Shown here one piece after another: positions 1 through 64,000 of a stretch of 64,000 nt of DNA. Source of the stretch: Chloroflexota bacterium. Its GTDB lineage: Bacteria > Chloroflexota > Anaerolineae > Promineifilales > Promineifilaceae. Within the stretch, counting starts at the first letter, position 1, and each line of letters starts with the position of its first letter. The stretch spans positions 1-64,000 of the forward strand of contig JAJRYT010000010.1 of NCBI GenBank assembly GCA_024275635.1, given 5' to 3'. Under the pieces are notes generated by a model, which was given only the letters and a program-made list of their open reading frames with translations, did not search any database and was not told the DNA's origin. The position numbers were made by a program, and so were the translations under genes.

Positions 1-86
1 AGCAGGAAAATGCAATTGACAAACAATATCGGCTGATTCATGGTGAAATGCGTTCGTTGTTTCATCTGCTTGGTGTTGTTGTTTGA
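1..86 (+). CDS. 3' end of an unidentified CDS running in from the left edge
   Basis: Frame open from base 3 to TGA at 84-86 (QENAIDKQYRLIHGEMRSLFHLLGVVV*); too short to identify. Confidence 0.3.
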   Translation, partial: QENAIDKQYRLIHGEMRSLFHLLGVVV

Positions 87-139
87 ATGAAAAATTTTTT
101 TATCGACAACTTTCTGTCGATGTGGGCGCGTAAGCGCCT

Positions 140-1330
140 ATGCTAAAAAGGAGAAGTTTGATTATGCTGCGCATCCAAGAGCTAAATTTTGGGAATTGTT
201 CGCTGTCGCGAGGGGCTCTGAATAGCATTACTGATGTGACCGGCGTAGCTGTGGGCCATGCAACTTTGATCAAAGGAGATGGCCCCTGGCGACCAGGCGA
301 AGGGCCGTTTCGGACGGGGGTGACGGTGATTTTGCCACATCAGGGCAATTCGTATGTCGAAAAGGTGGCAGCGGCCGTTCATACCATCAACGGCTTTGGC
401 AAAGTAGCTGGCTTTGAGCAGGTGCGGGAATTGGGCTGTCTGGAAACGCCGATTGCGCTAACCGGCACATTGAATGTGCCCCGCGTGGCTGATGCCCTGA
501 TCACGCTGGCGATTGAACAGAACCCGTATATTGGCGTCGGTTTTGCTGAAACGGGTCGGCAGGGATATGCCAGCGTCAATCCGGTCGTGGGGGAAACGAG
601 CGATGGTTATCTAAGCGACATCCAGGCGCGGCCAATCGGGGAAAAAGAGGTGCGGGCCGCGATGGCTGCGGCTACTACGGGGCTAGTGACCTAGGGCGCT
701 GTGGGAGCGGGAACGGGAACAAGTTGTTTTGGTTGGAAAGGAGGGATTGGCACGGCCAGCCGGGCGCTGCCCCCGGGAAAGGGGGGTTTCATGGTGGGGG
801 CGTTGGTGCAGAGTAATTACGGCCGTCCCGAAGAACTCATGATTGCTGGTGTCCCGGTAGGCCGGCATTTGCAGCCGCCGGGGTATGGAAAGATTGGAGA
901 CTGGAGACCGGAGATGGCCGCTGAGCAATCTCTACTCTCCAATCTCCAGCCGCCCAATGATGGTTCGATTATGATTGTGTTGGCGACGGATGCGCCGCTG
1001 GACAGCCGCCAACTGGGCCGGTTATGCCGCCGGGCCGCGTTTGGCCTGGCGCGGACGGGCAGCACGTGTCATGGCGGCAGCGGTGATTTTGTGATTGCAT
1101 TCAGCACTGCGTTTCGCCTGCCGGATAGGCCACAACAATTGGTGGGGGAACGGCCGTTTCTGGACGAGCAGCCAATCATGAGCGCCTTTTCCCTAGCTGT
1201 TATTGAAGCGGTTGAAGAAGCGATTTACAATAGTTTATTCATGGCCAATACAGTCGTTGGACGGGATGGCAATACACGTTATGCACTCCCGGTTGATGAA
1301 GTAGCAGCGTTGGTAAGAAAGTTAACTTGA
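140..1330 (+). pseudogene. P1/S58-family peptidase (DmpA-like), interrupted by an in-frame TAG at 692-694
   Basis: ORFs 140-694 and 701-1330 share a frame; ITDVTGVAVGHAT, GAGTGTSCFGWKGGIGTASR and the autocleavage region DGSIMIVLATDAPL are P1-peptidase motifs spanning both halves. Confidence 0.8.
888..950. repeat. Heptad-type inverted repeat inside the DmpA-like gene
   Basis: ggagact/ggagacc/ggagatg on the left and tctccaatctccag on the right. Confidence 0.6.
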
Positions 1331-1334
1331 TACT

Positions 1335-1365
1335 TTGTAGGATGATTTACAAAATCGTCCTACAA
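1335..1365. repeat. Short hairpin of the GTAGGRYGATTT...AAATCGYCYTAC type
   Basis: ttgtaggatgattt / aaatcgtcctacaa, one G-T wobble; similar cores near 3342, 53093 and 53130. Confidence 0.6.
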
Positions 1366-1400
1366 GTTGTCAAAACAATTTGAACCATGCAAAAAAATAA

Positions 1401-1829
1401 ATGGGAAAAATAAACACAGCTCATCTCACCTGGACAGGAAACAGCCTGCATTTTCACGGTGTTGCCGGTTCCGGCCATCAATTTGACATAAGTGGAAAAC
1501 CTGACGCTACAAACGGCAGCAGCCCCATGGAGTATTTACTGGCCGGGGTGGCCGGCTGTACGGCAATAGATGTCGTACAGATATTGCAAAAAAAGCGAGA
1601 AAAGATTGACAGCGTGGAAATTGAAATCAACGGCCAGCGTGCTGATGCGATTCCGGCCGTTTACACAAAAGTAGATATTTTGTACATTATTCGCGGACAA
1701 AACATTTCCGTGAAATCTGTGGAAAAGGCCATTGAATTATCGCAAACCAAATATTGTTCGGCCAGCATCCTGTTCAAGCAGGCTGGTGTGGTTGTGCGGA
1801 CAAATTATCGAATTGAAGATAGCGCGTAA
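1401..1829 (+). CDS. OsmC family protein
   Basis: SSPMEYLLAGVAGCTAIDVVQIL and KYCSASILFKQ. Confidence 0.8.
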   Translation: MGKINTAHLTWTGNSLHFHGVAGSGHQFDISGKPDATNGSSPMEYLLAGVAGCTAIDVVQILQKKREKIDSVEIEINGQRADAIPAVYTKVDILYIIRGQNISVKSVEKAIELSQTKYCSASILFKQAGVVVRTNYRIEDSA

Positions 1830-2216
1830 TGGGGACAAGAGGAAACCCCGGATGTCATCAAAAAACGTTGCAATGGTTAGATGTCAGCGCGGTTTTATGT
1901 AGGTGAATCTCATGGTGGCCCAAGACAGATGTTGGCTCCGACCTGGTTACTACAGTCGAAAGCGGGTTGGCGCACTATTGGAGATTTCAAAGACCGTTAA
2001 ACATTCTAGCCCGTTTCTTGTTCTCCGGGGTTCTATGGCTGTTTAATAGTTGCATTATAGTCATATTAAGGAACGGCCGTCAATCATTTTTCCTTAAAAA
2101 TATCGAGGGGGGTCTAACCGGCTTGCCTAACATGTGCCGTTACCCTGGTCGATTAACTCATCTGATAAGTTATAATATGGGCTGCTGCGCTTGCTCATTC
2201 AATTGGGCGGGATACA

Positions 2217-3260
2217 ATGTTATCATCTAAAATTGACTACTTGGAGGAAGAAATTTTGCCTTTAGGAAAACAGTTACCTACTCTGGGGCGCATGACGCTT
2301 TTCATTTTTGTATTGTTATCGTTGGCTGCCTGCCAATCGGAGACGCTGCTACCGACCATAGCTTCTGTGGCGGCAACGGTTGAACTGCCGACCGAAACGG
2401 CCGAACCGGCGGCCCAAATGCCGCCAACCTGGACGCCGGAGCCGGTTCCGCCAACGAATACACCGGCGCCCCCGCCGCCAACAAGTACGGCCGTTCCCAC
2501 AGCCACCCAACTTCCGCCAACCAATACACCAATTCCGCCAACTAATACGCCTGAACCAACAGCAACGGCCGTGCCACCCACCAATACGGCCGTGCCGCCA
2601 ACCACTATTCCCCCTACATCTATCCCCCCTACATCTCCCCCAGCCGTTCCGACCGTTCCCACCGACCCCATATTAGGCCAAAACATCCTACCCAACCCTT
2701 CATTCGAGGAAGGCCATTACAACCAGGACGGTATTCCCGAATTACAACTGCCTAACGGTTGGTTTTTTGAATGGGACGAAGGGCCAACCGGGTTTGGCAG
2801 CAATCCCTGGGATGTGTATGTGCGGCCAGAAACACGAGTTTTGCCAGCCTCTCAACTGCCTCCTGCAGAACATCCCCTGTTCATTTGGGATGGCACTCAT
2901 ACCGTCAAATTATTCAAAGGAAACGGTGCAATTAGTTTGCGGCTGACAACGAATATTTCTTTAGAGCCGGGCGTCTATCTATTCGAGATAAACATTTTCC
3001 CAGATCTCGTAATGGGGTATGAGAATCACCAGAAAATTTGGGCCGATGATCCCGCCGCTGGCGAAGTGCGTTTCATTGTAACCGGAGCCGGAACCGGTTG
3101 GTTCTACCCGGCCGTTGGGCAAAAGAACACCTTCACTCACACCTTCACCGTCACAGAGTCTCAAACCATTCGGGTTGGGGTTGGGTTGCGCGGCCGTTAT
3201 GCCCTCTCTACCAACGGTTTCTTTGTGGATGATTGGTCGTTGAAAAAGATTGAGGGATGA
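2217..3260 (+). CDS. Putative lipoprotein with Pro/Thr-rich linker and C-terminal carbohydrate-binding-like domain
   Basis: LSLAACQ lipobox, PTNTPxPPT linker, NILPNPSFEEG module start. Confidence 0.6.
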   Translation: MLSSKIDYLEEEILPLGKQLPTLGRMTLFIFVLLSLAACQSETLLPTIASVAATVELPTETAEPAAQMPPTWTPEPVPPTNTPAPPPPTSTAVPTATQLPPTNTPIPPTNTPEPTATAVPPTNTAVPPTTIPPTSIPPTSPPAVPTVPTDPILGQNILPNPSFEEGHYNQDGIPELQLPNGWFFEWDEGPTGFGSNPWDVYVRPETRVLPASQLPPAEHPLFIWDGTHTVKLFKGNGAISLRLTTNISLEPGVYLFEINIFPDLVMGYENHQKIWADDPAAGEVRFIVTGAGTGWFYPAVGQKNTFTHTFTVTESQTIRVGVGLRGRYALSTNGFFVDDWSLKKIEG

Positions 3261-3309
3261 ACGCCGTTAGCCGCTGCAACCTTCTTCCTACAGGCGCGTA
3301 AAGCATGGT

Positions 3310-3405
3310 ATTGGACACTGGCGTTTTTTGCATTTTCCAGTGTAGGGCGATTTGGCAAATCGCCTTACGCGCCAGAGAGAAATCTGAAATTCGCCAGACT
3401 CCAGC
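3310..3405. repeat. About 100-bp dispersed repeat, copy 1
   Basis: ggacactggcgttttttgcattttccagtgtagggcgatttggcaaatcgccttacgcgccagagagaaatctgaaattcgccagactccag; similar sequence at about 53057-53192. Confidence 0.75.
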
Positions 3406-3446
3406 ATGATATATAACGAGCAAGTAATTGAAGGAGTGAAAACATC

Positions 3447-3908
3447 ATGAGTGATGAACAAGTTCCCAGTGTGGAAGAAATCAAGGAACGATTGAAAGTT
3501 GAAATCCCGGTTGAAGAAGAATCCGTTAAAGCAGACACGACCCGGCGTGATTTTACTGGCGAATTGAAAGATTTAGGCCGCCAATTTGCGGATACAGTCC
3601 AATCAGCCTGGAACAGCGAAGAACGGGTGCGGGTAGAAAACGAGGTCCGTGATGGCGTAAAATCCTTTGTCAATGAAGTGGACAAGGCCCTACGCGAGGC
3701 AAAAGAAAGTCAAGCTGCAGCTAAAGTAAAAGAAGAAGCGGCCGGGATCAAGACCAAACTCGAAACGGGTCAAATGGGAAGGAAAACACGTGAAGGGTTG
3801 GTTCAAGGCTTGCAATGGCTTAGTGAGGAACTGGGTAAACTGGCCGAACAGTTCGCACCACCCGAAAAATCGCCGCCAGATGCAGCGCCCGGTGAAGAAT
3901 CTGAATAA
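3447..3908 (+). CDS. Hypothetical charged, probably helical protein
   Basis: 153-aa ORF followed by a strong terminator hairpin. Confidence 0.6.
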   Translation: MSDEQVPSVEEIKERLKVEIPVEEESVKADTTRRDFTGELKDLGRQFADTVQSAWNSEERVRVENEVRDGVKSFVNEVDKALREAKESQAAAKVKEEAAGIKTKLETGQMGRKTREGLVQGLQWLSEELGKLAEQFAPPEKSPPDAAPGEESE

Positions 3909-3932
3909 ATGTTACTTCTGCCAATAAATTCA

Positions 3933-3975
3933 AACCTCTCGTCGGCCAGATACCGACGAGAGGTTTTCTGTTTTG
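3933..3975 (+). terminator. Rho-independent terminator for the 3447-3908 gene
   Basis: aacctctcgtcgg-ccagata-ccgacgagaggtt then ttctgtttt. Confidence 0.8.
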
Positions 3976-3995
3976 ATATGAAGCTAACCAACAAT

Positions 3996-4028
3996 AAAAC
4001 GCCTGTTCCACCAGGGAACAAGCGTTTT
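3996..4028 (-). terminator. Probable terminator for trxA
   Basis: aaaacgcctgttcc...ggaacaagcgtttt just past the trxA stop. Confidence 0.65.
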
Positions 4029-4055
4029 AATATTTTTACCAATTTTGTACGCTGA

Positions 4056-4394
4056 TTAAGCGGCAGCCGTTTCCAGGTGCGGCAAAATCTGCGCCAGGAT
4101 ACGGTCTTTGGGCAGCGCGCCCACGATACGCTCCACAACTTCGCCATTTTTGAAAAGCATCAAGGTTGGGATGCCAACAACGCCGTAACGGCCAGGGACG
4201 GCGGGATTATCATCCACGTCTACCTTAGCTACCTTGAGCGAATCGCCATACGCTTCGGCAATAGCTTTCACGGATGGGGCGATCATGCGGCACGGGCCAC
4301 ACCAATCAGCCCAAAAGTCAACCAGGGCCGGTTTATCGGAATTTAAAATTTCATCTTGAAATGTTGCATCAGTCACTTCTAATGGAGATGCCAT
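4056..4394 (-). CDS. trxA: Thioredoxin
   Basis: DFWADWCGPCRM active site, GIPTLMLFKNGE. Confidence 0.95.
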   Translation of the reverse strand: MASPLEVTDATFQDEILNSDKPALVDFWADWCGPCRMIAPSVKAIAEAYGDSLKVAKVDVDDNPAVPGRYGVVGIPTLMLFKNGEVVERIVGALPKDRILAQILPHLETAAA

Positions 4395-4605
4395 ATTGTT
4401 GCTCCTTAAAATACAATGATCTTTTATTTGCGTTTAGTAGACGCAGTTTGTTGTGATATTCTTACGTAGAGTTTAACGAAAGGCTATCCACTGTCAAGAA
4501 TGCCATTATAGTTGAAGAATGGCTGTTGTCATATTAGAGATAGGTAAAAAAGGGCGTTCTTATAAACCTGTTGCATCCTTTGAAAGGAGGGTTAGAATCA
4601 AGATT

Positions 4606-5961
4606 ATGAGTGAGATACTGATTACAAACGGCCGTTTAATCACCTGGGGCGCTCCCAACGAAATTATTGAAAACGGGGGGCTGCTGCTGCGAGACGGCCG
4701 TATCGCCGATATGGGCGCTGCGGCTGAATTGGCGGCAAACCATCCCGATGCGCGGCGCCTCGATGCCCATGGACAGCTTGTGATGCCCGGCAACATCTGC
4801 GCCCATACCCACTTCTACGGCGCTTTTGCGCGAGGGATGGGTATTCCCGGCCCGCCCATGAAAGATTTCCCCGACATTTTAGAGCGATTATGGTGGCGGC
4901 TAGACCGCGCCCTGCTGGACGTAGACGTGAAATTCAGCGCCCTGGTCAGCCTCATTGATGCCATCAAACATGGAACAACCACCCTCATTGATCATCACGC
5001 CAGCCCCAGCGCTGTCAATAACTCCCTGGATCAGGTGGCCGAGGCCGTTGAAATGGCCGGCGTGCGCGCCGCCCTCTGCTACGAAGTAACTGACCGCAAC
5101 GGCCCGGAGGAGGCTCAGGCGGGGATTGATGAAAATGTACGCTTTCTTTATTCGCTGCAGGAACGGGAGGGGAATTTGTTAGCCGGAACTTTTGGTCTAC
5201 ATGCCTCCCTGTCTTTGAGTGATGAGACATTGGCGGATTGTGTAACGGCCGTTAACGGCCTCAAAAGCGGCTTCCACATCCACGCCGCCGAGCATGAAGC
5301 CGACGAGTACGATTCGCTGGACAAATATGGTAAGCGCGTCATCAATCGGCTGGCCGACGCCGGCATTCTGGGGTCAAAGAGCATCGTCGCCCACGCCGTC
5401 CACATCGATCCGGCCGAGATGGCGCTGCTGCGGGACACCGGAACCTGGGTCACCCACCAGCCGCGCAGCAACATGAACAACGCCGTTGGCGCAGCCGACA
5501 TCGAGGGCATGATGCGTCTGGGCATCCCGGTGGCGCTGGGCAACGATGGCATGGGCAACAACATGTGGGCTGAGTGGAAAGCAACCTACTTCATGCACAA
5601 ACAAGCTCACCGCGACCCGCGCCGGGCCAACGGCGCCGACATCGCCCAGATGGCGATTTACAACAACGCCGCTTTGGCAGGACTGTTCTGGCCTGATTTG
5701 CCGCTGGGTAAGCTGGCTGTTGGCGCGGCCGCCGATGTGATTTTTGTTGATTATCATCCGACGACGCCGCTGACGGTCGGCAATTTACCCTGGCACATCA
5801 TCTTTGGCTTTGAGGCCGGCATGGTGACAACGACGATCGTGGCCGGAAAAGTATTGATGCAAGATCGCCGACTGCTGACGCTGGACGAAGCCGAAATCAC
5901 GGCGCGCAGCCGGGAGTTGGCGGCCGAGGTCTGGCAGCGATTTGAGCGGTTAAGCGCGTAA
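4606..5961 (+). CDS. Amidohydrolase (SsnA-like)
   Basis: MPGNICAHTHFYGAF and FHIHAAEHEAD motifs; start set at MSEILITNGRLI (4606), not the track start 4519. Confidence 0.8.
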   Translation: MSEILITNGRLITWGAPNEIIENGGLLLRDGRIADMGAAAELAANHPDARRLDAHGQLVMPGNICAHTHFYGAFARGMGIPGPPMKDFPDILERLWWRLDRALLDVDVKFSALVSLIDAIKHGTTTLIDHHASPSAVNNSLDQVAEAVEMAGVRAALCYEVTDRNGPEEAQAGIDENVRFLYSLQEREGNLLAGTFGLHASLSLSDETLADCVTAVNGLKSGFHIHAAEHEADEYDSLDKYGKRVINRLADAGILGSKSIVAHAVHIDPAEMALLRDTGTWVTHQPRSNMNNAVGAADIEGMMRLGIPVALGNDGMGNNMWAEWKATYFMHKQAHRDPRRANGADIAQMAIYNNAALAGLFWPDLPLGKLAVGAAADVIFVDYHPTTPLTVGNLPWHIIFGFEAGMVTTTIVAGKVLMQDRRLLTLDEAEITARSRELAAEVWQRFERLSA

Positions 5962-5962
5962 A

Positions 5963-6109
5963 ATGGAATTTAACGATCTGGTTCAGCGGGCAATGATAAT
6001 TCGGCAGCAGTATGCAGAAATGGAACAAGAAAAATACGGCCGTTCCTGGATAACCAAAGAAATCGCTCTGGGCTTTGTCCGCAATGAGCTAGAGGATTAT
6101 CTTGCATGA
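5963..6109 (+). CDS. 48-aa small ORF resembling the N-terminus of MazG-like proteins
   Basis: MEFNDLVQRAMIIRQQYAEMEQEKYGRSWITKEIALGFVRNELEDYLA*; ATGA overlap with the next gene. Confidence 0.5.
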   Translation: MEFNDLVQRAMIIRQQYAEMEQEKYGRSWITKEIALGFVRNELEDYLA

Positions 6110-7077
6110 AACTCGACATAATAAAAGCGCCCGGACACGAATTTAACAGGCCGTTAAACGCAAAAGTGTTTGTCCCCCCCATAAAAAGCCAGGGCATCAA
6201 AACCAAGCTCGTACCGCGCATCCGAGAAGTCGTCCAATGGGATGAGAACGGCCGTTGGATCGAACCATTCATGGGGACAGGCGTTGTTGGTTTTAATATG
6301 CGCCCCAAGCAGGCGATATTTGCCGATAGCAACCCGCATATCATCAACTTTTACATCGCCATCAGCCGCGGTGAGATTACGCCAGCCATTGTGAGAGCGT
6401 ATCTGGAAAGCGAAGGTCGTTTATTGGCTAGGCAAGGCGCAGACCATTACTATCGAGTTCGAGAACGGTTTAATCAAACTCACACCCCGCTAGATTTTTT
6501 ATTTCTGAATCGGGCTGGGTTTAATGGCATGATTCGTTTTAACCAAAAAGGGGGCTTCAACGTTCCCTTTAACCACAAACCAAATCGCTTTTCCCAGGCA
6601 TACATCACAAAAATAGTCAATCAGATTCAGTACGTTTTTGACTTGTGCCACCTGAACGACTATACATTTGTTTGTCAAGATTTTAGAGAGACGTTCAAAC
6701 TTATGCAGGCCGATGATTTTGTTTACTGCGATCCGCCTTATGCGGGGCGGCACGTTGACTATTTTAATAGCTGGAACGCGCAAGATGAAGCAGATCTGTT
6801 TGCAGCGCTGGCTAACTGTGAAGGTCAATTTATTTTATCTACCTGGCATAGCAATCAATATCGCCGCAACTTGACCATTCCTCGCTTGGAAGAGGCGTAT
6901 CATGTCATCACGCATGAACATTTTTATCATGTAGGCGCAAAGGAAACGAATCGCAAACCGGTTTTGGAGGCGTTGGTGTCCAATTATCAACCGACAACCT
7001 ATCGTCCCCAAAGCAGACATTATCAACAAGCGGCATTATTTGAAACTAAAGCCGCGTATCAACAAGATGAGGAGTGA
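6106..7077 (+). CDS. DNA adenine methylase (D12/Dam family)
   Basis: FMGTGVVGFN and DFVYCDPPYAGR (DPPY) motifs. Confidence 0.85.
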   Translation: MKLDIIKAPGHEFNRPLNAKVFVPPIKSQGIKTKLVPRIREVVQWDENGRWIEPFMGTGVVGFNMRPKQAIFADSNPHIINFYIAISRGEITPAIVRAYLESEGRLLARQGADHYYRVRERFNQTHTPLDFLFLNRAGFNGMIRFNQKGGFNVPFNHKPNRFSQAYITKIVNQIQYVFDLCHLNDYTFVCQDFRETFKLMQADDFVYCDPPYAGRHVDYFNSWNAQDEADLFAALANCEGQFILSTWHSNQYRRNLTIPRLEEAYHVITHEHFYHVGAKETNRKPVLEALVSNYQPTTYRPQSRHYQQAALFETKAAYQQDEE

Positions 7078-7080
7078 ACA

Positions 7081-7740
7081 TTGAAGATCGCAATTTTAGG
7101 TGGAACTGGTAACGAAGGCTTTGGCCTGGGCTACCGTTGGGCGGCAGCCGGACATGAAATCATCATCGGTTCGCGCAAGACGGAGAAAGGTGAGCGGGCG
7201 GCGGCGGACATGAAGTCCCGGCTGCCGGAAGGCAAGATTTCGGGTACGAATAATTTGGCGGCGGCGCAGCAGGCAGAACTGGCAGTGTTGTCGGTGCCGT
7301 ATTGGGCGCAGGCAGGGACGCTGGACACGGTTAAGGAGGCGTTGGTCGATAAGTTGCTAATTACGGTGATTGCTCCGTCAGGCGAAAAAAAGTCGCGTGT
7401 ACATCGTTTAGAAAGCGGTCTTTCGGCAGCGGAGGAGGCACAGAATCAGCTTGATGGCGTCACGCGCGTGGTGGCCGCTTTCCAGAACATTGGGGCGCAT
7501 CATTTGCTGGATTTAGAGCGCCAGATGGATTGTGATGTATTGGTGTGCGGCGATAAGAAGGCGGATAAAATGATTGCGCTTCAACTGTGCCAGGACGCCG
7601 GACTGCGCGGGGTGAATGCGGGCGCTTTGCAAAATGCGCGGGCGGCAGAGGAATTAACGGCCGTTCTCATCGCCATCAACATCATCCACAAAGTGAAAAG
7701 CGCCGGCATCCGCATCACAGGACTGAGTAATGAGGGCTGA
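7081..7740 (+). CDS. npdG: NADPH-dependent F420 reductase
   Basis: MKIAILGGTGNEGFGLGYRWAAAGHEIIIGSR; adjacent to cofE. Confidence 0.85.
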   Translation: MKIAILGGTGNEGFGLGYRWAAAGHEIIIGSRKTEKGERAAADMKSRLPEGKISGTNNLAAAQQAELAVLSVPYWAQAGTLDTVKEALVDKLLITVIAPSGEKKSRVHRLESGLSAAEEAQNQLDGVTRVVAAFQNIGAHHLLDLERQMDCDVLVCGDKKADKMIALQLCQDAGLRGVNAGALQNARAAEELTAVLIAINIIHKVKSAGIRITGLSNEG

Positions 7741-7790
7741 GTAATGAGTGACTCAGCCCGCCGCCCGCCGCCCTCATTACTCATTACGGC
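7721..7790. repeat. Heptad-type hairpin across the npdG/cofE junction
   Basis: gactgagtaatgagggctgagtaatgagtgactcag ... ccctcattactcattacgg. Confidence 0.7.
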
Positions 7791-8532
7791 GCTCCCTAAC
7801 ATCCCTGACATCCACCCCGGAGACAATGTGGCCGAATTGGTGTTGTCGGCGCTGGCGGCGGCCGGTCTGACCCTGCAAAATGGCGACATTCTGGCCGTCG
7901 CCCAAAAAATCATCTCTAAAGCCGAGGGTCGGCTGGTGAATTTGGCGGCTGTCAACCCGTCAGAACAGGCGGTTGAAGTGGCGGCGCAGAGTGAGAAAGA
8001 CCCGCGTCTGGTTGAGCTAATTTTGCAAGAGAGCGACGAAATCTCACGGCTGAAGCAGGGCGTATTGATCGTGCGGCACAGGCTGGGGTTCACCAGCGCC
8101 AACGCCGGGATTGACCGTTCTAATGTTGGCCCGGCTGATGATGCAGAATGCGTTTTGCTCCTGCCCGTTGACCCGGATAAGTCGGCAAAAAACATCCGGC
8201 AGACGATATGCGACCGCTCAGGCATTGACGTGGGTGTTATCATTACCGACAGTCATGGACGGCCGTTTCGCCTGGGAACGGTGGGCGTGGCCATTGGCGT
8301 GGCCGGGCTGCCCGCCCTTTGGAACCGGCGCGGCGAAGAAGACCGCTACGGTTACACCCTTCAGCATACCGATGTGGGCGTGGCCGACGAAATCGCCGCC
8401 GCCGCCGGATTGCTAATGGGACAGGCGGGCGAAGGTCTGCCCGTTGTTCTCATACGCGGCTTGACTCTGCCCGCACAGGAGGGAAGGGCGAGCGATTTGG
8501 TACGGCCGAAAGAGTTAGATTTATATCGTTGA
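7744..8532 (+). CDS. cofE: Coenzyme F420-0:L-glutamate ligase
   Basis: [42 protein letters not shown]. Confidence 0.9.
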
Positions 8533-8545
8533 GGTCATTAGCCTA

Positions 8546-9778
8546 TTGCGACAAGTTAAATTTGTACTGGTATTTTTATTCATCTTCATAACAGGTTGTC
8601 AAGTCAATACCTTTGCGGCCCTGCCTACGCCGGCGGTCGTGGCAGTTGTTCCGTTAGCGACGAACGTTGTCCCGGCTACTTTTACGCTGCCCCCGGCAAC
8701 GGCCGTCCCCACCGCCACCCCTTACATTCCCCGCGACACCCCCCTCCCCTCCAAAACACCCTTACCCATCCCCACCAATACGCCCATCACACCCACCAAC
8801 ACCCCTACCCAGACCCCCACGCCAGCGCCCGATGTGTACGTGACCGCAACGCCGGACATCAAGCCGCTTGACCAGTACGGCGCATACGAAATCATCCCTT
8901 ACCAGGCATTTCCCACGCCCGTTGGCAACAATGGCTGGGGGATGCACTGGATGCCCAACACCAGCCAGGACAAAGGCGTGGTAGATCGTTTCGTCGCCGA
9001 ACTGGTCAAAATGCACATCAAATGGGTCGTTTTCCTAAATGATGGCGCGGACATCGGCCGCAATGATTATCTGGTGGAAAAGCTGGTCGCCAATAACATT
9101 ATGCCCGTCATGCGTCTCTATCGTTCCGGCGTGTTGGCCTATGATGGCAGCATTTATGCGATGGTGAAACATTACCGGGCCAAAGGGGTTTACTACTACC
9201 AGCTTTACAATGAACCTAATGTCAATGATGAAAATCATCAAGGGTTTGCCAACCCCAACCAATACGCCCAGGCGTGGGCGGCGGCGGCGCGGGCCGTCAT
9301 CAGCGCCGGCGGACTGCCGGGCATCGGCGCGTTCAGCCCTGGCGGGGCGTATGACCACAATGAGTTTTTAGCCCGAACGCTGCAAGCGCTGGATTATTAT
9401 GGGGAGGCGCAGCTGCTTAATCACGCCTGGCTGTCGGTGCATAATTATCATGGATTACGGCCGTATGACGACCCTGACGGCTTTTTACTATTCCGTAAAT
9501 ATGATGAGATTGTACGCAGCAGTATCGGCCGTTCCCTCCCCATCATTGGCACCGAAGGCGGCTCCTACAGCTCCGACCCCGGTGTGGAGGCGCAGTTCAC
9601 CGCCCACCATTACCGCTACATGCGCGATGCCGAGCCATACTTTCTGGCCTACAGCACCTGGTTATTAGCCAATCAAGAAGGCGGGCATCACGACGAGCGG
9701 TGGGAATATCAAGCCCTTTTCCGGGCCGGATTCATTCACCCGGTTGTAACAGGGTTTTTCTATAACAACGAACGGTAA
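8546..9778 (+). CDS. Putative lipoprotein with PT-rich linker and glycoside-hydrolase-like domain
   Basis: LFIFITGCQ lipobox; YYQLYNEPN and IIGTEGG resemble GH clan A acid/base and nucleophile contexts. Confidence 0.6.
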   Translation: MRQVKFVLVFLFIFITGCQVNTFAALPTPAVVAVVPLATNVVPATFTLPPATAVPTATPYIPRDTPLPSKTPLPIPTNTPITPTNTPTQTPTPAPDVYVTATPDIKPLDQYGAYEIIPYQAFPTPVGNNGWGMHWMPNTSQDKGVVDRFVAELVKMHIKWVVFLNDGADIGRNDYLVEKLVANNIMPVMRLYRSGVLAYDGSIYAMVKHYRAKGVYYYQLYNEPNVNDENHQGFANPNQYAQAWAAAARAVISAGGLPGIGAFSPGGAYDHNEFLARTLQALDYYGEAQLLNHAWLSVHNYHGLRPYDDPDGFLLFRKYDEIVRSSIGRSLPIIGTEGGSYSSDPGVEAQFTAHHYRYMRDAEPYFLAYSTWLLANQEGGHHDERWEYQALFRAGFIHPVVTGFFYNNER

Positions 9779-9890
9779 ACTCATTCTCACTCCTTTGTCT
9801 CCGCGCCGGCTCGCCCCTACTAAACTTAGACTGTAACTCATTGCCTCACGTTCACGTACATATATAGATGATTTTACCTGGGGCAATTTA

Positions 9891-9950
9891 GTAATTGGTA
9901 AATCGGTAATTGGTAACTGGTAATTACCAATTACCAGTTACCAATTACCG
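9891..9950. repeat. Heptad hairpin (GGTAATT type)
   Basis: 22-bp perfect arms cggtaattggtaactggtaatt / aattaccagttaccaattaccg, 3-nt loop. Confidence 0.85.
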
Positions 9951-9978
9951 GCGAAGAACTTCCGCCAAGCTGTACCAT

Positions 9979-12045
9979 CTATTTCTCAATCCCAACTGTA
10001 CCTTGCACTTTCCGTACGAGCCGGGCCGCTTCTTCAGCCTGCCCTCTCGCCGTCGTCAAGCGTCCCAATAGATCGCGCCAGAACTTGGAACCGGCGCTGG
10101 CGGCCAGGCCAGTCAAGATAATTCCAACGGTAAGTTTTTCCGGGACAAAAGAACCAAGACTCTGCAGAGGAACAGCATTGATTTTTTCGGATACGCCAGG
10201 TACCGCGTAATTCAGATAGGCAGCCGCATCAATCCGGAGATAGTAGGCCAACAGGACTCCCACAATGATTGACATGATTCTCAGGGTACGGATGCGGGAA
10301 GTTTCCTGATCCTGGTGTTTATTCTCCAGTTTAAGCAGCAGCCCAGCGATTGAGGCCGGCCCCGTGTTTTTAATTAACTGCATAACCTTCTCGTCCACCT
10401 GGCCGTACTTTTCGGGATCTTGAGTATCACCCCGGAACCTATTAAGTATCTTCTCGATACTCCGGAGACTTGCCCCCAGCTTCCAATACGTTTTTCCAGA
10501 TTGCCCTGGCTTCTTCTCTTTCTTTAGGAGCGCTTGGTTTATAACCCAGCTAATTCCTATGCCTACTAACAACTCTATGACTACAATCCATGCTTTCCAA
10601 CTCGCTGGCAAAACTAAGGCAAGGGCAATGCCGCCAATGCTAAATATCAAAAACAAAAGGATTGCCGGCAGCATCACTCCGTCACTATCCCGGAGACGAC
10701 GATATAGTTTGCGGAATGGACTTTGCACTTCGTTACGCCGCTCTTCGACAGCCGTCAAAAGCTCTTGCACAGCAAATGTGTAGGTATAGGCTTTATTGTG
10801 AGCCTGCGTTTCGAGCTTATCTAACCCAGCGCTCAGTTGGCTACGTACCGCCCCCGCATCTTCAAAGCCAAGCCCCTGTAATGCGTTAACAACCTCGTCC
10901 AATCCTTGTTCTGCGCCCTTTCTTCCATTCTTCAAATAGGTATTTACCTGAGAACGCAGCCAGTCGGCCGCTAATTCGGGATTTAACGCCTGGAGACTTT
11001 TGAGCGTCGTGTCTGTAAACTCTACAACATCGTCAATTTTGAGCCTCTGTATCTCTTGAGTAATCTGCTCCTCGATTTTTTCAATGAGCGTATCGCTAAA
11101 GAGGGACGTTTTACGGAGCGCCTCAAAGCCTGTTTTAATGGCCGAAACGACCACGTTTTTCAAGTCGTCAAGCTCTCCTTCGATCTTCTCTGTCAAAGTC
11201 CGTAACGCTTCCTCTGCTTTTTTCTTGTCATCCGCATTCGTTAGCTTTCTTAGCGCAACTTTTTTGTCGTCAATCTGTTTTTTCAAGGGATCCGCCGCAG
11301 CTTCAAGAGCTTTAAGGGCATCATAAGCCTCTTCAAAACTACCGGCATTCCTTATCGCCGCAACGGCCTCCGTCGTGTCTCCCACTGGTTGAAGGGTAGT
11401 TTTCGTATCTGTCAGAAGTTTATCAAAATTGCTTCGCAGTTCAGGATCAACGCCCAGCCCTGTGAGCGCTCCAGGAAGTTCACGTTTGAGTTCATCGAAT
11501 GCCTCGAAAGCAGTGACCTTCTGCTTTAATCCCAAGACGAACTTGAACGATTCTATAACGACTTCGGTGCCCACAGCCATGACCGCCATCACAGCAGCAA
11601 ATAAGCCTAATCCGGCAAATAATTGGGCAACGGCCGGGGGAAGAGCCGTCTCGACGACAACGATCTCCGATAAAACCTCCTCGCTGTCATCTTCCACAGG
11701 GATTTTTATGGTAAAGGTTCCCTCATCTGGCGGCGCGAAGAAAGCGCCCTTTGCCTTACCGCTTCCGAATGTGAGTTCTATCTCGCCAGAACGCTTCTCT
11801 ATAATGCCTTCGGGGCCTTCAATGGTGAGTGGATGGGTCACTACCGTACCCTGAGTCACTGTTGTCGCACTGGTATAGGTAAGGGTAATGACGACTTCCT
11901 GACCGGGGTACGGATTCTCCGGCGCGAGGGAAATGCTTTTGAAGACAATGTCTTGGGCTTGAGCCGGCGGCGCCGCTCCCACAACTATTGTGGTTAATCC
12001 CAACAACAGCGCCAATACAAGTGTGGTAAAAAGCAGTTTTTTCAT
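9979..12045 (-). CDS. Hypothetical exported/membrane protein
   Basis: 688-aa ORF, signal peptide, several hydrophobic segments. Confidence 0.6.
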   Translation of the reverse strand: MKKLLFTTLVLALLLGLTTIVVGAAPPAQAQDIVFKSISLAPENPYPGQEVVITLTYTSATTVTQGTVVTHPLTIEGPEGIIEKRSGEIELTFGSGKAKGAFFAPPDEGTFTIKIPVEDDSEEVLSEIVVVETALPPAVAQLFAGLGLFAAVMAVMAVGTEVVIESFKFVLGLKQKVTAFEAFDELKRELPGALTGLGVDPELRSNFDKLLTDTKTTLQPVGDTTEAVAAIRNAGSFEEAYDALKALEAAADPLKKQIDDKKVALRKLTNADDKKKAEEALRTLTEKIEGELDDLKNVVVSAIKTGFEALRKTSLFSDTLIEKIEEQITQEIQRLKIDDVVEFTDTTLKSLQALNPELAADWLRSQVNTYLKNGRKGAEQGLDEVVNALQGLGFEDAGAVRSQLSAGLDKLETQAHNKAYTYTFAVQELLTAVEERRNEVQSPFRKLYRRLRDSDGVMLPAILLFLIFSIGGIALALVLPASWKAWIVVIELLVGIGISWVINQALLKKEKKPGQSGKTYWKLGASLRSIEKILNRFRGDTQDPEKYGQVDEKVMQLIKNTGPASIAGLLLKLENKHQDQETSRIRTLRIMSIIVGVLLAYYLRIDAAAYLNYAVPGVSEKINAVPLQSLGSFVPEKLTVGIILTGLAASAGSKFWRDLLGRLTTARGQAEEAARLVRKVQGTVGIEK

Positions 12046-12118
12046 GATGATAACCTCCTATCTCTTGAATCGGCGTGCTTTTGTCGCCTGGATTAGATTG
12101 GGGTTTATACGAAGTAAC

Positions 12119-13906
12119 TTAGCTTCGTAGGTCATCCAACCATTGCGCTGGTTTCTGCCAGCGCTCACGTTCATTGTTTTTCCCGTCCCACATTGGTCCG
12201 GGTGGGCCGGACTCGCCGGGGATGGATGTCCGTCCCCAGAATCCTTTGTATTTGATCCAGCCGGGTAAACGATCGTCTTCTACATCCAGTAAATTTAATT
12301 GGAGATAATGCTTTGGCTCTTTGGCGATCACGCCAAGAACCATACCATCCCCTTCACACAGTTCTTGCAAGTCTACTTCTACGTCCTCAGGAGTTTGGAG
12401 GGCAACGGCCGTTCCGCCACCAGGGCGGCTATCGTCCAAACCGAGCCGGTTTCGATATTGTCTATAAAGAGCCATAGACTCACGGGGGGTATCGTAGATA
12501 TGTTCCATTGACGCCGCTAAATCCATACTCGATTCTTTTTTACCTAATTGTTCAGCTAAGATTGGCTTACGCCCCGGCGTGAAATAATTGGCATGTGATC
12601 CCAGAGCCACATAAATAATTGGATGTGTGCCTTCTTTTTGCAGTTCATCATGCGACCAAGGCCGGTAATCGCCCAGTTAGTGCTGCGACAAAGCCACAAA
12701 AACCGGTGGCGGCGGTGAATTCGAGCCTATACTAAATTCAGCCAATGCTGATTTCTCAAGGAATACGGCCGCCATCTCCCAATCCGCTTCATGTTGGTTC
12801 AACCCTTTAGCCGCCGTGCGCCAATCATTAAAGGCATAGAAGAAAAAATATTGGAGTACAACAAATTGGCCATCTTCTTTGACACGGCCGTAGATGTGGT
12901 AGATTTTCTCTCCCGGCTCCTTTTTCCTTTGACGGATAGAAATAAACTGCTGCCGAGCCGAGACCACTGCATCGGGCGGTAAGCCAGAAAAGAGACTTAA
13001 CAGAAAACCGGGCAAGCCAAATATATCATACACAAACAACAGGATGGCGATTGCCCAGAGAGAAATCTGCCCTATAGAACCATTCTGAACAACGATCGAT
13101 CGCTGCCAAGCCAAGCTGGCGATCATCACCGCCACCATCAAATTTAGGGAAACGCGAGACGTAATGCGCATCCGATGAAGCGTGCGCTTCCGGGCGGCTT
13201 TATCTTCCGTTTCTTCCAGGTCTGGATGAGTCAAATCGCCGGTGAATACCGAAAACCACACAAACAGGATGAATCCAGCCCATCCGGCAATGCCCCCCAT
13301 CCAGCGGTCTGAAAGCGACAAAATACCGGCCGTTGTTAAGCGTAAACTACCCATGGCCAGCGCATACACGACAAACATGCCGCCGGCAGCCCGAACAACC
13401 CCAGAGACTGTTTTAGCATACCAGACCGCCACTAATGCCAACAATACGGATACCAAAACAGGCCACGACCAACCCGTCGCCAGCCAAATAATCAGGAGAA
13501 ATGCCACGAACAAAATCGGATAAAACCAAAAGTTCTTTGCCCATGCCGTTGGCTGCACAAACTGGAGATAGTAATCGTTGCTTTTGTAATCTTGTAGCTT
13601 TTCTGCCGCCTCATCAAGGTTTTCTGGCGAGCGTTTTTTTGGGGGGGCATCGCCAATCCAACTGGAGGTCTCGTCCTTCCCCCGCCAGCCTTTTTGTTTC
13701 AACCGGCAATAACGCAGATATTCTTTCACTGGAATTGGTAGAAAGTTCTCCCCCTTGTTGAATTTCAGCGCTGGCTCATATGTTTTGAGGAAATGGCGCT
13801 GCTCGTCCCTTGACAAATTCATGATAACCTCCTGATTTGTATGCAAGTGGATTCCACACGTGCTGTCTTGAGAATATTGACACGAATCAGTTTTCAAAGT
13901 CACCAA
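12119..13906 (-). pseudogene. VPS62-like membrane protein, interrupted by an in-frame TAA (12677-12679)
   Basis: ORFs 12677-13906 and 12119-12610 share a frame; read-through gives VFVALSQH*LGDYRPWSHDELQKEGTHPIIYVALGSHANYF. Confidence 0.7.
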
Positions 13907-14029
13907 GGACCGTATTTCAAGTAAACAGCTTTCAACGGCAAGCTCATAGCTAAAAGCTTACTACAAGCACTCATTGAATACAGTATAGCATAAGAAATAT
14001 GAAGTTAGAAAAGGCTTTGTTTCGCTGGT

Positions 14030-16444
14030 TTAAGCATACGCCAGACTCTCGCGGACGCTGATGCGGGCGGCGTTGTGAGCGGGGATGAGGGAGGCCAGGA
14101 CGGAGATGCAGAGAATGGCGATGAACCAGATGGCAACGGCCGTATAATTAAACGCAAAATCCAAATCCACTTGTAAAATCGTCTGGCCCAGCACGCGGGA
14201 CATGGGCCGGGCAATAGCAAACCCCAGCGGTACGGCCATCAGCCAGCTCAAAAAACCTTGCAGAACCCCCTCCATCACAAACATCCCCATAATCGTCCCC
14301 GTTTGCGCCCCGATTGAGCGTAACACGCCGATCTCCCGCGTCCGCTCCACCACGCTGATAGAAAGCGACCCCATCAGCCCAATCCCGCCAACGATCCCCA
14401 TCACGATAGCCAGGCCGAACATGATATCGGTAATGATACTGAACTGGTTCACCGCGTATTCTCGATCTTGCGGCTTGGTACGGCTGAAAAAATTATTGAC
14501 ATTGATCCCCCGTTCCTGAAACCTATCGGTCAGCGTTTTCATCAAGGCAGCGGTTGCGGCAGCGTCTTTTTGCTCAGCCTGTACCAGCAGTTGGGTGGCC
14601 TGGTGTACTTTTTTGGTGGCGGCGACAACGGCCGTTTCTGGGGCGTAAATCGGATCGGTCGAAAGCGGGTCGGGCGTGATCGCTTCATACATGCCAATGA
14701 TACGCCAATCGCTCGCGCCCATCTCGCCCAGGTCAACGGTGATCGTGTCACCCAGGACAAGGTTGTTAAATTCGGCCGTCTCCTGGCTGATGACAGCCAC
14801 ATTATCCGTCTCGTCGGGGCGCAGCCAACGGCCGTTCACTATCAACGGCTCATACATCTGGCTGCCCAGCGGCACGGCAAACAACTCCGCGCCCAGACCG
14901 CCCGTATCCTGCACCTGCTCCCCCTCTCGCAAAACCGTCCCTGTCACCGAATACCAGGGTTCGGCCGCAGCCACGCCGGGAACCGCCTCCGCCATCCGCT
15001 CCAAAAGTCCTGCCCGGTAGGGAACAAAGAAAAAGAGACGCATATCATACTGCCGCCGATCCAGTTCATTGTTTAACGTGTGCGTCATGGATGAAGCCAA
15101 CGTCAACACCATCAAAAACATCGCCCCGGCCAGCGTCAGCACCAACTGCGTCAAGACCAGCCGCCCTTTACGCCGGAACATATTGCCCAACGCCACCGCG
15201 TACGGCGCCGGCAGCAGGTTTTCGCCAATCCTCTCGATAAGTTGATCCAGCTTACTCGTACCAAAATCACCGCCCAGGCCATAGGTGGCAATCGCTTCGC
15301 GCACCGAAATCATCGCCCCGCTCAACACCGGCCACAACGCTGCCAGCAGCGGCGCTACAATGGCCGCCAACACCTGAAAAATGACGGCGCGGGTCGAAAA
15401 TTGAAACACGTCATAATCAATGTTGAAAATCGCCAGCAGATAGCGCGATCCGGCAAAAGCGGCATACACGCCCAGCGGCAGGGAGAAAATCAGGGCCATG
15501 ACGCCAAAGGCCAGCACCCCGGCCAAGTAAACACGGGCGATGACCGGCGCGGTTCCGCCAATCGCTTTGATGACGCCGATCTGGTCAGTTTGCTGGGTGA
15601 TGACGGCCGTGGTCGTGTTGATGACGATGATAACGCTAGTCATGAGGGAAACAACGGCCAAAATCTGCAAGACAACGGTGATTCCTTCCACAAACGGCCG
15701 TCCCCAATGCTCATCCGGTTTTTGATAAACGGAGATGCTGATCCCGATCCCTTGTCTGGCCAGCCGCTCCTTAATCGCCGCCGCCCGGTCGCGGGCATAC
15801 GCCTCGCTGTACGGCTCCACCCGCACCAACAACTGCACAAACTGCCCTTCGGGAATGTTCAACCGGGCCATCCCTTCAGCGTCGGTGAAAAAGTAGGCGC
15901 CGCCGCCAAAATCAGGCGGCGGCACAAATGGATGGCGAATTTTGCCAGTCACCGGGAAAGCGCGGTCTGTGCCATCTACCTCCAAAACAACCCGGTCGCC
16001 GATGTCAATGCCGTAATAATCGCTGCTGATCCGCTCGATATTCAGTTCGGAACGGCCGGGCCAGCGCCCTTCCTTTAGCTCCAACCAATCATATTTCTGG
16101 TTTTCATAATCATCGCGCATGACGATTGTGCCCGATTCCCATGCAGCGTCAGGATCGGTTTTGTAGCGGATGGAGCGGATGTTGAGCGGCTCAACGCCGG
16201 CCACGCCGGGGATATTGGTCAGGCTTTCGGCCGTTTCCCGGTCAATAAATTGGCGCAGAACGATGTTGAGGTGGGAAGGCTGCACGGACTGGTGCGCCGC
16301 ATCCATGGTGGAGAGCAGTTGTTCTACCATGCCAAAAATGATGCCGATGGAAAATACGCCCACGGCAATGCTGAGGACGGCCAGCGTCGTACGCGCTTTG
16401 TGCTGCCACAGATCGAACCAGACTTTATCCCAAATAACGCTCAT
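14030..16444 (-). CDS. ABC transporter permease, FtsX-like
   Basis: Two FtsX cores (DQIGVIKAIGG, TREIGVLRSIGAQ). Confidence 0.85.
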   Translation of the reverse strand: MSVIWDKVWFDLWQHKARTTLAVLSIAVGVFSIGIIFGMVEQLLSTMDAAHQSVQPSHLNIVLRQFIDRETAESLTNIPGVAGVEPLNIRSIRYKTDPDAAWESGTIVMRDDYENQKYDWLELKEGRWPGRSELNIERISSDYYGIDIGDRVVLEVDGTDRAFPVTGKIRHPFVPPPDFGGGAYFFTDAEGMARLNIPEGQFVQLLVRVEPYSEAYARDRAAAIKERLARQGIGISISVYQKPDEHWGRPFVEGITVVLQILAVVSLMTSVIIVINTTTAVITQQTDQIGVIKAIGGTAPVIARVYLAGVLAFGVMALIFSLPLGVYAAFAGSRYLLAIFNIDYDVFQFSTRAVIFQVLAAIVAPLLAALWPVLSGAMISVREAIATYGLGGDFGTSKLDQLIERIGENLLPAPYAVALGNMFRRKGRLVLTQLVLTLAGAMFLMVLTLASSMTHTLNNELDRRQYDMRLFFFVPYRAGLLERMAEAVPGVAAAEPWYSVTGTVLREGEQVQDTGGLGAELFAVPLGSQMYEPLIVNGRWLRPDETDNVAVISQETAEFNNLVLGDTITVDLGEMGASDWRIIGMYEAITPDPLSTDPIYAPETAVVAATKKVHQATQLLVQAEQKDAAATAALMKTLTDRFQERGINVNNFFSRTKPQDREYAVNQFSIITDIMFGLAIVMGIVGGIGLMGSLSISVVERTREIGVLRSIGAQTGTIMGMFVMEGVLQGFLSWLMAVPLGFAIARPMSRVLGQTILQVDLDFAFNYTAVAIWFIAILCISVLASLIPAHNAARISVRESLAYA

Positions 16445-16446
16445 GG

Positions 16447-16592
16447 TTGGTTATCCGTGTTCCGTATTCCGTGTTACGTGTTCCGTGTTCCGTATTCCGT
16501 AATCCGTATTCCGTGTTCCGTGTTCCGTGTTCCGATTACGGATTACGGATTACGGATTACGGATTACGGATTACGGATTACGGTTTACGGTT
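16447..16592. repeat. Large heptad hairpin (CCGTATT / ATTACGG arms)
   Basis: Arrays of ccgtRtt followed by (attacgg)n. Confidence 0.8.
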
Positions 16593-17306
16593 TACAGTGT
16601 CGCTAAAAATACGGCCGTTCCGAATCTCAATCACACGCGGCGTCCGGGCGGCCATACTGCGGCTGTGCGTCACCATTGCCAATGTTTTGCCCTGGGTCGC
16701 CAGCTTTTCAAACAATTGGAACACATCTTCCGACGTTTCCGAATCCAGGTTGCCCGTCGGCTCATCGGCCACCAGAAGCGGCGGGTCGTTGGCCAGGGCG
16801 CGGGCGATGGCCGCTCGCTGCTGCTGCCCGCCAGACACCTGGCTGGGCAATTTCTGGGCCTGGTCAGCCAGTCCGACCGTGTCCAGCAAATGGTAGGCCC
16901 GTTCCCGCCGCGCTTTAGGCGGCAGCTTTTTGATGAAATCCATCGGCAAAATAATGTTTTTGAGCAGACTCAACGCGGGCAGCAGTTGGAAAAATTGAAA
17001 AATGACGCCCACATACGCGCCGCGCCAGATAGCCAGTTCATTTTCGGTCAGGGTATGAATCGCCTGTCCGGTAACGATGACTTCGCCCTCGGAAGGGTGG
17101 TCAATGCCGGTGATCATGTTGAGCAGCGTGGACTTGCCGTTGCCGGATGGGCCGACGATGGTCACAAATTCGCCGGTCATGACGTCGAAGCAAACGTCCT
17201 GGAGAACAGTGATTTCGCCGTCGCCGACAGGGAAGCGTTTGACCACATTTTGGACTTGAATGATGGGGGATTCGTAGGGGGCGCTCATGCCGCTAAGTGT
17301 AATCAA
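16578..17306 (-). CDS. ABC transporter ATP-binding protein (LolD/MacB type)
   Basis: [40 protein letters not shown]. Confidence 0.9.
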   Translation of the reverse strand: MITLSGMSAPYESPIIQVQNVVKRFPVGDGEITVLQDVCFDVMTGEFVTIVGPSGNGKSTLLNMITGIDHPSEGEVIVTGQAIHTLTENELAIWRGAYVGVIFQFFQLLPALSLLKNIILPMDFIKKLPPKARRERAYHLLDTVGLADQAQKLPSQVSGGQQQRAAIARALANDPPLLVADEPTGNLDSETSEDVFQLFEKLATQGKTLAMVTHSRSMAARTPRVIEIRNGRIFSDTVNRKP

Positions 17307-17453
17307 CTGGGCAATAAATCACAAGGCCGATTCTATACTGGTTATGAAAGACGGCGCCCTCCCCCTACCCGACTACCCGGTGATTTGGTAGGTGAATTAG
17401 TCACAGACACATAGAATAAACAGATGCGGATAAAGTGACCGGTCAGAATGACT

Positions 17454-17819
17454 CTAAAATATCCAACCCTCGTTTTCCATAAAGCCTTGTAGGTTTGTGT
17501 GGCTTATGTGAAAATATTTACATACATTAGGGATTTTGGCAGCGTTTGGCTTAAAACCTTCTTCGGTGACAACGCAAGCGCTTCTAACCTCCGCGCAAGC
17601 GATAACAAATGGATCGGCGGCGGGTCTTCCGCGCAATATATTGCTCTGGGAGACTAACGCCTGAAAATGCGTAATCTTCAGAATCTCGGCGACAAACAGC
17701 GTCTCTTCGGCGCCTGGTGTCAGGAATATACCGCTATGCTTTTTGATCCACTCCTGTACATGCGGCTTAACATCCTGCCTGCCCGTACATTGGGGATTCT
17801 TTCGGCCAAAATAGATCAT
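17454..17819 (-). pseudogene. DUF4411/PIN-like fragment, apparently shortened at the N-terminus
   Basis: RPAADPFVIACAEVRSACVVTEEG...NAAKIPNVCKYF resembles the DUF4411 C-terminal half; expected N-terminal region absent. Confidence 0.45.
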
Positions 17820-17862
17820 GCTTGAACTCTATCTCTATAATGTCTCATTTCAGTTGGCAAAC

Positions 17863-17902
17863 AAAAAGCGTGGATCTTCTGCCCAAGTCTCCACGCTTTT
17901 TT
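17863..17902 (-). terminator. Probable terminator downstream of the acetyl-CoA synthetase gene
   Basis: aaaaagcgtgga ... tccacgcttttt. Confidence 0.65.
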
Positions 17903-17924
17903 GATTCTTACCACAATTAGTACC

Positions 17925-18010
17925 CGTAACCCGAAGTCCGTATGCCGTTATCCGTAGTCGTTTCCCAGAGGCAGACGCAACGGATTACTGCTCACGGGTA
18001 CTCGTAACTT
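17925..18010. repeat. Degenerate CCGTAAC/CGGATTA heptad hairpin
   Basis: gtacccgtaacccgaagtccgtatgccgttatccgtagtcg ... cggattactgctcacgggtactcgtaac. Confidence 0.5.
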
Positions 18011-19914
18011 TAATCAGCTAAAGTTGATAAGTCGCCAAGGTCCTGACCGAGCGCTTTGGCCTTGAGAACGCGGCGCATGATTTTCCCGGAACGGGTCTTG
18101 GGCAAATTATCTACAAATTCAACGGTGGCCGGTTTGGCGATGGGGCCTATTTCATGCCCCACATGAGCGCGTAGTTCTTGTTCTAACCGTTCGCTGCCTT
18201 CATACCCCTGACGCAGGATGCAGTACGCTTTAATGATGTTGCCTTTAAGTTCGTCAGGCACGCCAATGCAGGCGGCTTCGGCGACAGATTCATGGCTGAC
18301 TAGGGCACTTTCGACTTCGGCCGTGCCCAAGCGGTAGCCAGACACTTTGATCACATCATCAATACGGCCGATAATCCAAATATAGCCGTCCTCATCCTTC
18401 TTGGCGCTGTCGCCGGGCAAATACCAGCCCTGCTCTGCATAACGCGACCAGTACTGCTGCACATAGCGGTCGGGATCGCCAAAAACAGTACGCAGCATCG
18501 CCGGCCAGGGGGATTTAATGACCAGGTAGCCCTCTTCATTGGGTGGTACAGAGTCGCCTTCCTCATCCACTACATCTACCTGGACGCCGGGGAAGCCGCG
18601 TGTGCCGGAGCCGGGTTTGAGGGGCATACTGGGCAGCGGCGTAATCATGAAGTTGCCGGTCTCAGTCTGCCACCAGGTATCCATGATGGGGCATTTCTCT
18701 TTACCGATGACGCGGTAATACCATTTCCAGGCTTCCGGGTTGATCGGTTCGCCAACGGAACCAAGCAGGCGCAGGCTGGACAGGTCGTGGCGGTTAGGCC
18801 ACGCTTCGCCGAAACGCATGAGGCCGCGAATGGCCGTGGGAGCTGTGTAGAGGATGGTGATGCCATATTTGGCAACCAGCGACCACCAACGGTCGGGGTA
18901 AGGATGGGTGGGCGCGCCTTCATACATGAAACTGGTCGCGCCCAAAATTAGCGGCGCGTACACGATGTAGCTGTGGCCGGTTATCCAGCCAGGGTCGGCT
19001 GCGCACCACCAAATATCTTCGGGCTTGATGTCGAAAACCCATTTGAGGGTAGTGCTGGTTCCGACCATGTAGCCGCCGTGGGTATGCAGGATGGCTTTGG
19101 GTTTGCCAGTGGTGCCGGAGGTGTAAAGGATGAAGAGCGGGTCTTCGGCGTCCATCACTTCGGTAGGAGCGTTGGGGTCAGCGATGGGCAGGGACATAAG
19201 GTCATGGTACCAATGGTCGCGTCCGGGAACCATTTCTACATCTTGCCCGGTGCGCTTGACGGTGACGACGCTTTGGATGGTTCCGGCTCGTTCCAGGGCT
19301 TCATTGGCGATTTTCTTGAGTTCGATGATGTTGCCGCGCAGCCAAGCGCCATCGGCAGTGACGAGGACTTTGGAATGGCTGTCTTCGATACGGCCGTGTA
19401 ACGCCTCAGTCGAAAAGCCACCGTACACAACGGAGTGCATGGCCCCAATTTTGGCGCAGGCCAACATGGCAATCATCAGTTCCGGGATGCGGCCCATGTA
19501 AATTGTCACCCGATCCCCTTTTTGCACGCCCAGGGAACGAAGGACGCTGGCAAATTTGCTCACTTCGTGGTTGATCTGTTGGTAGGTGTAAACGCGCGTG
19601 TCCCCCTTTTCACCTTCGAAAATGAGGGCGGCTTTGTTGCGAACGGCCGTTCTCATGTGCCGGTCCAGCGCGTTGTGAATAATGTTGACCTTAGCGCCAA
19701 CAAACCATTTATAAAATGGCGCATTGCTGTCGTCTAATACTGTTTCCCAGGGTTGGTACCACTCATAGTTTTCAGCGGCGATCTTGCCCCAAAAACCAGG
19801 GAGATCAGCCGTTGCCTCTGCATGAACCTGCTCATAATCAGGAATATGGGCATTGGCTACCACTTCCGGCGCCGGGAAATAAACCTCGCCTACCATCTTC
19901 TTATTCTCTGCCAT
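18010..19914 (-). CDS. acsA: Acetyl-CoA synthetase (AMP-forming)
   Basis: LFILYTSGTTGKPKAILHTHGG, WWQTETGN, KTRSGKIMRRVLKA. Confidence 0.92.
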   Translation of the reverse strand: MAENKKMVGEVYFPAPEVVANAHIPDYEQVHAEATADLPGFWGKIAAENYEWYQPWETVLDDSNAPFYKWFVGAKVNIIHNALDRHMRTAVRNKAALIFEGEKGDTRVYTYQQINHEVSKFASVLRSLGVQKGDRVTIYMGRIPELMIAMLACAKIGAMHSVVYGGFSTEALHGRIEDSHSKVLVTADGAWLRGNIIELKKIANEALERAGTIQSVVTVKRTGQDVEMVPGRDHWYHDLMSLPIADPNAPTEVMDAEDPLFILYTSGTTGKPKAILHTHGGYMVGTSTTLKWVFDIKPEDIWWCAADPGWITGHSYIVYAPLILGATSFMYEGAPTHPYPDRWWSLVAKYGITILYTAPTAIRGLMRFGEAWPNRHDLSSLRLLGSVGEPINPEAWKWYYRVIGKEKCPIMDTWWQTETGNFMITPLPSMPLKPGSGTRGFPGVQVDVVDEEGDSVPPNEEGYLVIKSPWPAMLRTVFGDPDRYVQQYWSRYAEQGWYLPGDSAKKDEDGYIWIIGRIDDVIKVSGYRLGTAEVESALVSHESVAEAACIGVPDELKGNIIKAYCILRQGYEGSERLEQELRAHVGHEIGPIAKPATVEFVDNLPKTRSGKIMRRVLKAKALGQDLGDLSTLAD

Positions 19915-20163
19915 CGGTGCCTCCTACTCTTAATAAATGTCTGATAGTGTATAAATGATTCGTGGATCCCCCAAACAAGTATAAATGCGAAACACAAAAT
20001 CGTAAAACAAACCGGCGTAATCTGCGAAAAACAGCTTAAATGCCGTAAGAGAATTCGTAACTTACCATTGCTATCCTGGATCGGACATCTTTAGAATTGT
20101 AGTAGCGTATGTGCGGGCATTATAAATGGTCGAATACCCCTACATACATCGGGAAGTAAGACA

Positions 20164-20637
20164 ATGGGATATAGAGGAAAAGAAAAGATAAGTCAACCAG
20201 AGCTTTCAGTTCCTACAGCAGACTGGGGGACTATGAAAGTCCTCCTCGTTGATGATCATGTGCTGTTCCGGGAAGGTCTCACCAGTCTCCTTGACTCTCA
20301 ACCTGATTTATCTGTAATCGGATCGGCCAAAACTGCGGCTGAGGCTATTCATAAAACGCGCGTATTGCAGCCCGATCTCGTTTTGATGGATTTCGACTTG
20401 CCAGATGGCACCGGGCTGGATGTCACACAAACCATTTTGAACGATCATCCGCACACGAAAATTATTTTCTTGACGCTGCATGAAGACGATGAACGGTTGT
20501 TTGAAGCCATTCGTTACGGAGCGAAAGGTTATTTATTAAAAAATGTGTCGGTCACCAGATTGCTGTCTTACTTGCGCGAAGATGGGAGTAAGAGAACTAT
20601 CCATTCTCAATTAATGACTAAATCCAGTAAGAATTGA
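20164..20637 (+). CDS. Response regulator receiver, NarL-like, no visible HTH
   Basis: MKVLLVDDHVLFREGLTSLL (from 20233), VLMDFDLPDGTG, GYLLKN; stops before an output domain. Confidence 0.8.
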   Translation: MGYRGKEKISQPELSVPTADWGTMKVLLVDDHVLFREGLTSLLDSQPDLSVIGSAKTAAEAIHKTRVLQPDLVLMDFDLPDGTGLDVTQTILNDHPHTKIIFLTLHEDDERLFEAIRYGAKGYLLKNVSVTRLLSYLREDGSKRTIHSQLMTKSSKN

Positions 20638-20792
20638 CCATCCAACTTTCATAAATATGTTATCAAGACGGCTTGATTTTAACCGTTTCTAAACCTGACG
20701 AATCTAATTCATTGATATACTATCCTAATAAGTATCGGTAAATTCCCAGAGATTGATAACGATTTAGCAAACAGTGAACACAGGAGAGAGTA

Positions 20793-21548
20793 ATGAATCG
20801 AAAGCAATTATCTGTATTGGTAGTCTTCTTATTGTTAGCCGTCACAACAATTACGGTTTACGCACTGATAACAATAGATGGCAATGTTACCACTGATGCG
20901 GCTGAAACCGAATGGGCCAGCGCATCATGTTCCAATGATGCTGGGGGCGCAAACGATAATGGCGGCGGCGCGCGCGTGGATTTGACCCGCGCCTGTGTCT
21001 ATGAAGGTGAATATTATGCGCCAGGTAATATTTACTTATATTGGAATTGGGATAATTCCAGCTTTACCATTGCTACAGAAGCGTGTGCTTTGTTTGGCAA
21101 TGCGACTAATGGCGTTCCCGACGACGCCAATGCCAATTATGCGCTGTGCGGCACCGTTAACGGCAACCCCTCGACATTGACCAGCGCCACTTTGTATTCA
21201 TGCGATAACTCCAGCGCCATAAGCTGCGGTACGCCCGCCGTGATCAATACGCCCAATTGTGCCGTCGCTGTCAATGGCAACGATCCATTCCAAGTGGGCA
21301 ATGACACAACCATTGAATGTCAAATTCCCATTACCGATATTGGAGCCAACACGGTTACCCAAAATCGCGCCTTTTTAGATGTTTGTGATCCTGGCGGCCA
21401 GGATTGCTTAAATGCGACAGTTGTACCGCTGGCGATTCATTTAGCCAGCGCCGGCGCCAGCAGCGGCAATGGCCTGATTCTTCTGACGCTTGTTTTTAGT
21501 TTCGCTTTGGTTAGTTTGTTTGCTGTGCGCCGTCACCGCACGATTTGA
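20793..21548 (+). CDS. Hypothetical secreted protein with C-terminal membrane anchor
   Basis: N-terminal signal; C-terminal hydrophobic stretch then RRHRTI. Confidence 0.6.
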   Translation: MNRKQLSVLVVFLLLAVTTITVYALITIDGNVTTDAAETEWASASCSNDAGGANDNGGGARVDLTRACVYEGEYYAPGNIYLYWNWDNSSFTIATEACALFGNATNGVPDDANANYALCGTVNGNPSTLTSATLYSCDNSSAISCGTPAVINTPNCAVAVNGNDPFQVGNDTTIECQIPITDIGANTVTQNRAFLDVCDPGGQDCLNATVVPLAIHLASAGASSGNGLILLTLVFSFALVSLFAVRRHRTI

Positions 21549-21572
21549 GTATTTGAATGTGATTTGTTCCGG

Positions 21573-21607
21573 AGGGATGCTGGTTCACAGCACCCCTCTT
21601 TTTTTTG
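21573..21607 (+). terminator. Rho-independent terminator
   Basis: agggatgctggttcacagcacccct followed by T8. Confidence 0.7.
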
Positions 21608-21644
21608 CTTGCCAGAAACGGCCGTTTCGGTATCCTAGTCGGTC

Positions 21645-22283
21645 ATGCGCAAACAATACACATTAGCCGATGTCAAACAGGCCCTTGCCCTACCTGGCTT
21701 TGACGGGATGGCCGCCCAGAAAAAAATGACCCCCTCCCCGCGCGGGAACCGGCGGCCCGATTCTTTGCCGGGACAGGCGCGATTGGGCGGGGTGCTGGCG
21801 CTGCTCTACTGCCGCCAAGATGAGCTGTGTGTGGTTCTCACCCGGCGGCGCGACAACCTGAACAACCACGCCGGTCAAATTTCCTTCCCCGGCGGCCGGC
21901 GCGAAGGGTCGGAGTCGCTGCGGGAAACGGCCGTTCGTGAAGCCCATGAAGAAATCGGCGTCAATCCGGAAGCTTTGACCATCCTCGGCGCACTCACGCC
22001 GCTCTACATCTTGCCATCCGATTTTGAAGTACACCCTACTGTCGCCTGGCACGGGAATGGGGAACGGCCGATTTTCACCCCCAATGATGACGAAGTGGCC
22101 GAAATCCTGGAAACACCGCTGCATCACCTGATGAACCCGGCCACACGAGCCGAAGAGATATGGACGATTCGCGGCTACAACTTGCGCGTGCCCTTCTACG
22201 TTGTGCAAGGCCATAAAGTTTGGGGAGCGACGGCGATGATGTTAAGCGAATTCGTGGAGCGGCTGCGGAAGATTGAAGATTAA
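21645..22283 (+). CDS. NUDIX hydrolase (CoA pyrophosphatase-like)
   Basis: GGRREGSESLRETAVREAHEEIG. Confidence 0.9.
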   Translation: MRKQYTLADVKQALALPGFDGMAAQKKMTPSPRGNRRPDSLPGQARLGGVLALLYCRQDELCVVLTRRRDNLNNHAGQISFPGGRREGSESLRETAVREAHEEIGVNPEALTILGALTPLYILPSDFEVHPTVAWHGNGERPIFTPNDDEVAEILETPLHHLMNPATRAEEIWTIRGYNLRVPFYVVQGHKVWGATAMMLSEFVERLRKIED

Positions 22284-22345
22284 TGATTAATGATTGAAGA
22301 TTATGGATGGCACACATCCTAATCATCAATCATCAATCTTCAATT
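22268..22345. repeat. Heptad hairpin (TGAAGAT/CAATCTT type)
   Basis: gaagattgaagattaatgattaatgattgaagatta ... aatcatcaatcatcaatcttcaattattaat. Confidence 0.8.
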
Positions 22346-22346
22346 A

Positions 22347-23831
22347 TTAATTTCTTCGGATGAAGGTGGACGCTTCCGGCGCATCAGTGATGGGCAGGCG
22401 GACGATGAAGACGCTGCCATTGCCGACCTGGCTGCGGGCTTGAATACGGCCGTTATGCGCCTCCACCAACTCCTTCACAATTGCCAACCCCAAACCCGTC
22501 CCGCGCCGCCCGCTGCTCCGCGCCTTATCCACCTGGTAAAAGCGCTCAAAAATGCGCGATAGTTCGTCCGGTTCGATGCCCCGCCCCGTATCCTGCACCA
22601 CGCCTTCGACCGCTTTTTTGCCATGCGGCCGTACCTGCAAATGGACGCGCCCGCCGGTTGGCGTATGCGTCAAGGCATTGTCCACCAGATTGGTAAACAC
22701 CTGCACCAGCCGGTCATGATCGCCCAACACCGGCGCGGCTGGGTTTACATCTAACGTCAGGTGAATATCTTGTTCCTGCGCCCGCAAAGCGAGGTTGCGC
22801 TGCACATCAGTCAAGACCTGGCCGAAATCAACAGGAACCCGCGCCAGTTCCAACTGCCCGGACTCGATACGGGCCAAATCGAGCAGCTGCGCCACCATGC
22901 GCGACATACGGTCGGCTTCTTTATGGATGATTTGGACCGCCTGGCGCTGCTGTTCGGGTGAAACGGCCGTGCCATCCAACAGCGCCTGGCTCCACCCCCG
23001 AATCGAAGTAATCGGCGTCTTCAAATCGTGCGACACGTTGGCTACGAAATCTTGCTGGGCATGCCGGGTCATCTTTACCTGAGCGGCCATGCTGTTAAAA
23101 CTAGCCGCCACCCGTTGCACCTCTTCCGGGCCTTGGGGTGGGATTTGTTGATCATAATCCCCTTCGGCAATCGCTTCCGCCGCCGCCGCCAATTTTTGCA
23201 ACGGCCGGGCCACCGACGCCGCAATCCCAAAGGCCAACAAGATCGCTAACAAAAAAGCGGCCGTGCCCGCGCCAAACAAAGGCCGGAAGAACAACGCTCG
23301 AAAGAAGGAAAGAGCGGTCGGCTCTGGGGCAATGTAATACACCTGGATACGGCCGTTCGCCCCGCCAACAGACGAGGGAGAATAAGCCAGCCAGCGCGAC
23401 CCATCCGCCGCCCGGAAACGGCCGAATACAGCATTTTGGTCTGCCTCAGGCAGCAAACGCTGCGACAACGGCTCCACCCCGGTCATCGTTTCCCCTACCC
23501 AACTATCCGCGCTGTCATAAACCACCCGCTTACTATTGGCATTGGCAATCAAAACCCGCACATTACTCTCGGCCGAGAGGCGCGTTAATAACTCTTGCTG
23601 TGCCGCCGCATTGCCGCCCGATTCACGCAAACGGCTCAATTCACGCCGGTGGCTCTGGCTGACGCTGCTCAAATGTTGTAGCGAAGGGAGATAACGAACC
23701 GTGGGCCGCGTGCCAATGAGGAACAGCGCTGCCGCTACCGCCAGCAACACGGCAACAATGACGGCAATGTAGGAAAGGAGCAGACGGCTGCGGAGGGTCT
23801 TGAACATCTTACCTGGAAAAATACCAATCAA
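22347..23831 (-). CDS. Sensor histidine kinase (HAMP-HisKA-HATPase)
   Basis: FVANVSHDLKTPITSIRGW, DTGRGI, GTGLGLAIVKELVEAH. Confidence 0.93.
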   Translation of the reverse strand: MIGIFPGKMFKTLRSRLLLSYIAVIVAVLLAVAAALFLIGTRPTVRYLPSLQHLSSVSQSHRRELSRLRESGGNAAAQQELLTRLSAESNVRVLIANANSKRVVYDSADSWVGETMTGVEPLSQRLLPEADQNAVFGRFRAADGSRWLAYSPSSVGGANGRIQVYYIAPEPTALSFFRALFFRPLFGAGTAAFLLAILLAFGIAASVARPLQKLAAAAEAIAEGDYDQQIPPQGPEEVQRVAASFNSMAAQVKMTRHAQQDFVANVSHDLKTPITSIRGWSQALLDGTAVSPEQQRQAVQIIHKEADRMSRMVAQLLDLARIESGQLELARVPVDFGQVLTDVQRNLALRAQEQDIHLTLDVNPAAPVLGDHDRLVQVFTNLVDNALTHTPTGGRVHLQVRPHGKKAVEGVVQDTGRGIEPDELSRIFERFYQVDKARSSGRRGTGLGLAIVKELVEAHNGRIQARSQVGNGSVFIVRLPITDAPEASTFIRRN

Positions 23832-23953
23832 TCGTGAAAAAGTTCAGCAGAAAGTGTTAGAGAAGTGTAAAGTGTCGGCAAGTTTGTAAGACTGCAAGGA
23901 GGCGAGTAAGCAGGTTTGCGACTGCATGAATTACTTGCCACAGGCGTACTTGC

Positions 23954-24637
23954 CTACTCGCTCACCAATTTATACCCCATCCCCCATACCGTCTCGATAA
24001 CTAAATCGCTGCCGCTCAATTTGTCGCGCAGATGGGCGATGTGAACATCAACGGTGCGGGTCTGGCCGTAAAATTCGTAGCCCCAGACCAGATCGAGCAG
24101 TTGGTCGCGGGAGAGGACGATGTTGCGGTGATCGAGCAGGGTCAGCAGCAAGTCGAACTCTTTGGCGCGTAAATTAATGCGGTCGCCGGCGACGGTGATT
24201 TCGCGGCTGGCGGGGTCGAGGGTGAGATTTCCAGCCTGGCGTTTTTTGTTGGGGGCGTCGGTTACGGCCGTTCCCACCCGTCGCAAAATAGCCCTCACCC
24301 GCGCCACCAATTCACGGGGATTAAACGGCTTGGTCAAATAATCATCCGCGCCCATTTCCAGGCCGACGATCTTGTCAATATCATCGTCCCGCGCTGTCAA
24401 CATGATGATGGGCAGATTGCCCTCGGCGCGGACGCGGCGGCACACTTCCCAGCCGTCCATCTCCGGCATCATCAAGTCCAGCACTAGCAAAGCGGGGCTG
24501 AGTTCTTTGATTTTGATCAAGGCTTGAACGCCGTTAACGGCCGTCGCCACCCCATACCCATCCTTCTCCAGGTACATGCGGGCTAGTTCGCGGATACTGG
24601 AATCGTCGTCGGCAATAAGAATCGTTTCTTGAGGCAT
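23954..24637 (-). CDS. OmpR-family response regulator
   Basis: ILIADDDSSIRELARMYLEKDGY; C-terminal TVDVHIAHLRDKL. Confidence 0.93.
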   Translation of the reverse strand: MPQETILIADDDSSIRELARMYLEKDGYGVATAVNGVQALIKIKELSPALLVLDLMMPEMDGWEVCRRVRAEGNLPIIMLTARDDDIDKIVGLEMGADDYLTKPFNPRELVARVRAILRRVGTAVTDAPNKKRQAGNLTLDPASREITVAGDRINLRAKEFDLLLTLLDHRNIVLSRDQLLDLVWGYEFYGQTRTVDVHIAHLRDKLSGSDLVIETVWGMGYKLVSE

Positions 24638-24648
24638 GAGAATGCGTC

Positions 24649-24694
24649 ATACGTCATACGTCATCAGGTTTTTGGCGCATGACGTATGACGTAT
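24649..24694. repeat. Heptad hairpin (GTCATAC type)
   Basis: atacgtcatacgtcat / atgacgtatgacgtat, 16-bp perfect stem. Confidence 0.8.
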
Positions 24695-24698
24695 CAGT

Positions 24699-25088
24699 TT
24701 ATTTTTTCTTCACCAGCGCCACCGCTTCAATTTCCACCTGAGCGCCCAGAGGCAGCGCGGCTACCTCAACGGCCGAACGAGCCGGGGGATTTTTGGCGAA
24801 GAAACGGCCGTACACTTCATTCATCGCCCCAAAATCAGCCATATTTTGCAAAAACACCGTTGTCTTCACCACATTCTTCAAGCTGGAACCGGCCGCTTTC
24901 AACACCGCCTGCAAATTCTCCAACGCCCGCTCCGTCTGCACCGACACATCTCCTTCCACCATTTTACCCGTCGCCGGGTCCAGCGGAATCTGACCGGCCG
25001 TATACACCAACTCGCCAATCTTCACCGCCTGCTAATAAGGCCCCACCGCTGCCGGAGCATGTTCCGTACTAACAATCTTTTTCTTCAT
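24699..25088 (-). pseudogene. RidA family protein, interrupted by an in-frame TAG (25032-25034)
   Basis: From ATG at 25088: MKKKIVSTEHAPAAVGPY*QAVKIGELVYTAGQIPLDPATGK; one stop codon in an otherwise canonical RidA. Confidence 0.85.
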
Positions 25089-25147
25089 TTGCCTTTTCCT
25101 TCCGACTTTTTCGCCGAAACATAACATTCGTGTACTTGACTAACTGA

Positions 25148-26287
25148 CTACTCGACTGCCTTCTCATAAATCCGGTATGTCTTATAAATTTTCGCCCCCA
25201 TCATTTCAATGGCCCGATTCATCATATCATTAGTTTCCAAAATCCAAGACGCCTCGGCAAATTTGTATCCCTTGGCCACCGCTGCCTTCGTTGTTTCATG
25301 ATACATCAACGCATCAATCCCCAAACCGCGATACGGCTCAATGACCCCCAAAATCAACACGCGCAAAAAATCAGCCTGGTTCTTTTTCCACAAACTGTAC
25401 GCGCCACCCAGGTAAGAACTGAGAATAGACGGGCCTGGGTGAAATTTGTGTAAGGGTTGATTAGCATCGGGCAAAGAAATAGCGACGCCAACCGGTTCAT
25501 CATCTTTTTCGACCATAAACGTCAGCGCGGGGTCGAGAATCAGCTTCAACCCTTCCGCCAGATGGTCGAATTCATGATCGGTCATAGGCACAAAGCCCCA
25601 ATTTCGCTCCCAGGCGCTGTTGTAAATTCGTTTTACGCACTCTACTTCATTGTCCCAATCCTTCATATTTAGATTGCGAATGGTGAGATGATAACGCTCT
25701 TTAACCTTGCCAACCACCCGCAGCAGCTTCTCTGGCATCTGCTCCAGCGTCTCGTTCATATCAGCCCACCAAGCCCACAAATTCATCGCTTTAGTGAATC
25801 CGGCAGCCTCGATGAAATCAACATAATATGGCGGATTGTAGGTCATCATCACAACAGGTGGGCTGTCGAAACCGTCAACAAGCAAGCCGCACTCGTCATT
25901 GGTGGAAAGGTTCATCGGCCCCAGGATTTTATCTACCTTATGGTCTCTGGCCCAGTTACAGGCCGTCTCCAATAACAGCGCGGCCGCTTCCGGGTCGTTT
26001 AACACCTCAAACACGCCAAAATGAGCCGCGTTCTCTTCGTGAAACTCATTGTGCCGGTGGTTGATGATGGCGGCAATGATGCCAACCGGCTTACCCTCTC
26101 GCCGGGTGATGAAAAAATCAACTTCGGCATGTTCAAAAAAGGGATGCTTACCTTTGGTGAAAGCCGCCAACCGTTCATGGTATAACCAGGGAACCCAGTG
26201 AGGATCATCCTTGTAGACCATCCAGGGAACTTTGAGAAATTGACGCAACTGCTTGTTTGTTTGGACTCGTTCTATTTGCAAGCTCAT
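25148..26287 (-). CDS. GNAT-like acetyltransferase-fold protein
   Basis: VPWMVYKDDPHWVPWL...; conserved family of about 380 aa. Confidence 0.65.
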   Translation of the reverse strand: MSLQIERVQTNKQLRQFLKVPWMVYKDDPHWVPWLYHERLAAFTKGKHPFFEHAEVDFFITRREGKPVGIIAAIINHRHNEFHEENAAHFGVFEVLNDPEAAALLLETACNWARDHKVDKILGPMNLSTNDECGLLVDGFDSPPVVMMTYNPPYYVDFIEAAGFTKAMNLWAWWADMNETLEQMPEKLLRVVGKVKERYHLTIRNLNMKDWDNEVECVKRIYNSAWERNWGFVPMTDHEFDHLAEGLKLILDPALTFMVEKDDEPVGVAISLPDANQPLHKFHPGPSILSSYLGGAYSLWKKNQADFLRVLILGVIEPYRGLGIDALMYHETTKAAVAKGYKFAEASWILETNDMMNRAIEMMGAKIYKTYRIYEKAVE

Positions 26288-26498
26288 GATGCGGGACCCT
26301 TTCGATGCGTGAAGATTGATGACTAATGATTGATGTGCAAGCGCATTTTAGCATGGCTGGGGAGAAGCGAGCAAATACAAAATTTGCCCAACCGCATCTC
26401 CTGACAGACACGGCCGTTTATGATAAACTTCTCTGGTTAAAATATGAATTTAAGCAGGTGGCAGGCGTGAAACGGCCGTTTCCCTGCCAACAGCAGCA

Positions 26499-26669
26499 AT
26501 GTACACGCAAATCTGGCCCCTGGTCATCGAATTAGGCGATTTTAGGCTCACCAGCGTCACCCCATTAAACGAGGTGCTCTGGTTCATCGCCGGTCTATTG
26601 TTACTGACCGGATTGTCAGCGGCCGTTTTGTGGTGGCATCGCCGCGCCCGCCCCGATCCATTTATCTAA
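26499..26669 (+). CDS. 56-aa putative small membrane protein
   Basis: MYTQIWPLVIELGDFRLTSVTPLNEVLWFIAGLLLLTGLSAAVLWWHRRARPDPFI*; one TM segment; below track length cut-off. Confidence 0.4.
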   Translation: MYTQIWPLVIELGDFRLTSVTPLNEVLWFIAGLLLLTGLSAAVLWWHRRARPDPFI

Positions 26670-26753
26670 AAGTGGCAAGGTGGCCGGGTAAAGAAAAAGC
26701 GAACATTCCGTAACCCTGCAACTCTTAATCTTTCCTCAGGAGCAATAATTATC

Positions 26754-27311
26754 ATGATTGATGTCAATCAACTTCGTCGCGGCGTCAACTTCACCCACGA
26801 CGGTAATTTATACAAAGTAACCGAATACAGTCACAGCAAACCCGGCCGCGGTAAAGCGACAATCAAAGTTAACGTGCGTAATTTACGAACCGGGGCTAAT
26901 TTGCAAATCACCTTCACTTCTGGCGACCGAGTCGAAGATATTCGTCTGGACAAAACGACCTACCAATATCTGTATGATGACGGTCAATTCTACGTTTTCA
27001 TGGATACGGAAACCTATGATCAAAAACAGGTGTCCCATGCCGTGATGGAAGGTCACGCTCGTTTTTTGCGTGACAATATGGAACTGGAATTACTCACTTA
27101 CGAAGGCGAAGTGTTGGACTTTATTCTGCCCAAGTCAATGGCGTTTGAAGTTGTGGAAGCCGAAAATGCCGTGGCCGGAGATACGGCAACCGGCGCCACG
27201 AAGGAAGTAATCACTGATACAGGTTTGAAGGTGAAAACCCCCTTGTTTGTCAATATAGGCGATACAATCAAGGTAAATACAGAAACGAGCGAGTATATTA
27301 CGCGGGTGTAA
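26754..27311 (+). CDS. efp: Elongation factor P
   Basis: HSKPGRGKATIKVNVRNLRTG and the C-terminal domain. Confidence 0.95.
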   Translation: MIDVNQLRRGVNFTHDGNLYKVTEYSHSKPGRGKATIKVNVRNLRTGANLQITFTSGDRVEDIRLDKTTYQYLYDDGQFYVFMDTETYDQKQVSHAVMEGHARFLRDNMELELLTYEGEVLDFILPKSMAFEVVEAENAVAGDTATGATKEVITDTGLKVKTPLFVNIGDTIKVNTETSEYITRV

Positions 27312-27326
27312 CTCGACAAAAAACCC

Positions 27327-27437
27327 GTATCTTCTCAAAATTTCGGGGCAAAGATTACAAAAGTTTCAAAACGGGCGCTATGCAGACAATATGTTGTTAA
27401 AACTTTTGTAATCTCCCCAGTTTATTGAGAAGATACA
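27327..27437. repeat. Nested large inverted repeat downstream of efp
   Basis: Outer arms gtatcttctcaa / ttgagaagatac; inner arms agattacaaaagttt / aaacttttgtaatct. Confidence 0.75.
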
Positions 27438-27438
27438 A

Positions 27439-27500
27439 AAACCCGTTGAAAACGGGTTGAAATGCGCTCGAACCGGGTCTTTAGCGCGTTTCAACGCACT
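27439..27500. repeat. Two-hairpin element, copy 1
   Basis: aacccgtt-gaa-aacgggtt then gaaatgcgct...tttagcgcgtttc; similar design at 52836-52920. Confidence 0.5.
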
Positions 27501-27507
27501 TTTGGTA

Positions 27508-27536
27508 TTAGATGTGGATTTCCAATCCACATCTAA
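27508..27536. repeat. Perfect hairpin
   Basis: ttagatgtggatt-tcc-aatccacatctaa. Confidence 0.7.
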
Positions 27537-27819
27537 TTGTAAAGATGATTGTGTCAGAAATGAACCACGCCAAAATAACTGTCCGTTCGTGAACCTCCGG
27601 GAGGATGACTCTGGAGGCACATCTAAACTACGATGCTGACCAATGAGGGCAGAACGGTGATGATTGCGTTGGCGCTGCCAAAAACCTGGCCTGAATGATA
27701 TCTTACGACTACCTTACAGTAATTTTATCTGTAAGGATCAATCCGTATAGTTTATCTACCACTTCCAAAATAAAAAAAGGAAGGAGCGGAAATAGTCTGA
27801 ATCACAATGGAGCCAGACA

Positions 27820-28212
27820 GTGAACAAGTCAATCTTAGTAGCAGACGACGATCCCATGATTCGCAGCTTGCTGCGCGTGATACTGGAAACGGCTAATTAT
27901 ACCGTTTTTGAAGCCCAAAACGGAACGGAGGCCGTGGAAAAAGCAAAACAAATCCAGCCTGATGTCCTGATTTTGAATATTCAAATGCCACAAATGGATG
28001 GCATCACGGTTTGCCAAACTTTACGGCGCGAAGAGACAACGGCCGTATTACCCATTGTGATTCTGAGCGGTCAGGCACATATAACGGCCGTTAACCGCGG
28101 ACTGCTCGCTGGCGCCAACCGGTATATGATCAAGCCCATGACGCCCAGCGCTCTGCTTAAAAATGTTTATGAAATGCTGGGCAACAATCCCACCCCCCCT
28201 TTACCAAACTAA
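27820..28212 (+). CDS. Single-domain response regulator (CheY-like)
   Basis: ILVADDDPMIRSLLRVIL, ILNIQMPQMDG. Confidence 0.9.
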   Translation: MNKSILVADDDPMIRSLLRVILETANYTVFEAQNGTEAVEKAKQIQPDVLILNIQMPQMDGITVCQTLRREETTAVLPIVILSGQAHITAVNRGLLAGANRYMIKPMTPSALLKNVYEMLGNNPTPPLPN

Positions 28213-28282
28213 CAGCCAGGCCGCGACAGGCGAATTTTTCGCCGTGAATTGCCAGAATATCCGCTCTGATACACCCGACTGT

Positions 28283-29191
28283 CTATCCTTTTAATGCTGT
28301 AAACCCCTCCCCCATTGCCCGGTGACTGACTCCAATCGTCAAAAACGCCGCCGGATCTACCTCCGCCACCACCCGCTTCACTGCATTAACCTGCGGCCGG
28401 TACATCGTACACATCACCATGTACCGCCGGCGATGTGTGTAAGCCCCCGTAATCTCCCAATAGCTCACCCCCCGATGCAGCCGCTCCATCAACGCCGCCG
28501 CCATCTCCTCCGGTAAATCAGTCACAATCGTAGCCGTGCGCGTACTGCTCGCCCCTTCCAACGTGTAATCCGAAGCCAATCCTTGCAAAAACAATACCAA
28601 AATGCCATACAACGCAATTTCCCACCCAAAAATCAGGGCGGCAGCCAGAATAATCACCCCATCGGCAAAGAAAAAAGCCTGGCTTAAAGGCAAACCCGTG
28701 CGCTGTTGAATCACCCGGCCAATGATGCCCGTACCGCCGAACGTACTGCCCGCACGATACACCAACCCGGCGCTAATACCGCCGACAATACCAGCATAAA
28801 TACTGCTAAGCAAAATATCATCCGTCAAAGGAAACTGCGGCATCCAAATCGGCAAATACACCACAAAGATATCCGTCACTACCGAAAAAACAGTAGCTGT
28901 ATACAATGTTCGCACAACAAACCGCCAGCGGCCTAAATTGTAATACCCCAAAATTAATAGAGGCGTATTCATCACCCAATACATCAACCCCACCGGCCAA
29001 CCAGTGAAACGATTGATCATAATGCTGACGCCGGATAAGCCGCCAGCGACAATATTTTCGGGAAGTTGAAAGACCACATAGGCCCACGCGCCCAATATCG
29101 CGCCTATGGTCAGCAGCGCGATCACTTGTACATTATGCCACACGCGATTCCCGGCGGGAAACCGGGCAAATTTGCGCCAATTACGTTTCAT
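28283..29191 (-). CDS. YitT family membrane protein
   Basis: GGLSGVSIMINRFTG; C-terminal domain with DPAAFLTIGVSHRAMGEGF. Confidence 0.85.
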   Translation of the reverse strand: MKRNWRKFARFPAGNRVWHNVQVIALLTIGAILGAWAYVVFQLPENIVAGGLSGVSIMINRFTGWPVGLMYWVMNTPLLILGYYNLGRWRFVVRTLYTATVFSVVTDIFVVYLPIWMPQFPLTDDILLSSIYAGIVGGISAGLVYRAGSTFGGTGIIGRVIQQRTGLPLSQAFFFADGVIILAAALIFGWEIALYGILVLFLQGLASDYTLEGASSTRTATIVTDLPEEMAAALMERLHRGVSYWEITGAYTHRRRYMVMCTMYRPQVNAVKRVVAEVDPAAFLTIGVSHRAMGEGFTALKG

Positions 29192-29197
29192 CTCGCT

Positions 29198-29536
29198 CTA
29201 GCTCTCCGGCAGACAAACCGGGCAGGGACAGGCCTGGCGCAAAAATTCCCAGGTGTAAATGCCCGCTAAATGGCCGTCACTCCATCGAAACTGAAGAGCA
29301 TAACTGCCAACAGCTTCGACTTGCTCCAGGTTAATCCCTTCGTTGACGGTGTCACGAACAGCACGCCGATCAGGGGGCTGGCCCATGTTCTCATGGCCGC
29401 CGCGACATTCGGCGCAAGGGCAGGCCGCACGCAGCCCGGCGAAGGGGTAGCTGCTTTCATGACCATCATTCCAGGTGATTTTTACGACACGTTGGGTACG
29501 ATCGGCCGTGATGCCGGTTGGTCGAAATTTGTTCAT
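29198..29536 (-). CDS. DUF971 domain protein
   Basis: WNDGHESSYPFAGLRAACPCAECRGG, GIYTWEFLRQACPC. Confidence 0.8.
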   Translation of the reverse strand: MNKFRPTGITADRTQRVVKITWNDGHESSYPFAGLRAACPCAECRGGHENMGQPPDRRAVRDTVNEGINLEQVEAVGSYALQFRWSDGHLAGIYTWEFLRQACPCPVCLPES

Positions 29537-29608
29537 AAATCTAATGCCTCCGACAGTTGATGAAAATACTGTACCACCAACGTATTTATTTGCCGATCCC
29601 GGTTTTAC

Positions 29609-29647
29609 GAGGTGGGGGGGTAAACGGCCGTTTACCCCGCACCTCGC
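29609..29647. repeat. GC-rich inverted repeat centred on ACGGCCGT
   Basis: cgaggtgggggggtaaacgg / ccgtttaccccgcacctcg. Confidence 0.6.
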
Positions 29648-29995
29648 TGGCGATCAGCATATTTGACCTTCAGCGTCGCGCTGAGTACGGTAAAGACAGC
29701 CATCTCATACGATTGCCATCTTTATCAGCGCCCAGCCATGCCCGCAAAGCTTTGGCGGAACAGCGCAACAGTAAACCTTTGACATATCATTATACAATCA
29801 TTAACATGTTAAATAATTCAATGTATACCTTCTTACGCAAATAGCTTTTTCAAAATGTATGATCACCCTCCCGGAAGTTAGCCTGACCAAACCAGCTAAC
29901 CACTCACGAACCTCCGGGAAGATGCCTTAATAGTTTTACTAAAATTTTACCTGTAATGATATCAACACGAATCAACCGCTGAGGAGGACAGTATT

Positions 29996-30673
29996 ATGAC
30001 CAGTATCTTGCAAACAATCGGCCTACAAAAAGCATACCAGATGGGCGAAGTCACCGTGAACGCGCTGCAAGGCGTGGATTTTACGGTTGAGAAGGGCGAA
30101 TTTGTAGCCATCATGGGACCGTCCGGCTCCGGCAAATCTACTTTACTGCATTTACTGGGTGGCCTGGACGCCCCCAGCGACGGCGAGGTGATGTTAGGCG
30201 GGCGGCGGCTGGCCCATCTCAGCGACGATGACATCACGATTGTGCGGCGGCGGCAGATTGGCTTCATCTTTCAATTTTTCAACCTGCTGCCCACCCTGTC
30301 GGCGGCGGAGAATGTGGCCCTGCCTTTGCTGATTGACGGCCGTTCCCTGGACGAATACCGCCTCCGCATTGACGAACTGCTGACCTTGGTAGGGCTGGGC
30401 GACCGGCAAGACCACAAACCCGATCAGCTATCCGGCGGCCAGCAGCAGCGTGTCGCCATCGCCCGCGCCCTCGTCACCGACCCCGTCATCGTTCTCGCCG
30501 ATGAACCCACCGGCAACCTGGACAGCGAATCAGGCGACGAAATTCTGCGCCTGCTGCGCCGCGCCTGTGACGAGAAGCAGCAAACCATCGTCATGGTGAC
30601 GCACGATCCCAAAGCGGCCGAATACGCGGATCGAATTGTCAGATTAAAGGATGGATTAGTCGAGACGGGATAA
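29996..30673 (+). CDS. ABC transporter ATP-binding protein (LolD/MacB type)
   Basis: [42 protein letters not shown]. Confidence 0.92.
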
Positions 30674-30690
30674 ACAGGATTCTTCAATGC

Positions 30691-30960
30691 TCACACAGGA
30701 TAAACGTCTGTCTCAAGAAGACGGCCGTGTACCCATAACTCAGCTTCACTCAAATCAAGTTCATCATTCCAACTGATACCATATCCACCGGCATCCACCT
30801 GCACCGCATTGAAAAAAGCATCATGATGCAGCAGCGCAAACTGATCATCTTCAAGCAAGCGCGTACAATCATAAATTTTCTGCGTGCCGTTCTGAAATAT
30901 CACCAACAGCCGCTTGCCCGGAATAGGACGTACAGCTTCAATTTTTGGATACTTGTCCAT
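30691..30960 (-). CDS. DUF2442 protein
   Basis: RLLVIFQNGTQKIYDCTRLL, GGYGISWNDELDLSEAELWVHG. Confidence 0.75.
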   Translation of the reverse strand: MDKYPKIEAVRPIPGKRLLVIFQNGTQKIYDCTRLLEDDQFALLHHDAFFNAVQVDAGGYGISWNDELDLSEAELWVHGRLLETDVYPV

Positions 30961-31208
30961 CAGTCTAACCCTGGTAATTTTCTAAAATCCTGCGTTTGCC
31001 ACATTGTTAACAACTCTTTTTGGTACTGTAACGCCCATTCACGAATGAGTTTTCGCGCTCGTCGCGGCAAATCTCCTTCAATCATCTCCAATGTTTCTAT
31101 CTCAAAAACGCCATTGTACTCGCCATAAATTGCGTGAAAATGGGCAACGCCATGTTCCCGAAAATACATCTTGATGAGGATGCCGTAGAATCTCGTTATA
31201 ACAGGCAT
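30960..31208 (-). CDS. DUF4160 protein
   Basis: GILIKMYFREHGVAHFHAIYGEYNGVFEIETLEMIEGDLP. Confidence 0.8.
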   Translation of the reverse strand: MPVITRFYGILIKMYFREHGVAHFHAIYGEYNGVFEIETLEMIEGDLPRRARKLIREWALQYQKELLTMWQTQDFRKLPGLD

Positions 31209-31238
31209 AGTGCAAGTATATCATAATTAGGAAATCCC

Positions 31239-34200
31239 ATGCGCTCTACAAAAGGTCTTATTTGGCGCAACTTAACCGCCCACCCTTTGCGCAGCATTTT
31301 AACCGCGCTGGCGATTACGCTGGGCGTGGCCATGGTGTTGGCGGCCACTGTCATCGGGCAGGCGGCCAACCAGCAGGCAACGGCCGTCTCCGCCACCGCC
31401 CTCCCCATTGATTTAGAAATCGCAGCCAGGGACAACGCCCCCTTTGCAGCCCCCCTCCTGGCCTCCCCCCTCATCCAATCCACCCTGCCTCAACTTCACA
31501 TCGCCGCCCAGATGCAGCCATCTGACCAAATGCAGTCATCCGGCCGCAGTTTGGAGATCGTTGGCACAGAATTGTCGCTGTACGCAGAAATTTATAGGCC
31601 GGAATTAGCCAACGGCCGTTTCCCCGCCACCCCCAACGCCATCATCCTACCCATGACCGTCGCCCTGCAAAACAATCTCAACGTCGGCGATGAAATCACC
31701 CTGGCGGCGGACGGCCGTCGGCAAACATTCATCGTTGCCGGGCGATTGAAATTGGAAACCGGATCGGTCATTGGACAGAAAACGACGGCATTTGTCCCTC
31801 TGGCGGTGGCGCAGGAATTAGCCGGGCTGCCCAACCAGGTTGACCGCATTGACGTACTGTTGGCTGCCGACGCCAATCCGGACGAAGCGAAAAGCAGCCT
31901 CTCGCAGCAGCTTGGCCCCGATTTGATTGTCTCCCGAACGGCCGTTCCCGGCAGCGCCAACTTCAACCTGATCATCATCCAGGCCGGGATGAGTATCGTC
32001 GGCCTCATCATCCTCTTTGCCGCCGCCTTCGTCATCCTCAACGCCTTCGCCATGTCCGTCACCGCCCGCACCGAGGAGATTGGGGCGCTGCGCGCTTTGG
32101 GAATGAAGCGGCGACAGATATTGCGGCTGGTACTGAGTGAAGCGCTGATTTTGGCCGCGATTGGCGCGGGTTTGGGCATCCTGATGGGGATTGGGCTGGC
32201 CTACGCTATTTTGCAAGGGCAGCAGTTGCTCGCCGACGCCGAATTTGTCGTGCCCTGGTGGGGACTGCTCATTGGGCCGCTGCTGGGGTTAAGCGTCACT
32301 CTAGCCGCCGCCTATTTTCCCGCTCGGCGCGCCAGCCGCGTACCGCCCATTGTGGCCGTACGCAACTATCAGGTAACGGCCGCTTCTGGCTGGGCCATTA
32401 CATCCGGCAGTCGAATGGGTCTGATTTTGTTGGTTTTGACAATTGTGGGAACGGCCGTTTTCGCCCTCATCGGCCAACCCAACATCTTTGTCGCTCTGGG
32501 CGCGTTTGGCGTCGCGTTGATATTGTTGCTGGCGTGCATCGTCTTGCTGCTGCCGGGATTGGCAGTGCGGTTGGGAACGGCCGTTCGCCCCCTCCTTGTG
32601 CGCTGGCAGGGGACAAACGGCCGTCTCGCCGCCGATAACCTGAGCCGCAACCCCCTGCGCACCGCCCTCACTGCCAGCGCCCTCATGGCCGGGCTGCTCA
32701 TGATCATCGCCACAACCGGCTTCCTGCAAATCTTCCTCAAAGGCGGCTTCAGCGCGCCCGTTTCCCAAATTCAGGGGGATGCCTTCATCTATTTCGACCT
32801 GCTCAACGTCGCGGACGACGAATTTGATTACGACAATCTGAATTTTGACTCCTTCTTCGACGCCATGGATCCCAATCTTACCGGCGAATTGGAGGCTTTG
32901 GCCGCCGCCGGAACCGTCAGGCTCATGCCCATACGCGGCGTGGAAGTACCGCCGGAACTACAATTAACGCCGGGCAGTCCCGCCTTGCTTGTCGATCCGC
33001 AATCCTATTTTGACAGCGGTAATTTCACCCTGTTTGAAGGCGACCAGGCGCAGGCGTTGGCCTGGCTGGCGCAAGGCAACGCCATCCTGCTGCAACCCTA
33101 TCTGGCCGAGCGCGTCAACGCTGGCGTAGGCGACACTGTAACCATTCCCACGCCGCGCGGAGATGTGGATTTCATCGTTGCCGGGATTGGCGGCAGCAGT
33201 TTTCCGATGGCGATTTTGCCCTTCAGCGCCGGCAAACAGTATTTTGACGCCGCCGAACCCTCGTTCATCGGGCTGTTAATTCCCGACAGCCAGGATGCGG
33301 AACAAGTGATGACGGCCGTCGAAGCTATCGTCAATCGCTATCCTGAGTATGCCATTTTCCACGTTGACGACATGATTGATCCGGTCATGTCCGCGATGGG
33401 TCAACTGCAACAAACCTTGACCGCGCTCCTGTCCATGGCCGTCATTGTGGCCGCGCTGGGCGTGGTAAACACAATGGTCGTCAATGTGGCCGAACGGCGG
33501 CGCGAAATTGGCATGTTTCGCGCTGTGGGAGCGACGCAGCGGCAGGTGCGGCAAACGGTCATCGCCGAAGCCGCTGTGTTGGGATTCATCGCCGCGCTGA
33601 TTGCCGCGCTGTTCAGCTTTTTGCTCATCGGGCTGCTGGCCTTGTTATTTATCCCCAATGGGTACGCTTCAATGGGCGTGATTGTGGATGCGGCGCTGTG
33701 GCAGGAAGCGTATGGGCCAGCCTTACGCGATATGAGCGCAGCAACGGCCGTTTCCCTCATCCTGGCTCCCCTCATCGCGGCGCTGGCCGCTGCCTACCCC
33801 GCCCGGCAAGCCGCCGCCGTCAACATCGTGGAAGCGACCCGCAGCGAACGACTGTCGCTGACCAAATCGGGCGACGGCCGTATCGAATCCCATCGCCGCC
33901 AACCAACCCGCCATCTCACCAGTCTGGCCTGGCGCAATTTGCAGGAACACCGGCTGCGTACTTTTTTGAGCGCGACGGCCGTCGCCCTGGGCACAGCCAC
34001 CTTCGTCGCCGCCGATTTTGCCAACAGCGGCATCCTCAACCTGGAAACCGGCGGCGACAACCTGCTGGCTTCCTTCATGGACGGGATGGGTATTATTTTG
34101 CAAGCGATTGGCGTCATTATTTTGGCGGCCGCCGCCTTCCTCATTTTTAACGCCTTCGCCATGACCGTCGCCCAGCGGCGGCGGCAGTTGGGCTTGCTGC

Positions 34201-37200
34201 GCTCGTTGGGCATGACGCGGCGACAGGTTGTGCGCCAATTGCTGGCCGAAGCGTGGCTGACCGGCGGCGCAGGCACGCTGTTGGGACTGATTGCCGGGCC
34301 GCTGTTAGGCAGCGTCATTTTGCAATTTATCAAAGCCAGCGGCGTTGAAATTGGCAGCGGCGCCATCTCCTTTTCCACCCTCCTCATGGCCATCGTCGCC
34401 GGATTGGGCATCACCACGCTCTCTGTTTGGATTCCGGCCAAACGCGCGGCCAAAGTGTCGCCGTTAGCCGCGTTACAAGATATTGGCGAGCGGAAGCTGG
34501 AACAGCAATCGCCAATCTTCAATCTTCAATTTTCAATCGCCATCTTTTTAATCTTTGCCCTCACCCTCTATCTCGCCATCGCACCACCCGGCGCATGGAT
34601 TGGTTTGCATCCGCCCTGGCATTTTCTGGTTCCCTGGTTGGTGATGGCCCCCTGGTTTGTGGCGATTGGGCTATTGCTGCCCACGTTGGCGGAGGCGATG
34701 CGGCGGATGACGGCACGGCCGTTAACCCGCATTTTGGGCGCAACCGGCCGCCTCATCAGCGACAACATGGGGCGCGACCGGCGGCGGACGACGTTGACCA
34801 TCCTTACCTTCGTCGTCGGTCTGGCGATGATTGTGGGGCTGAACGGGATGCTCACCTTCATGAATGAAGTCCTGCTGGTGGAATCGGCGCAAGGGTTGCT
34901 GGGAGAGACCATCTGGTTCGTTCACCCCTTCGACAACAGTAATGGCCTGGCCCAATTAGACGAGTACAACCGGGGCGAGGGGCTATCGCCGCAGGTGCAG
35001 GCGGACGTGATCGCGTTGGCCGAAGGGCGGGCTGAAGTGCAGGCGCAATATATGGCGCTTGTGCCGGAAATTGGCTCGCCGCTGCCAGGGTTTCCGACGG
35101 CTTTGACTGACGCTCGCTATTTGGCAAACAGCCACCATTACACGCTGACGGAAGGGGATTGGGAAACGGCCGTTCCCATCATGGAAGGATCGGGCTGCGG
35201 CTTGCTCATCCCGCCCACCGTCGCCGGTCAGCATCAGGCGAGCGTCGGCGACACGCTGACCATCACCGGCAAAAATGGCCCGGTCAACTGCACGGTGGCC
35301 GGGATTGGGCATGGCGGCGCGACGCCGGTATCCATCATCAGCATCGCGGCCAAAGATGCGTTTGTGGATGGAGAGCCGACGCAATTGTCGGTACGGCCGT
35401 ATCCCGGCGCCGACCCCACTGCCCTGGAAGCTGATTTACGCGATTTGGCCGAGCGGCACGGCGACGCCGCCTGGGTGACGACGCCGGAAGATGAAATCGC
35501 TTCGGTCATTGATACCAGCGACCAGTTGGAAGGAATCGCCAACGGGATGCTGCTGCTGGCGGTGTTGGCGGCGGCGCTGGGCATGATCAACACAACTGTG
35601 ACCAGCGTCACTGAGCGACGGCATGAATTGGGCTTGCTGCGGGCGGTGGGCGCGACCCGGCGACAGGCGACTCTTGTTGTCGTGGGCGAAGCGGCGTTGA
35701 TGGGCTTCACCGGCGGCTTCATCGGTCTGATTGCCGGGGCGGGCGTGACGATGATTTACGCGCTTTCCTTTGGCGGCATCCCCTTTGGCCTGGTGGATCT
35801 GGCGTTGTGGCCGGCGGCGTTGCAAAGCGTTGGCCCAGCGCTGGCGCAGGGGTTGCCGGCGCTGATTTTGGTTCCCATCGTCAGCGCCAGCGCCGCCTAT
35901 TTCCCGGCGCGGCAGATTTTGCGGGGAACGGCCGTAGAAACATTGCAGGAACAGAGGCCCACATCCGTGAAGCGGCAGGCAGCGGGATTGTTGAGCCGGG
36001 GCGGCATTCGGACGCGGTTTGTGCTGGGTACGGCCGTTCTCATGCTCCTCGTTTTGGCGGGATTAACGGCCGTCGTCGTCCGCCACTCCCGCAATTACCT
36101 GGAAGAAACGACAGCCGACGTCGTGACCTCGTTAGTCGAACTGAACGCCAGCATGGTCGAATTCAATCTGCCGCCGGACGCCGATATGCTGACGTTGGAC
36201 GCGCTGCAAAGCGGCAGTTTGGACGCCGACGCGCTGCTCCAATTCCGCTCCCTGATTGACGAGATGAACGCCTACGGGCTGACCGAGTTTGTCATCGCCG
36301 ACCAGGATGATATTGTCCTATTTGGCTTTGACATGGGGCAAATGGGGACGGCGCTGGAGCCATTGGCAGATGAGGGGAAGGCGGTTACGGCCGTCACCGA
36401 AACCGACTCCGGCCAACGTGAAATCCAAGCCGCCGCCCCCATCCGCAGTGAAAACGGCGACCTATTGGGCAGCGTGCGCCTGCGGATGGAGTTGGGCGAA
36501 ATCGGCGGCTTTTTGCGCGATTTGAACCGGGCGATTTTGGGGATGGGAGCGTTCATTCTGGCGTTGGGGCTGGCGCTGGCCTGGCGGACGACGACGCCGC
36601 TAGCGCGCGCGACGCGCCAACTCTCGGCGGGGGCGGAACAAGTGGGGCAAGGACGATTTGCGCCGCTGACCCTGCCCCGGACGTCGCTGACGCGCCGTTT
36701 GTTGAATGTGTCGCTGCGGGTGAAGTTGACGGCCGTCATGGTCATCCTCCTCATCCTGCTGGTGGGCGCGTTGGAACAAGTCATCCTACCCATCGAGCGG
36801 CGCAAAGTAGAGGAAGTGACGCAGAACACGCTCATCGCGGGGACGGAATGGATGGCGCAGATGCTCTCATCCGGCATTGCCGACCAATCGGCGGCCCTTT
36901 CCGATTTCAGCGATCTCAACGATTTGCTGCGCCTGATGCAAGGGTCTGACATCGGCCAGATACAAGATTTGAGCCGGCAGATGCAAAACGAGGCTATCGC
37001 CTACAGCGCATTGATTAACGAAAAAGGCATTATCCAACTGTCCGACCAGTTCGATTTAATTGGCGGCGAAGTTGCCATCCCGGCCCAAACCCTGATTAAA
37101 GAGGCAGATTGGCAGGGCGAGCCTATCTGGCACATCACGACGCCGCTGCGGGATGAGGCCAGCGGAGACGTGACCGGCGGGCTGCAAATTGGCGTGTATC

Positions 37201-38135
37201 AACTGGTTATCGAAGATTTTCTGGCCGAGAGCCGGACGCTGTTCCGGTTGGCGGGTGTTATCGCCGTGTTGGCCGGGGTGATTCTGGCCCAGGCGATTGG
37301 CGGCGCAGTGTCGGCCCCCGCGCGGCGGCTGGCGGCCGACACCCGCCGCGTCGGACAAGGCGACCTGTCCGTCCAGTTCCGGGTCAACAGCCGGGATGAG
37401 TTGGCCCAGTTGGCCGGGGCGTTTAACGAAATGGTCGTCGGGCTGCAAGAGCGAGAATGGCTGCGGGATATGTTCGGCCGTTTCGTCAGCCAAGAAGTGG
37501 CCGAGGCGATACGAGCGGGGCAGGTAAAGTTGGAAGGCGAAAACCGCGTCGTCAGCGTCCTATTCTGCGACATTCGCGGCTTCACCGCCCGCTCCGAGAA
37601 ATCCACGCCGGCCGAAATTGTGGCCTTGCTTAATGAGTACCTGCCGGTCGTCGTCAATGCGGCGCAAAATCATGATGGCATGGTCAACAAGTTTGGCGGC
37701 GACAGTACGCTGGTCATCTACGGCGCGCCCAAGCCGCTGCAAGAAAGCGCCTATCATGCGATCCGCACGGCGCTGGAAATGCACCAGAATTTGGCCCTGC
37801 TCAATCAACGATTGGCCGAACGGGGCGAAGAGCCGATCCGCATCGGCGTGGGCATCAACACAGGCACGGTGTTGGCCGGCGCGGTGGGGCCGCCGGAACG
37901 GCAAGAGTACACGGTGATTGGCGATACGGTCAATCTGGCGTCGCGGATCGAGGCGTTGAATAAGGTGTACCCGCAGCATGGCGTTTTGATTAGCGGGCAG
38001 ACGTATGAGGCGCTGGGCGGCCGTCGGGCGGCGTTTGCGTTTACGGATTTGGGCGAGGTGCAGATTCGGGGGAAGGCGGCGGCGGTAAGGGTGTGGGCGG
38101 TGATTAGACTACAAAAGTCTTGGAGACTTTTGTAG
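31239..38135 (+). CDS. Four-FtsX ABC permease fused to sensor/HAMP modules and a class III nucleotidyl cyclase (2298 aa)
   Basis: FtsX cores TEEIGALRALGMKRRQ, RREIGMFRAVGATQRQ, RRQLGLLRSLGMTRRQ, RHELGLLRAVGATRRQ; HAMP-like RVGQGDLSVQFRVNSRDELAQLAGAFNEM; cyclase VVSVLFCDIRGFTARSE, NKFGGDSTLVIYGAP, EYTVIGDTVNLASRIE. Confidence 0.88.
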   Translation: MRSTKGLIWRNLTAHPLRSILTALAITLGVAMVLAATVIGQAANQQATAVSATALPIDLEIAARDNAPFAAPLLASPLIQSTLPQLHIAAQMQPSDQMQSSGRSLEIVGTELSLYAEIYRPELANGRFPATPNAIILPMTVALQNNLNVGDEITLAADGRRQTFIVAGRLKLETGSVIGQKTTAFVPLAVAQELAGLPNQVDRIDVLLAADANPDEAKSSLSQQLGPDLIVSRTAVPGSANFNLIIIQAGMSIVGLIILFAAAFVILNAFAMSVTARTEEIGALRALGMKRRQILRLVLSEALILAAIGAGLGILMGIGLAYAILQGQQLLADAEFVVPWWGLLIGPLLGLSVTLAAAYFPARRASRVPPIVAVRNYQVTAASGWAITSGSRMGLILLVLTIVGTAVFALIGQPNIFVALGAFGVALILLLACIVLLLPGLAVRLGTAVRPLLVRWQGTNGRLAADNLSRNPLRTALTASALMAGLLMIIATTGFLQIFLKGGFSAPVSQIQGDAFIYFDLLNVADDEFDYDNLNFDSFFDAMDPNLTGELEALAAAGTVRLMPIRGVEVPPELQLTPGSPALLVDPQSYFDSGNFTLFEGDQAQALAWLAQGNAILLQPYLAERVNAGVGDTVTIPTPRGDVDFIVAGIGGSSFPMAILPFSAGKQYFDAAEPSFIGLLIPDSQDAEQVMTAVEAIVNRYPEYAIFHVDDMIDPVMSAMGQLQQTLTALLSMAVIVAALGVVNTMVVNVAERRREIGMFRAVGATQRQVRQTVIAEAAVLGFIAALIAALFSFLLIGLLALLFIPNGYASMGVIVDAALWQEAYGPALRDMSAATAVSLILAPLIAALAAAYPARQAAAVNIVEATRSERLSLTKSGDGRIESHRRQPTRHLTSLAWRNLQEHRLRTFLSATAVALGTATFVAADFANSGILNLETGGDNLLASFMDGMGIILQAIGVIILAAAAFLIFNAFAMTVAQRRRQLGLLRSLGMTRRQVVRQLLAEAWLTGGAGTLLGLIAGPLLGSVILQFIKASGVEIGSGAISFSTLLMAIVAGLGITTLSVWIPAKRAAKVSPLAALQDIGERKLEQQSPIFNLQFSIAIFLIFALTLYLAIAPPGAWIGLHPPWHFLVPWLVMAPWFVAIGLLLPTLAEAMRRMTARPLTRILGATGRLISDNMGRDRRRTTLTILTFVVGLAMIVGLNGMLTFMNEVLLVESAQGLLGETIWFVHPFDNSNGLAQLDEYNRGEGLSPQVQADVIALAEGRAEVQAQYMALVPEIGSPLPGFPTALTDARYLANSHHYTLTEGDWETAVPIMEGSGCGLLIPPTVAGQHQASVGDTLTITGKNGPVNCTVAGIGHGGATPVSIISIAAKDAFVDGEPTQLSVRPYPGADPTALEADLRDLAERHGDAAWVTTPEDEIASVIDTSDQLEGIANGMLLLAVLAAALGMINTTVTSVTERRHELGLLRAVGATRRQATLVVVGEAALMGFTGGFIGLIAGAGVTMIYALSFGGIPFGLVDLALWPAALQSVGPALAQGLPALILVPIVSASAAYFPARQILRGTAVETLQEQRPTSVKRQAAGLLSRGGIRTRFVLGTAVLMLLVLAGLTAVVVRHSRNYLEETTADVVTSLVELNASMVEFNLPPDADMLTLDALQSGSLDADALLQFRSLIDEMNAYGLTEFVIADQDDIVLFGFDMGQMGTALEPLADEGKAVTAVTETDSGQREIQAAAPIRSENGDLLGSVRLRMELGEIGGFLRDLNRAILGMGAFILALGLALAWRTTTPLARATRQLSAGAEQVGQGRFAPLTLPRTSLTRRLLNVSLRVKLTAVMVILLILLVGALEQVILPIERRKVEEVTQNTLIAGTEWMAQMLSSGIADQSAALSDFSDLNDLLRLMQGSDIGQIQDLSRQMQNEAIAYSALINEKGIIQLSDQFDLIGGEVAIPAQTLIKEADWQGEPIWHITTPLRDEASGDVTGGLQIGVYQLVIEDFLAESRTLFRLAGVIAVLAGVILAQAIGGAVSAPARRLAADTRRVGQGDLSVQFRVNSRDELAQLAGAFNEMVVGLQEREWLRDMFGRFVSQEVAEAIRAGQVKLEGENRVVSVLFCDIRGFTARSEKSTPAEIVALLNEYLPVVVNAAQNHDGMVNKFGGDSTLVIYGAPKPLQESAYHAIRTALEMHQNLALLNQRLAERGEEPIRIGVGINTGTVLAGAVGPPERQEYTVIGDTVNLASRIEALNKVYPQHGVLISGQTYEALGGRRAAFAFTDLGEVQIRGKAAAVRVWAVIRLQKSWRLL

Positions 38136-38142
38136 TCTAATC
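38102..38142. repeat. REP-like hairpin, copy A
   Basis: gattagactacaaaagtct-tgg-agacttttgtagtctaatc; 19-bp perfect stem. Confidence 0.9.
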
Positions 38143-38317
38143 GGTTCGCGGATTTGGGCGCGGCGCAGATTCGGGGGAAGGCAGAAAAGGCGAGGGTGTG
38201 GGCGGTGGGGACGGCCGTTCTCCCACCCACCACAACACCACGCGGGAAAACGGCCGTGCCGGATGAATAGCGGCGTTTGGCGGGTACGGCCGTTTCCAGA
38301 AAGCTCTGAAAATCACC

Positions 38318-38770
38318 TTAACTCAAATTCTCCAAATCAGCCAAATCTTGCAAACGGCCGACTGCCTTCTTGTTCTTCTTCAGGTTTTCCAAATCAATAA
38401 ATGGCAAGGCAACCCCATCAACCATTTCCTCAACGCGCCTGGCGTAGCAATCTGAAAATTTGACGCCTTTCAAGCCGGTAATCAGGTCAATACGATTAGG
38501 CGGGTATCCCAACTGAATAATGATGCCCGGCTCCAGAAAATCGGCGGCGGTAAGCCCCAACGAAGCAAATCCAAACTGGTCGAGCGCTTTAACGAGGTTG
38601 GCCGCATTTTGCTCATCAACCCAAACCCAAATATCAATATCTTTAGTGAATCGAGGATGCCCATGGAAAGCAACCGCATACCCCCCTACCACAAGATAGC
38701 GAACATTATTATCGTTTAATGATTGTATAAACTCTTTGAAATCCGGGGTCAGTATCATATTTCCAGGCAA
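38318..38770 (-). CDS. AbiEii-like nucleotidyltransferase
   Basis: NVRYLVVGGYAVAFHGHPRFTKDIDIWV. Confidence 0.75.
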   Translation of the reverse strand: MPGNMILTPDFKEFIQSLNDNNVRYLVVGGYAVAFHGHPRFTKDIDIWVWVDEQNAANLVKALDQFGFASLGLTAADFLEPGIIIQLGYPPNRIDLITGLKGVKFSDCYARRVEEMVDGVALPFIDLENLKKNKKAVGRLQDLADLENLS

Positions 38771-38927
38771 TATAGGCGCGTCGAATATCTTCCAGAGCGG
38801 TTAAACGGGCCGCATATGGCTGTGTTCGCCAGTAAGCAAAATCGGATGGTTGTTCGTTAATCCTTATCTTTCTTACGGTTTTGGCAATTTTTTGCGGATA
38901 TTTTTCCGCTTGAATTTCTTCGGACAT
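38709..38927 (-). CDS. Small protein overlapping the nucleotidyltransferase gene; possible partner
   Basis: MSEEIQAEKYPQKIAKTVRKIRINEQPSDFAYWRTQPYAARLTALEDIRRAYIAWKY; start moved from 38990 because the extension is REP-encoded. Confidence 0.6.
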   Translation of the reverse strand: MSEEIQAEKYPQKIAKTVRKIRINEQPSDFAYWRTQPYAARLTALEDIRRAYIAWKYDTDPGFQRVYTIIKR

Positions 38928-38944
38928 GATAGGCTGATTATACC

Positions 38945-38977
38945 AGATTACAAAAGTCTGCCAGACTTTTGTAATCT
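38945..38977. repeat. REP-like hairpin, copy B
   Basis: agattacaaaagtct-gcc-agacttttgtaatct; 15-bp perfect stem. Confidence 0.88.
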
Positions 38978-39110
38978 CTCTGCGCGTCAACAGAAACTCC
39001 GCACACCCGAATTGGAACGGCCGTTTTCCTATCCCTCCGCCTTCCGTTATAATTTCGCAGGGGTAGTTTGCGAACCGCTCCTACAAGCGCATATAACCAG
39101 GAGACACCCT

Positions 39111-42110
39111 ATGCCCGCCCCGCAAAAAATCCACGACCTCATCGCCCAATTCGAGCGCAACCGCAGCGATTACCGCGCTGTCAACTATAACGAAACCGAA
39201 ACCCGCCGCGAATTTATTGACCCCTTCTTCAAAGCGCTGGGCTGGGACGTAGACAACCAGCAGGGCTACAGCGAAGCGTACAAAGAAGTCGTCCACGAAA
39301 CGGCCGTCAAAGTGCAAGGTAAAACCAAAGCCCCCGACTACGCCTTCCGCATCGGCGGACAGGCCAAATTCTTCGTCGAAGCCAAAAAACCCTCCGTCAA
39401 CATCAAAGACGACATCCACCCCGCCTACCAGCTGCGCAGCTACGCCTGGAGCGGCAAACTGCCCCTCAGCATCCTCACCGACTTTGAAGAGTTCGCCGTC
39501 TACGACTGCCGCCCGCGCCCCGTCAAAAGCGACAAAGCCGCCCACAGCCGCGTCATCTACTTCACCTATGACCAATATATCGAAAAATGGGACGAGATCG
39601 CCGCCATCTTTTCCCCCGAAGCGATCCGGCGCGGCTCCTTCGATAAATACGTGCAGTCAAACAAGCTCAAGCGGGGCACGGCCGAAGTGGACGACGCTTT
39701 CCTGGCCGATATTAGCGGCTGGCGCGAACTGCTGGCCCGCAATATCGCCCTGCGTAACGAGATTAAACCACGCGAACTGAACTTCGCCGTCCAGCGCATC
39801 ATTGACCGGCTCATCTTTTTACGCATCGCCGAAGATAGGGGGATTGAGCCTTACGGCCGTCTCCGCAACGCCGCCACAGCCGATCCCGTCTACCCCGAAC
39901 TGTGCCGTCTGTTCCGATTAGCCGACCAGAAATACAACTCCGGCTTGTTCCATTTTCAGGCCGAAAAGGGGCGGGAGGGGCGAGACACCTGGACGCTCGG
40001 TTTGCAAATAGACGACAAGCCGCTGCAAACCATCGTCAAAAACCTCTACTACCCCGACACCCCCTTCCAGTTTGACATGATCCCGGCCGATATTCTGGGG
40101 CAGGTGTACGAGCAGTTTTTGGGCAAAGTCATCCGGCTGACGGCCGGGGGACGGGCCAAAATCGAGGACAAACCGGAAGTCAAAAAGGCGGGCGGCGTTT
40201 TTTACACCCCCACCTACATCGTCGAATACATCGTCGCCCAGACGGTGGGCAAACTGCTGGAGACGCGCAAGCCCGGCCCCAAAGGGAGCGCCGCCCAACT
40301 GGCCATCCTCGACCCGGCCTGCGGCTCCGGCTCCTTCCTCATTGGCGCGTACCAATACCTGCTCGATTGGCATTTGGAGCAGTACAAACAAAAGCCGGAA
40401 CGATGGGCCAAAGGGCGCAATCCGGCCATTTTCCAAAGCGGAGACGATTGGCGGCTGACGATTGGCGAGCGCAAGCGCATTTTGCTGGCCAACATTTACG
40501 GCGTGGACATTGACCCGCAGGCGGTGGAAGTGACCAAGCTCTCGCTGCTGCTCAAGGTGTTGGAGGGGGAGACGGAGGCGGTGCTGAAACCGAGGCTGCT
40601 GGCGGAGCGGGTGCTGCCCGACTTGAGCGGCAACATCCAATGCGGCAATTCGTTAATTGGGCCTGATTTTTACGCGGGGCGGCAGCTGTCGTTGGGCTTG
40701 CTGGATGAGGAGGAGATGTACCGGATCAATGTCTTCGATTGGGAGGCGGCGTTCCCCAACATTGTGGGCTGGGGCGGGTTTGATGCGGTGATTGGGAATC
40801 CGCCGTATGTGCGGCAGGAGACGCTTGGCGAATTCAAATCATACTTCAAAAAACATTACAAAACGTATGCGGGAACGGCTGATTTATATGTTTATTTTGT
40901 AGAAAAGGGGATTGGTTTACTTAAGAAAGACGGCCGTTTTGCATACATCATGGCAAATAAATGGATTAGAGCAAAATATGGCAAACCTCTACGAAAATGG
41001 CTGAAGCAAGAAAATATAGACCAGCTAATTGATTTTGGCGATCTCCCTGTTTTCCAATCAGCAACCACTTACCCTTGTATTGTGTCAGTAAACAAAAGCA
41101 AACCGATTAACTATTTTTCGGTAACAAAACCTGATACGTTGCAATTTTCTAATTTGGCTGAATATGTTGATGATAATGAATATGATGTCAATCTACCAGC
41201 GTTGAATGATGATGGTTGGGCATTGGTAGATGAACCTACGAGGTTGCTTCTTTTGAAGCTTTTACAAGTTGGAAAGTCATTAGGGGAAACTCTTGATCAC
41301 AAACTATATTATGGAATCAAAACTGGCTTAAACAAAGCATTCGTAATAGATGCGGAAACAAAAGACGATCTTGTCGCAAAAGATTCTCGAAGCACAGAAC
41401 TTATAAAACCATTTTTAGCTGGACGTGATATTAAACGATACCAAACGCCAAACGCAACTCGATTTCTTATTTTAATCCCATCTGGTTGGACAAATGCCCA
41501 AACTGACACAACAAATAAATGGGAATGGCTTCAAAATAATTATCCAGCAGTATCCGAACATTTAGCTCAATACGCAGAAGCAGCACAAAAACGATCTGAT
41601 ATGGGGGATTATTGGTGGGAGTTGCGGTCATGTGCATACTACGAAGAATTCGAGAAGCCAAAATTGATGCTGCCAGATATTTCATTGCATGGGAATTTTC
41701 TCCTTGATTCTGGAAATAATTTTTACTGTGTCAATACTGCTTATATTCTTGGAACCTCAGACCTTTATTTGTTGGGGATTCTCAATTCTAAGTTGATCGC
41801 CTTCTTGTATGGTCATATGTCCCCTGCGTATCGAGGTGGATATCTACGATTCATTTACCAATATCTTGTACAGCTTCCAATTCCTGTTCTAAATGAGCCA
41901 GAGCAACGCAAGCAGTTAACGGGTTTGGTTGAACAAATGCTGGACTTGCACAAGCGGCTGGCAACCGCCCGGCTGCCGCAAGAAAAAACCCTCCTGCAAC
42001 GCCAAATCGCCGCCGCCGACCGCCAAATAGACCAACTCGTCTACCAACTCTACACCCTCACCCCCGCAGAAATCGCCATCGTCGAGGGACTAAGACTACA
42101 AAAGTCTTGA
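39111..42110 (+). CDS. Type IIG-like restriction-modification protein (N6-adenine methylase with nuclease-like N-terminus)
   Basis: PDYAFRIGGQAKFFVEAKKP (PD..ExK-like), LDPACGSGSFL, AVIGNPPYVRQ; start set at MPAPQKIHDL (39111). Confidence 0.85.
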   Translation: MPAPQKIHDLIAQFERNRSDYRAVNYNETETRREFIDPFFKALGWDVDNQQGYSEAYKEVVHETAVKVQGKTKAPDYAFRIGGQAKFFVEAKKPSVNIKDDIHPAYQLRSYAWSGKLPLSILTDFEEFAVYDCRPRPVKSDKAAHSRVIYFTYDQYIEKWDEIAAIFSPEAIRRGSFDKYVQSNKLKRGTAEVDDAFLADISGWRELLARNIALRNEIKPRELNFAVQRIIDRLIFLRIAEDRGIEPYGRLRNAATADPVYPELCRLFRLADQKYNSGLFHFQAEKGREGRDTWTLGLQIDDKPLQTIVKNLYYPDTPFQFDMIPADILGQVYEQFLGKVIRLTAGGRAKIEDKPEVKKAGGVFYTPTYIVEYIVAQTVGKLLETRKPGPKGSAAQLAILDPACGSGSFLIGAYQYLLDWHLEQYKQKPERWAKGRNPAIFQSGDDWRLTIGERKRILLANIYGVDIDPQAVEVTKLSLLLKVLEGETEAVLKPRLLAERVLPDLSGNIQCGNSLIGPDFYAGRQLSLGLLDEEEMYRINVFDWEAAFPNIVGWGGFDAVIGNPPYVRQETLGEFKSYFKKHYKTYAGTADLYVYFVEKGIGLLKKDGRFAYIMANKWIRAKYGKPLRKWLKQENIDQLIDFGDLPVFQSATTYPCIVSVNKSKPINYFSVTKPDTLQFSNLAEYVDDNEYDVNLPALNDDGWALVDEPTRLLLLKLLQVGKSLGETLDHKLYYGIKTGLNKAFVIDAETKDDLVAKDSRSTELIKPFLAGRDIKRYQTPNATRFLILIPSGWTNAQTDTTNKWEWLQNNYPAVSEHLAQYAEAAQKRSDMGDYWWELRSCAYYEEFEKPKLMLPDISLHGNFLLDSGNNFYCVNTAYILGTSDLYLLGILNSKLIAFLYGHMSPAYRGGYLRFIYQYLVQLPIPVLNEPEQRKQLTGLVEQMLDLHKRLATARLPQEKTLLQRQIAAADRQIDQLVYQLYTLTPAEIAIVEGLRLQKS

Positions 42111-42126
42111 AGACTTTTGTAGTCTT
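42092..42126. repeat. REP-like hairpin, copy C (left of RAYT)
   Basis: aagactacaaaagtct-tga-agacttttgtagtctt. Confidence 0.9.
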
Positions 42127-42150
42127 CGTCGGCGCAAACAGGAGCAACCA

Positions 42151-42702
42151 ATGGAACCAGGCAGTTACTACCACATCTTCAACCGGGGCAACAACCGCGA
42201 AAACATCTTCCGCGAAACTGAAAATTACCGCTTCTTCTTGCAACGGTACAAAAAATACCTGACAGCGTATGTCAATACCTACGCCTACTGCTTAATGTCC
42301 AACCATTTCCATTTTCTGGATCGCGTCCATGACGATCCGCGTCTGGCGCAAATCACATCCGGTAAGTTAACGCCTCTGGAAAAAGCGTTCCGCGATTTTT
42401 TCATCTCTTACGCCAAAAGTTTTAACAAGCGCTACGGCCGTACCGGCAGCCTGTTCCAATACAAATTCAAACGCAAACCGGCCGATGATTTGGCGTATCG
42501 AATGCGGCTGGTTGTTTACATTCATGGCAATCCGATACGGGCCGGCCTATGCGCGCGCTTTGAGGATTGGCCGTATAGTTCGTACCGCGCCATTTTGAGC
42601 GATAAGGAAACGGCCGTGCAGCGCGACGCCGTTTTGCAATGGTTTGGCGGGCGTGAGGATTTTATTGCTTTTCACGAGGAGTATAAGGATTGGCGACCGT
42701 AA
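42151..42702 (+). mobile_element. REP-associated tyrosine transposase (RAYT/Y1-like)
   Basis: YYHIFNRGNNRENIF, YCLMSNHFHFL (HxH), YIHGNPIRAGL; flanked by REP hairpins. Confidence 0.88.
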
Positions 42703-42734
42703 GACTACAAAAGTCTTGGAGACTTTTGTAGTCT
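42702..42734. repeat. REP-like hairpin, copy D (right of RAYT)
   Basis: agactacaaaagtct-tgg-agacttttgtagtct. Confidence 0.9.
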
Positions 42735-42761
42735 AGGTGTTCAGATGAAGCGACGGCGGCC

Positions 42762-43202
42762 GTGCAGGCCGCCTGGGAGACGGCCGACCGCGCCTATAAA
42801 AAGGCCCTCAAAATCAGCCGCGTCGTCTTCAAAGGGAACCAAAAAGCGCGCAGCGCGCTGGGGTTAAGCGGCAGCCGCAAGAAAAGCTTGAGCGGCTGGA
42901 TCGGTCAGGCGACGAATTTCTATACCAACCTGCTGGGCACGCCCGACCTCCTCGCCGCTATGACGCCTTACAGCTACGATCAAACCAAATTGGAGGCGGA
43001 AGCGGCGCTGGTGCAGGCAGTCGTAACCGCCAGCGCGGCGCAGGATAAGGAACGGGGCGAAGCGCAGGAAGCGACTCAGGCGCGGGATGCCAAACTGGAC
43101 GAGTTGGATCAATGGGTGGCCGATTATAAGGTCATTGCGCAAGTAGCGTTGGCCGATTCGCCGCAGCAGTTGGAGCAGTTGGGCTGGGTGGCGGCATCGT
43201 AA
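42762..43202 (+). pseudogene. Hypothetical protein, probably N-terminally truncated at the REP border
   Basis: ALKISRVVFKGNQKARSALGLSG...FYTNLL...DATQARDAKLDELDQWVADYKVIAQVAL resembles the C-terminal part of a longer family; coding character begins just after copy D. Confidence 0.45.
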
Positions 43203-43237
43203 CGGCCGTATGCCCCCCTATTTTTCCCCATCCGTGT

Positions 43238-43951
43238 CTAAGAATTCTGAATGAGCAGCCGGGAACGGCCGTCTTCAATCCATTTCACCGCCAACGCCAC
43301 CCGGTTTTCACTATCCAGCGCGTTCCAGTAATCGGCCAAAATCTTTTCAGCATTCCCCTGGCAGGGAAGGAGCAGAGGGTCGCCGGAAAAGCTGGGCAGA
43401 GGACGGCCGTCGCCCATGTATGTCGTCAAGCCATAACCCAATCCCGGCGGCGGCGGGGCGGGGCGGTAGGTGAAGCGGTCAGTCAATGCCGGATCCGCGG
43501 AGTTGGCTTTGAGGATGGAGAGGGTGAGGGGAACGGCCGTGTCTCCCGGTTTTAACATGCCGCTGATGCGCGGCGTATAATTAGGCGCGTCTGGTTCTCG
43601 TTCGCGGGTGAGCAGCGCCGCGTCAAACGTCCCCCCGGCGGCCAATGTATCCGCCAGCGTCCGCGTCTGATCGCCATTGCCCGCCAGGTAGACGCCGGGC
43701 AGGGTCAGCATCGCCTCATAGATGATCAGCTCCGGGTTTGCCACCCGCGACGAATCAATCGGCTCTGTGCGCAGCGTCTCTCCCTCGGCCACAAAGCGGC
43801 GGTTGCGGCTGTTGTCGCTCCGCCCCATGATCCAATACACCAGCGCCCAGCCGCCGTCATCCGTCCGGCCAATCACCAGCCCCCGTCCCGGATAATTGTT
43901 TTGGCGGAGGTGTTTTTCAAAATTGTTAGAAGCGGTTTTTAAGTAGCTCAT
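43238..43951 (-). CDS. PurO-like IMP cyclohydrolase family protein
   Basis: NNYPGRGLVIGRTDDGGWALVYWIMGRSDNSRNRRF; start moved from 44044 because the NYQLPIT extension is repeat-encoded. Confidence 0.75.
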   Translation of the reverse strand: MSYLKTASNNFEKHLRQNNYPGRGLVIGRTDDGGWALVYWIMGRSDNSRNRRFVAEGETLRTEPIDSSRVANPELIIYEAMLTLPGVYLAGNGDQTRTLADTLAAGGTFDAALLTREREPDAPNYTPRISGMLKPGDTAVPLTLSILKANSADPALTDRFTYRPAPPPPGLGYGLTTYMGDGRPLPSFSGDPLLLPCQGNAEKILADYWNALDSENRVALAVKWIEDGRSRLLIQNS

Positions 43952-43964
43952 AGGAGTTTGTAGA

Positions 43965-44050
43965 AGTAATTGGTAGTTGGTAATTGGTAATTGGTAATTG
44001 GTAATTGGTAATTGGTAATTGGTAATTGGGTAATTACCAATCACCCAATT
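43965..44050. repeat. Heptad tandem repeat (GGTAATT)n with inverted end
   Basis: ggtaattggtaattggtaattg... ending in taattaccaatcacccaattac. Confidence 0.85.
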
Positions 44051-44055
44051 ACAAT

Positions 44056-45243
44056 CTAATGATGAAACAACCGCACCCCGGTCAGCGCCATCGCCATGCC
44101 GTACTCATCGCAGGCGGCCGTGACCACATCATCCCGCACCGAACCGCCGGGCTGGGCGACAAAGCTCACGCCGCTCCGAGAGGCGCGGTCAATGCTGTCG
44201 CGGAAGGGGAAGAAGGCGTCGGAACCGAGGGAAACGCCGCTGAATTGATCCAACCATTCCCGCTTTTCGGCTCGCGTCAGGCGGACGGGCGGCTCGGCGA
44301 AGCTTTGCCGCCAGTACGCTTCTGCCGCCGGGGTCAGTTCGTCCAGCAAGAACTGGTCAATGGCGTTGTCCCGCTCCGGCCGTTTGATGCCCTGGCGGAA
44401 GGGCAGCGCCAACACGCGGGGATGCTGGCGCAAGAACCAGGCGTCTGCTTTGCTGCCCGCCAGACGGGTGCAGTGGATGCGGCTTTGCTGTCCCGCGCCG
44501 ACGCCAATGGTCTGGCCGTGGAAGGCGTAACAAACGGAGTTGGATTGGGTGTATTTGAGGGCGATGAGGGCGACGATCAGGTCGCGGCGGGCGTCTTTGG
44601 ATAGCTGTTTGTTGGCGGTGACGAGGTTGGTCAAGTCGTCGGGGTGGGGGACGGCCGTATTCCGCTGCTGGGTAAAGGTGACGCCGAATACGTCGCGGGT
44701 TTCGGTAGTCATCTGACCAATAGCCGTTGGCTCATAATCGGGATCAATCTGGACTATCCGGTACGCGCCTTGTTTCTTCGCCTTGAGAATAGCCAGCGCT
44801 TCCGGCTCGTAGCCGGGAGCGATGACGCCGTCGCTCACTTCCCGCTGCAAGAGGCGGGCGGTGGGCACGTCTACCACATCGCTCAACGCCGCCCAATCGC
44901 CAAAAGAGGAAAGACGGTCGGCCCCGCGCGCCCGGGCATATGCTGTCGCCAACGGCGATAGTTCCAGCCCGGCCACAAAATGAATGTGCGCCTCCACCTC
45001 CGACATGGGTACAGCAACGGCCGCCCCCGCCGGACTGACATGTTTGAAGGAAGCCGCCGCCGGTAAGCCCAGCGACTGCTTCAATTCGCGCGCCAACTGC
45101 CAGCCGTTGAGCGCGTCCAGCAGGTTGATGTAGCCGGGCGCGCCGTTCAGCGCTTGAATGGGCAGCTGCCCTTCCCGCATGAGCGCCTCGGCCGGGGTTT
45201 GGTGCGGGTTGCACCCATATCGTAGTTCGATTTTGTTGTTCAT
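44056..45243 (-). CDS. Stand-alone AICAR transformylase (PurH C-terminal domain type)
   Basis: [76 protein letters not shown]. Confidence 0.88.
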
Positions 45244-45334
45244 AAGTCTCCATATGATGACAATGAATCGTAAAAAGGAACGAATTCAGGGTCTCTGGGA
45301 TTTCGCGCGGTTAGTTCACCGGATGGTTAATTTT

Positions 45335-45412
45335 TTGACACGAATGGCACGAATTTTCACGAATTTTCTTATTATTCGTGTCATTCGTGTTATTCGTGTC
45401 AAGTTTTTTCCT
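45335..45412. repeat. Inverted repeat of ATTCGTGTC-type units
   Basis: gacacgaatggcacgaattttcacgaat ... attcgtgtcattcgtgttattcgtgtc. Confidence 0.65.
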
Positions 45413-45721
45413 TGACCCCGCGAAATCCTAAAGAACCCGAATTCAGGTTCATTCCCTCATTCGTTGTCTTGACCCCACAAGCTCTCGAACATCACCTTGT
45501 TCCGATCATTGGCGATGAGTCAGTCGGGAATGTCAATCGGGTAATCACCAGGAGTATAGCAAGAAATCGCGGGGATTAGCAGAGTCGAGGCTTTAACCGG
45601 TCATCATCTCGCTGGTTCCAACGGATTTTGTGGGTTCGGGATTTAAGGGGCGTTCAAAATGATTATGACGCCATTTTGAAGGTAATTACGAGGGGTTCGT
45701 TCAAAATTAACTTTGCAGTTT

Positions 45722-45787
45722 GTTGGTAATTGGGTAATTGGGTAATTGGGTAATTGGGTAATTACCAGTTACCAATTACCTGGTTAC
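45722..45787. repeat. Heptad hairpin (GGGTAATT type)
   Basis: ttggtaattgggtaattgggtaatt ... aattaccagttaccaattacc. Confidence 0.8.
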
Positions 45788-45806
45788 AAATTTTCAAACA
45801 CTAAAG

Positions 45807-47210
45807 TTATAAACGAACGTCGCCTAAGCGAGGTTTAGACCAGTGGCAAATCAGGCTGATGGCGGCTAGGCTTAACATGGGCAGCCATTCTAATTGGCGC
45901 ACCCATGCCAGTTCACCAAAGTTGAGGGGGTCTATGTAGGTCAGGTAGGAAAATATCAACGCGCCGCTGAGATAAATCCAAGGAAGGGCCAGCAGCCAGC
46001 GCTGTCCGGATTCTTTGGCTGAGGGTGGTAAAAAGGGCAGGAAAATGAGCAGGCTGAGCAGGTACCAGGGGTGCAGTGTGGGGGTGATGAGGATGTAGGC
46101 GATGAAAGGCACGGCCGTTAACCGCAGTGTGTTGAGCGTGTCTTTCTGCCGCCGGGCGCGCAGGAAAACGGCCGTTACCACCAGGAACAAGGCCATGACA
46201 AGCATGATCTTGCTTAACCCGACCGAATCAGGCACACCGCGCCGGTTGAGAACCTGTTCCAGCCAATAGAACAAGCCGCTGTTAAACTGCCATTGACGGC
46301 CGTAAATCCGCAGCGCCCCAAACAAGCCCATCCCATCCAATTCGCCGCACAGCCCCCACCCGGCCTGCCAGCCAAAGGGAACCAGCAGCCCAACGGTAAA
46401 AAGGCCAAATGCGCTACGCTGCCGCCAATTCCAATGCCAGAACAGGATGGGGAACAAGAGGAGGGGCAGGATTTTGGTCAGGGTGGCCAGGGCGAGGAAG
46501 AGAGGAGGGAGGAGGGAGGGAGGAGCAGCGTTACGAATGGAAAGAGCCAGGGCCAGGAGGATAAGGAAGATCATCCAGGCGTCAACGTGGGCGCCATGAC
46601 TGATTTCGACGATGACGAGCGGGTTCCACAGGTAGAGCAAGAGCCGCTGCCGCGGCAGGGAAGCGGCGGCCAGCAGACGGGAAATCAGCCAGGCGCTGAA
46701 CAAATCGAACAGCATCATGGCAATTTGCATGGCCAGGGGGCGGAGGGGGAAAACGGCCGTTATCCCCCAAAACAAAAGCTGGGCCGCCGGCAGGTATGGG
46801 CTGGCCATCCAGGCATTGTTCACCTGGGCGCGCGGCGGGGCGTCCAGATAATCTAGTTCCGGGGCATTAACGGCATAGGCATAAGGGCTGACGCCGTGTG
46901 TGGCGACATGGCCGTCCCAGAGGTAGCGGTACACATCATCTGACAGCGTAGGGGTGGTGAGCAGCAGCAGCAAACGAAAGAGAACGGCCGTTCCCCACAG
47001 CCAGCGTTGGGGAACATCTCGCCGCTCGGCCCAGACCAGGATACCCAGGTAAGCGACAAAGGCCAGCAGATACCAGGCGATTGTTTCCGGTGTACGGCCG
47101 TCGCGCAGCGTCCCGTAACGCCACTGCATCGAAACCATGCCGCCATAAGCCAGCAGTCCCACACCGGCCGCCAGCAGCAGTCCCCATTGACGCTTCACGT
47201 TCATTCCCAT
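45807..47210 (-). CDS. Polytopic membrane protein, probably GT-C glycosyltransferase
   Basis: TTPTLSDDVYRYLWDGHVATHGVSPYAY; many TM segments. Confidence 0.65.
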   Translation of the reverse strand: MGMNVKRQWGLLLAAGVGLLAYGGMVSMQWRYGTLRDGRTPETIAWYLLAFVAYLGILVWAERRDVPQRWLWGTAVLFRLLLLLTTPTLSDDVYRYLWDGHVATHGVSPYAYAVNAPELDYLDAPPRAQVNNAWMASPYLPAAQLLFWGITAVFPLRPLAMQIAMMLFDLFSAWLISRLLAAASLPRQRLLLYLWNPLVIVEISHGAHVDAWMIFLILLALALSIRNAAPPSLLPPLFLALATLTKILPLLLFPILFWHWNWRQRSAFGLFTVGLLVPFGWQAGWGLCGELDGMGLFGALRIYGRQWQFNSGLFYWLEQVLNRRGVPDSVGLSKIMLVMALFLVVTAVFLRARRQKDTLNTLRLTAVPFIAYILITPTLHPWYLLSLLIFLPFLPPSAKESGQRWLLALPWIYLSGALIFSYLTYIDPLNFGELAWVRQLEWLPMLSLAAISLICHWSKPRLGDVRL

Positions 47211-47230
47211 ACGGCCTAAATGTTTTTAAT

Positions 47231-47620
47231 TTAAGCGCCAAAAAGCTGCTGCCACAATGGCGGGCCTAAAATCAATAGCCCTACCAATACCGCGCCCATT
47301 GCGCCGACGAGTACGGCCGCTGCCGCCACATCTTTAGCAACTTTTGCCAGCGGGTGAAATTCCGAGGCGCTCATATCTACAAGCGCTTCCAGAGCGGTAT
47401 TCATAAATTCGGCTATCCACACGGCCGTTATTGCCAGGATAAGAACGGCCCAGTCGCGGGCGGGCAAACGCAGCCAGAGGCCCAGGCTGATGACGCCCAG
47501 GCTGATGACGGCGTGAATCCAGGCGTTGTGTTGGGTGCGGAGGACATACCCCCACCCCTCAAAAGCGTATTGGAAACTCTTGGCCCGGTTGTAGAGTTCG
47601 GTGCGATTTTTTTCTGACAT
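47231..47620 (-). CDS. dgkA: Diacylglycerol kinase family protein
   Basis: SFQYAFEGWGYVLRTQHNAWIH, EFMNTALEALVD, KDVAAAAVL. Confidence 0.88.
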   Translation of the reverse strand: MSEKNRTELYNRAKSFQYAFEGWGYVLRTQHNAWIHAVISLGVISLGLWLRLPARDWAVLILAITAVWIAEFMNTALEALVDMSASEFHPLAKVAKDVAAAAVLVGAMGAVLVGLLILGPPLWQQLFGA

Positions 47621-47621
47621 A

Positions 47622-48116
47622 TTACGTTTCGGTGGGGGCGATATGAGGCAGGCCAAGCCGGGTTAAAACGGCCGTTTGCGCTCCCCACATAGGCTCTTTT
47701 TCCGCCGGTTCGGCATGATCGTATCCCAGCAAATGCAATGTTCCATGAACGGCCAGCAGTTGTAATTCGGCCGTCAGGTTGTGCCCGGCGGCCTGCGCCT
47801 GCCGCCCGGCAAAGGGCACAGAAATGATAATGTCGCCCAGGTAAACAGGCCGGTCAACCATTCCCGGCATGGGGTCGCCCGCCGGAAAGCTGAGAACGTC
47901 GGTCGGTTTATCATGCCCCAGGTAATCACGATTGAGTTGGCGGATATGGTCGTCACCGGTTAGCAGCAGCGTCAGCGTGGCCGGGGGAGAGAGTTGACAG
48001 TGATTGAGGGCAGCGGTAACGGCCGTTTCCAACAGCGCCATCATCATTCCATCCACCTGTGTCCGTGTAGCTTCCTCGGCCACTTGAACATCAATGACAA
48101 AATCGGCCATCGTCAC
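47622..48116 (-). CDS. ybeY: Endoribonuclease YbeY
   Basis: LNRDYLGHDKPTDVLSFP, AVHGTLHLLGYDH. Confidence 0.93.
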   Translation of the reverse strand: MTMADFVIDVQVAEEATRTQVDGMMMALLETAVTAALNHCQLSPPATLTLLLTGDDHIRQLNRDYLGHDKPTDVLSFPAGDPMPGMVDRPVYLGDIIISVPFAGRQAQAAGHNLTAELQLLAVHGTLHLLGYDHAEPAEKEPMWGAQTAVLTRLGLPHIAPTET

Positions 48117-50326
48117 CTCGTCGGCGCATCCTGCGTCAGCGCCGGGTTGGGTAACGGATTTAACGGCGGTGAATCCACCGGCGCTGGCAATTCATCCTGC
48201 GCCTTCTGTTCATCCACCGCCAGCGCTTCATTTCCCGGATACTTCACCCGCATATGGAACCGGCCCTTAAGCGTCTTCACAAAAGAACCCTGTAACGCTT
48301 TAACATCCCCCAGCGTCAGTCCCGAATCATCTAACTGCCCCTCTATCAGATGTTCACTCACGATAGAAGTTACTAGTTTTTCAATGGCCTTCTCCGAATT
48401 GGGCCTCAGGGCGCTGGATGTGGCGTCAATGGCATCGGCCAGCATGACGATAGCTGTTTCGCGCGACCGGGGGCGCGGCCCCTTATGCCGAAAATCCACC
48501 TCGTTTACATCGTCCGCGCTTAAACCGGTCTGCTCGGCCTGTTCCTGGGCTCTGGCATAAAAACTTTTAATGACCCGGTCGCCATGATGTTCAGCAATGA
48601 AATCGCGGATACGGTCCGGCAGCCGGTGCTTACGCGCCATCTCCAGCCCATCGGCCACATGACTGATAATAATGTGCGCGCTGGCAGCAGGGGGCATCCT
48701 GTCGTGTGGATTGGCTCCTTCCTGGTTTTCGGTGAAGAAAGCTGGCTGCTTAATCTTGCCAATGTCGTGATAAAACGCGCCGACGCGGATAAGGGTGCTG
48801 TTGGCCTTTACTTTTTCGGCGGCCATCTCGGCTAAATTGGCGACCATGATGCTGTGATGGTATGTGCCGGGCGCTTTTCGCAGCAGTTCCTGGAGTAAGG
48901 GATGGTCTAATCGGGACAGGTCTTGCAGTTGTAGGGATGTGGTGACGCCAAATAAACTGCCCATGATGAAAAAGCCTATCAGTGTCAGGGCAGCCGATAA
49001 AACGCCATTGCCCAATCCATACAAGAGAAGCTGTAGCAATTCAATTACATCAAAGTCTTGTGGCAGCCGGAAAATGAGGATAGCAACCATGTGGCCTAAT
49101 GCTGCCAGCAGTCCGGCGCGGAAGAATGCATTGATGCGCTGGGCATAGGCGTCATGCAGGGTTAACAAGGCCAGCAGTCCGCCGGTGGCCATGTAAATGG
49201 TTATTTCCAGGGAATTATGGCTGAGGAAACCTACCAGGGAGGCCATGATGATGGTTATCAGGATGGCAAAGCGGTTCTCGAAAATAACGGCCAGCAGCAT
49301 GGCCATGGCGCCAATAGGGAACCAGTAAACCAGGAAGCCGGCGCCGGTTGTCATGAAACGGGCAACCAGGGTAAAGATGAGGAGTATTATGGCCAGGGCG
49401 AAGAGGTAACGGCCGTTAGCTCGCAGTTGGCTGCGATACTGCTGCCAATATAAAATAATCAATGTCACGGCCAGCAGCGAGGCCATGAAAATGCTGCCCA
49501 CACCCCGCCAATCTAGTTCTTGCTGCAACAGGCCCAGTTCTGTCAGCATCTCGATGTTGGCTTCTGTCACCACATCACCGGTGAGAATGATGCGCTGGTC
49601 TTTGGTAACGCTGCGCACGATTGGTTCAATAGCGGCGACGGCTTCTTCGCGGGCAACGGCCGTTGCCGCTTCGTCTGGGAAAATGGTGGCCTCGATAAAT
49701 TGGGGGGTCAGGCTGGTAACCACATTCTCCTGGGTCGGCGTCAAATACAGGCTGGCCTGTCGCCGCGCCGAACGCTGCACACTGCTCAACTGGTCTTCAC
49801 GGATGTCCTGGCGCATTAACTCATCAATAATGCCCAAGATATCCGCCCTGGCGACGGCAAAGTCGGTTTGGCTCAAGTTGAGCAGGTCAAGACCAACCGG
49901 TTCCTCAATTTTTAAGCCATCAATCGCTTGCAGGTAACGAAGTTTCGTCTCCTCGGTAGCCTGTACGTCTGCTCGTACCGTTTCAATAAAGGCAAAGATG
50001 GCGCGCGCCTTGCCTAACTGCGCCCGCCCAATATCCAAATTTAGCGGCGTGGAAACGGCCGGCACACTGGCGCTGGCCTGTTCCTGAGCCTGTTTGGTAA
50101 GCACCTGGCTGGTATAGGTTAAAGAGCGGGGGGCCAGAATATCGTTAGCGGCGGGCTGCCCGACAACCACATTGATATTGGTCGACGCGACCTGGTTGAA
50201 GGAAAGGATAAGGGTCATGCCCAGGGTCAACAACATGGCAAACAGCCAGAGCAGCGATCCCTGCGCCATTTGCTGTAGCCAGCGCCACGCCGGGCGTTTT
50301 GTTTCTTCCAAGGTACTCATCGGCAC
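48113..50326 (-). CDS. 7TM-HD phosphohydrolase (PgpH family)
   Basis: HHSIMVANLAEMAAE, RVGAFYHDIGKIKQPAFFTENQ. Confidence 0.9.
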   Translation of the reverse strand: MPMSTLEETKRPAWRWLQQMAQGSLLWLFAMLLTLGMTLILSFNQVASTNINVVVGQPAANDILAPRSLTYTSQVLTKQAQEQASASVPAVSTPLNLDIGRAQLGKARAIFAFIETVRADVQATEETKLRYLQAIDGLKIEEPVGLDLLNLSQTDFAVARADILGIIDELMRQDIREDQLSSVQRSARRQASLYLTPTQENVVTSLTPQFIEATIFPDEAATAVAREEAVAAIEPIVRSVTKDQRIILTGDVVTEANIEMLTELGLLQQELDWRGVGSIFMASLLAVTLIILYWQQYRSQLRANGRYLFALAIILLIFTLVARFMTTGAGFLVYWFPIGAMAMLLAVIFENRFAILITIIMASLVGFLSHNSLEITIYMATGGLLALLTLHDAYAQRINAFFRAGLLAALGHMVAILIFRLPQDFDVIELLQLLLYGLGNGVLSAALTLIGFFIMGSLFGVTTSLQLQDLSRLDHPLLQELLRKAPGTYHHSIMVANLAEMAAEKVKANSTLIRVGAFYHDIGKIKQPAFFTENQEGANPHDRMPPAASAHIIISHVADGLEMARKHRLPDRIRDFIAEHHGDRVIKSFYARAQEQAEQTGLSADDVNEVDFRHKGPRPRSRETAIVMLADAIDATSSALRPNSEKAIEKLVTSIVSEHLIEGQLDDSGLTLGDVKALQGSFVKTLKGRFHMRVKYPGNEALAVDEQKAQDELPAPVDSPPLNPLPNPALTQDAPTR

Positions 50327-50331
50327 AGCCG

Positions 50332-50781
50332 TTACCGGCCTTGCAGCAGCTCCCGCACGACTTCATTGACTAAACGGCCGTCTGCTTTTCCCTTCACTTG
50401 CGGCATCAATTGTCCCATCACCTGCCCCATCGCCTTCATATCTACATCGCTCAACCCGGCAATGACGCCAGAGGCAAGGGCGCGAATTTCAGCGCGGCCC
50501 ATCATTTGGGGCAGGTAATGTTCAATGACGGTCAATTCCATCTTTTCATTGGCAGCCATTTCGGGGCGGCCTGCCTTTTCATAATCAATAATGCTCTCGC
50601 GCCGCTGTTTGGCCTGTTTGCTCAATACGGACTGCACGCCGGCATCATCCAGCGTTTTCCGCTCATCTACTTCGACCTGTTTAACGGCGGCTAACAACAT
50701 GCGCAGCGTATTCCGTTTATCCGCGTTTCCGGCGCGCATAGCCATAGCCATGTCGGCGCGTAATTGTTCTTTCAAATTCAT
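50332..50781 (-). CDS. GatB/YqeY domain protein
   Basis: KRNTLRMLLAAVKQVEVD, YLPQMM, MGQVMGQLMPQVKGKADGRLVNEVVRELL. Confidence 0.92.
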   Translation of the reverse strand: MNLKEQLRADMAMAMRAGNADKRNTLRMLLAAVKQVEVDERKTLDDAGVQSVLSKQAKQRRESIIDYEKAGRPEMAANEKMELTVIEHYLPQMMGRAEIRALASGVIAGLSDVDMKAMGQVMGQLMPQVKGKADGRLVNEVVRELLQGR

Positions 50782-50953
50782 ACGATCATTCCTCCAAACT
50801 CAGCAAACCCGGAGTCTGACGCGAATCCCATGAATTAAGAACTTATTTTCCGTGCAATTCGTGTCATGCGTTACGAAAATCTCGATCTGCTGAAACTAGA
50901 TTGTAGCAGATGAAGGCGGAAGGCAGAAATTACAGGTAGAAGACAGAAAGCGG

Positions 50954-51325
50954 CTAATTCCGCCAGGCGGCCAGGAACAGCAGCGCCCAGCCGGCCAGAA
51001 AAGCGGCCCCGCCTAACGGCGTTATCGCCCCCAGCCATTTGATGCGGGTAAATATTAACAGGTACAAACTGCCGGAAAACAGGATGATCCCGGCCAAAAA
51101 TAGGTAGCCAGCCCAACTGGTGAGCGCGCCCGGCCATCTGGCGGCCATCCAGGCAGCTATAAATAAAGCCAGCGCGTGAATCATGTGGTAGCGAACGGCC
51201 GTTTCAAATGTCGCGCCCAAATTATGTTTCGTCAAATACTCACTCAACCCATGCGCGCCGAATGCCCCTGCGCCCACGCCCACAAACATCAACACCGATC
51301 CTAATAACACAAAATTTCGTTCCAT
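50954..51325 (-). CDS. DUF423 membrane protein
   Basis: GVGAGAFGAHGL, PLGGAAFLAGWALLFLAA; start set at MERNFVLLG. Confidence 0.85.
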   Translation of the reverse strand: MERNFVLLGSVLMFVGVGAGAFGAHGLSEYLTKHNLGATFETAVRYHMIHALALFIAAWMAARWPGALTSWAGYLFLAGIILFSGSLYLLIFTRIKWLGAITPLGGAAFLAGWALLFLAAWRN

Positions 51326-51326
51326 C

Positions 51327-51362
51327 TTAATCTCCAGTCTCCAATCTCCAGTTCTCAGTCTC
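51327..51362. repeat. Heptad repeat (CTCCAAT type)
   Basis: atctccagtctccaatctccagttctcagtctcc. Confidence 0.65.
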
Positions 51363-51369
51363 CCCGACC

Positions 51370-52596
51370 TCAACGGCCATTCAACGTCTTGGCCACATGA
51401 TGCACTAAGCGCTCGGCGACGGCCGTTTTGCTTTGCAGCGGCATCTTTTCCACCACCCCGGCCGAACTGAGCAGGATGATCTTGTTGGTGTCCACCCCAA
51501 AACCGGCCCCTGCAGCGGTTACGTCATTGACGGCGATGTAGTTTAACCCTTTACGCAGGAGTTTAGAACGGCCGTATTCAAACGCATTCTGCGTCTCAGC
51601 GGCAAACCCCAACGCCACGCGCGGAAACCCCGTCTTCTCCCGCTGCTCCTTCACCGCGCTCAAAATATCCAACGTCCTCTCCAGGCCAATCGCCAACCCC
51701 CATTCCTGGTCTGTCTTCTTGATTTTCTGGTCCGACTGCGTTTCCGGGCGAAAATCGGCCACTGCCGCCACCATGAATAACGCATCGGCGTCTTTAACCG
51801 CGGCACAAACCGCATCGGCCATCTCCTGCGTCGTCGTCACCGCAACATGTTCAGCGCCGATAGGAATGGGCTGACGCACCGGCCCGGCAATAAGCGTCAC
51901 CCGCGCCCCGGCATCCAGCGCCGCCTGGGCCACCGCCAGTCCCTGCTTGCCGGTTGAACGATTGCTGATAAAACGAACCGGATCGAGGGCTTCCTGGGTT
52001 GGCCCGGCCGTAATGACAACGTGACGGCCGTGCAGCGATCCGCCCCGCGCCAATGCCAATCGAATGTGAGCCAGTAGTTCCGACGGCTCAATCATCCGAC
52101 CCAATCCGGTCAGTCCGGAGGCCATGCGCCCTTCAGCCGGCCCGGCGAACAGCGTCCCCCGCTCACGCAGTAGGGTCATGTTGGCCTGGACTGCCGGATG
52201 CTGATACATGCCGCCATCCATCGCCGGCGCCGCCAAAATGGGGCATCGCGCCGCCAACGCCGTTACGGTGAGCAAGTTGTCCGCCAAACCCTGGGCCAGT
52301 TTCGCCAGGGTGTGGGCGGTGGCCGGCGCTATGACGAGGAGATCGGCCGTTTCGCCCAGCCCCACATGGCGCACATGATCATCCAGGCTCCACATATCTG
52401 TGAAAACCGGCCGTCCGGTCACCGAACGGAAGGTCAACGGCGTCACAAACTGCGCCGCCGCCCCGCTCATGCTCACATCTACTAATGCCCCAGCCTGTGT
52501 TAATTTAGAAGCCAGGTCAACGGCCTTATAACAGGCAATTGAACCAGTCACGCCCAACAATATTCGCTTGTTTTTAAGTACGGTTATCGAGTCCAT
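51370..52596 (-). CDS. coaBC: Phosphopantothenoylcysteine decarboxylase/phosphopantothenate-cysteine ligase
   Basis: [50 protein letters not shown]. Confidence 0.92.
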
Positions 52597-52835
52597 GATT
52601 ATAGTGTAAAACGGAACGAGCAAAACGTAAAATGAATGTCGCTGTATCATCCTTATCAAAATGTTGAATGCCCGAATTTCTATCCTGAAAAATAACGACC
52701 AAGCCTCTCCGGAGACCGGCGCGGTTTTGACACGTCACCTGACTGATTTACATCTGATAGAAACCGCACCAGTCGTAGTAGTTATCCTGAAAAAATATGC
52801 AGCAATTTCAAATTTAGAACGTCTGCCGCCAATGT

Positions 52836-52920
52836 CACCGATTGAAATCGGTGGCTAAGACAGGAAACGTGCTGAAGCACGTTATGGCCGCGCCGATCAA
52901 CGTGCTTTAGCGCGTTTTTC
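52836..52920. repeat. Two-hairpin element, copy 2
   Basis: caccgatt-gaa-atcggtg then aaacgtgctgaagcacgtt...aacgtgctttagcgcgttt. Confidence 0.5.
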
Positions 52921-53056
52921 ATATTAGCCGGTGAATTCATTCATCGGCAAACGCGGCATAATTGGAATTGCTGAAAAATATGATTGCGATTCGACGGGGT
53001 TGCCGCTGACTGTTATAATGGCCGCTTGATTTTCCGTTCATTGCGGACAAATAATA

Positions 53057-53192
53057 AATGACTGGACACTGGCGTTTTTTACTTTTTCCAGCGTAGGACG
53101 ATTTTGAAAATCGCCTTACCCATTCCAGTGTAGGGCGATTTTGTAAATCGCCTTGCGCGCCAGGGAGAAATCTGAAATTCGCCCGACTCCAG
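53057..53192. repeat. About 100-bp dispersed repeat, copy 2 (hairpin segment doubled)
   Basis: actggcgttttttactttttccagcgtaggacgattttgaaaatcgccttacccattccagtgtagggcgattttgtaaatcgccttgcgcgccagggagaaatctgaaattcgcccgactccag. Confidence 0.75.
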
Positions 53193-53227
53193 TAATAAAT
53201 AAAAGCGAAAGAGGAAACAAGGCTAAT

Positions 53228-53485
53228 ATGAACTTTCAACCTTGGGCCCCTTATTTGGGGGTCGCAGAAATTATTCTGGCTATCACTTTAACCGTATTGG
53301 TACTCATGCAAACAAAGGGGGCCGACCTGGGTGGTTTTATGGGCGGCGGCGGCGGCGATACTGGCGGCAGTTTCCGCACACGCCGCGGCGTTGAACAAAC
53401 GATGCATCGCGTCACCATTTACATCTCGGTCGTCTTCTTTATCGTAACAATATTATCTTTTTTGGCCTGGGGACAAGCAAGCTAA
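53228..53485 (+). CDS. secG: Preprotein translocase subunit SecG
   Basis: VLMQTKGADLGGFMGGGGGDTGGSFRTRRGVEQTMHRVTI; start MNFQPW. Confidence 0.88.
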   Translation: MNFQPWAPYLGVAEIILAITLTVLVLMQTKGADLGGFMGGGGGDTGGSFRTRRGVEQTMHRVTIYISVVFFIVTILSFLAWGQAS

Positions 53486-53560
53486 TAATTATTAATTGGC
53501 GTCTGGTAAATTGTCCTGCGACCGGAGTAATTGAGTGATTGCGTCATTACGTAATCACTC

Positions 53561-55263
53561 ATGAATATGAAAATTAATCTTCGTTGGCAGTTGCTCCTGG
53601 CAGTTATGGGCATGGGGTTGATTTTGGCCTTGCTCTCATATCAGGTGCAGACGGCAAGTCTTTGCACAACGCGAGTCCCGGCGGCCGGCGGCACGTTTGT
53701 TGAGGGGATTGTGGGAGCGCCACAGCATCTCAATCCTTTGTTGAGTGATCCCTACCCGGTTGACCAGGAATTGGTAAGCCTGATATTTGATGGCTTGACT
53801 ACTTATGATGAAACCGGCAATTTAGTTCCTAGCCTGGCCGAATCCTGGACGGTTAGTGAGGATGGGCTGACATTAACTTTCAGGCTGCGCCAGGATGTGG
53901 TATGGCATGATGGGGAAGCGTTTACGGCCGATGATGTTCTCTTTACCTACGCTCTGCTGCAAGATGACATGTTTCCCGGTTCTGCAGCGCTGAAAAGATT
54001 GTGGCAGGCGGTCACGGTGAATAAGTCTGGCCCATACAGTATTGAGATTATGTTGCCGGAACCATATGCGCCTTTTTTGGAAGCCACAACACGGGGGATT
54101 TTGCCGGCTCATTTGCTAGAAGGGAGTACGGCCGTTTCCCTGCCGGCATCCCCCTTCAATCGCGCCCCCGTTGGCACCGGCCCCTTCATAGTCAACCCCG
54201 GCCAAAACTGGGATCGTGACCACCTCCTCCGGTTAACCCCTAATCCGGCTTATTGGCGGGAAGGCGACCAAATCGCCGCCCTTGAATTCCGTTTCTATCC
54301 CGATGAAACAGCGCTGCTGGAAGCATTTGCCGCTGGCAACATTCAGGCCATCACCAACGTCTCACAAACCATGCTCCCGTCCGTCGCTGCCCAGCCAGGA
54401 ACCCGCCTCTTCACGGCCGCCGAACCACATTATACGGCGCTGATCTTCAACTTAACTGAATCAGGATCTGCTTTAGAAACAGTCGAAGTGCGGCAAGCGT
54501 TGGCCTATGCTTTGGACCGTGACCGGTTGGTAGATGAAACGGTCAACGGACAAGGCGTGCCCCTGGAAGGCCCCTATTTGCCAACTTCATGGGCTTATAA
54601 TCCCGCACTGCTGACGGCCTATGCTTACCAACCTATTACGGCAACGGCGCTGCTGGAGACGGCCGGTTGGCGCTTGCTGGACGGGGCTGCCATCCGGCAA
54701 AGGATGAAACGTCCCTCAACCTGCGGCTGCTTACCCTGGACAATACCCCGGACAAAGAACTGGCCAATCAAGTTGCCGCCCAATGGCGTGAATTGGGAAT
54801 AGGCGTTACTGTTTCAGTGGCGGCCTCAATAGAGGATTTACATGACATGCTGGCGGCCAGAGATTTTGATGTGGCCCTGGTGGAAATTGCTGCCGGTAGT
54901 GACCCGGATTTGTATGATTTTTGGAGTCAGGAGGCAATTGTCCGGGGTCAAAATTATGGCGGCTGGAATAATCGCCGGGCTAGCGAAGCGCTGGAAAACG
55001 GCCGTAAATTATGGAATCGGGATGAAAGACGGCCGTTTTACGCCACCTTCCTGCGCCAATTTAATAATGATTTACCGGCCATTACCCTTTACCAGCACGT
55101 GTACACCTATGCCCTGAGCCAGGATGTGAACCAGGTTGAAATCGGCCAAATTTCCCACCCGCGTGATCGCTATCAAAACTTCGCTGACTGGTTCCTTCTT
55201 TATCGCAGTGTTACCATTAGTTGCCCTGAAGAATCAAATTTAACAGACGTTTATCTGAATTAA
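53561..55263 (+). pseudogene. Extracellular solute-binding protein (peptide-binding family 5), frameshifted near 54702
   Basis: LNPLLSDPYPVDQELVSLIFDGL, AESWTVSEDGLTLTFRLRQDVVWHDGEAFTADDV; homology continues at -1 from KDETSLNLRLLTLDNTPDKELANQVAAQW. Confidence 0.85.
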
Positions 55264-55351
55264 CCTGATAATTTGGTATAATACACACATCATATGGGCT
55301 TCTTTCCATTTTGGAAAACTAAGTCCAACATAAAACTGGGAGATTTTGGAA

Positions 55352-55531
55352 ATGGGAAGTTTAGGCACACCCGAATTACTTATTATTTTGGCTGTCGTAT
55401 TGCTTGTTTTCGGCGTTGGTCGAATCGGCAAACTCGGCAGCGAACTCGGCAAGGGCGTTAGCTCATTCCGCAAAGGATTACGCGAAGGCCAGGAAGAAAA
55501 TACTGAAGAAACCGAAAAGACCGACGGGTAA
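55352..55531 (+). CDS. tatA: Twin-arginine translocase TatA
   Basis: GTPELLIILAVVLLVFGVGRIGKLGSELGKGVSSFRKGL. Confidence 0.9.
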   Translation: MGSLGTPELLIILAVVLLVFGVGRIGKLGSELGKGVSSFRKGLREGQEENTEETEKTDG

Positions 55532-55564
55532 GGGAATGTTTGTGTATGACTTTGGCGTTTGGAA

Positions 55565-55612
55565 GTTGGCAACCAGGTAACCAAGTAATTAGGTAATTGG
55601 TAATTACTCGAT
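55565..55612. repeat. GGTAATT-type heptad repeat between tatA and tatB-like
   Basis: ggcaaccaggtaaccaagtaattaggtaattggtaattact. Confidence 0.6.
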
Positions 55613-55678
55613 TGTCAGCAAACTACAAAGTTGATTTTGAACGAGCGCTGAATACGATACACCGGATTTCAAACACAT

Positions 55679-56119
55679 ATGGATAGTTTTTTTGGAATCG
55701 GCGCACCGGAGCTTATTCTCATCTTGCTATTGGCCGGCATTGTCATGGGGCCGCAGCGGATAAGCCAGGTAGCCCGGTGGCTAGGTAAGACAACAGCACA
55801 ATTACAGGCGATTTCCCGCCAATTTGTGCGCCAATTAAATACAGAATTGGCGGCGGCGGATGAAAGCGGCGATCTGAAAGGGGCGATAGATGATATTCAA
55901 GCCCTGCGCCGCCAGGTGAATGATTTACGCCAGGAGTTAAAGTCTGCCGCCACAAAACCGATAACCGAGGGCAAAACGGCCGTTAACGAATTCCAGGAAA
56001 TGGTTACAAAGAGTTTAACCCCGGCAAATGAACCAGATAATCAAAAAGAGAATCGAATCGCTCCTCCCACATTATCCTCGTTGCCCAACCTGGTTGAAGT
56101 TCCTGACGACCCTGAATAA
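55679..56119 (+). CDS. tatB: TatA/TatB-like protein
   Basis: FFGIGAPELILILLLAGIVMGPQRISQVARWLGK. Confidence 0.8.
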   Translation: MDSFFGIGAPELILILLLAGIVMGPQRISQVARWLGKTTAQLQAISRQFVRQLNTELAAADESGDLKGAIDDIQALRRQVNDLRQELKSAATKPITEGKTAVNEFQEMVTKSLTPANEPDNQKENRIAPPTLSSLPNLVEVPDDPE

Positions 56120-56889
56120 TGAATAACGCCATAGATACCACTGACGTAGAAGAAGGGCCGCAAGATACGATACTGACCCATCTCAACGAACTGCGAAAAC
56201 GGATTACCTGGGATGTTGTCAGTATCACTGTTACCACCGTTCTCAGTTTCATTTTTGCCGAGCAGCTTCTGGATTTTTTGTTAAAACCCTATGCCGCCAG
56301 CAATCCTTTGGGAGCCGAACTGCAAGTCCTACGTCCCACCGAAGGCATCGAAACATTCTTCAAAGTTTCCCTCCTGGCTGGCGCCGTATTATCCATGCCT
56401 ATTATTCTGTACCAACTTTGGCTCTTTATTGCCCCTGGCCTGACGAAAAAAGAACGCAAGTATGTTTATATTTTCTTGCCCAGCGCTTTGCTGCTTTTTG
56501 GACTGGGTATCTCTTTTGCCTGGTTTATCCTGGTGCCGGCCTCCGTGCAATTTCTAGCCAACTTTTTGCCCGATGTATTCAACCCGGATTGGACCGGCCA
56601 GGAGTATATCGGTTTCCTCATCACGATGCTTTTTTGGATAGGGGTCAGTTTCGAGATGCCGGTCATCGTCTATTTCATCGCGCGTGTGGGTCTGGTATCG
56701 GCCCAAACCCTGCGTGAACAGTGGCGTATGGCAATTGTAGCTATTGCGGTTATTGCCGCCGCAATTACGCCTTCTATTGATCCCATTACAATGCTGTTGA
56801 CGATGGCGCCGCTCACAGCGCTCTACGGCTTGAGCATCTTCCTCGCCTATGTGGGGCAGCGCCAGTTCAATAAAGCGATGGCTGTTTAG
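56119..56889 (+). CDS. tatC: Twin-arginine translocase TatC
   Basis: ILTHLNELRKRI, FETFFKVSLL-type region, FELPV-like SFEMPVIVYF, AITPSIDPITMLLTMAPL. Confidence 0.95.
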   Translation: MNNAIDTTDVEEGPQDTILTHLNELRKRITWDVVSITVTTVLSFIFAEQLLDFLLKPYAASNPLGAELQVLRPTEGIETFFKVSLLAGAVLSMPIILYQLWLFIAPGLTKKERKYVYIFLPSALLLFGLGISFAWFILVPASVQFLANFLPDVFNPDWTGQEYIGFLITMLFWIGVSFEMPVIVYFIARVGLVSAQTLREQWRMAIVAIAVIAAAITPSIDPITMLLTMAPLTALYGLSIFLAYVGQRQFNKAMAV

Positions 56890-56894
56890 AACAG

Positions 56895-57521
56895 TTAGTC
56901 CAGGTCATCCATATCAATAATTAGAGGAGGGACGGCCGTTCTCCGCCGTGTCAGCCAATAAGCGGCCGCGCCGCCGCCAATAAAACCAAACAGATGCGAC
57001 TGCCAAGAAATGCCAATTTGCTGTGGCAGCGCCCCCCAAATCATCCCCCCATACAAAACCAACACAACCATAGACCACACAATGGATGAGAAACTGCGTT
57101 CAAAATAACCACGCAGCAACAAAAACCCAAAGTAGCCAAAAATCAAGCCGCTGGCCCCCAAATGAACCGTGTTCGAGGGCGCAACAAGCCAGATGCCCAG
57201 ACCGCTGACCAGGGTCACGATCACCGATACGACAAAAAAATCACGGAGACGACGCACCATCACAAACCAGCCCAACACCAGGAACGGAACAGTATTCGCC
57301 GCTAAATGACCAAATCCAGCATGCAACAACGGCGCCAATAATATGCCCCAAAGGCCAACGGCCGTTCTCGGCCAAACGCCAAACCTATCCAGCGCTCCTC
57401 GGAAAAACAGTTGGTCCACCGCCTCGATGAACCAGAGGAAACTCACAAATCCGCCCAGAACAGCCACTTGAATCTTGAACACGCCTTGAATTGTTTGTAA
57501 TCTGTTTTTTTGCGCCATCAT
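56895..57521 (-). CDS. Rhomboid family intramembrane protease
   Basis: HLGASGLIFGYFGFLL and WQSHLFGFIGG. Confidence 0.88.
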   Translation of the reverse strand: MMAQKNRLQTIQGVFKIQVAVLGGFVSFLWFIEAVDQLFFRGALDRFGVWPRTAVGLWGILLAPLLHAGFGHLAANTVPFLVLGWFVMVRRLRDFFVVSVIVTLVSGLGIWLVAPSNTVHLGASGLIFGYFGFLLLRGYFERSFSSIVWSMVVLVLYGGMIWGALPQQIGISWQSHLFGFIGGGAAAYWLTRRRTAVPPLIIDMDDLD

Positions 57522-57522
57522 T

Positions 57523-58524
57523 TTATTCTCTAATCAACAAAGCAGCCGCTCCGTTTATCTTGCTGGCTTTCAGCCGCTGCAAAACTGCGTTCGCTTCGGT
57601 AAGCGGGTAAATTTTCACATCCGTTTTAATAGAGATTTCCGCCGCCAATGGCAAAAACTCCTCTACGTCCTTCCGCGTCACATTGGCCACACTGCGTAAT
57701 ACGCGCTCGCCCCACAAAAGGTCGTAAGGCATTTCAGGGATGGGACTCATGTGGATAGAGTTGATAGCCAGCGTTCCGCCCGGACGTAAATGACCCAGCG
57801 CCAATGGAATCAACCAACCAGCAGGGGCAAAAGTAATGGCGGCATTCAGCGAAACCGGCGGCGCATCTTGCGCCAGACCAACCCAGGCTGCGCCCAACGC
57901 CAGAGCATGGCGGCGATGTTCCTCGCTGCGGGTGAAAACGTATACATCGCAATCCCAATGACTGGCCACCTGGATAACCAGATGGGCGCTGGCCCCAAAA
58001 CCGTACAACCCCAGCCGCTGTCCTGGTTGCAGGCCGCTTAAACGCAAAGAGCGATACCCGATAACGCCAGCGCACAACAACGGCGCAGCTTCAGCATCGG
58101 TAAAGTGGTCGGGCAAGGGATAAGCAAACCGCTCATCAACAATGGTGTACTCGGCATAACCGCCAGCAGCATGGAGACCGGTGAAACGAGCGGCGGCGCA
58201 CAAATTTTCCAACCCGCGTTGGCAATAATCGCACGCACCGCAAGCATGATTGAGCCAGGCAACTCCCACTCGCTCCCCGATGGAGAACCGGCGGCTGCCC
58301 GCGCCGTTTTTTTCCACTTTGCCAACAATTTGATGCCCAGGGATGATGGGCAGTTGGGGCAGATCCAATTCTCCTTCAATTGTTTGTAAATCGGTATGAC
58401 AAACGCCGCATACGTTAATTCGTAAGCGAATCTGACCAGGCCCAGGCTCGGGCACGGCCATTTCCACCGCCATCAATGGACTCTCACTAACTGGTTTAGG
58501 CTGCAACAACCGCATCGCTCTCAT
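57523..58524 (-). CDS. Zinc-dependent alcohol dehydrogenase
   Basis: GVCHTDLQTIEGEL, IPGHQIVGKVE, CGACDYCQRGLENLC, LYGFGASAHLVIQVA. Confidence 0.92.
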   Translation of the reverse strand: MRAMRLLQPKPVSESPLMAVEMAVPEPGPGQIRLRINVCGVCHTDLQTIEGELDLPQLPIIPGHQIVGKVEKNGAGSRRFSIGERVGVAWLNHACGACDYCQRGLENLCAAARFTGLHAAGGYAEYTIVDERFAYPLPDHFTDAEAAPLLCAGVIGYRSLRLSGLQPGQRLGLYGFGASAHLVIQVASHWDCDVYVFTRSEEHRRHALALGAAWVGLAQDAPPVSLNAAITFAPAGWLIPLALGHLRPGGTLAINSIHMSPIPEMPYDLLWGERVLRSVANVTRKDVEEFLPLAAEISIKTDVKIYPLTEANAVLQRLKASKINGAAALLIRE

Positions 58525-58545
58525 AAAACTTTCTCACGCCCCGCT

Positions 58546-59178
58546 TCAAGTTTCCCGCTTATACTTCCCGCCAGCGATCCTATCCAAAATCTGCATATCT
58601 TCTTTGGATAAAACGCGCGGATCGCCCGCCGCCAACGCGGCCAGGTAAATAGCGGCCTGTTCTTCCAATAAATTTAATCGCAGCAGCGCTTGGCCGACCG
58701 ATTTGCCCACAACCACCGCGCCATGATTTTGCAGCATGATAGCCGTGGCGGAACGAAGGGCCAGGGAAACGGCCGTTTTCAGATTCTCCGTCGTGGGGGC
58801 AATATATGGTAAAAGCGGCGTCGTTCTGCCCAAATGTAAGTAAAAATCCGGGGTAAGCGCCGGCAGAGAACGTCCCAGCAGTCCCAAACTAATCACATGC
58901 GCCGGATGAGCATGGATAACGGCTTGCGTTTTCGGCCGTGCCTCATACGCCCCCAAGTGCATCGCCAGCTCCGACGACGGCTGGGGCAGCCGCTGTTCCC
59001 ATTGTGGCGTTCGGGGATTAATAAAGACAAAATCCGACTGGGTTAAACTGCCTAAATCGGCTCCGGAGCGGGTAATCACAATCTTACCCTGAAAACGGCC
59101 GCTTAAATTACCGGCCCACCCCTTCACCATGCCGGCATCCACAATACGCCGTCCCGCTTCAATTAATTGCTCAATCAT
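58546..59178 (-). CDS. Class II aldolase/adducin family protein
   Basis: GWAGNLSGRF, VIHAHPAHVISLG, AIMLQNHGAVVVG. Confidence 0.9.
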   Translation of the reverse strand: MIEQLIEAGRRIVDAGMVKGWAGNLSGRFQGKIVITRSGADLGSLTQSDFVFINPRTPQWEQRLPQPSSELAMHLGAYEARPKTQAVIHAHPAHVISLGLLGRSLPALTPDFYLHLGRTTPLLPYIAPTTENLKTAVSLALRSATAIMLQNHGAVVVGKSVGQALLRLNLLEEQAAIYLAALAAGDPRVLSKEDMQILDRIAGGKYKRET

Positions 59179-59195
59179 GAGTCATCATCCACTCA

Positions 59196-61415
59196 CTAAT
59201 CCCCGCCATTCGGCCCTGGCTGCGCCAAAACTCGGGCAATCGGCCGTAAATCCAGCCACCACTGTCTTTTGGGTCGAGCATGCTCCACATCCAACATGCG
59301 GGGAACATCTTCCAAATTTGTAAACTCAAGTTGGCCGTCTAACTGGCCAATACAAGCGCTCATCGGTTCATCACTGCCAATCTGCGTTTCCAGAAAGTCA
59401 ACACACCGGGCCGCCAATCGTGTCGCCAGGATACGATCAAAGGGAGACGGATCGCCGCCTTGCTGCAAATGACCCAAAATCGCCTGGCGTACATCAAACA
59501 AATCGCCGCCCTCTTCCTCAAACAACGCATGCATAAAACTGGTAGAATAAATCGGGTTGGCCTTTTCATTGCGGATCACCAATCCTACCCGTTTGCCGCG
59601 TCCAAACCCCTCGCGCAGCCTCCGCACATCTTTTACCAAATCGTCCAGCGTCACGCCCTCTTCATGCAAGTAGACCCGCTCGGCGCCAGTTGCTAATGCA
59701 CCCATCAAGGCCAGATACCCGCAAAAATGCCCCATCACTTCTACCACAAAAGTACGCCGGGAGGCAACGGCCGATTGTTTGATTTTGTCTACAGCTTGAA
59801 TGATGCTGTTCAAAGCCGTGTCGGCCCCCACGCTCAACTCAGCGCCAGGCAAATTGTTATTGATGCTGGCCGGCAAGCAAACCATGGGGATATTGAATGC
59901 CGGGAAATTTTCACGCCGACCGTACAGTTCCAAAGCCGATTGATACCCTGTCCAGCCGCCAATCACCAATAATCCCTCAATATTATGTTGTTCCAGGTTA
60001 CGCGCAATCGCGTAAAAATCGCTGCCGCTGGGAACGGTTCGATTTGTCCCCAATTCTGCGCCGCCGCGCGGCGCCCAGCCCCCCACCTTCATCCAGTCTA
60101 CTTCACGAATATCCCCTTTAATCAAGCCGCGAAAACCATTGTAAACACCCAACATGATGTGCCCTTTGTCCGCGCCTAAACGCACCGCCGCGCGAACGGC
60201 CGTATTCATGCCCGGCGCCGGGCTGCCGCCATGAATCACCCCAATACGCAGCCGCCTTTGGCCTGGTTCTGGCTTGTGTGGCAAAGCGCGTACCAGCGTG
60301 CGCACAATCCGGAAAGAATCACGAAAACTACGGCCGCGCAAAGCCATTGCCTGTTCATAATCTTGCGCTTTTATCGCCTCAGCTACCCCCCACGTTTTTT
60401 GCAAACAATAGCTTAACGACGCACGCGTGATTTTATTACGCTGAATGCCAATAACAACCGGTTCCATTTGGGCTTCACCGGAGAGCATCGCGTCTACGGC
60501 AGCGCTCCCCATCTGTGTGCTCACATTACGGTCAAAAGCGCTGGGCGACCCACCGCGCTGCACGTGACCCAACACCGTCACCCGCGTATCTTCATTGAGC
60601 CGCTCCTCCAACACCTGTTTCACGTATTGGCTGGTGATGGGGTTGCCATGCCGATCTTGCGCCCCTTCGGCCACAATAACGATACTGTCACGGCGGCCAA
60701 CCCGGCGGCCCTCGGCTAATACCGCGCACATCTTCCCTTCCCAATCGTCCAGATTAGGCGGCGATTCGGGAATCAGCACCCAATCGGCTCCAGTGGCCAG
60801 CGCGCCCATCAAGGCCAGGTAGCCACAGCGCCGCCCCATCACTTCCACAACAAAGCTGCGCTGGTGACTGGCAGCGGTGCTGGAAATTGCGTCTACCGCA
60901 TCTACGATACGATGCAACGCTGTGTCCGCGCCAATAGTCATGTCGGTTCCGTACATGTCGTTGTCAATTGAGCCAACCAGACCAACAATTTTGAGCGACT
61001 GGTAACGCTCGGCCATTTCCCCGGTGATCTGGCCGGTTTCAGCTAATTCGGCCAATAAGCCCGGCCACTCATTTTGCAAAGCTTGCGCGCCCGTCAAGCT
61101 GCCGTCGCCGCCGATGATGATCAGTCCCTCGATACCGTGTTGGACAAGATTACGGGCGGCTTGTAAACGGCCGTTTCGCTCCCGAAAAGCGTGGCAGCGG
61201 GCCGAGCCGATCACTGTGCCGCCTTTCTGCAAGATTCCGCCCACATCATTCCAGCCCAGGGGCTGAATGCGATCACCGCCATCCACTATGCCCTGGAACC
61301 CTTCGTAAATTGCAAATGTCTTTGCCCCCCGATCCAGGGCAACGCGCACAACAGCCCGCACGGCTGCATTCATCCCTGGCGCATCACCTCCGCTCGTTAA
61401 AACACCGATCTTCAT
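59196..61415 (-). CDS. Tandem-domain 6-phosphofructokinase (739 aa)
   Basis: N-half MKIGVLTSGGDAPGMNAAVRA, IIIGGDGSL, GSIDNDMYGTDMTIGADTAL; C-half IGVIHGGSPAPGMNTAVRA, LVIGGWTGYQ, PASINNNLPGAELSVGADTAL. Confidence 0.9.
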   Translation of the reverse strand: MKIGVLTSGGDAPGMNAAVRAVVRVALDRGAKTFAIYEGFQGIVDGGDRIQPLGWNDVGGILQKGGTVIGSARCHAFRERNGRLQAARNLVQHGIEGLIIIGGDGSLTGAQALQNEWPGLLAELAETGQITGEMAERYQSLKIVGLVGSIDNDMYGTDMTIGADTALHRIVDAVDAISSTAASHQRSFVVEVMGRRCGYLALMGALATGADWVLIPESPPNLDDWEGKMCAVLAEGRRVGRRDSIVIVAEGAQDRHGNPITSQYVKQVLEERLNEDTRVTVLGHVQRGGSPSAFDRNVSTQMGSAAVDAMLSGEAQMEPVVIGIQRNKITRASLSYCLQKTWGVAEAIKAQDYEQAMALRGRSFRDSFRIVRTLVRALPHKPEPGQRRLRIGVIHGGSPAPGMNTAVRAAVRLGADKGHIMLGVYNGFRGLIKGDIREVDWMKVGGWAPRGGAELGTNRTVPSGSDFYAIARNLEQHNIEGLLVIGGWTGYQSALELYGRRENFPAFNIPMVCLPASINNNLPGAELSVGADTALNSIIQAVDKIKQSAVASRRTFVVEVMGHFCGYLALMGALATGAERVYLHEEGVTLDDLVKDVRRLREGFGRGKRVGLVIRNEKANPIYSTSFMHALFEEEGGDLFDVRQAILGHLQQGGDPSPFDRILATRLAARCVDFLETQIGSDEPMSACIGQLDGQLEFTNLEDVPRMLDVEHARPKRQWWLDLRPIARVLAQPGPNGGD

Positions 61416-61644
61416 CCTTTCAATCCTTATTCTTCGTTTCGATTATTCGGTGCAACCCATGGATCGTATCAATAGTAACCCACCAATCTTGCACCTGTCC
61501 GGCATGAACTGCAAAGAGCCATAAACAGAAAAAAGGCCGTCGCTGTCTGCCTTGCTTCGATTTTACATCCATCTTCTGCTATAATTTCGGCCGTTGGCAA
61601 GCTGTTAACCCTGACCGTTCACAGTCAGGGCCAATCACAAACCC

Positions 61645-61716
61645 GCCCTCGTAGCTCAAAGGATAGAGCAATCGCCTCCTAAGCGATAGATGATGGTTCG
61701 AGTCCGTCCGGGGGTA
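61645..61716 (+). tRNA. tRNA-Arg (anticodon CCT)
   Basis: Acceptor gccctcg/cgggggt, D-arm gctc..gagc, anticodon loop ctCCTaa on atcgc/gcgat, T-loop ttcgagt; no encoded CCA. Confidence 0.93.
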
Positions 61717-61763
61717 TTATACAAAAGATGAAGGATGAAGGCAGAAGGCAGATAGTTCCGCCT

Positions 61764-62525
61764 TTAATCTGGTCGTTTCCCAACCACAATCCCCTCTTGC
61801 AGCCGAAAAGTAAACCCATCCCACTGCAAAAAGGCGGTGGCTGCGCCGTGACCTTCCGTTAACATTGCCCGCAGGTATTGCTGCATCACCGCATCATGCC
61901 GCGCGGCCCATTTTTCAAATTCAATACGTTTGTCCACTGTCTCCTGATGGACAACAGTCAAATCCACGTCCGTAAACAGAGTCAGCCATTCGTCCAGGCG
62001 CAGGCAACGGCCGTGACTGGGATCGCGTAACTTCTCAAATGCATTCACATAATCGCCGGCCGCCCCGGTCGGAACCACATTATCCACGACGGCCAATAGC
62101 CCGCCAGGCTCCAGAACGCGGGTTGATTCGCGCACAAACAGTCCCACGTCCTCAAAATGATGCGGCGCAATACGGCAGGTTACCAGGTCAAAACTGGCGT
62201 CGTCATAAGGCAGCGCTTCAGCGTCGGCAGCCTCTACCGTCACATTATCCAGCCCCAATTCCTGCGCCCGCTGTTGGGCAATTGCCAGCATTTCCGGCGT
62301 GATGTCTGTGGCCCAGACGTGAGCGACATGGGGAGCAAACGTAAACGCCGTATGTCCGGCGGCCGTGGCAATGTCCAGCACGCCCCAATCCGGCTTCGGC
62401 TGCACAAGTTCAAGCAATCGCTTCAGGCTGGCTCCTTGGGCATGGGGTTTGCTGGTCACATAATGAGACGCATTGGCGCCAAATTGTTTTTTGATGAGCG
62501 ATTTACTCATGATGATTTTCTCCAA
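61764..62525 (-). CDS. Class I SAM-dependent methyltransferase
   Basis: WGVLDIATAAGHTAFTFAP, VTVEAADAEALPYDDASFDLVTCRIAPHHF. Confidence 0.9.
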   Translation of the reverse strand: MEKIIMSKSLIKKQFGANASHYVTSKPHAQGASLKRLLELVQPKPDWGVLDIATAAGHTAFTFAPHVAHVWATDITPEMLAIAQQRAQELGLDNVTVEAADAEALPYDDASFDLVTCRIAPHHFEDVGLFVRESTRVLEPGGLLAVVDNVVPTGAAGDYVNAFEKLRDPSHGRCLRLDEWLTLFTDVDLTVVHQETVDKRIEFEKWAARHDAVMQQYLRAMLTEGHGAATAFLQWDGFTFRLQEGIVVGKRPD

Positions 62526-62573
62526 TAATATTTACTCGTGATCCGGTATGCAGCCCTCAGAACACCATCGCCG

Positions 62574-64000
62574 CTACAACATACTCACCGGATCAATATC
62601 CACCTGCCACGGACGCGGAATGGGGAAATCAGCCAAAAGCCGGGTGGGATTGGGGGTGCGGATGATAATTTGCCAGCGGTAACGGCCGTCTACCCTGGAA
62701 AAAAAAGGCGGCGTCGGCCCTAAAATTTCTGTAGCCGCCAACGCCTTTTCACGCACATGCAGCCGCAGCCCCTTGGCCAGCTTTTCCGCTTCACGCTGCG
62801 CCCGGTCATTAAACGGGTCAACAATCACCAGCTTCGCCAGCCGCCGGAAGGGCGGCAAATTATGCTGCGTGCGAAATCGAATTTCATCTACATAAAACCC
62901 GGCAAAATCATGCACCGCCGCCGCCCGGATGGCGTAATGTTCCGGCTTATAGGTTTGGATAATCACCCGGCCGCCCAATAACCCACGCCCGGCTCGACCG
63001 GCCACCTGCGCCAAAACCTGGAAAGCCCGTTCCCCTGTGCGGTAATCGGGCAGCCCCAGGGACACATCAGCCGAAATAACGCCCACCAGCGTCACCAGCG
63101 GCAAATCCAACCCTTTGGCGATCATCTGCGTGCCGACCAAAATGTCGGCTTCCTGATTGATGAACTTTGCCAGGAGCTGCTCATGCTTATCCCGCCCGGC
63201 CGTTGTATCCCGGTCCCAGCGGGTGATGCGAGCCTGGGGCCACTGCTGCTGCACCCGTGATTCCACCTCCTCGGTTCCCAGGCCAAAATAACGGATACGC
63301 TTGGAGCCGCACACCGGACATTCCTGATGCGGCGGTTCGTGACGGCCGCAATAATGGCAGGCCAGCATCATCCCCGGCCGGTGATAGGTAAGCGGCGTGT
63401 CGCAGCGGGGACATTTGAGGACGTGACCGCAGTCGCGGCAGATGACGAAGGTGGCTGTGCCGCGCCGGTTAAGGAAGAGGATGGCTTGTTCGCCACGTTC
63501 CAGGGTTTCGGTTACGGCCGTTGCCAGCGCCCGACTAAAAATGGAACGATTCCCGGCCCGCAGCTCCTGGCGCAAATCCACAACTTGAATGGGCGGCAAG
63601 GGAATCGTAAGCGCATCATCCGGGTCATCCGCGCCACGTTCGTAGTGGCTGATGATGTCCAGCCGTTCGGCTTGGCTTTCGATACGTTGGCGGTGGCCCA
63701 TGACCCGCTTGGGCAGTTCCAGCAGTTGGAAACGGCCGCTTCGGGCGCGGTGATAGGTGACAACATCCGGCGTCGCGCTGCCCATGATGACAGCCGCGCC
63801 GGTAATCCGGCCTAATTCAATCGCCGCTTCACGGGCGTGGTAGTAAGGCGGCGGCACGGGCGGCGTTTGTTTGTAGCTGGGATCATGTTCCTCATCCAGC
63901 ACAATCACGCCCAGGTTGGGCAGCGGCACAAAAAGGGCGCTGCGCGGCCCCACGATGATGTCGAACAATCCCTGCCGCGCTCGCCGCCAGGTGTCGTACC
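62574..64000 (-). CDS. priA: Primosomal protein N' (PriA), 5' end beyond the window
   Basis: YDTWRRARQGLFDIIVGPRSALFVPLPNLGVIVLDEEHD, CRDCGHVLKCPRCDTPLTYHR, ADILVGTQMIAKGLDLPLVTLVGVI. Confidence 0.95.
   Translation of the reverse strand, partial: YDTWRRARQGLFDIIVGPRSALFVPLPNLGVIVLDEEHDPSYKQTPPVPPPYYHAREAAIELGRITGAAVIMGSATPDVVTYHRARSGRFQLLELPKRVMGHRQRIESQAERLDIISHYERGADDPDDALTIPLPPIQVVDLRQELRAGNRSIFSRALATAVTETLERGEQAILFLNRRGTATFVICRDCGHVLKCPRCDTPLTYHRPGMMLACHYCGRHEPPHQECPVCGSKRIRYFGLGTEEVESRVQQQWPQARITRWDRDTTAGRDKHEQLLAKFINQEADILVGTQMIAKGLDLPLVTLVGVISADVSLGLPDYRTGERAFQVLAQVAGRAGRGLLGGRVIIQTYKPEHYAIRAAAVHDFAGFYVDEIRFRTQHNLPPFRRLAKLVIVDPFNDRAQREAEKLAKGLRLHVREKALAATEILGPTPPFFSRVDGRYRWQIIIRTPNPTRLLADFPIPRPWQVDIDPVSML

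Follow-up and report, generated by a model that had tools for sequence, protein, structure and literature searches.

At the 3' end of a large permease-cyclase gene in the analysed Chloroflexota DNA (a stretch of 64,000 nucleotides, referred to here as the window), a dispersed palindromic hairpin is located between two diverged copies of the gene's own tail. This locus most likely represents a RAYT-type hairpin with a local gene-end duplication, the mechanism of which we infer. Our preferred reading, to which a probability of about 0.55 is assigned, is a hairpin-linked local tandem duplication which would have caught the gene end in a BIME-like manner, followed by divergence of the two copies.

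Architecture and age of the duplicated gene end

The gene is unusual in combining, within a single ORF, four FtsX/MacB-type permease matches (FtsX, E 1.9e-64), a HAMP domain (E 1e-10) and a class III adenylate/guanylate cyclase (Guanylate_cyc, E 1.3e-26). A preliminary description of the region had placed the two tails and the hairpin at 38030-38215, with coordinates, letters and translation that are correct, and had stated that the hairpin provides RLQKSWRLL and the stop, as is indeed seen in ORF 31239-38135 (Table 1). This ORF ends inside the hairpin (...VWAV-IRLQKSWRLL-TAG), its last nine codons and the TAG, which is located in the right arm, being supplied by the palindrome. Copy 2 is in frame yet positioned beyond this TAG, and its reading continues as ...RVWAVGTAVLPPTTTPRGKTAVPDE* to about 38270. 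The DNA fold of 38095-38150 reaches -20.9 kcal/mol (z -10.8).

Table 1 Features of the duplicated gene end and of the neighbouring RAYT-like locus (window coordinates)
Feature	Position	Strand	Remark
FtsX-permease/HAMP/cyclase ORF, 2298 aa	31239..38135	+	profile matches
Tail copy 1 (FTDLGEVQIRGKAAAVRVWAV)	38039..38102	+	translated
Perfect 41-nt palindrome, 19-bp stem, TGG loop	38102..38142	.	encodes RLQKSWRLL + TAG
33-nt family unit, AGACTACAAAAGTCT-TGG-AGACTTTTGTAGTCT	38106..38138	.	identical to the 42702-42734 hairpin
Tail copy 2 (FADLGAAQIRGKAEKARVWAV)	38144..38207	+	past TAG; presumed untranslated
Presumed original gene end (GTAVLPPTTTPRGKTAVPDE*) after copy 2	38208..38270	+	
Predicted C-terminus of the permease-cyclase protein			...VWAVIRLQKSWRLL
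Second family hairpin, AGATT arm variant	38945..38977	.	
Hairpin 5' of the RAYT gene	42092..42126	.	provides the stop of the Eco57I-like gene (LRLQKS-TGA)
RAYT-like Y1/HUH transposase, 183 aa	42151..42702	+	motifs NHFHF, YIHGNP; NF047646
Hairpin 3' of the RAYT gene	42702..42734	.	33 nt identical to 38106-38138

The two tails constitute a direct repeat of 64 nt with 83% identity and a start-to-start distance of 105 nt. Their similarity is far beyond chance, since the flank-to-flank alignment score is 41 compared to a maximum of 21 among 2000 codon-shuffled flanks, and since an abutting repeat was found at 0 of the 174 random sites which served as control.

The only close ortholog among 52 family genomes, that of G016 (84% DNA identity over 703 nt; 185/211 identical amino acids in the cyclase region), possesses one tail, ending ...VWGVTAV*, without a hairpin. 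An ortholog with a duplicated tail in the absence of a REP, i.e. the counter-example named in the preliminary description, was sought among 39 cyclase homologs including that of G016, none of which carries a duplicated tail (0/39); an ancestral duplicated tail was ruled out, as neither orthologs nor homologs contain one. The recombination between paralogous cyclase tails that had also been proposed found no support: no close cyclase paralog was found in the genome from which the window derives, the best match by identity being 52% over 89 aa, which makes a paralogous donor unlikely and led to the rejection of an intragenomic paralog as the source of the tail.

In pairwise comparison, the two copies and the tail of G016 all differ to a similar extent (10-11/63 nt). 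Between the copies dS is 0.31 and dN 0.165, as compared to 0.785 and 0.069, respectively, for the rest of the cyclase region versus G016, and nonsynonymous changes are relatively commoner between the copies (7 nonsynonymous to 4 synonymous versus 28 to 70; Fisher p 0.036), a weak contrast resting on 11 differences. Judged by the lower dS and the nonsynonymous excess, the tail copies look, if weakly, younger than the G016 split and under relaxed constraint, so that the duplication would postdate this split with one copy unconstrained. The 33-nt core is unchanged and identical to the copy at 42702, although a divergence equal to that of the tails would predict about five changes (P about 0.006); this needs either maintenance of the palindrome or a hairpin younger than the duplication. 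Reading youth of the hairpin from its intactness is weakened by co-variation of stem pairs between family copies.

The hairpin family and its RAYT-like gene

In the Chloroflexota genome the 33-nt core is present in 11 exact copies and in 17 when up to three mismatches are allowed, and it is also found in other Chloroflexota and in Bacteroidota/Ignavibacteria assemblies. Across 112 copies, found by one arm only, the family unit has a 3-nt loop and a stem of exactly 15 paired positions; co-variation is seen at the variable pairs 12 and 14, which are paired in 110/112 and 105/112 copies (75 and 82 expected, respectively). Pairing past position 15 is at chance level in these copies, and the four extra base pairs outside the core of the window hairpin probably arose by chance. 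The window copies lack the 5' foot tetranucleotide GT[AG]G, the flanking bases are not constant (some copies have a GG tail), and the copy number of 11 exact or 17 relaxed is below the more than 100 usual for a canonical GTAG REP. The earlier designation as a REP hairpin is thus appropriate in kind, the element being dispersed and RAYT-linked, but not in the sense of a canonical GTAG-footed REP. Out of 89 hairpins, six terminate a long open frame, though some of these frames may not be genes.

Further palindromes were recorded alongside this family. A variant with a loop of about 36 nt is located at 27354-27412, and several hairpins of isolate BB38 (L127, L149, L154) carry locus-specific, perfectly paired arm extensions that generate stems of 21-23 bp. 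A second dispersed double hairpin, GGTCAAATT..AATTTGACC GCGCAATTTT..AAAATTGCGC (L129:7768-7827), matches at least 11 sites of G013 and is present in the window's genome as well (G000:C214). The octamer ACGGCCGT, by far the commonest 8-mer of the 64-kb window with 101 occurrences, resembles the highly iterated palindromes of cyanobacteria. No match was obtained with a degenerate pattern designed for another hairpin family, a scan of viral contigs returned one locus, and the full hairpin sequence had no text match in any relevant paper searched.

The RAYT-like gene is located approximately 4 kb downstream of the window hairpin. Its product contains an HUH motif (residues 51-55) and a tyrosine motif (residues 123-128), both conserved in relatives, and matches NCBIfam NF047646 with E 1.5e-15 and 57.4 bits, under the curated cut-off of 80; the match to PDB 4er8 (TnpArep) reaches only E 0.2. 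The gene is flanked by the hairpins at 42092 and 42702, its TAA overlapping the right-hand one, and the same flanking is seen in G010 and L145, and on one side only in L131. Protein relatives adjoin a hairpin of the identical family in G010, SuakinDeep_MAG43_1 (a degraded gene) and Ignavibacteria MAG_28; the hairpin-RAYT association recurs across genomes. At 13 RAYT loci, those of more distant relatives in the family among them, the hairpin differs in sequence but retains its design, a perfect palindrome of 33-34 nt with a 15-bp stem, a loop of 3-4 nt and arms that are palindromes in their own right (73/91 inner pairs of the arms paired versus 25 expected). Six RAYT genes contain an in-frame hairpin between the HUH and tyrosine motifs, and such in-frame copies inside the transposase gene have already been reported for RAYT subclass 2.4 (PMC6006769).

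The interval between the window hairpin and the transposase gene contains an Eco57I-like restriction-modification gene (38850-42110), whose stop codon is likewise provided by a family hairpin, and a small DUF6036 nucleotidyltransferase-like gene with a short upstream partner (38318-38990, minus strand), the latter two possibly representing a toxin-antitoxin-like module.

Duplications beside other hairpins and the origin of the locus

Two of 115 window-family hairpins have abutting repeats, i.e. that of the window and that of G014 (L129/L163/L252), in which a 29-nt repeat (27/29 identical) abuts the hairpin on both sides and corresponds to the end, ...RETD(I/V)PDAE*, of an open frame. When 245 hairpins of several families are considered, about nine exceed the 99.9% control score, only some of these being close to the hairpin. 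Repeats at L107 were left out, being about 106 nt (in part 20-96 nt) from the hairpin, and those at L334 were set aside as part of a local tandem array having hairpin-free copies. The most telling case is G024, which carries two tandem copies, 122 nt apart, of the unit [gene tail + stop + hairpin + AAAAACGCGACGAA]; the tail part, identical at 65/70 nt between the tandem copies, comes from a gene that resembles the Eco57I-like gene of the window. Arrays of hairpin plus spacer are present in G003 and in an Ignavibacteria MAG. A BIME-like tandem of hairpin and spacer is thus seen in G024 and G003, while in the window the spacer is duplicated with one hairpin only. From this small number of comparable loci, it seems that the hairpins occasionally accompany local duplication of gene ends.

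REP units amplify together with neighbouring sequence, generating BIME-like clusters. At the window locus, the hairpin is a copy of the dispersed palindromic repeat, the RAYT-like transposase encoded 4 kb downstream being its probable mobiliser, and would have arrived at the gene's 3' end. Simultaneously or later, the order being conjectural, the last ~60 bp of the gene would have been tandemly duplicated beside it, generating the tail-hairpin-tail arrangement, possibly by replication slippage, by template switching at the hairpin, or by RAYT cleavage and rejoining. With the hairpin stop now terminating the protein, copy 1 would be translated and copy 2 would be a leftover free to drift, the copies having presumably diverged to 83% after the duplication. 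Such a tandem duplication is favoured because G016 is single-tailed and hairpin-free and 0/39 homologs are duplicated, because the 33-nt unit recurs at 42702 and its family flanks RAYT genes elsewhere, and because G024 and G014 have tail duplications while G003 and the Ignavibacteria MAG have arrays. The lower dS and the nonsynonymous excess between the copies point, weakly, in the same direction. Against it stand the unchanged hairpin core, the small number of the 245 hairpins with repeats, and the lack of a second hairpin after copy 2 in the window and G014, unlike in G024, which calls for either a loss or a different breakpoint.

The repeats of the window and G014, positioned 0-6 nt from a single hairpin on both sides, would also be expected if hairpin insertion had itself created a target repeat of 29-64 nt, e.g. 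if RAYT insertion involved staggered nicks or strand displacement. This was in essence the earlier proposal of an insertion with a long flanking duplication, which fits the single-tailed, hairpin-free G016 but is not general, applying to few of the 245 hairpins. Most of these lack such a repeat, for which reason a target duplication at every insertion was ruled out; moreover, repeat lengths differ, G024 duplicates the hairpin as well, and IS200/IS605 relatives are reported to make no larger target duplications (PMC2817692). A long target-site duplication is consequently considered unlikely. The near-equal distances among the three tails (the two copies and that of G016), together with the unchanged hairpin, which fits a recent event, are compatible with copies that had diverged beforehand, a hairpin-bearing allele having been joined, just past its hairpin, to an allele without one, with a shift of about 60 bp in register. 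Such a recombination is deemed improbable: the 52 family genomes yielded neither a second allele nor a donor, no such paralog was found in the window's genome, and a nonsynonymous excess is not expected for two functional tails. It appears very improbable that the locus is an artefact of assembly or of mixed strains, created by a join at the repeated palindrome. The assembly is fragmented (253 contigs) and a hairpin repeat can confuse short-k assembly, but a join at the hairpin must meet another cyclase tail, of which the genome has no close example; the repeat is direct rather than inverted, and analogous structures occur in other assemblies.

A more far-reaching version of hairpin-linked duplication, which we regard as doubtful, is that these nested-palindrome hairpins, when inserted or amplified by the RAYT, actively cause 30-70 bp of the adjacent gene end to be duplicated. 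The system would then repeatedly rewrite protein C-termini, each time with a new hairpin-encoded tail and a spare copy of the old one.

Relation to known systems and significance

The locus resembles the TIRYT/TIRtron (PMC3733652, 2013), for which self-complementary terminal repeats are described and double-palindromic repeats are mentioned, in that a RAYT-like gene is located between self-complementary terminal palindromes also dispersed in the genome; it differs in host group and in its fixed unit of a 15-bp stem and 3-4-nt loop, and duplication had no match in the text of that paper. With the REPtrons of E. coli, Pseudomonas and Stenotrophomonas (PMC2817692, PMC3116915, PMC6006769) it shares an HUH/Y1 transposase between repeats, dispersed copies, in-frame copies in the transposase gene as in subclass 2.4, and gene-end hairpins giving TAG stops, which GTAG REPs are known to provide to genes (PMC3733652). 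Unlike in REP/RAYT systems, there is no GT[AG]G foot, the stem is perfect rather than bulged, copies are far fewer, and the transposase scores under the NCBIfam cut-off. Tandem amplification of a REP with intervening sequence, as in BIME clusters, is a parallel to the duplication, except that the amplified neighbour is here a coding gene end and that one hairpin is left in the window.

The current findings point to a little-described RAYT/hairpin family of Chloroflexota and Bacteroidota tied to small gene-end duplications. The way in which REP-type repeats spread and amplify is still debated, and at loci such as that of the window and G024, where the copies can be dated and an ortholog free of the hairpin is available, the order of insertion and duplication becomes testable.
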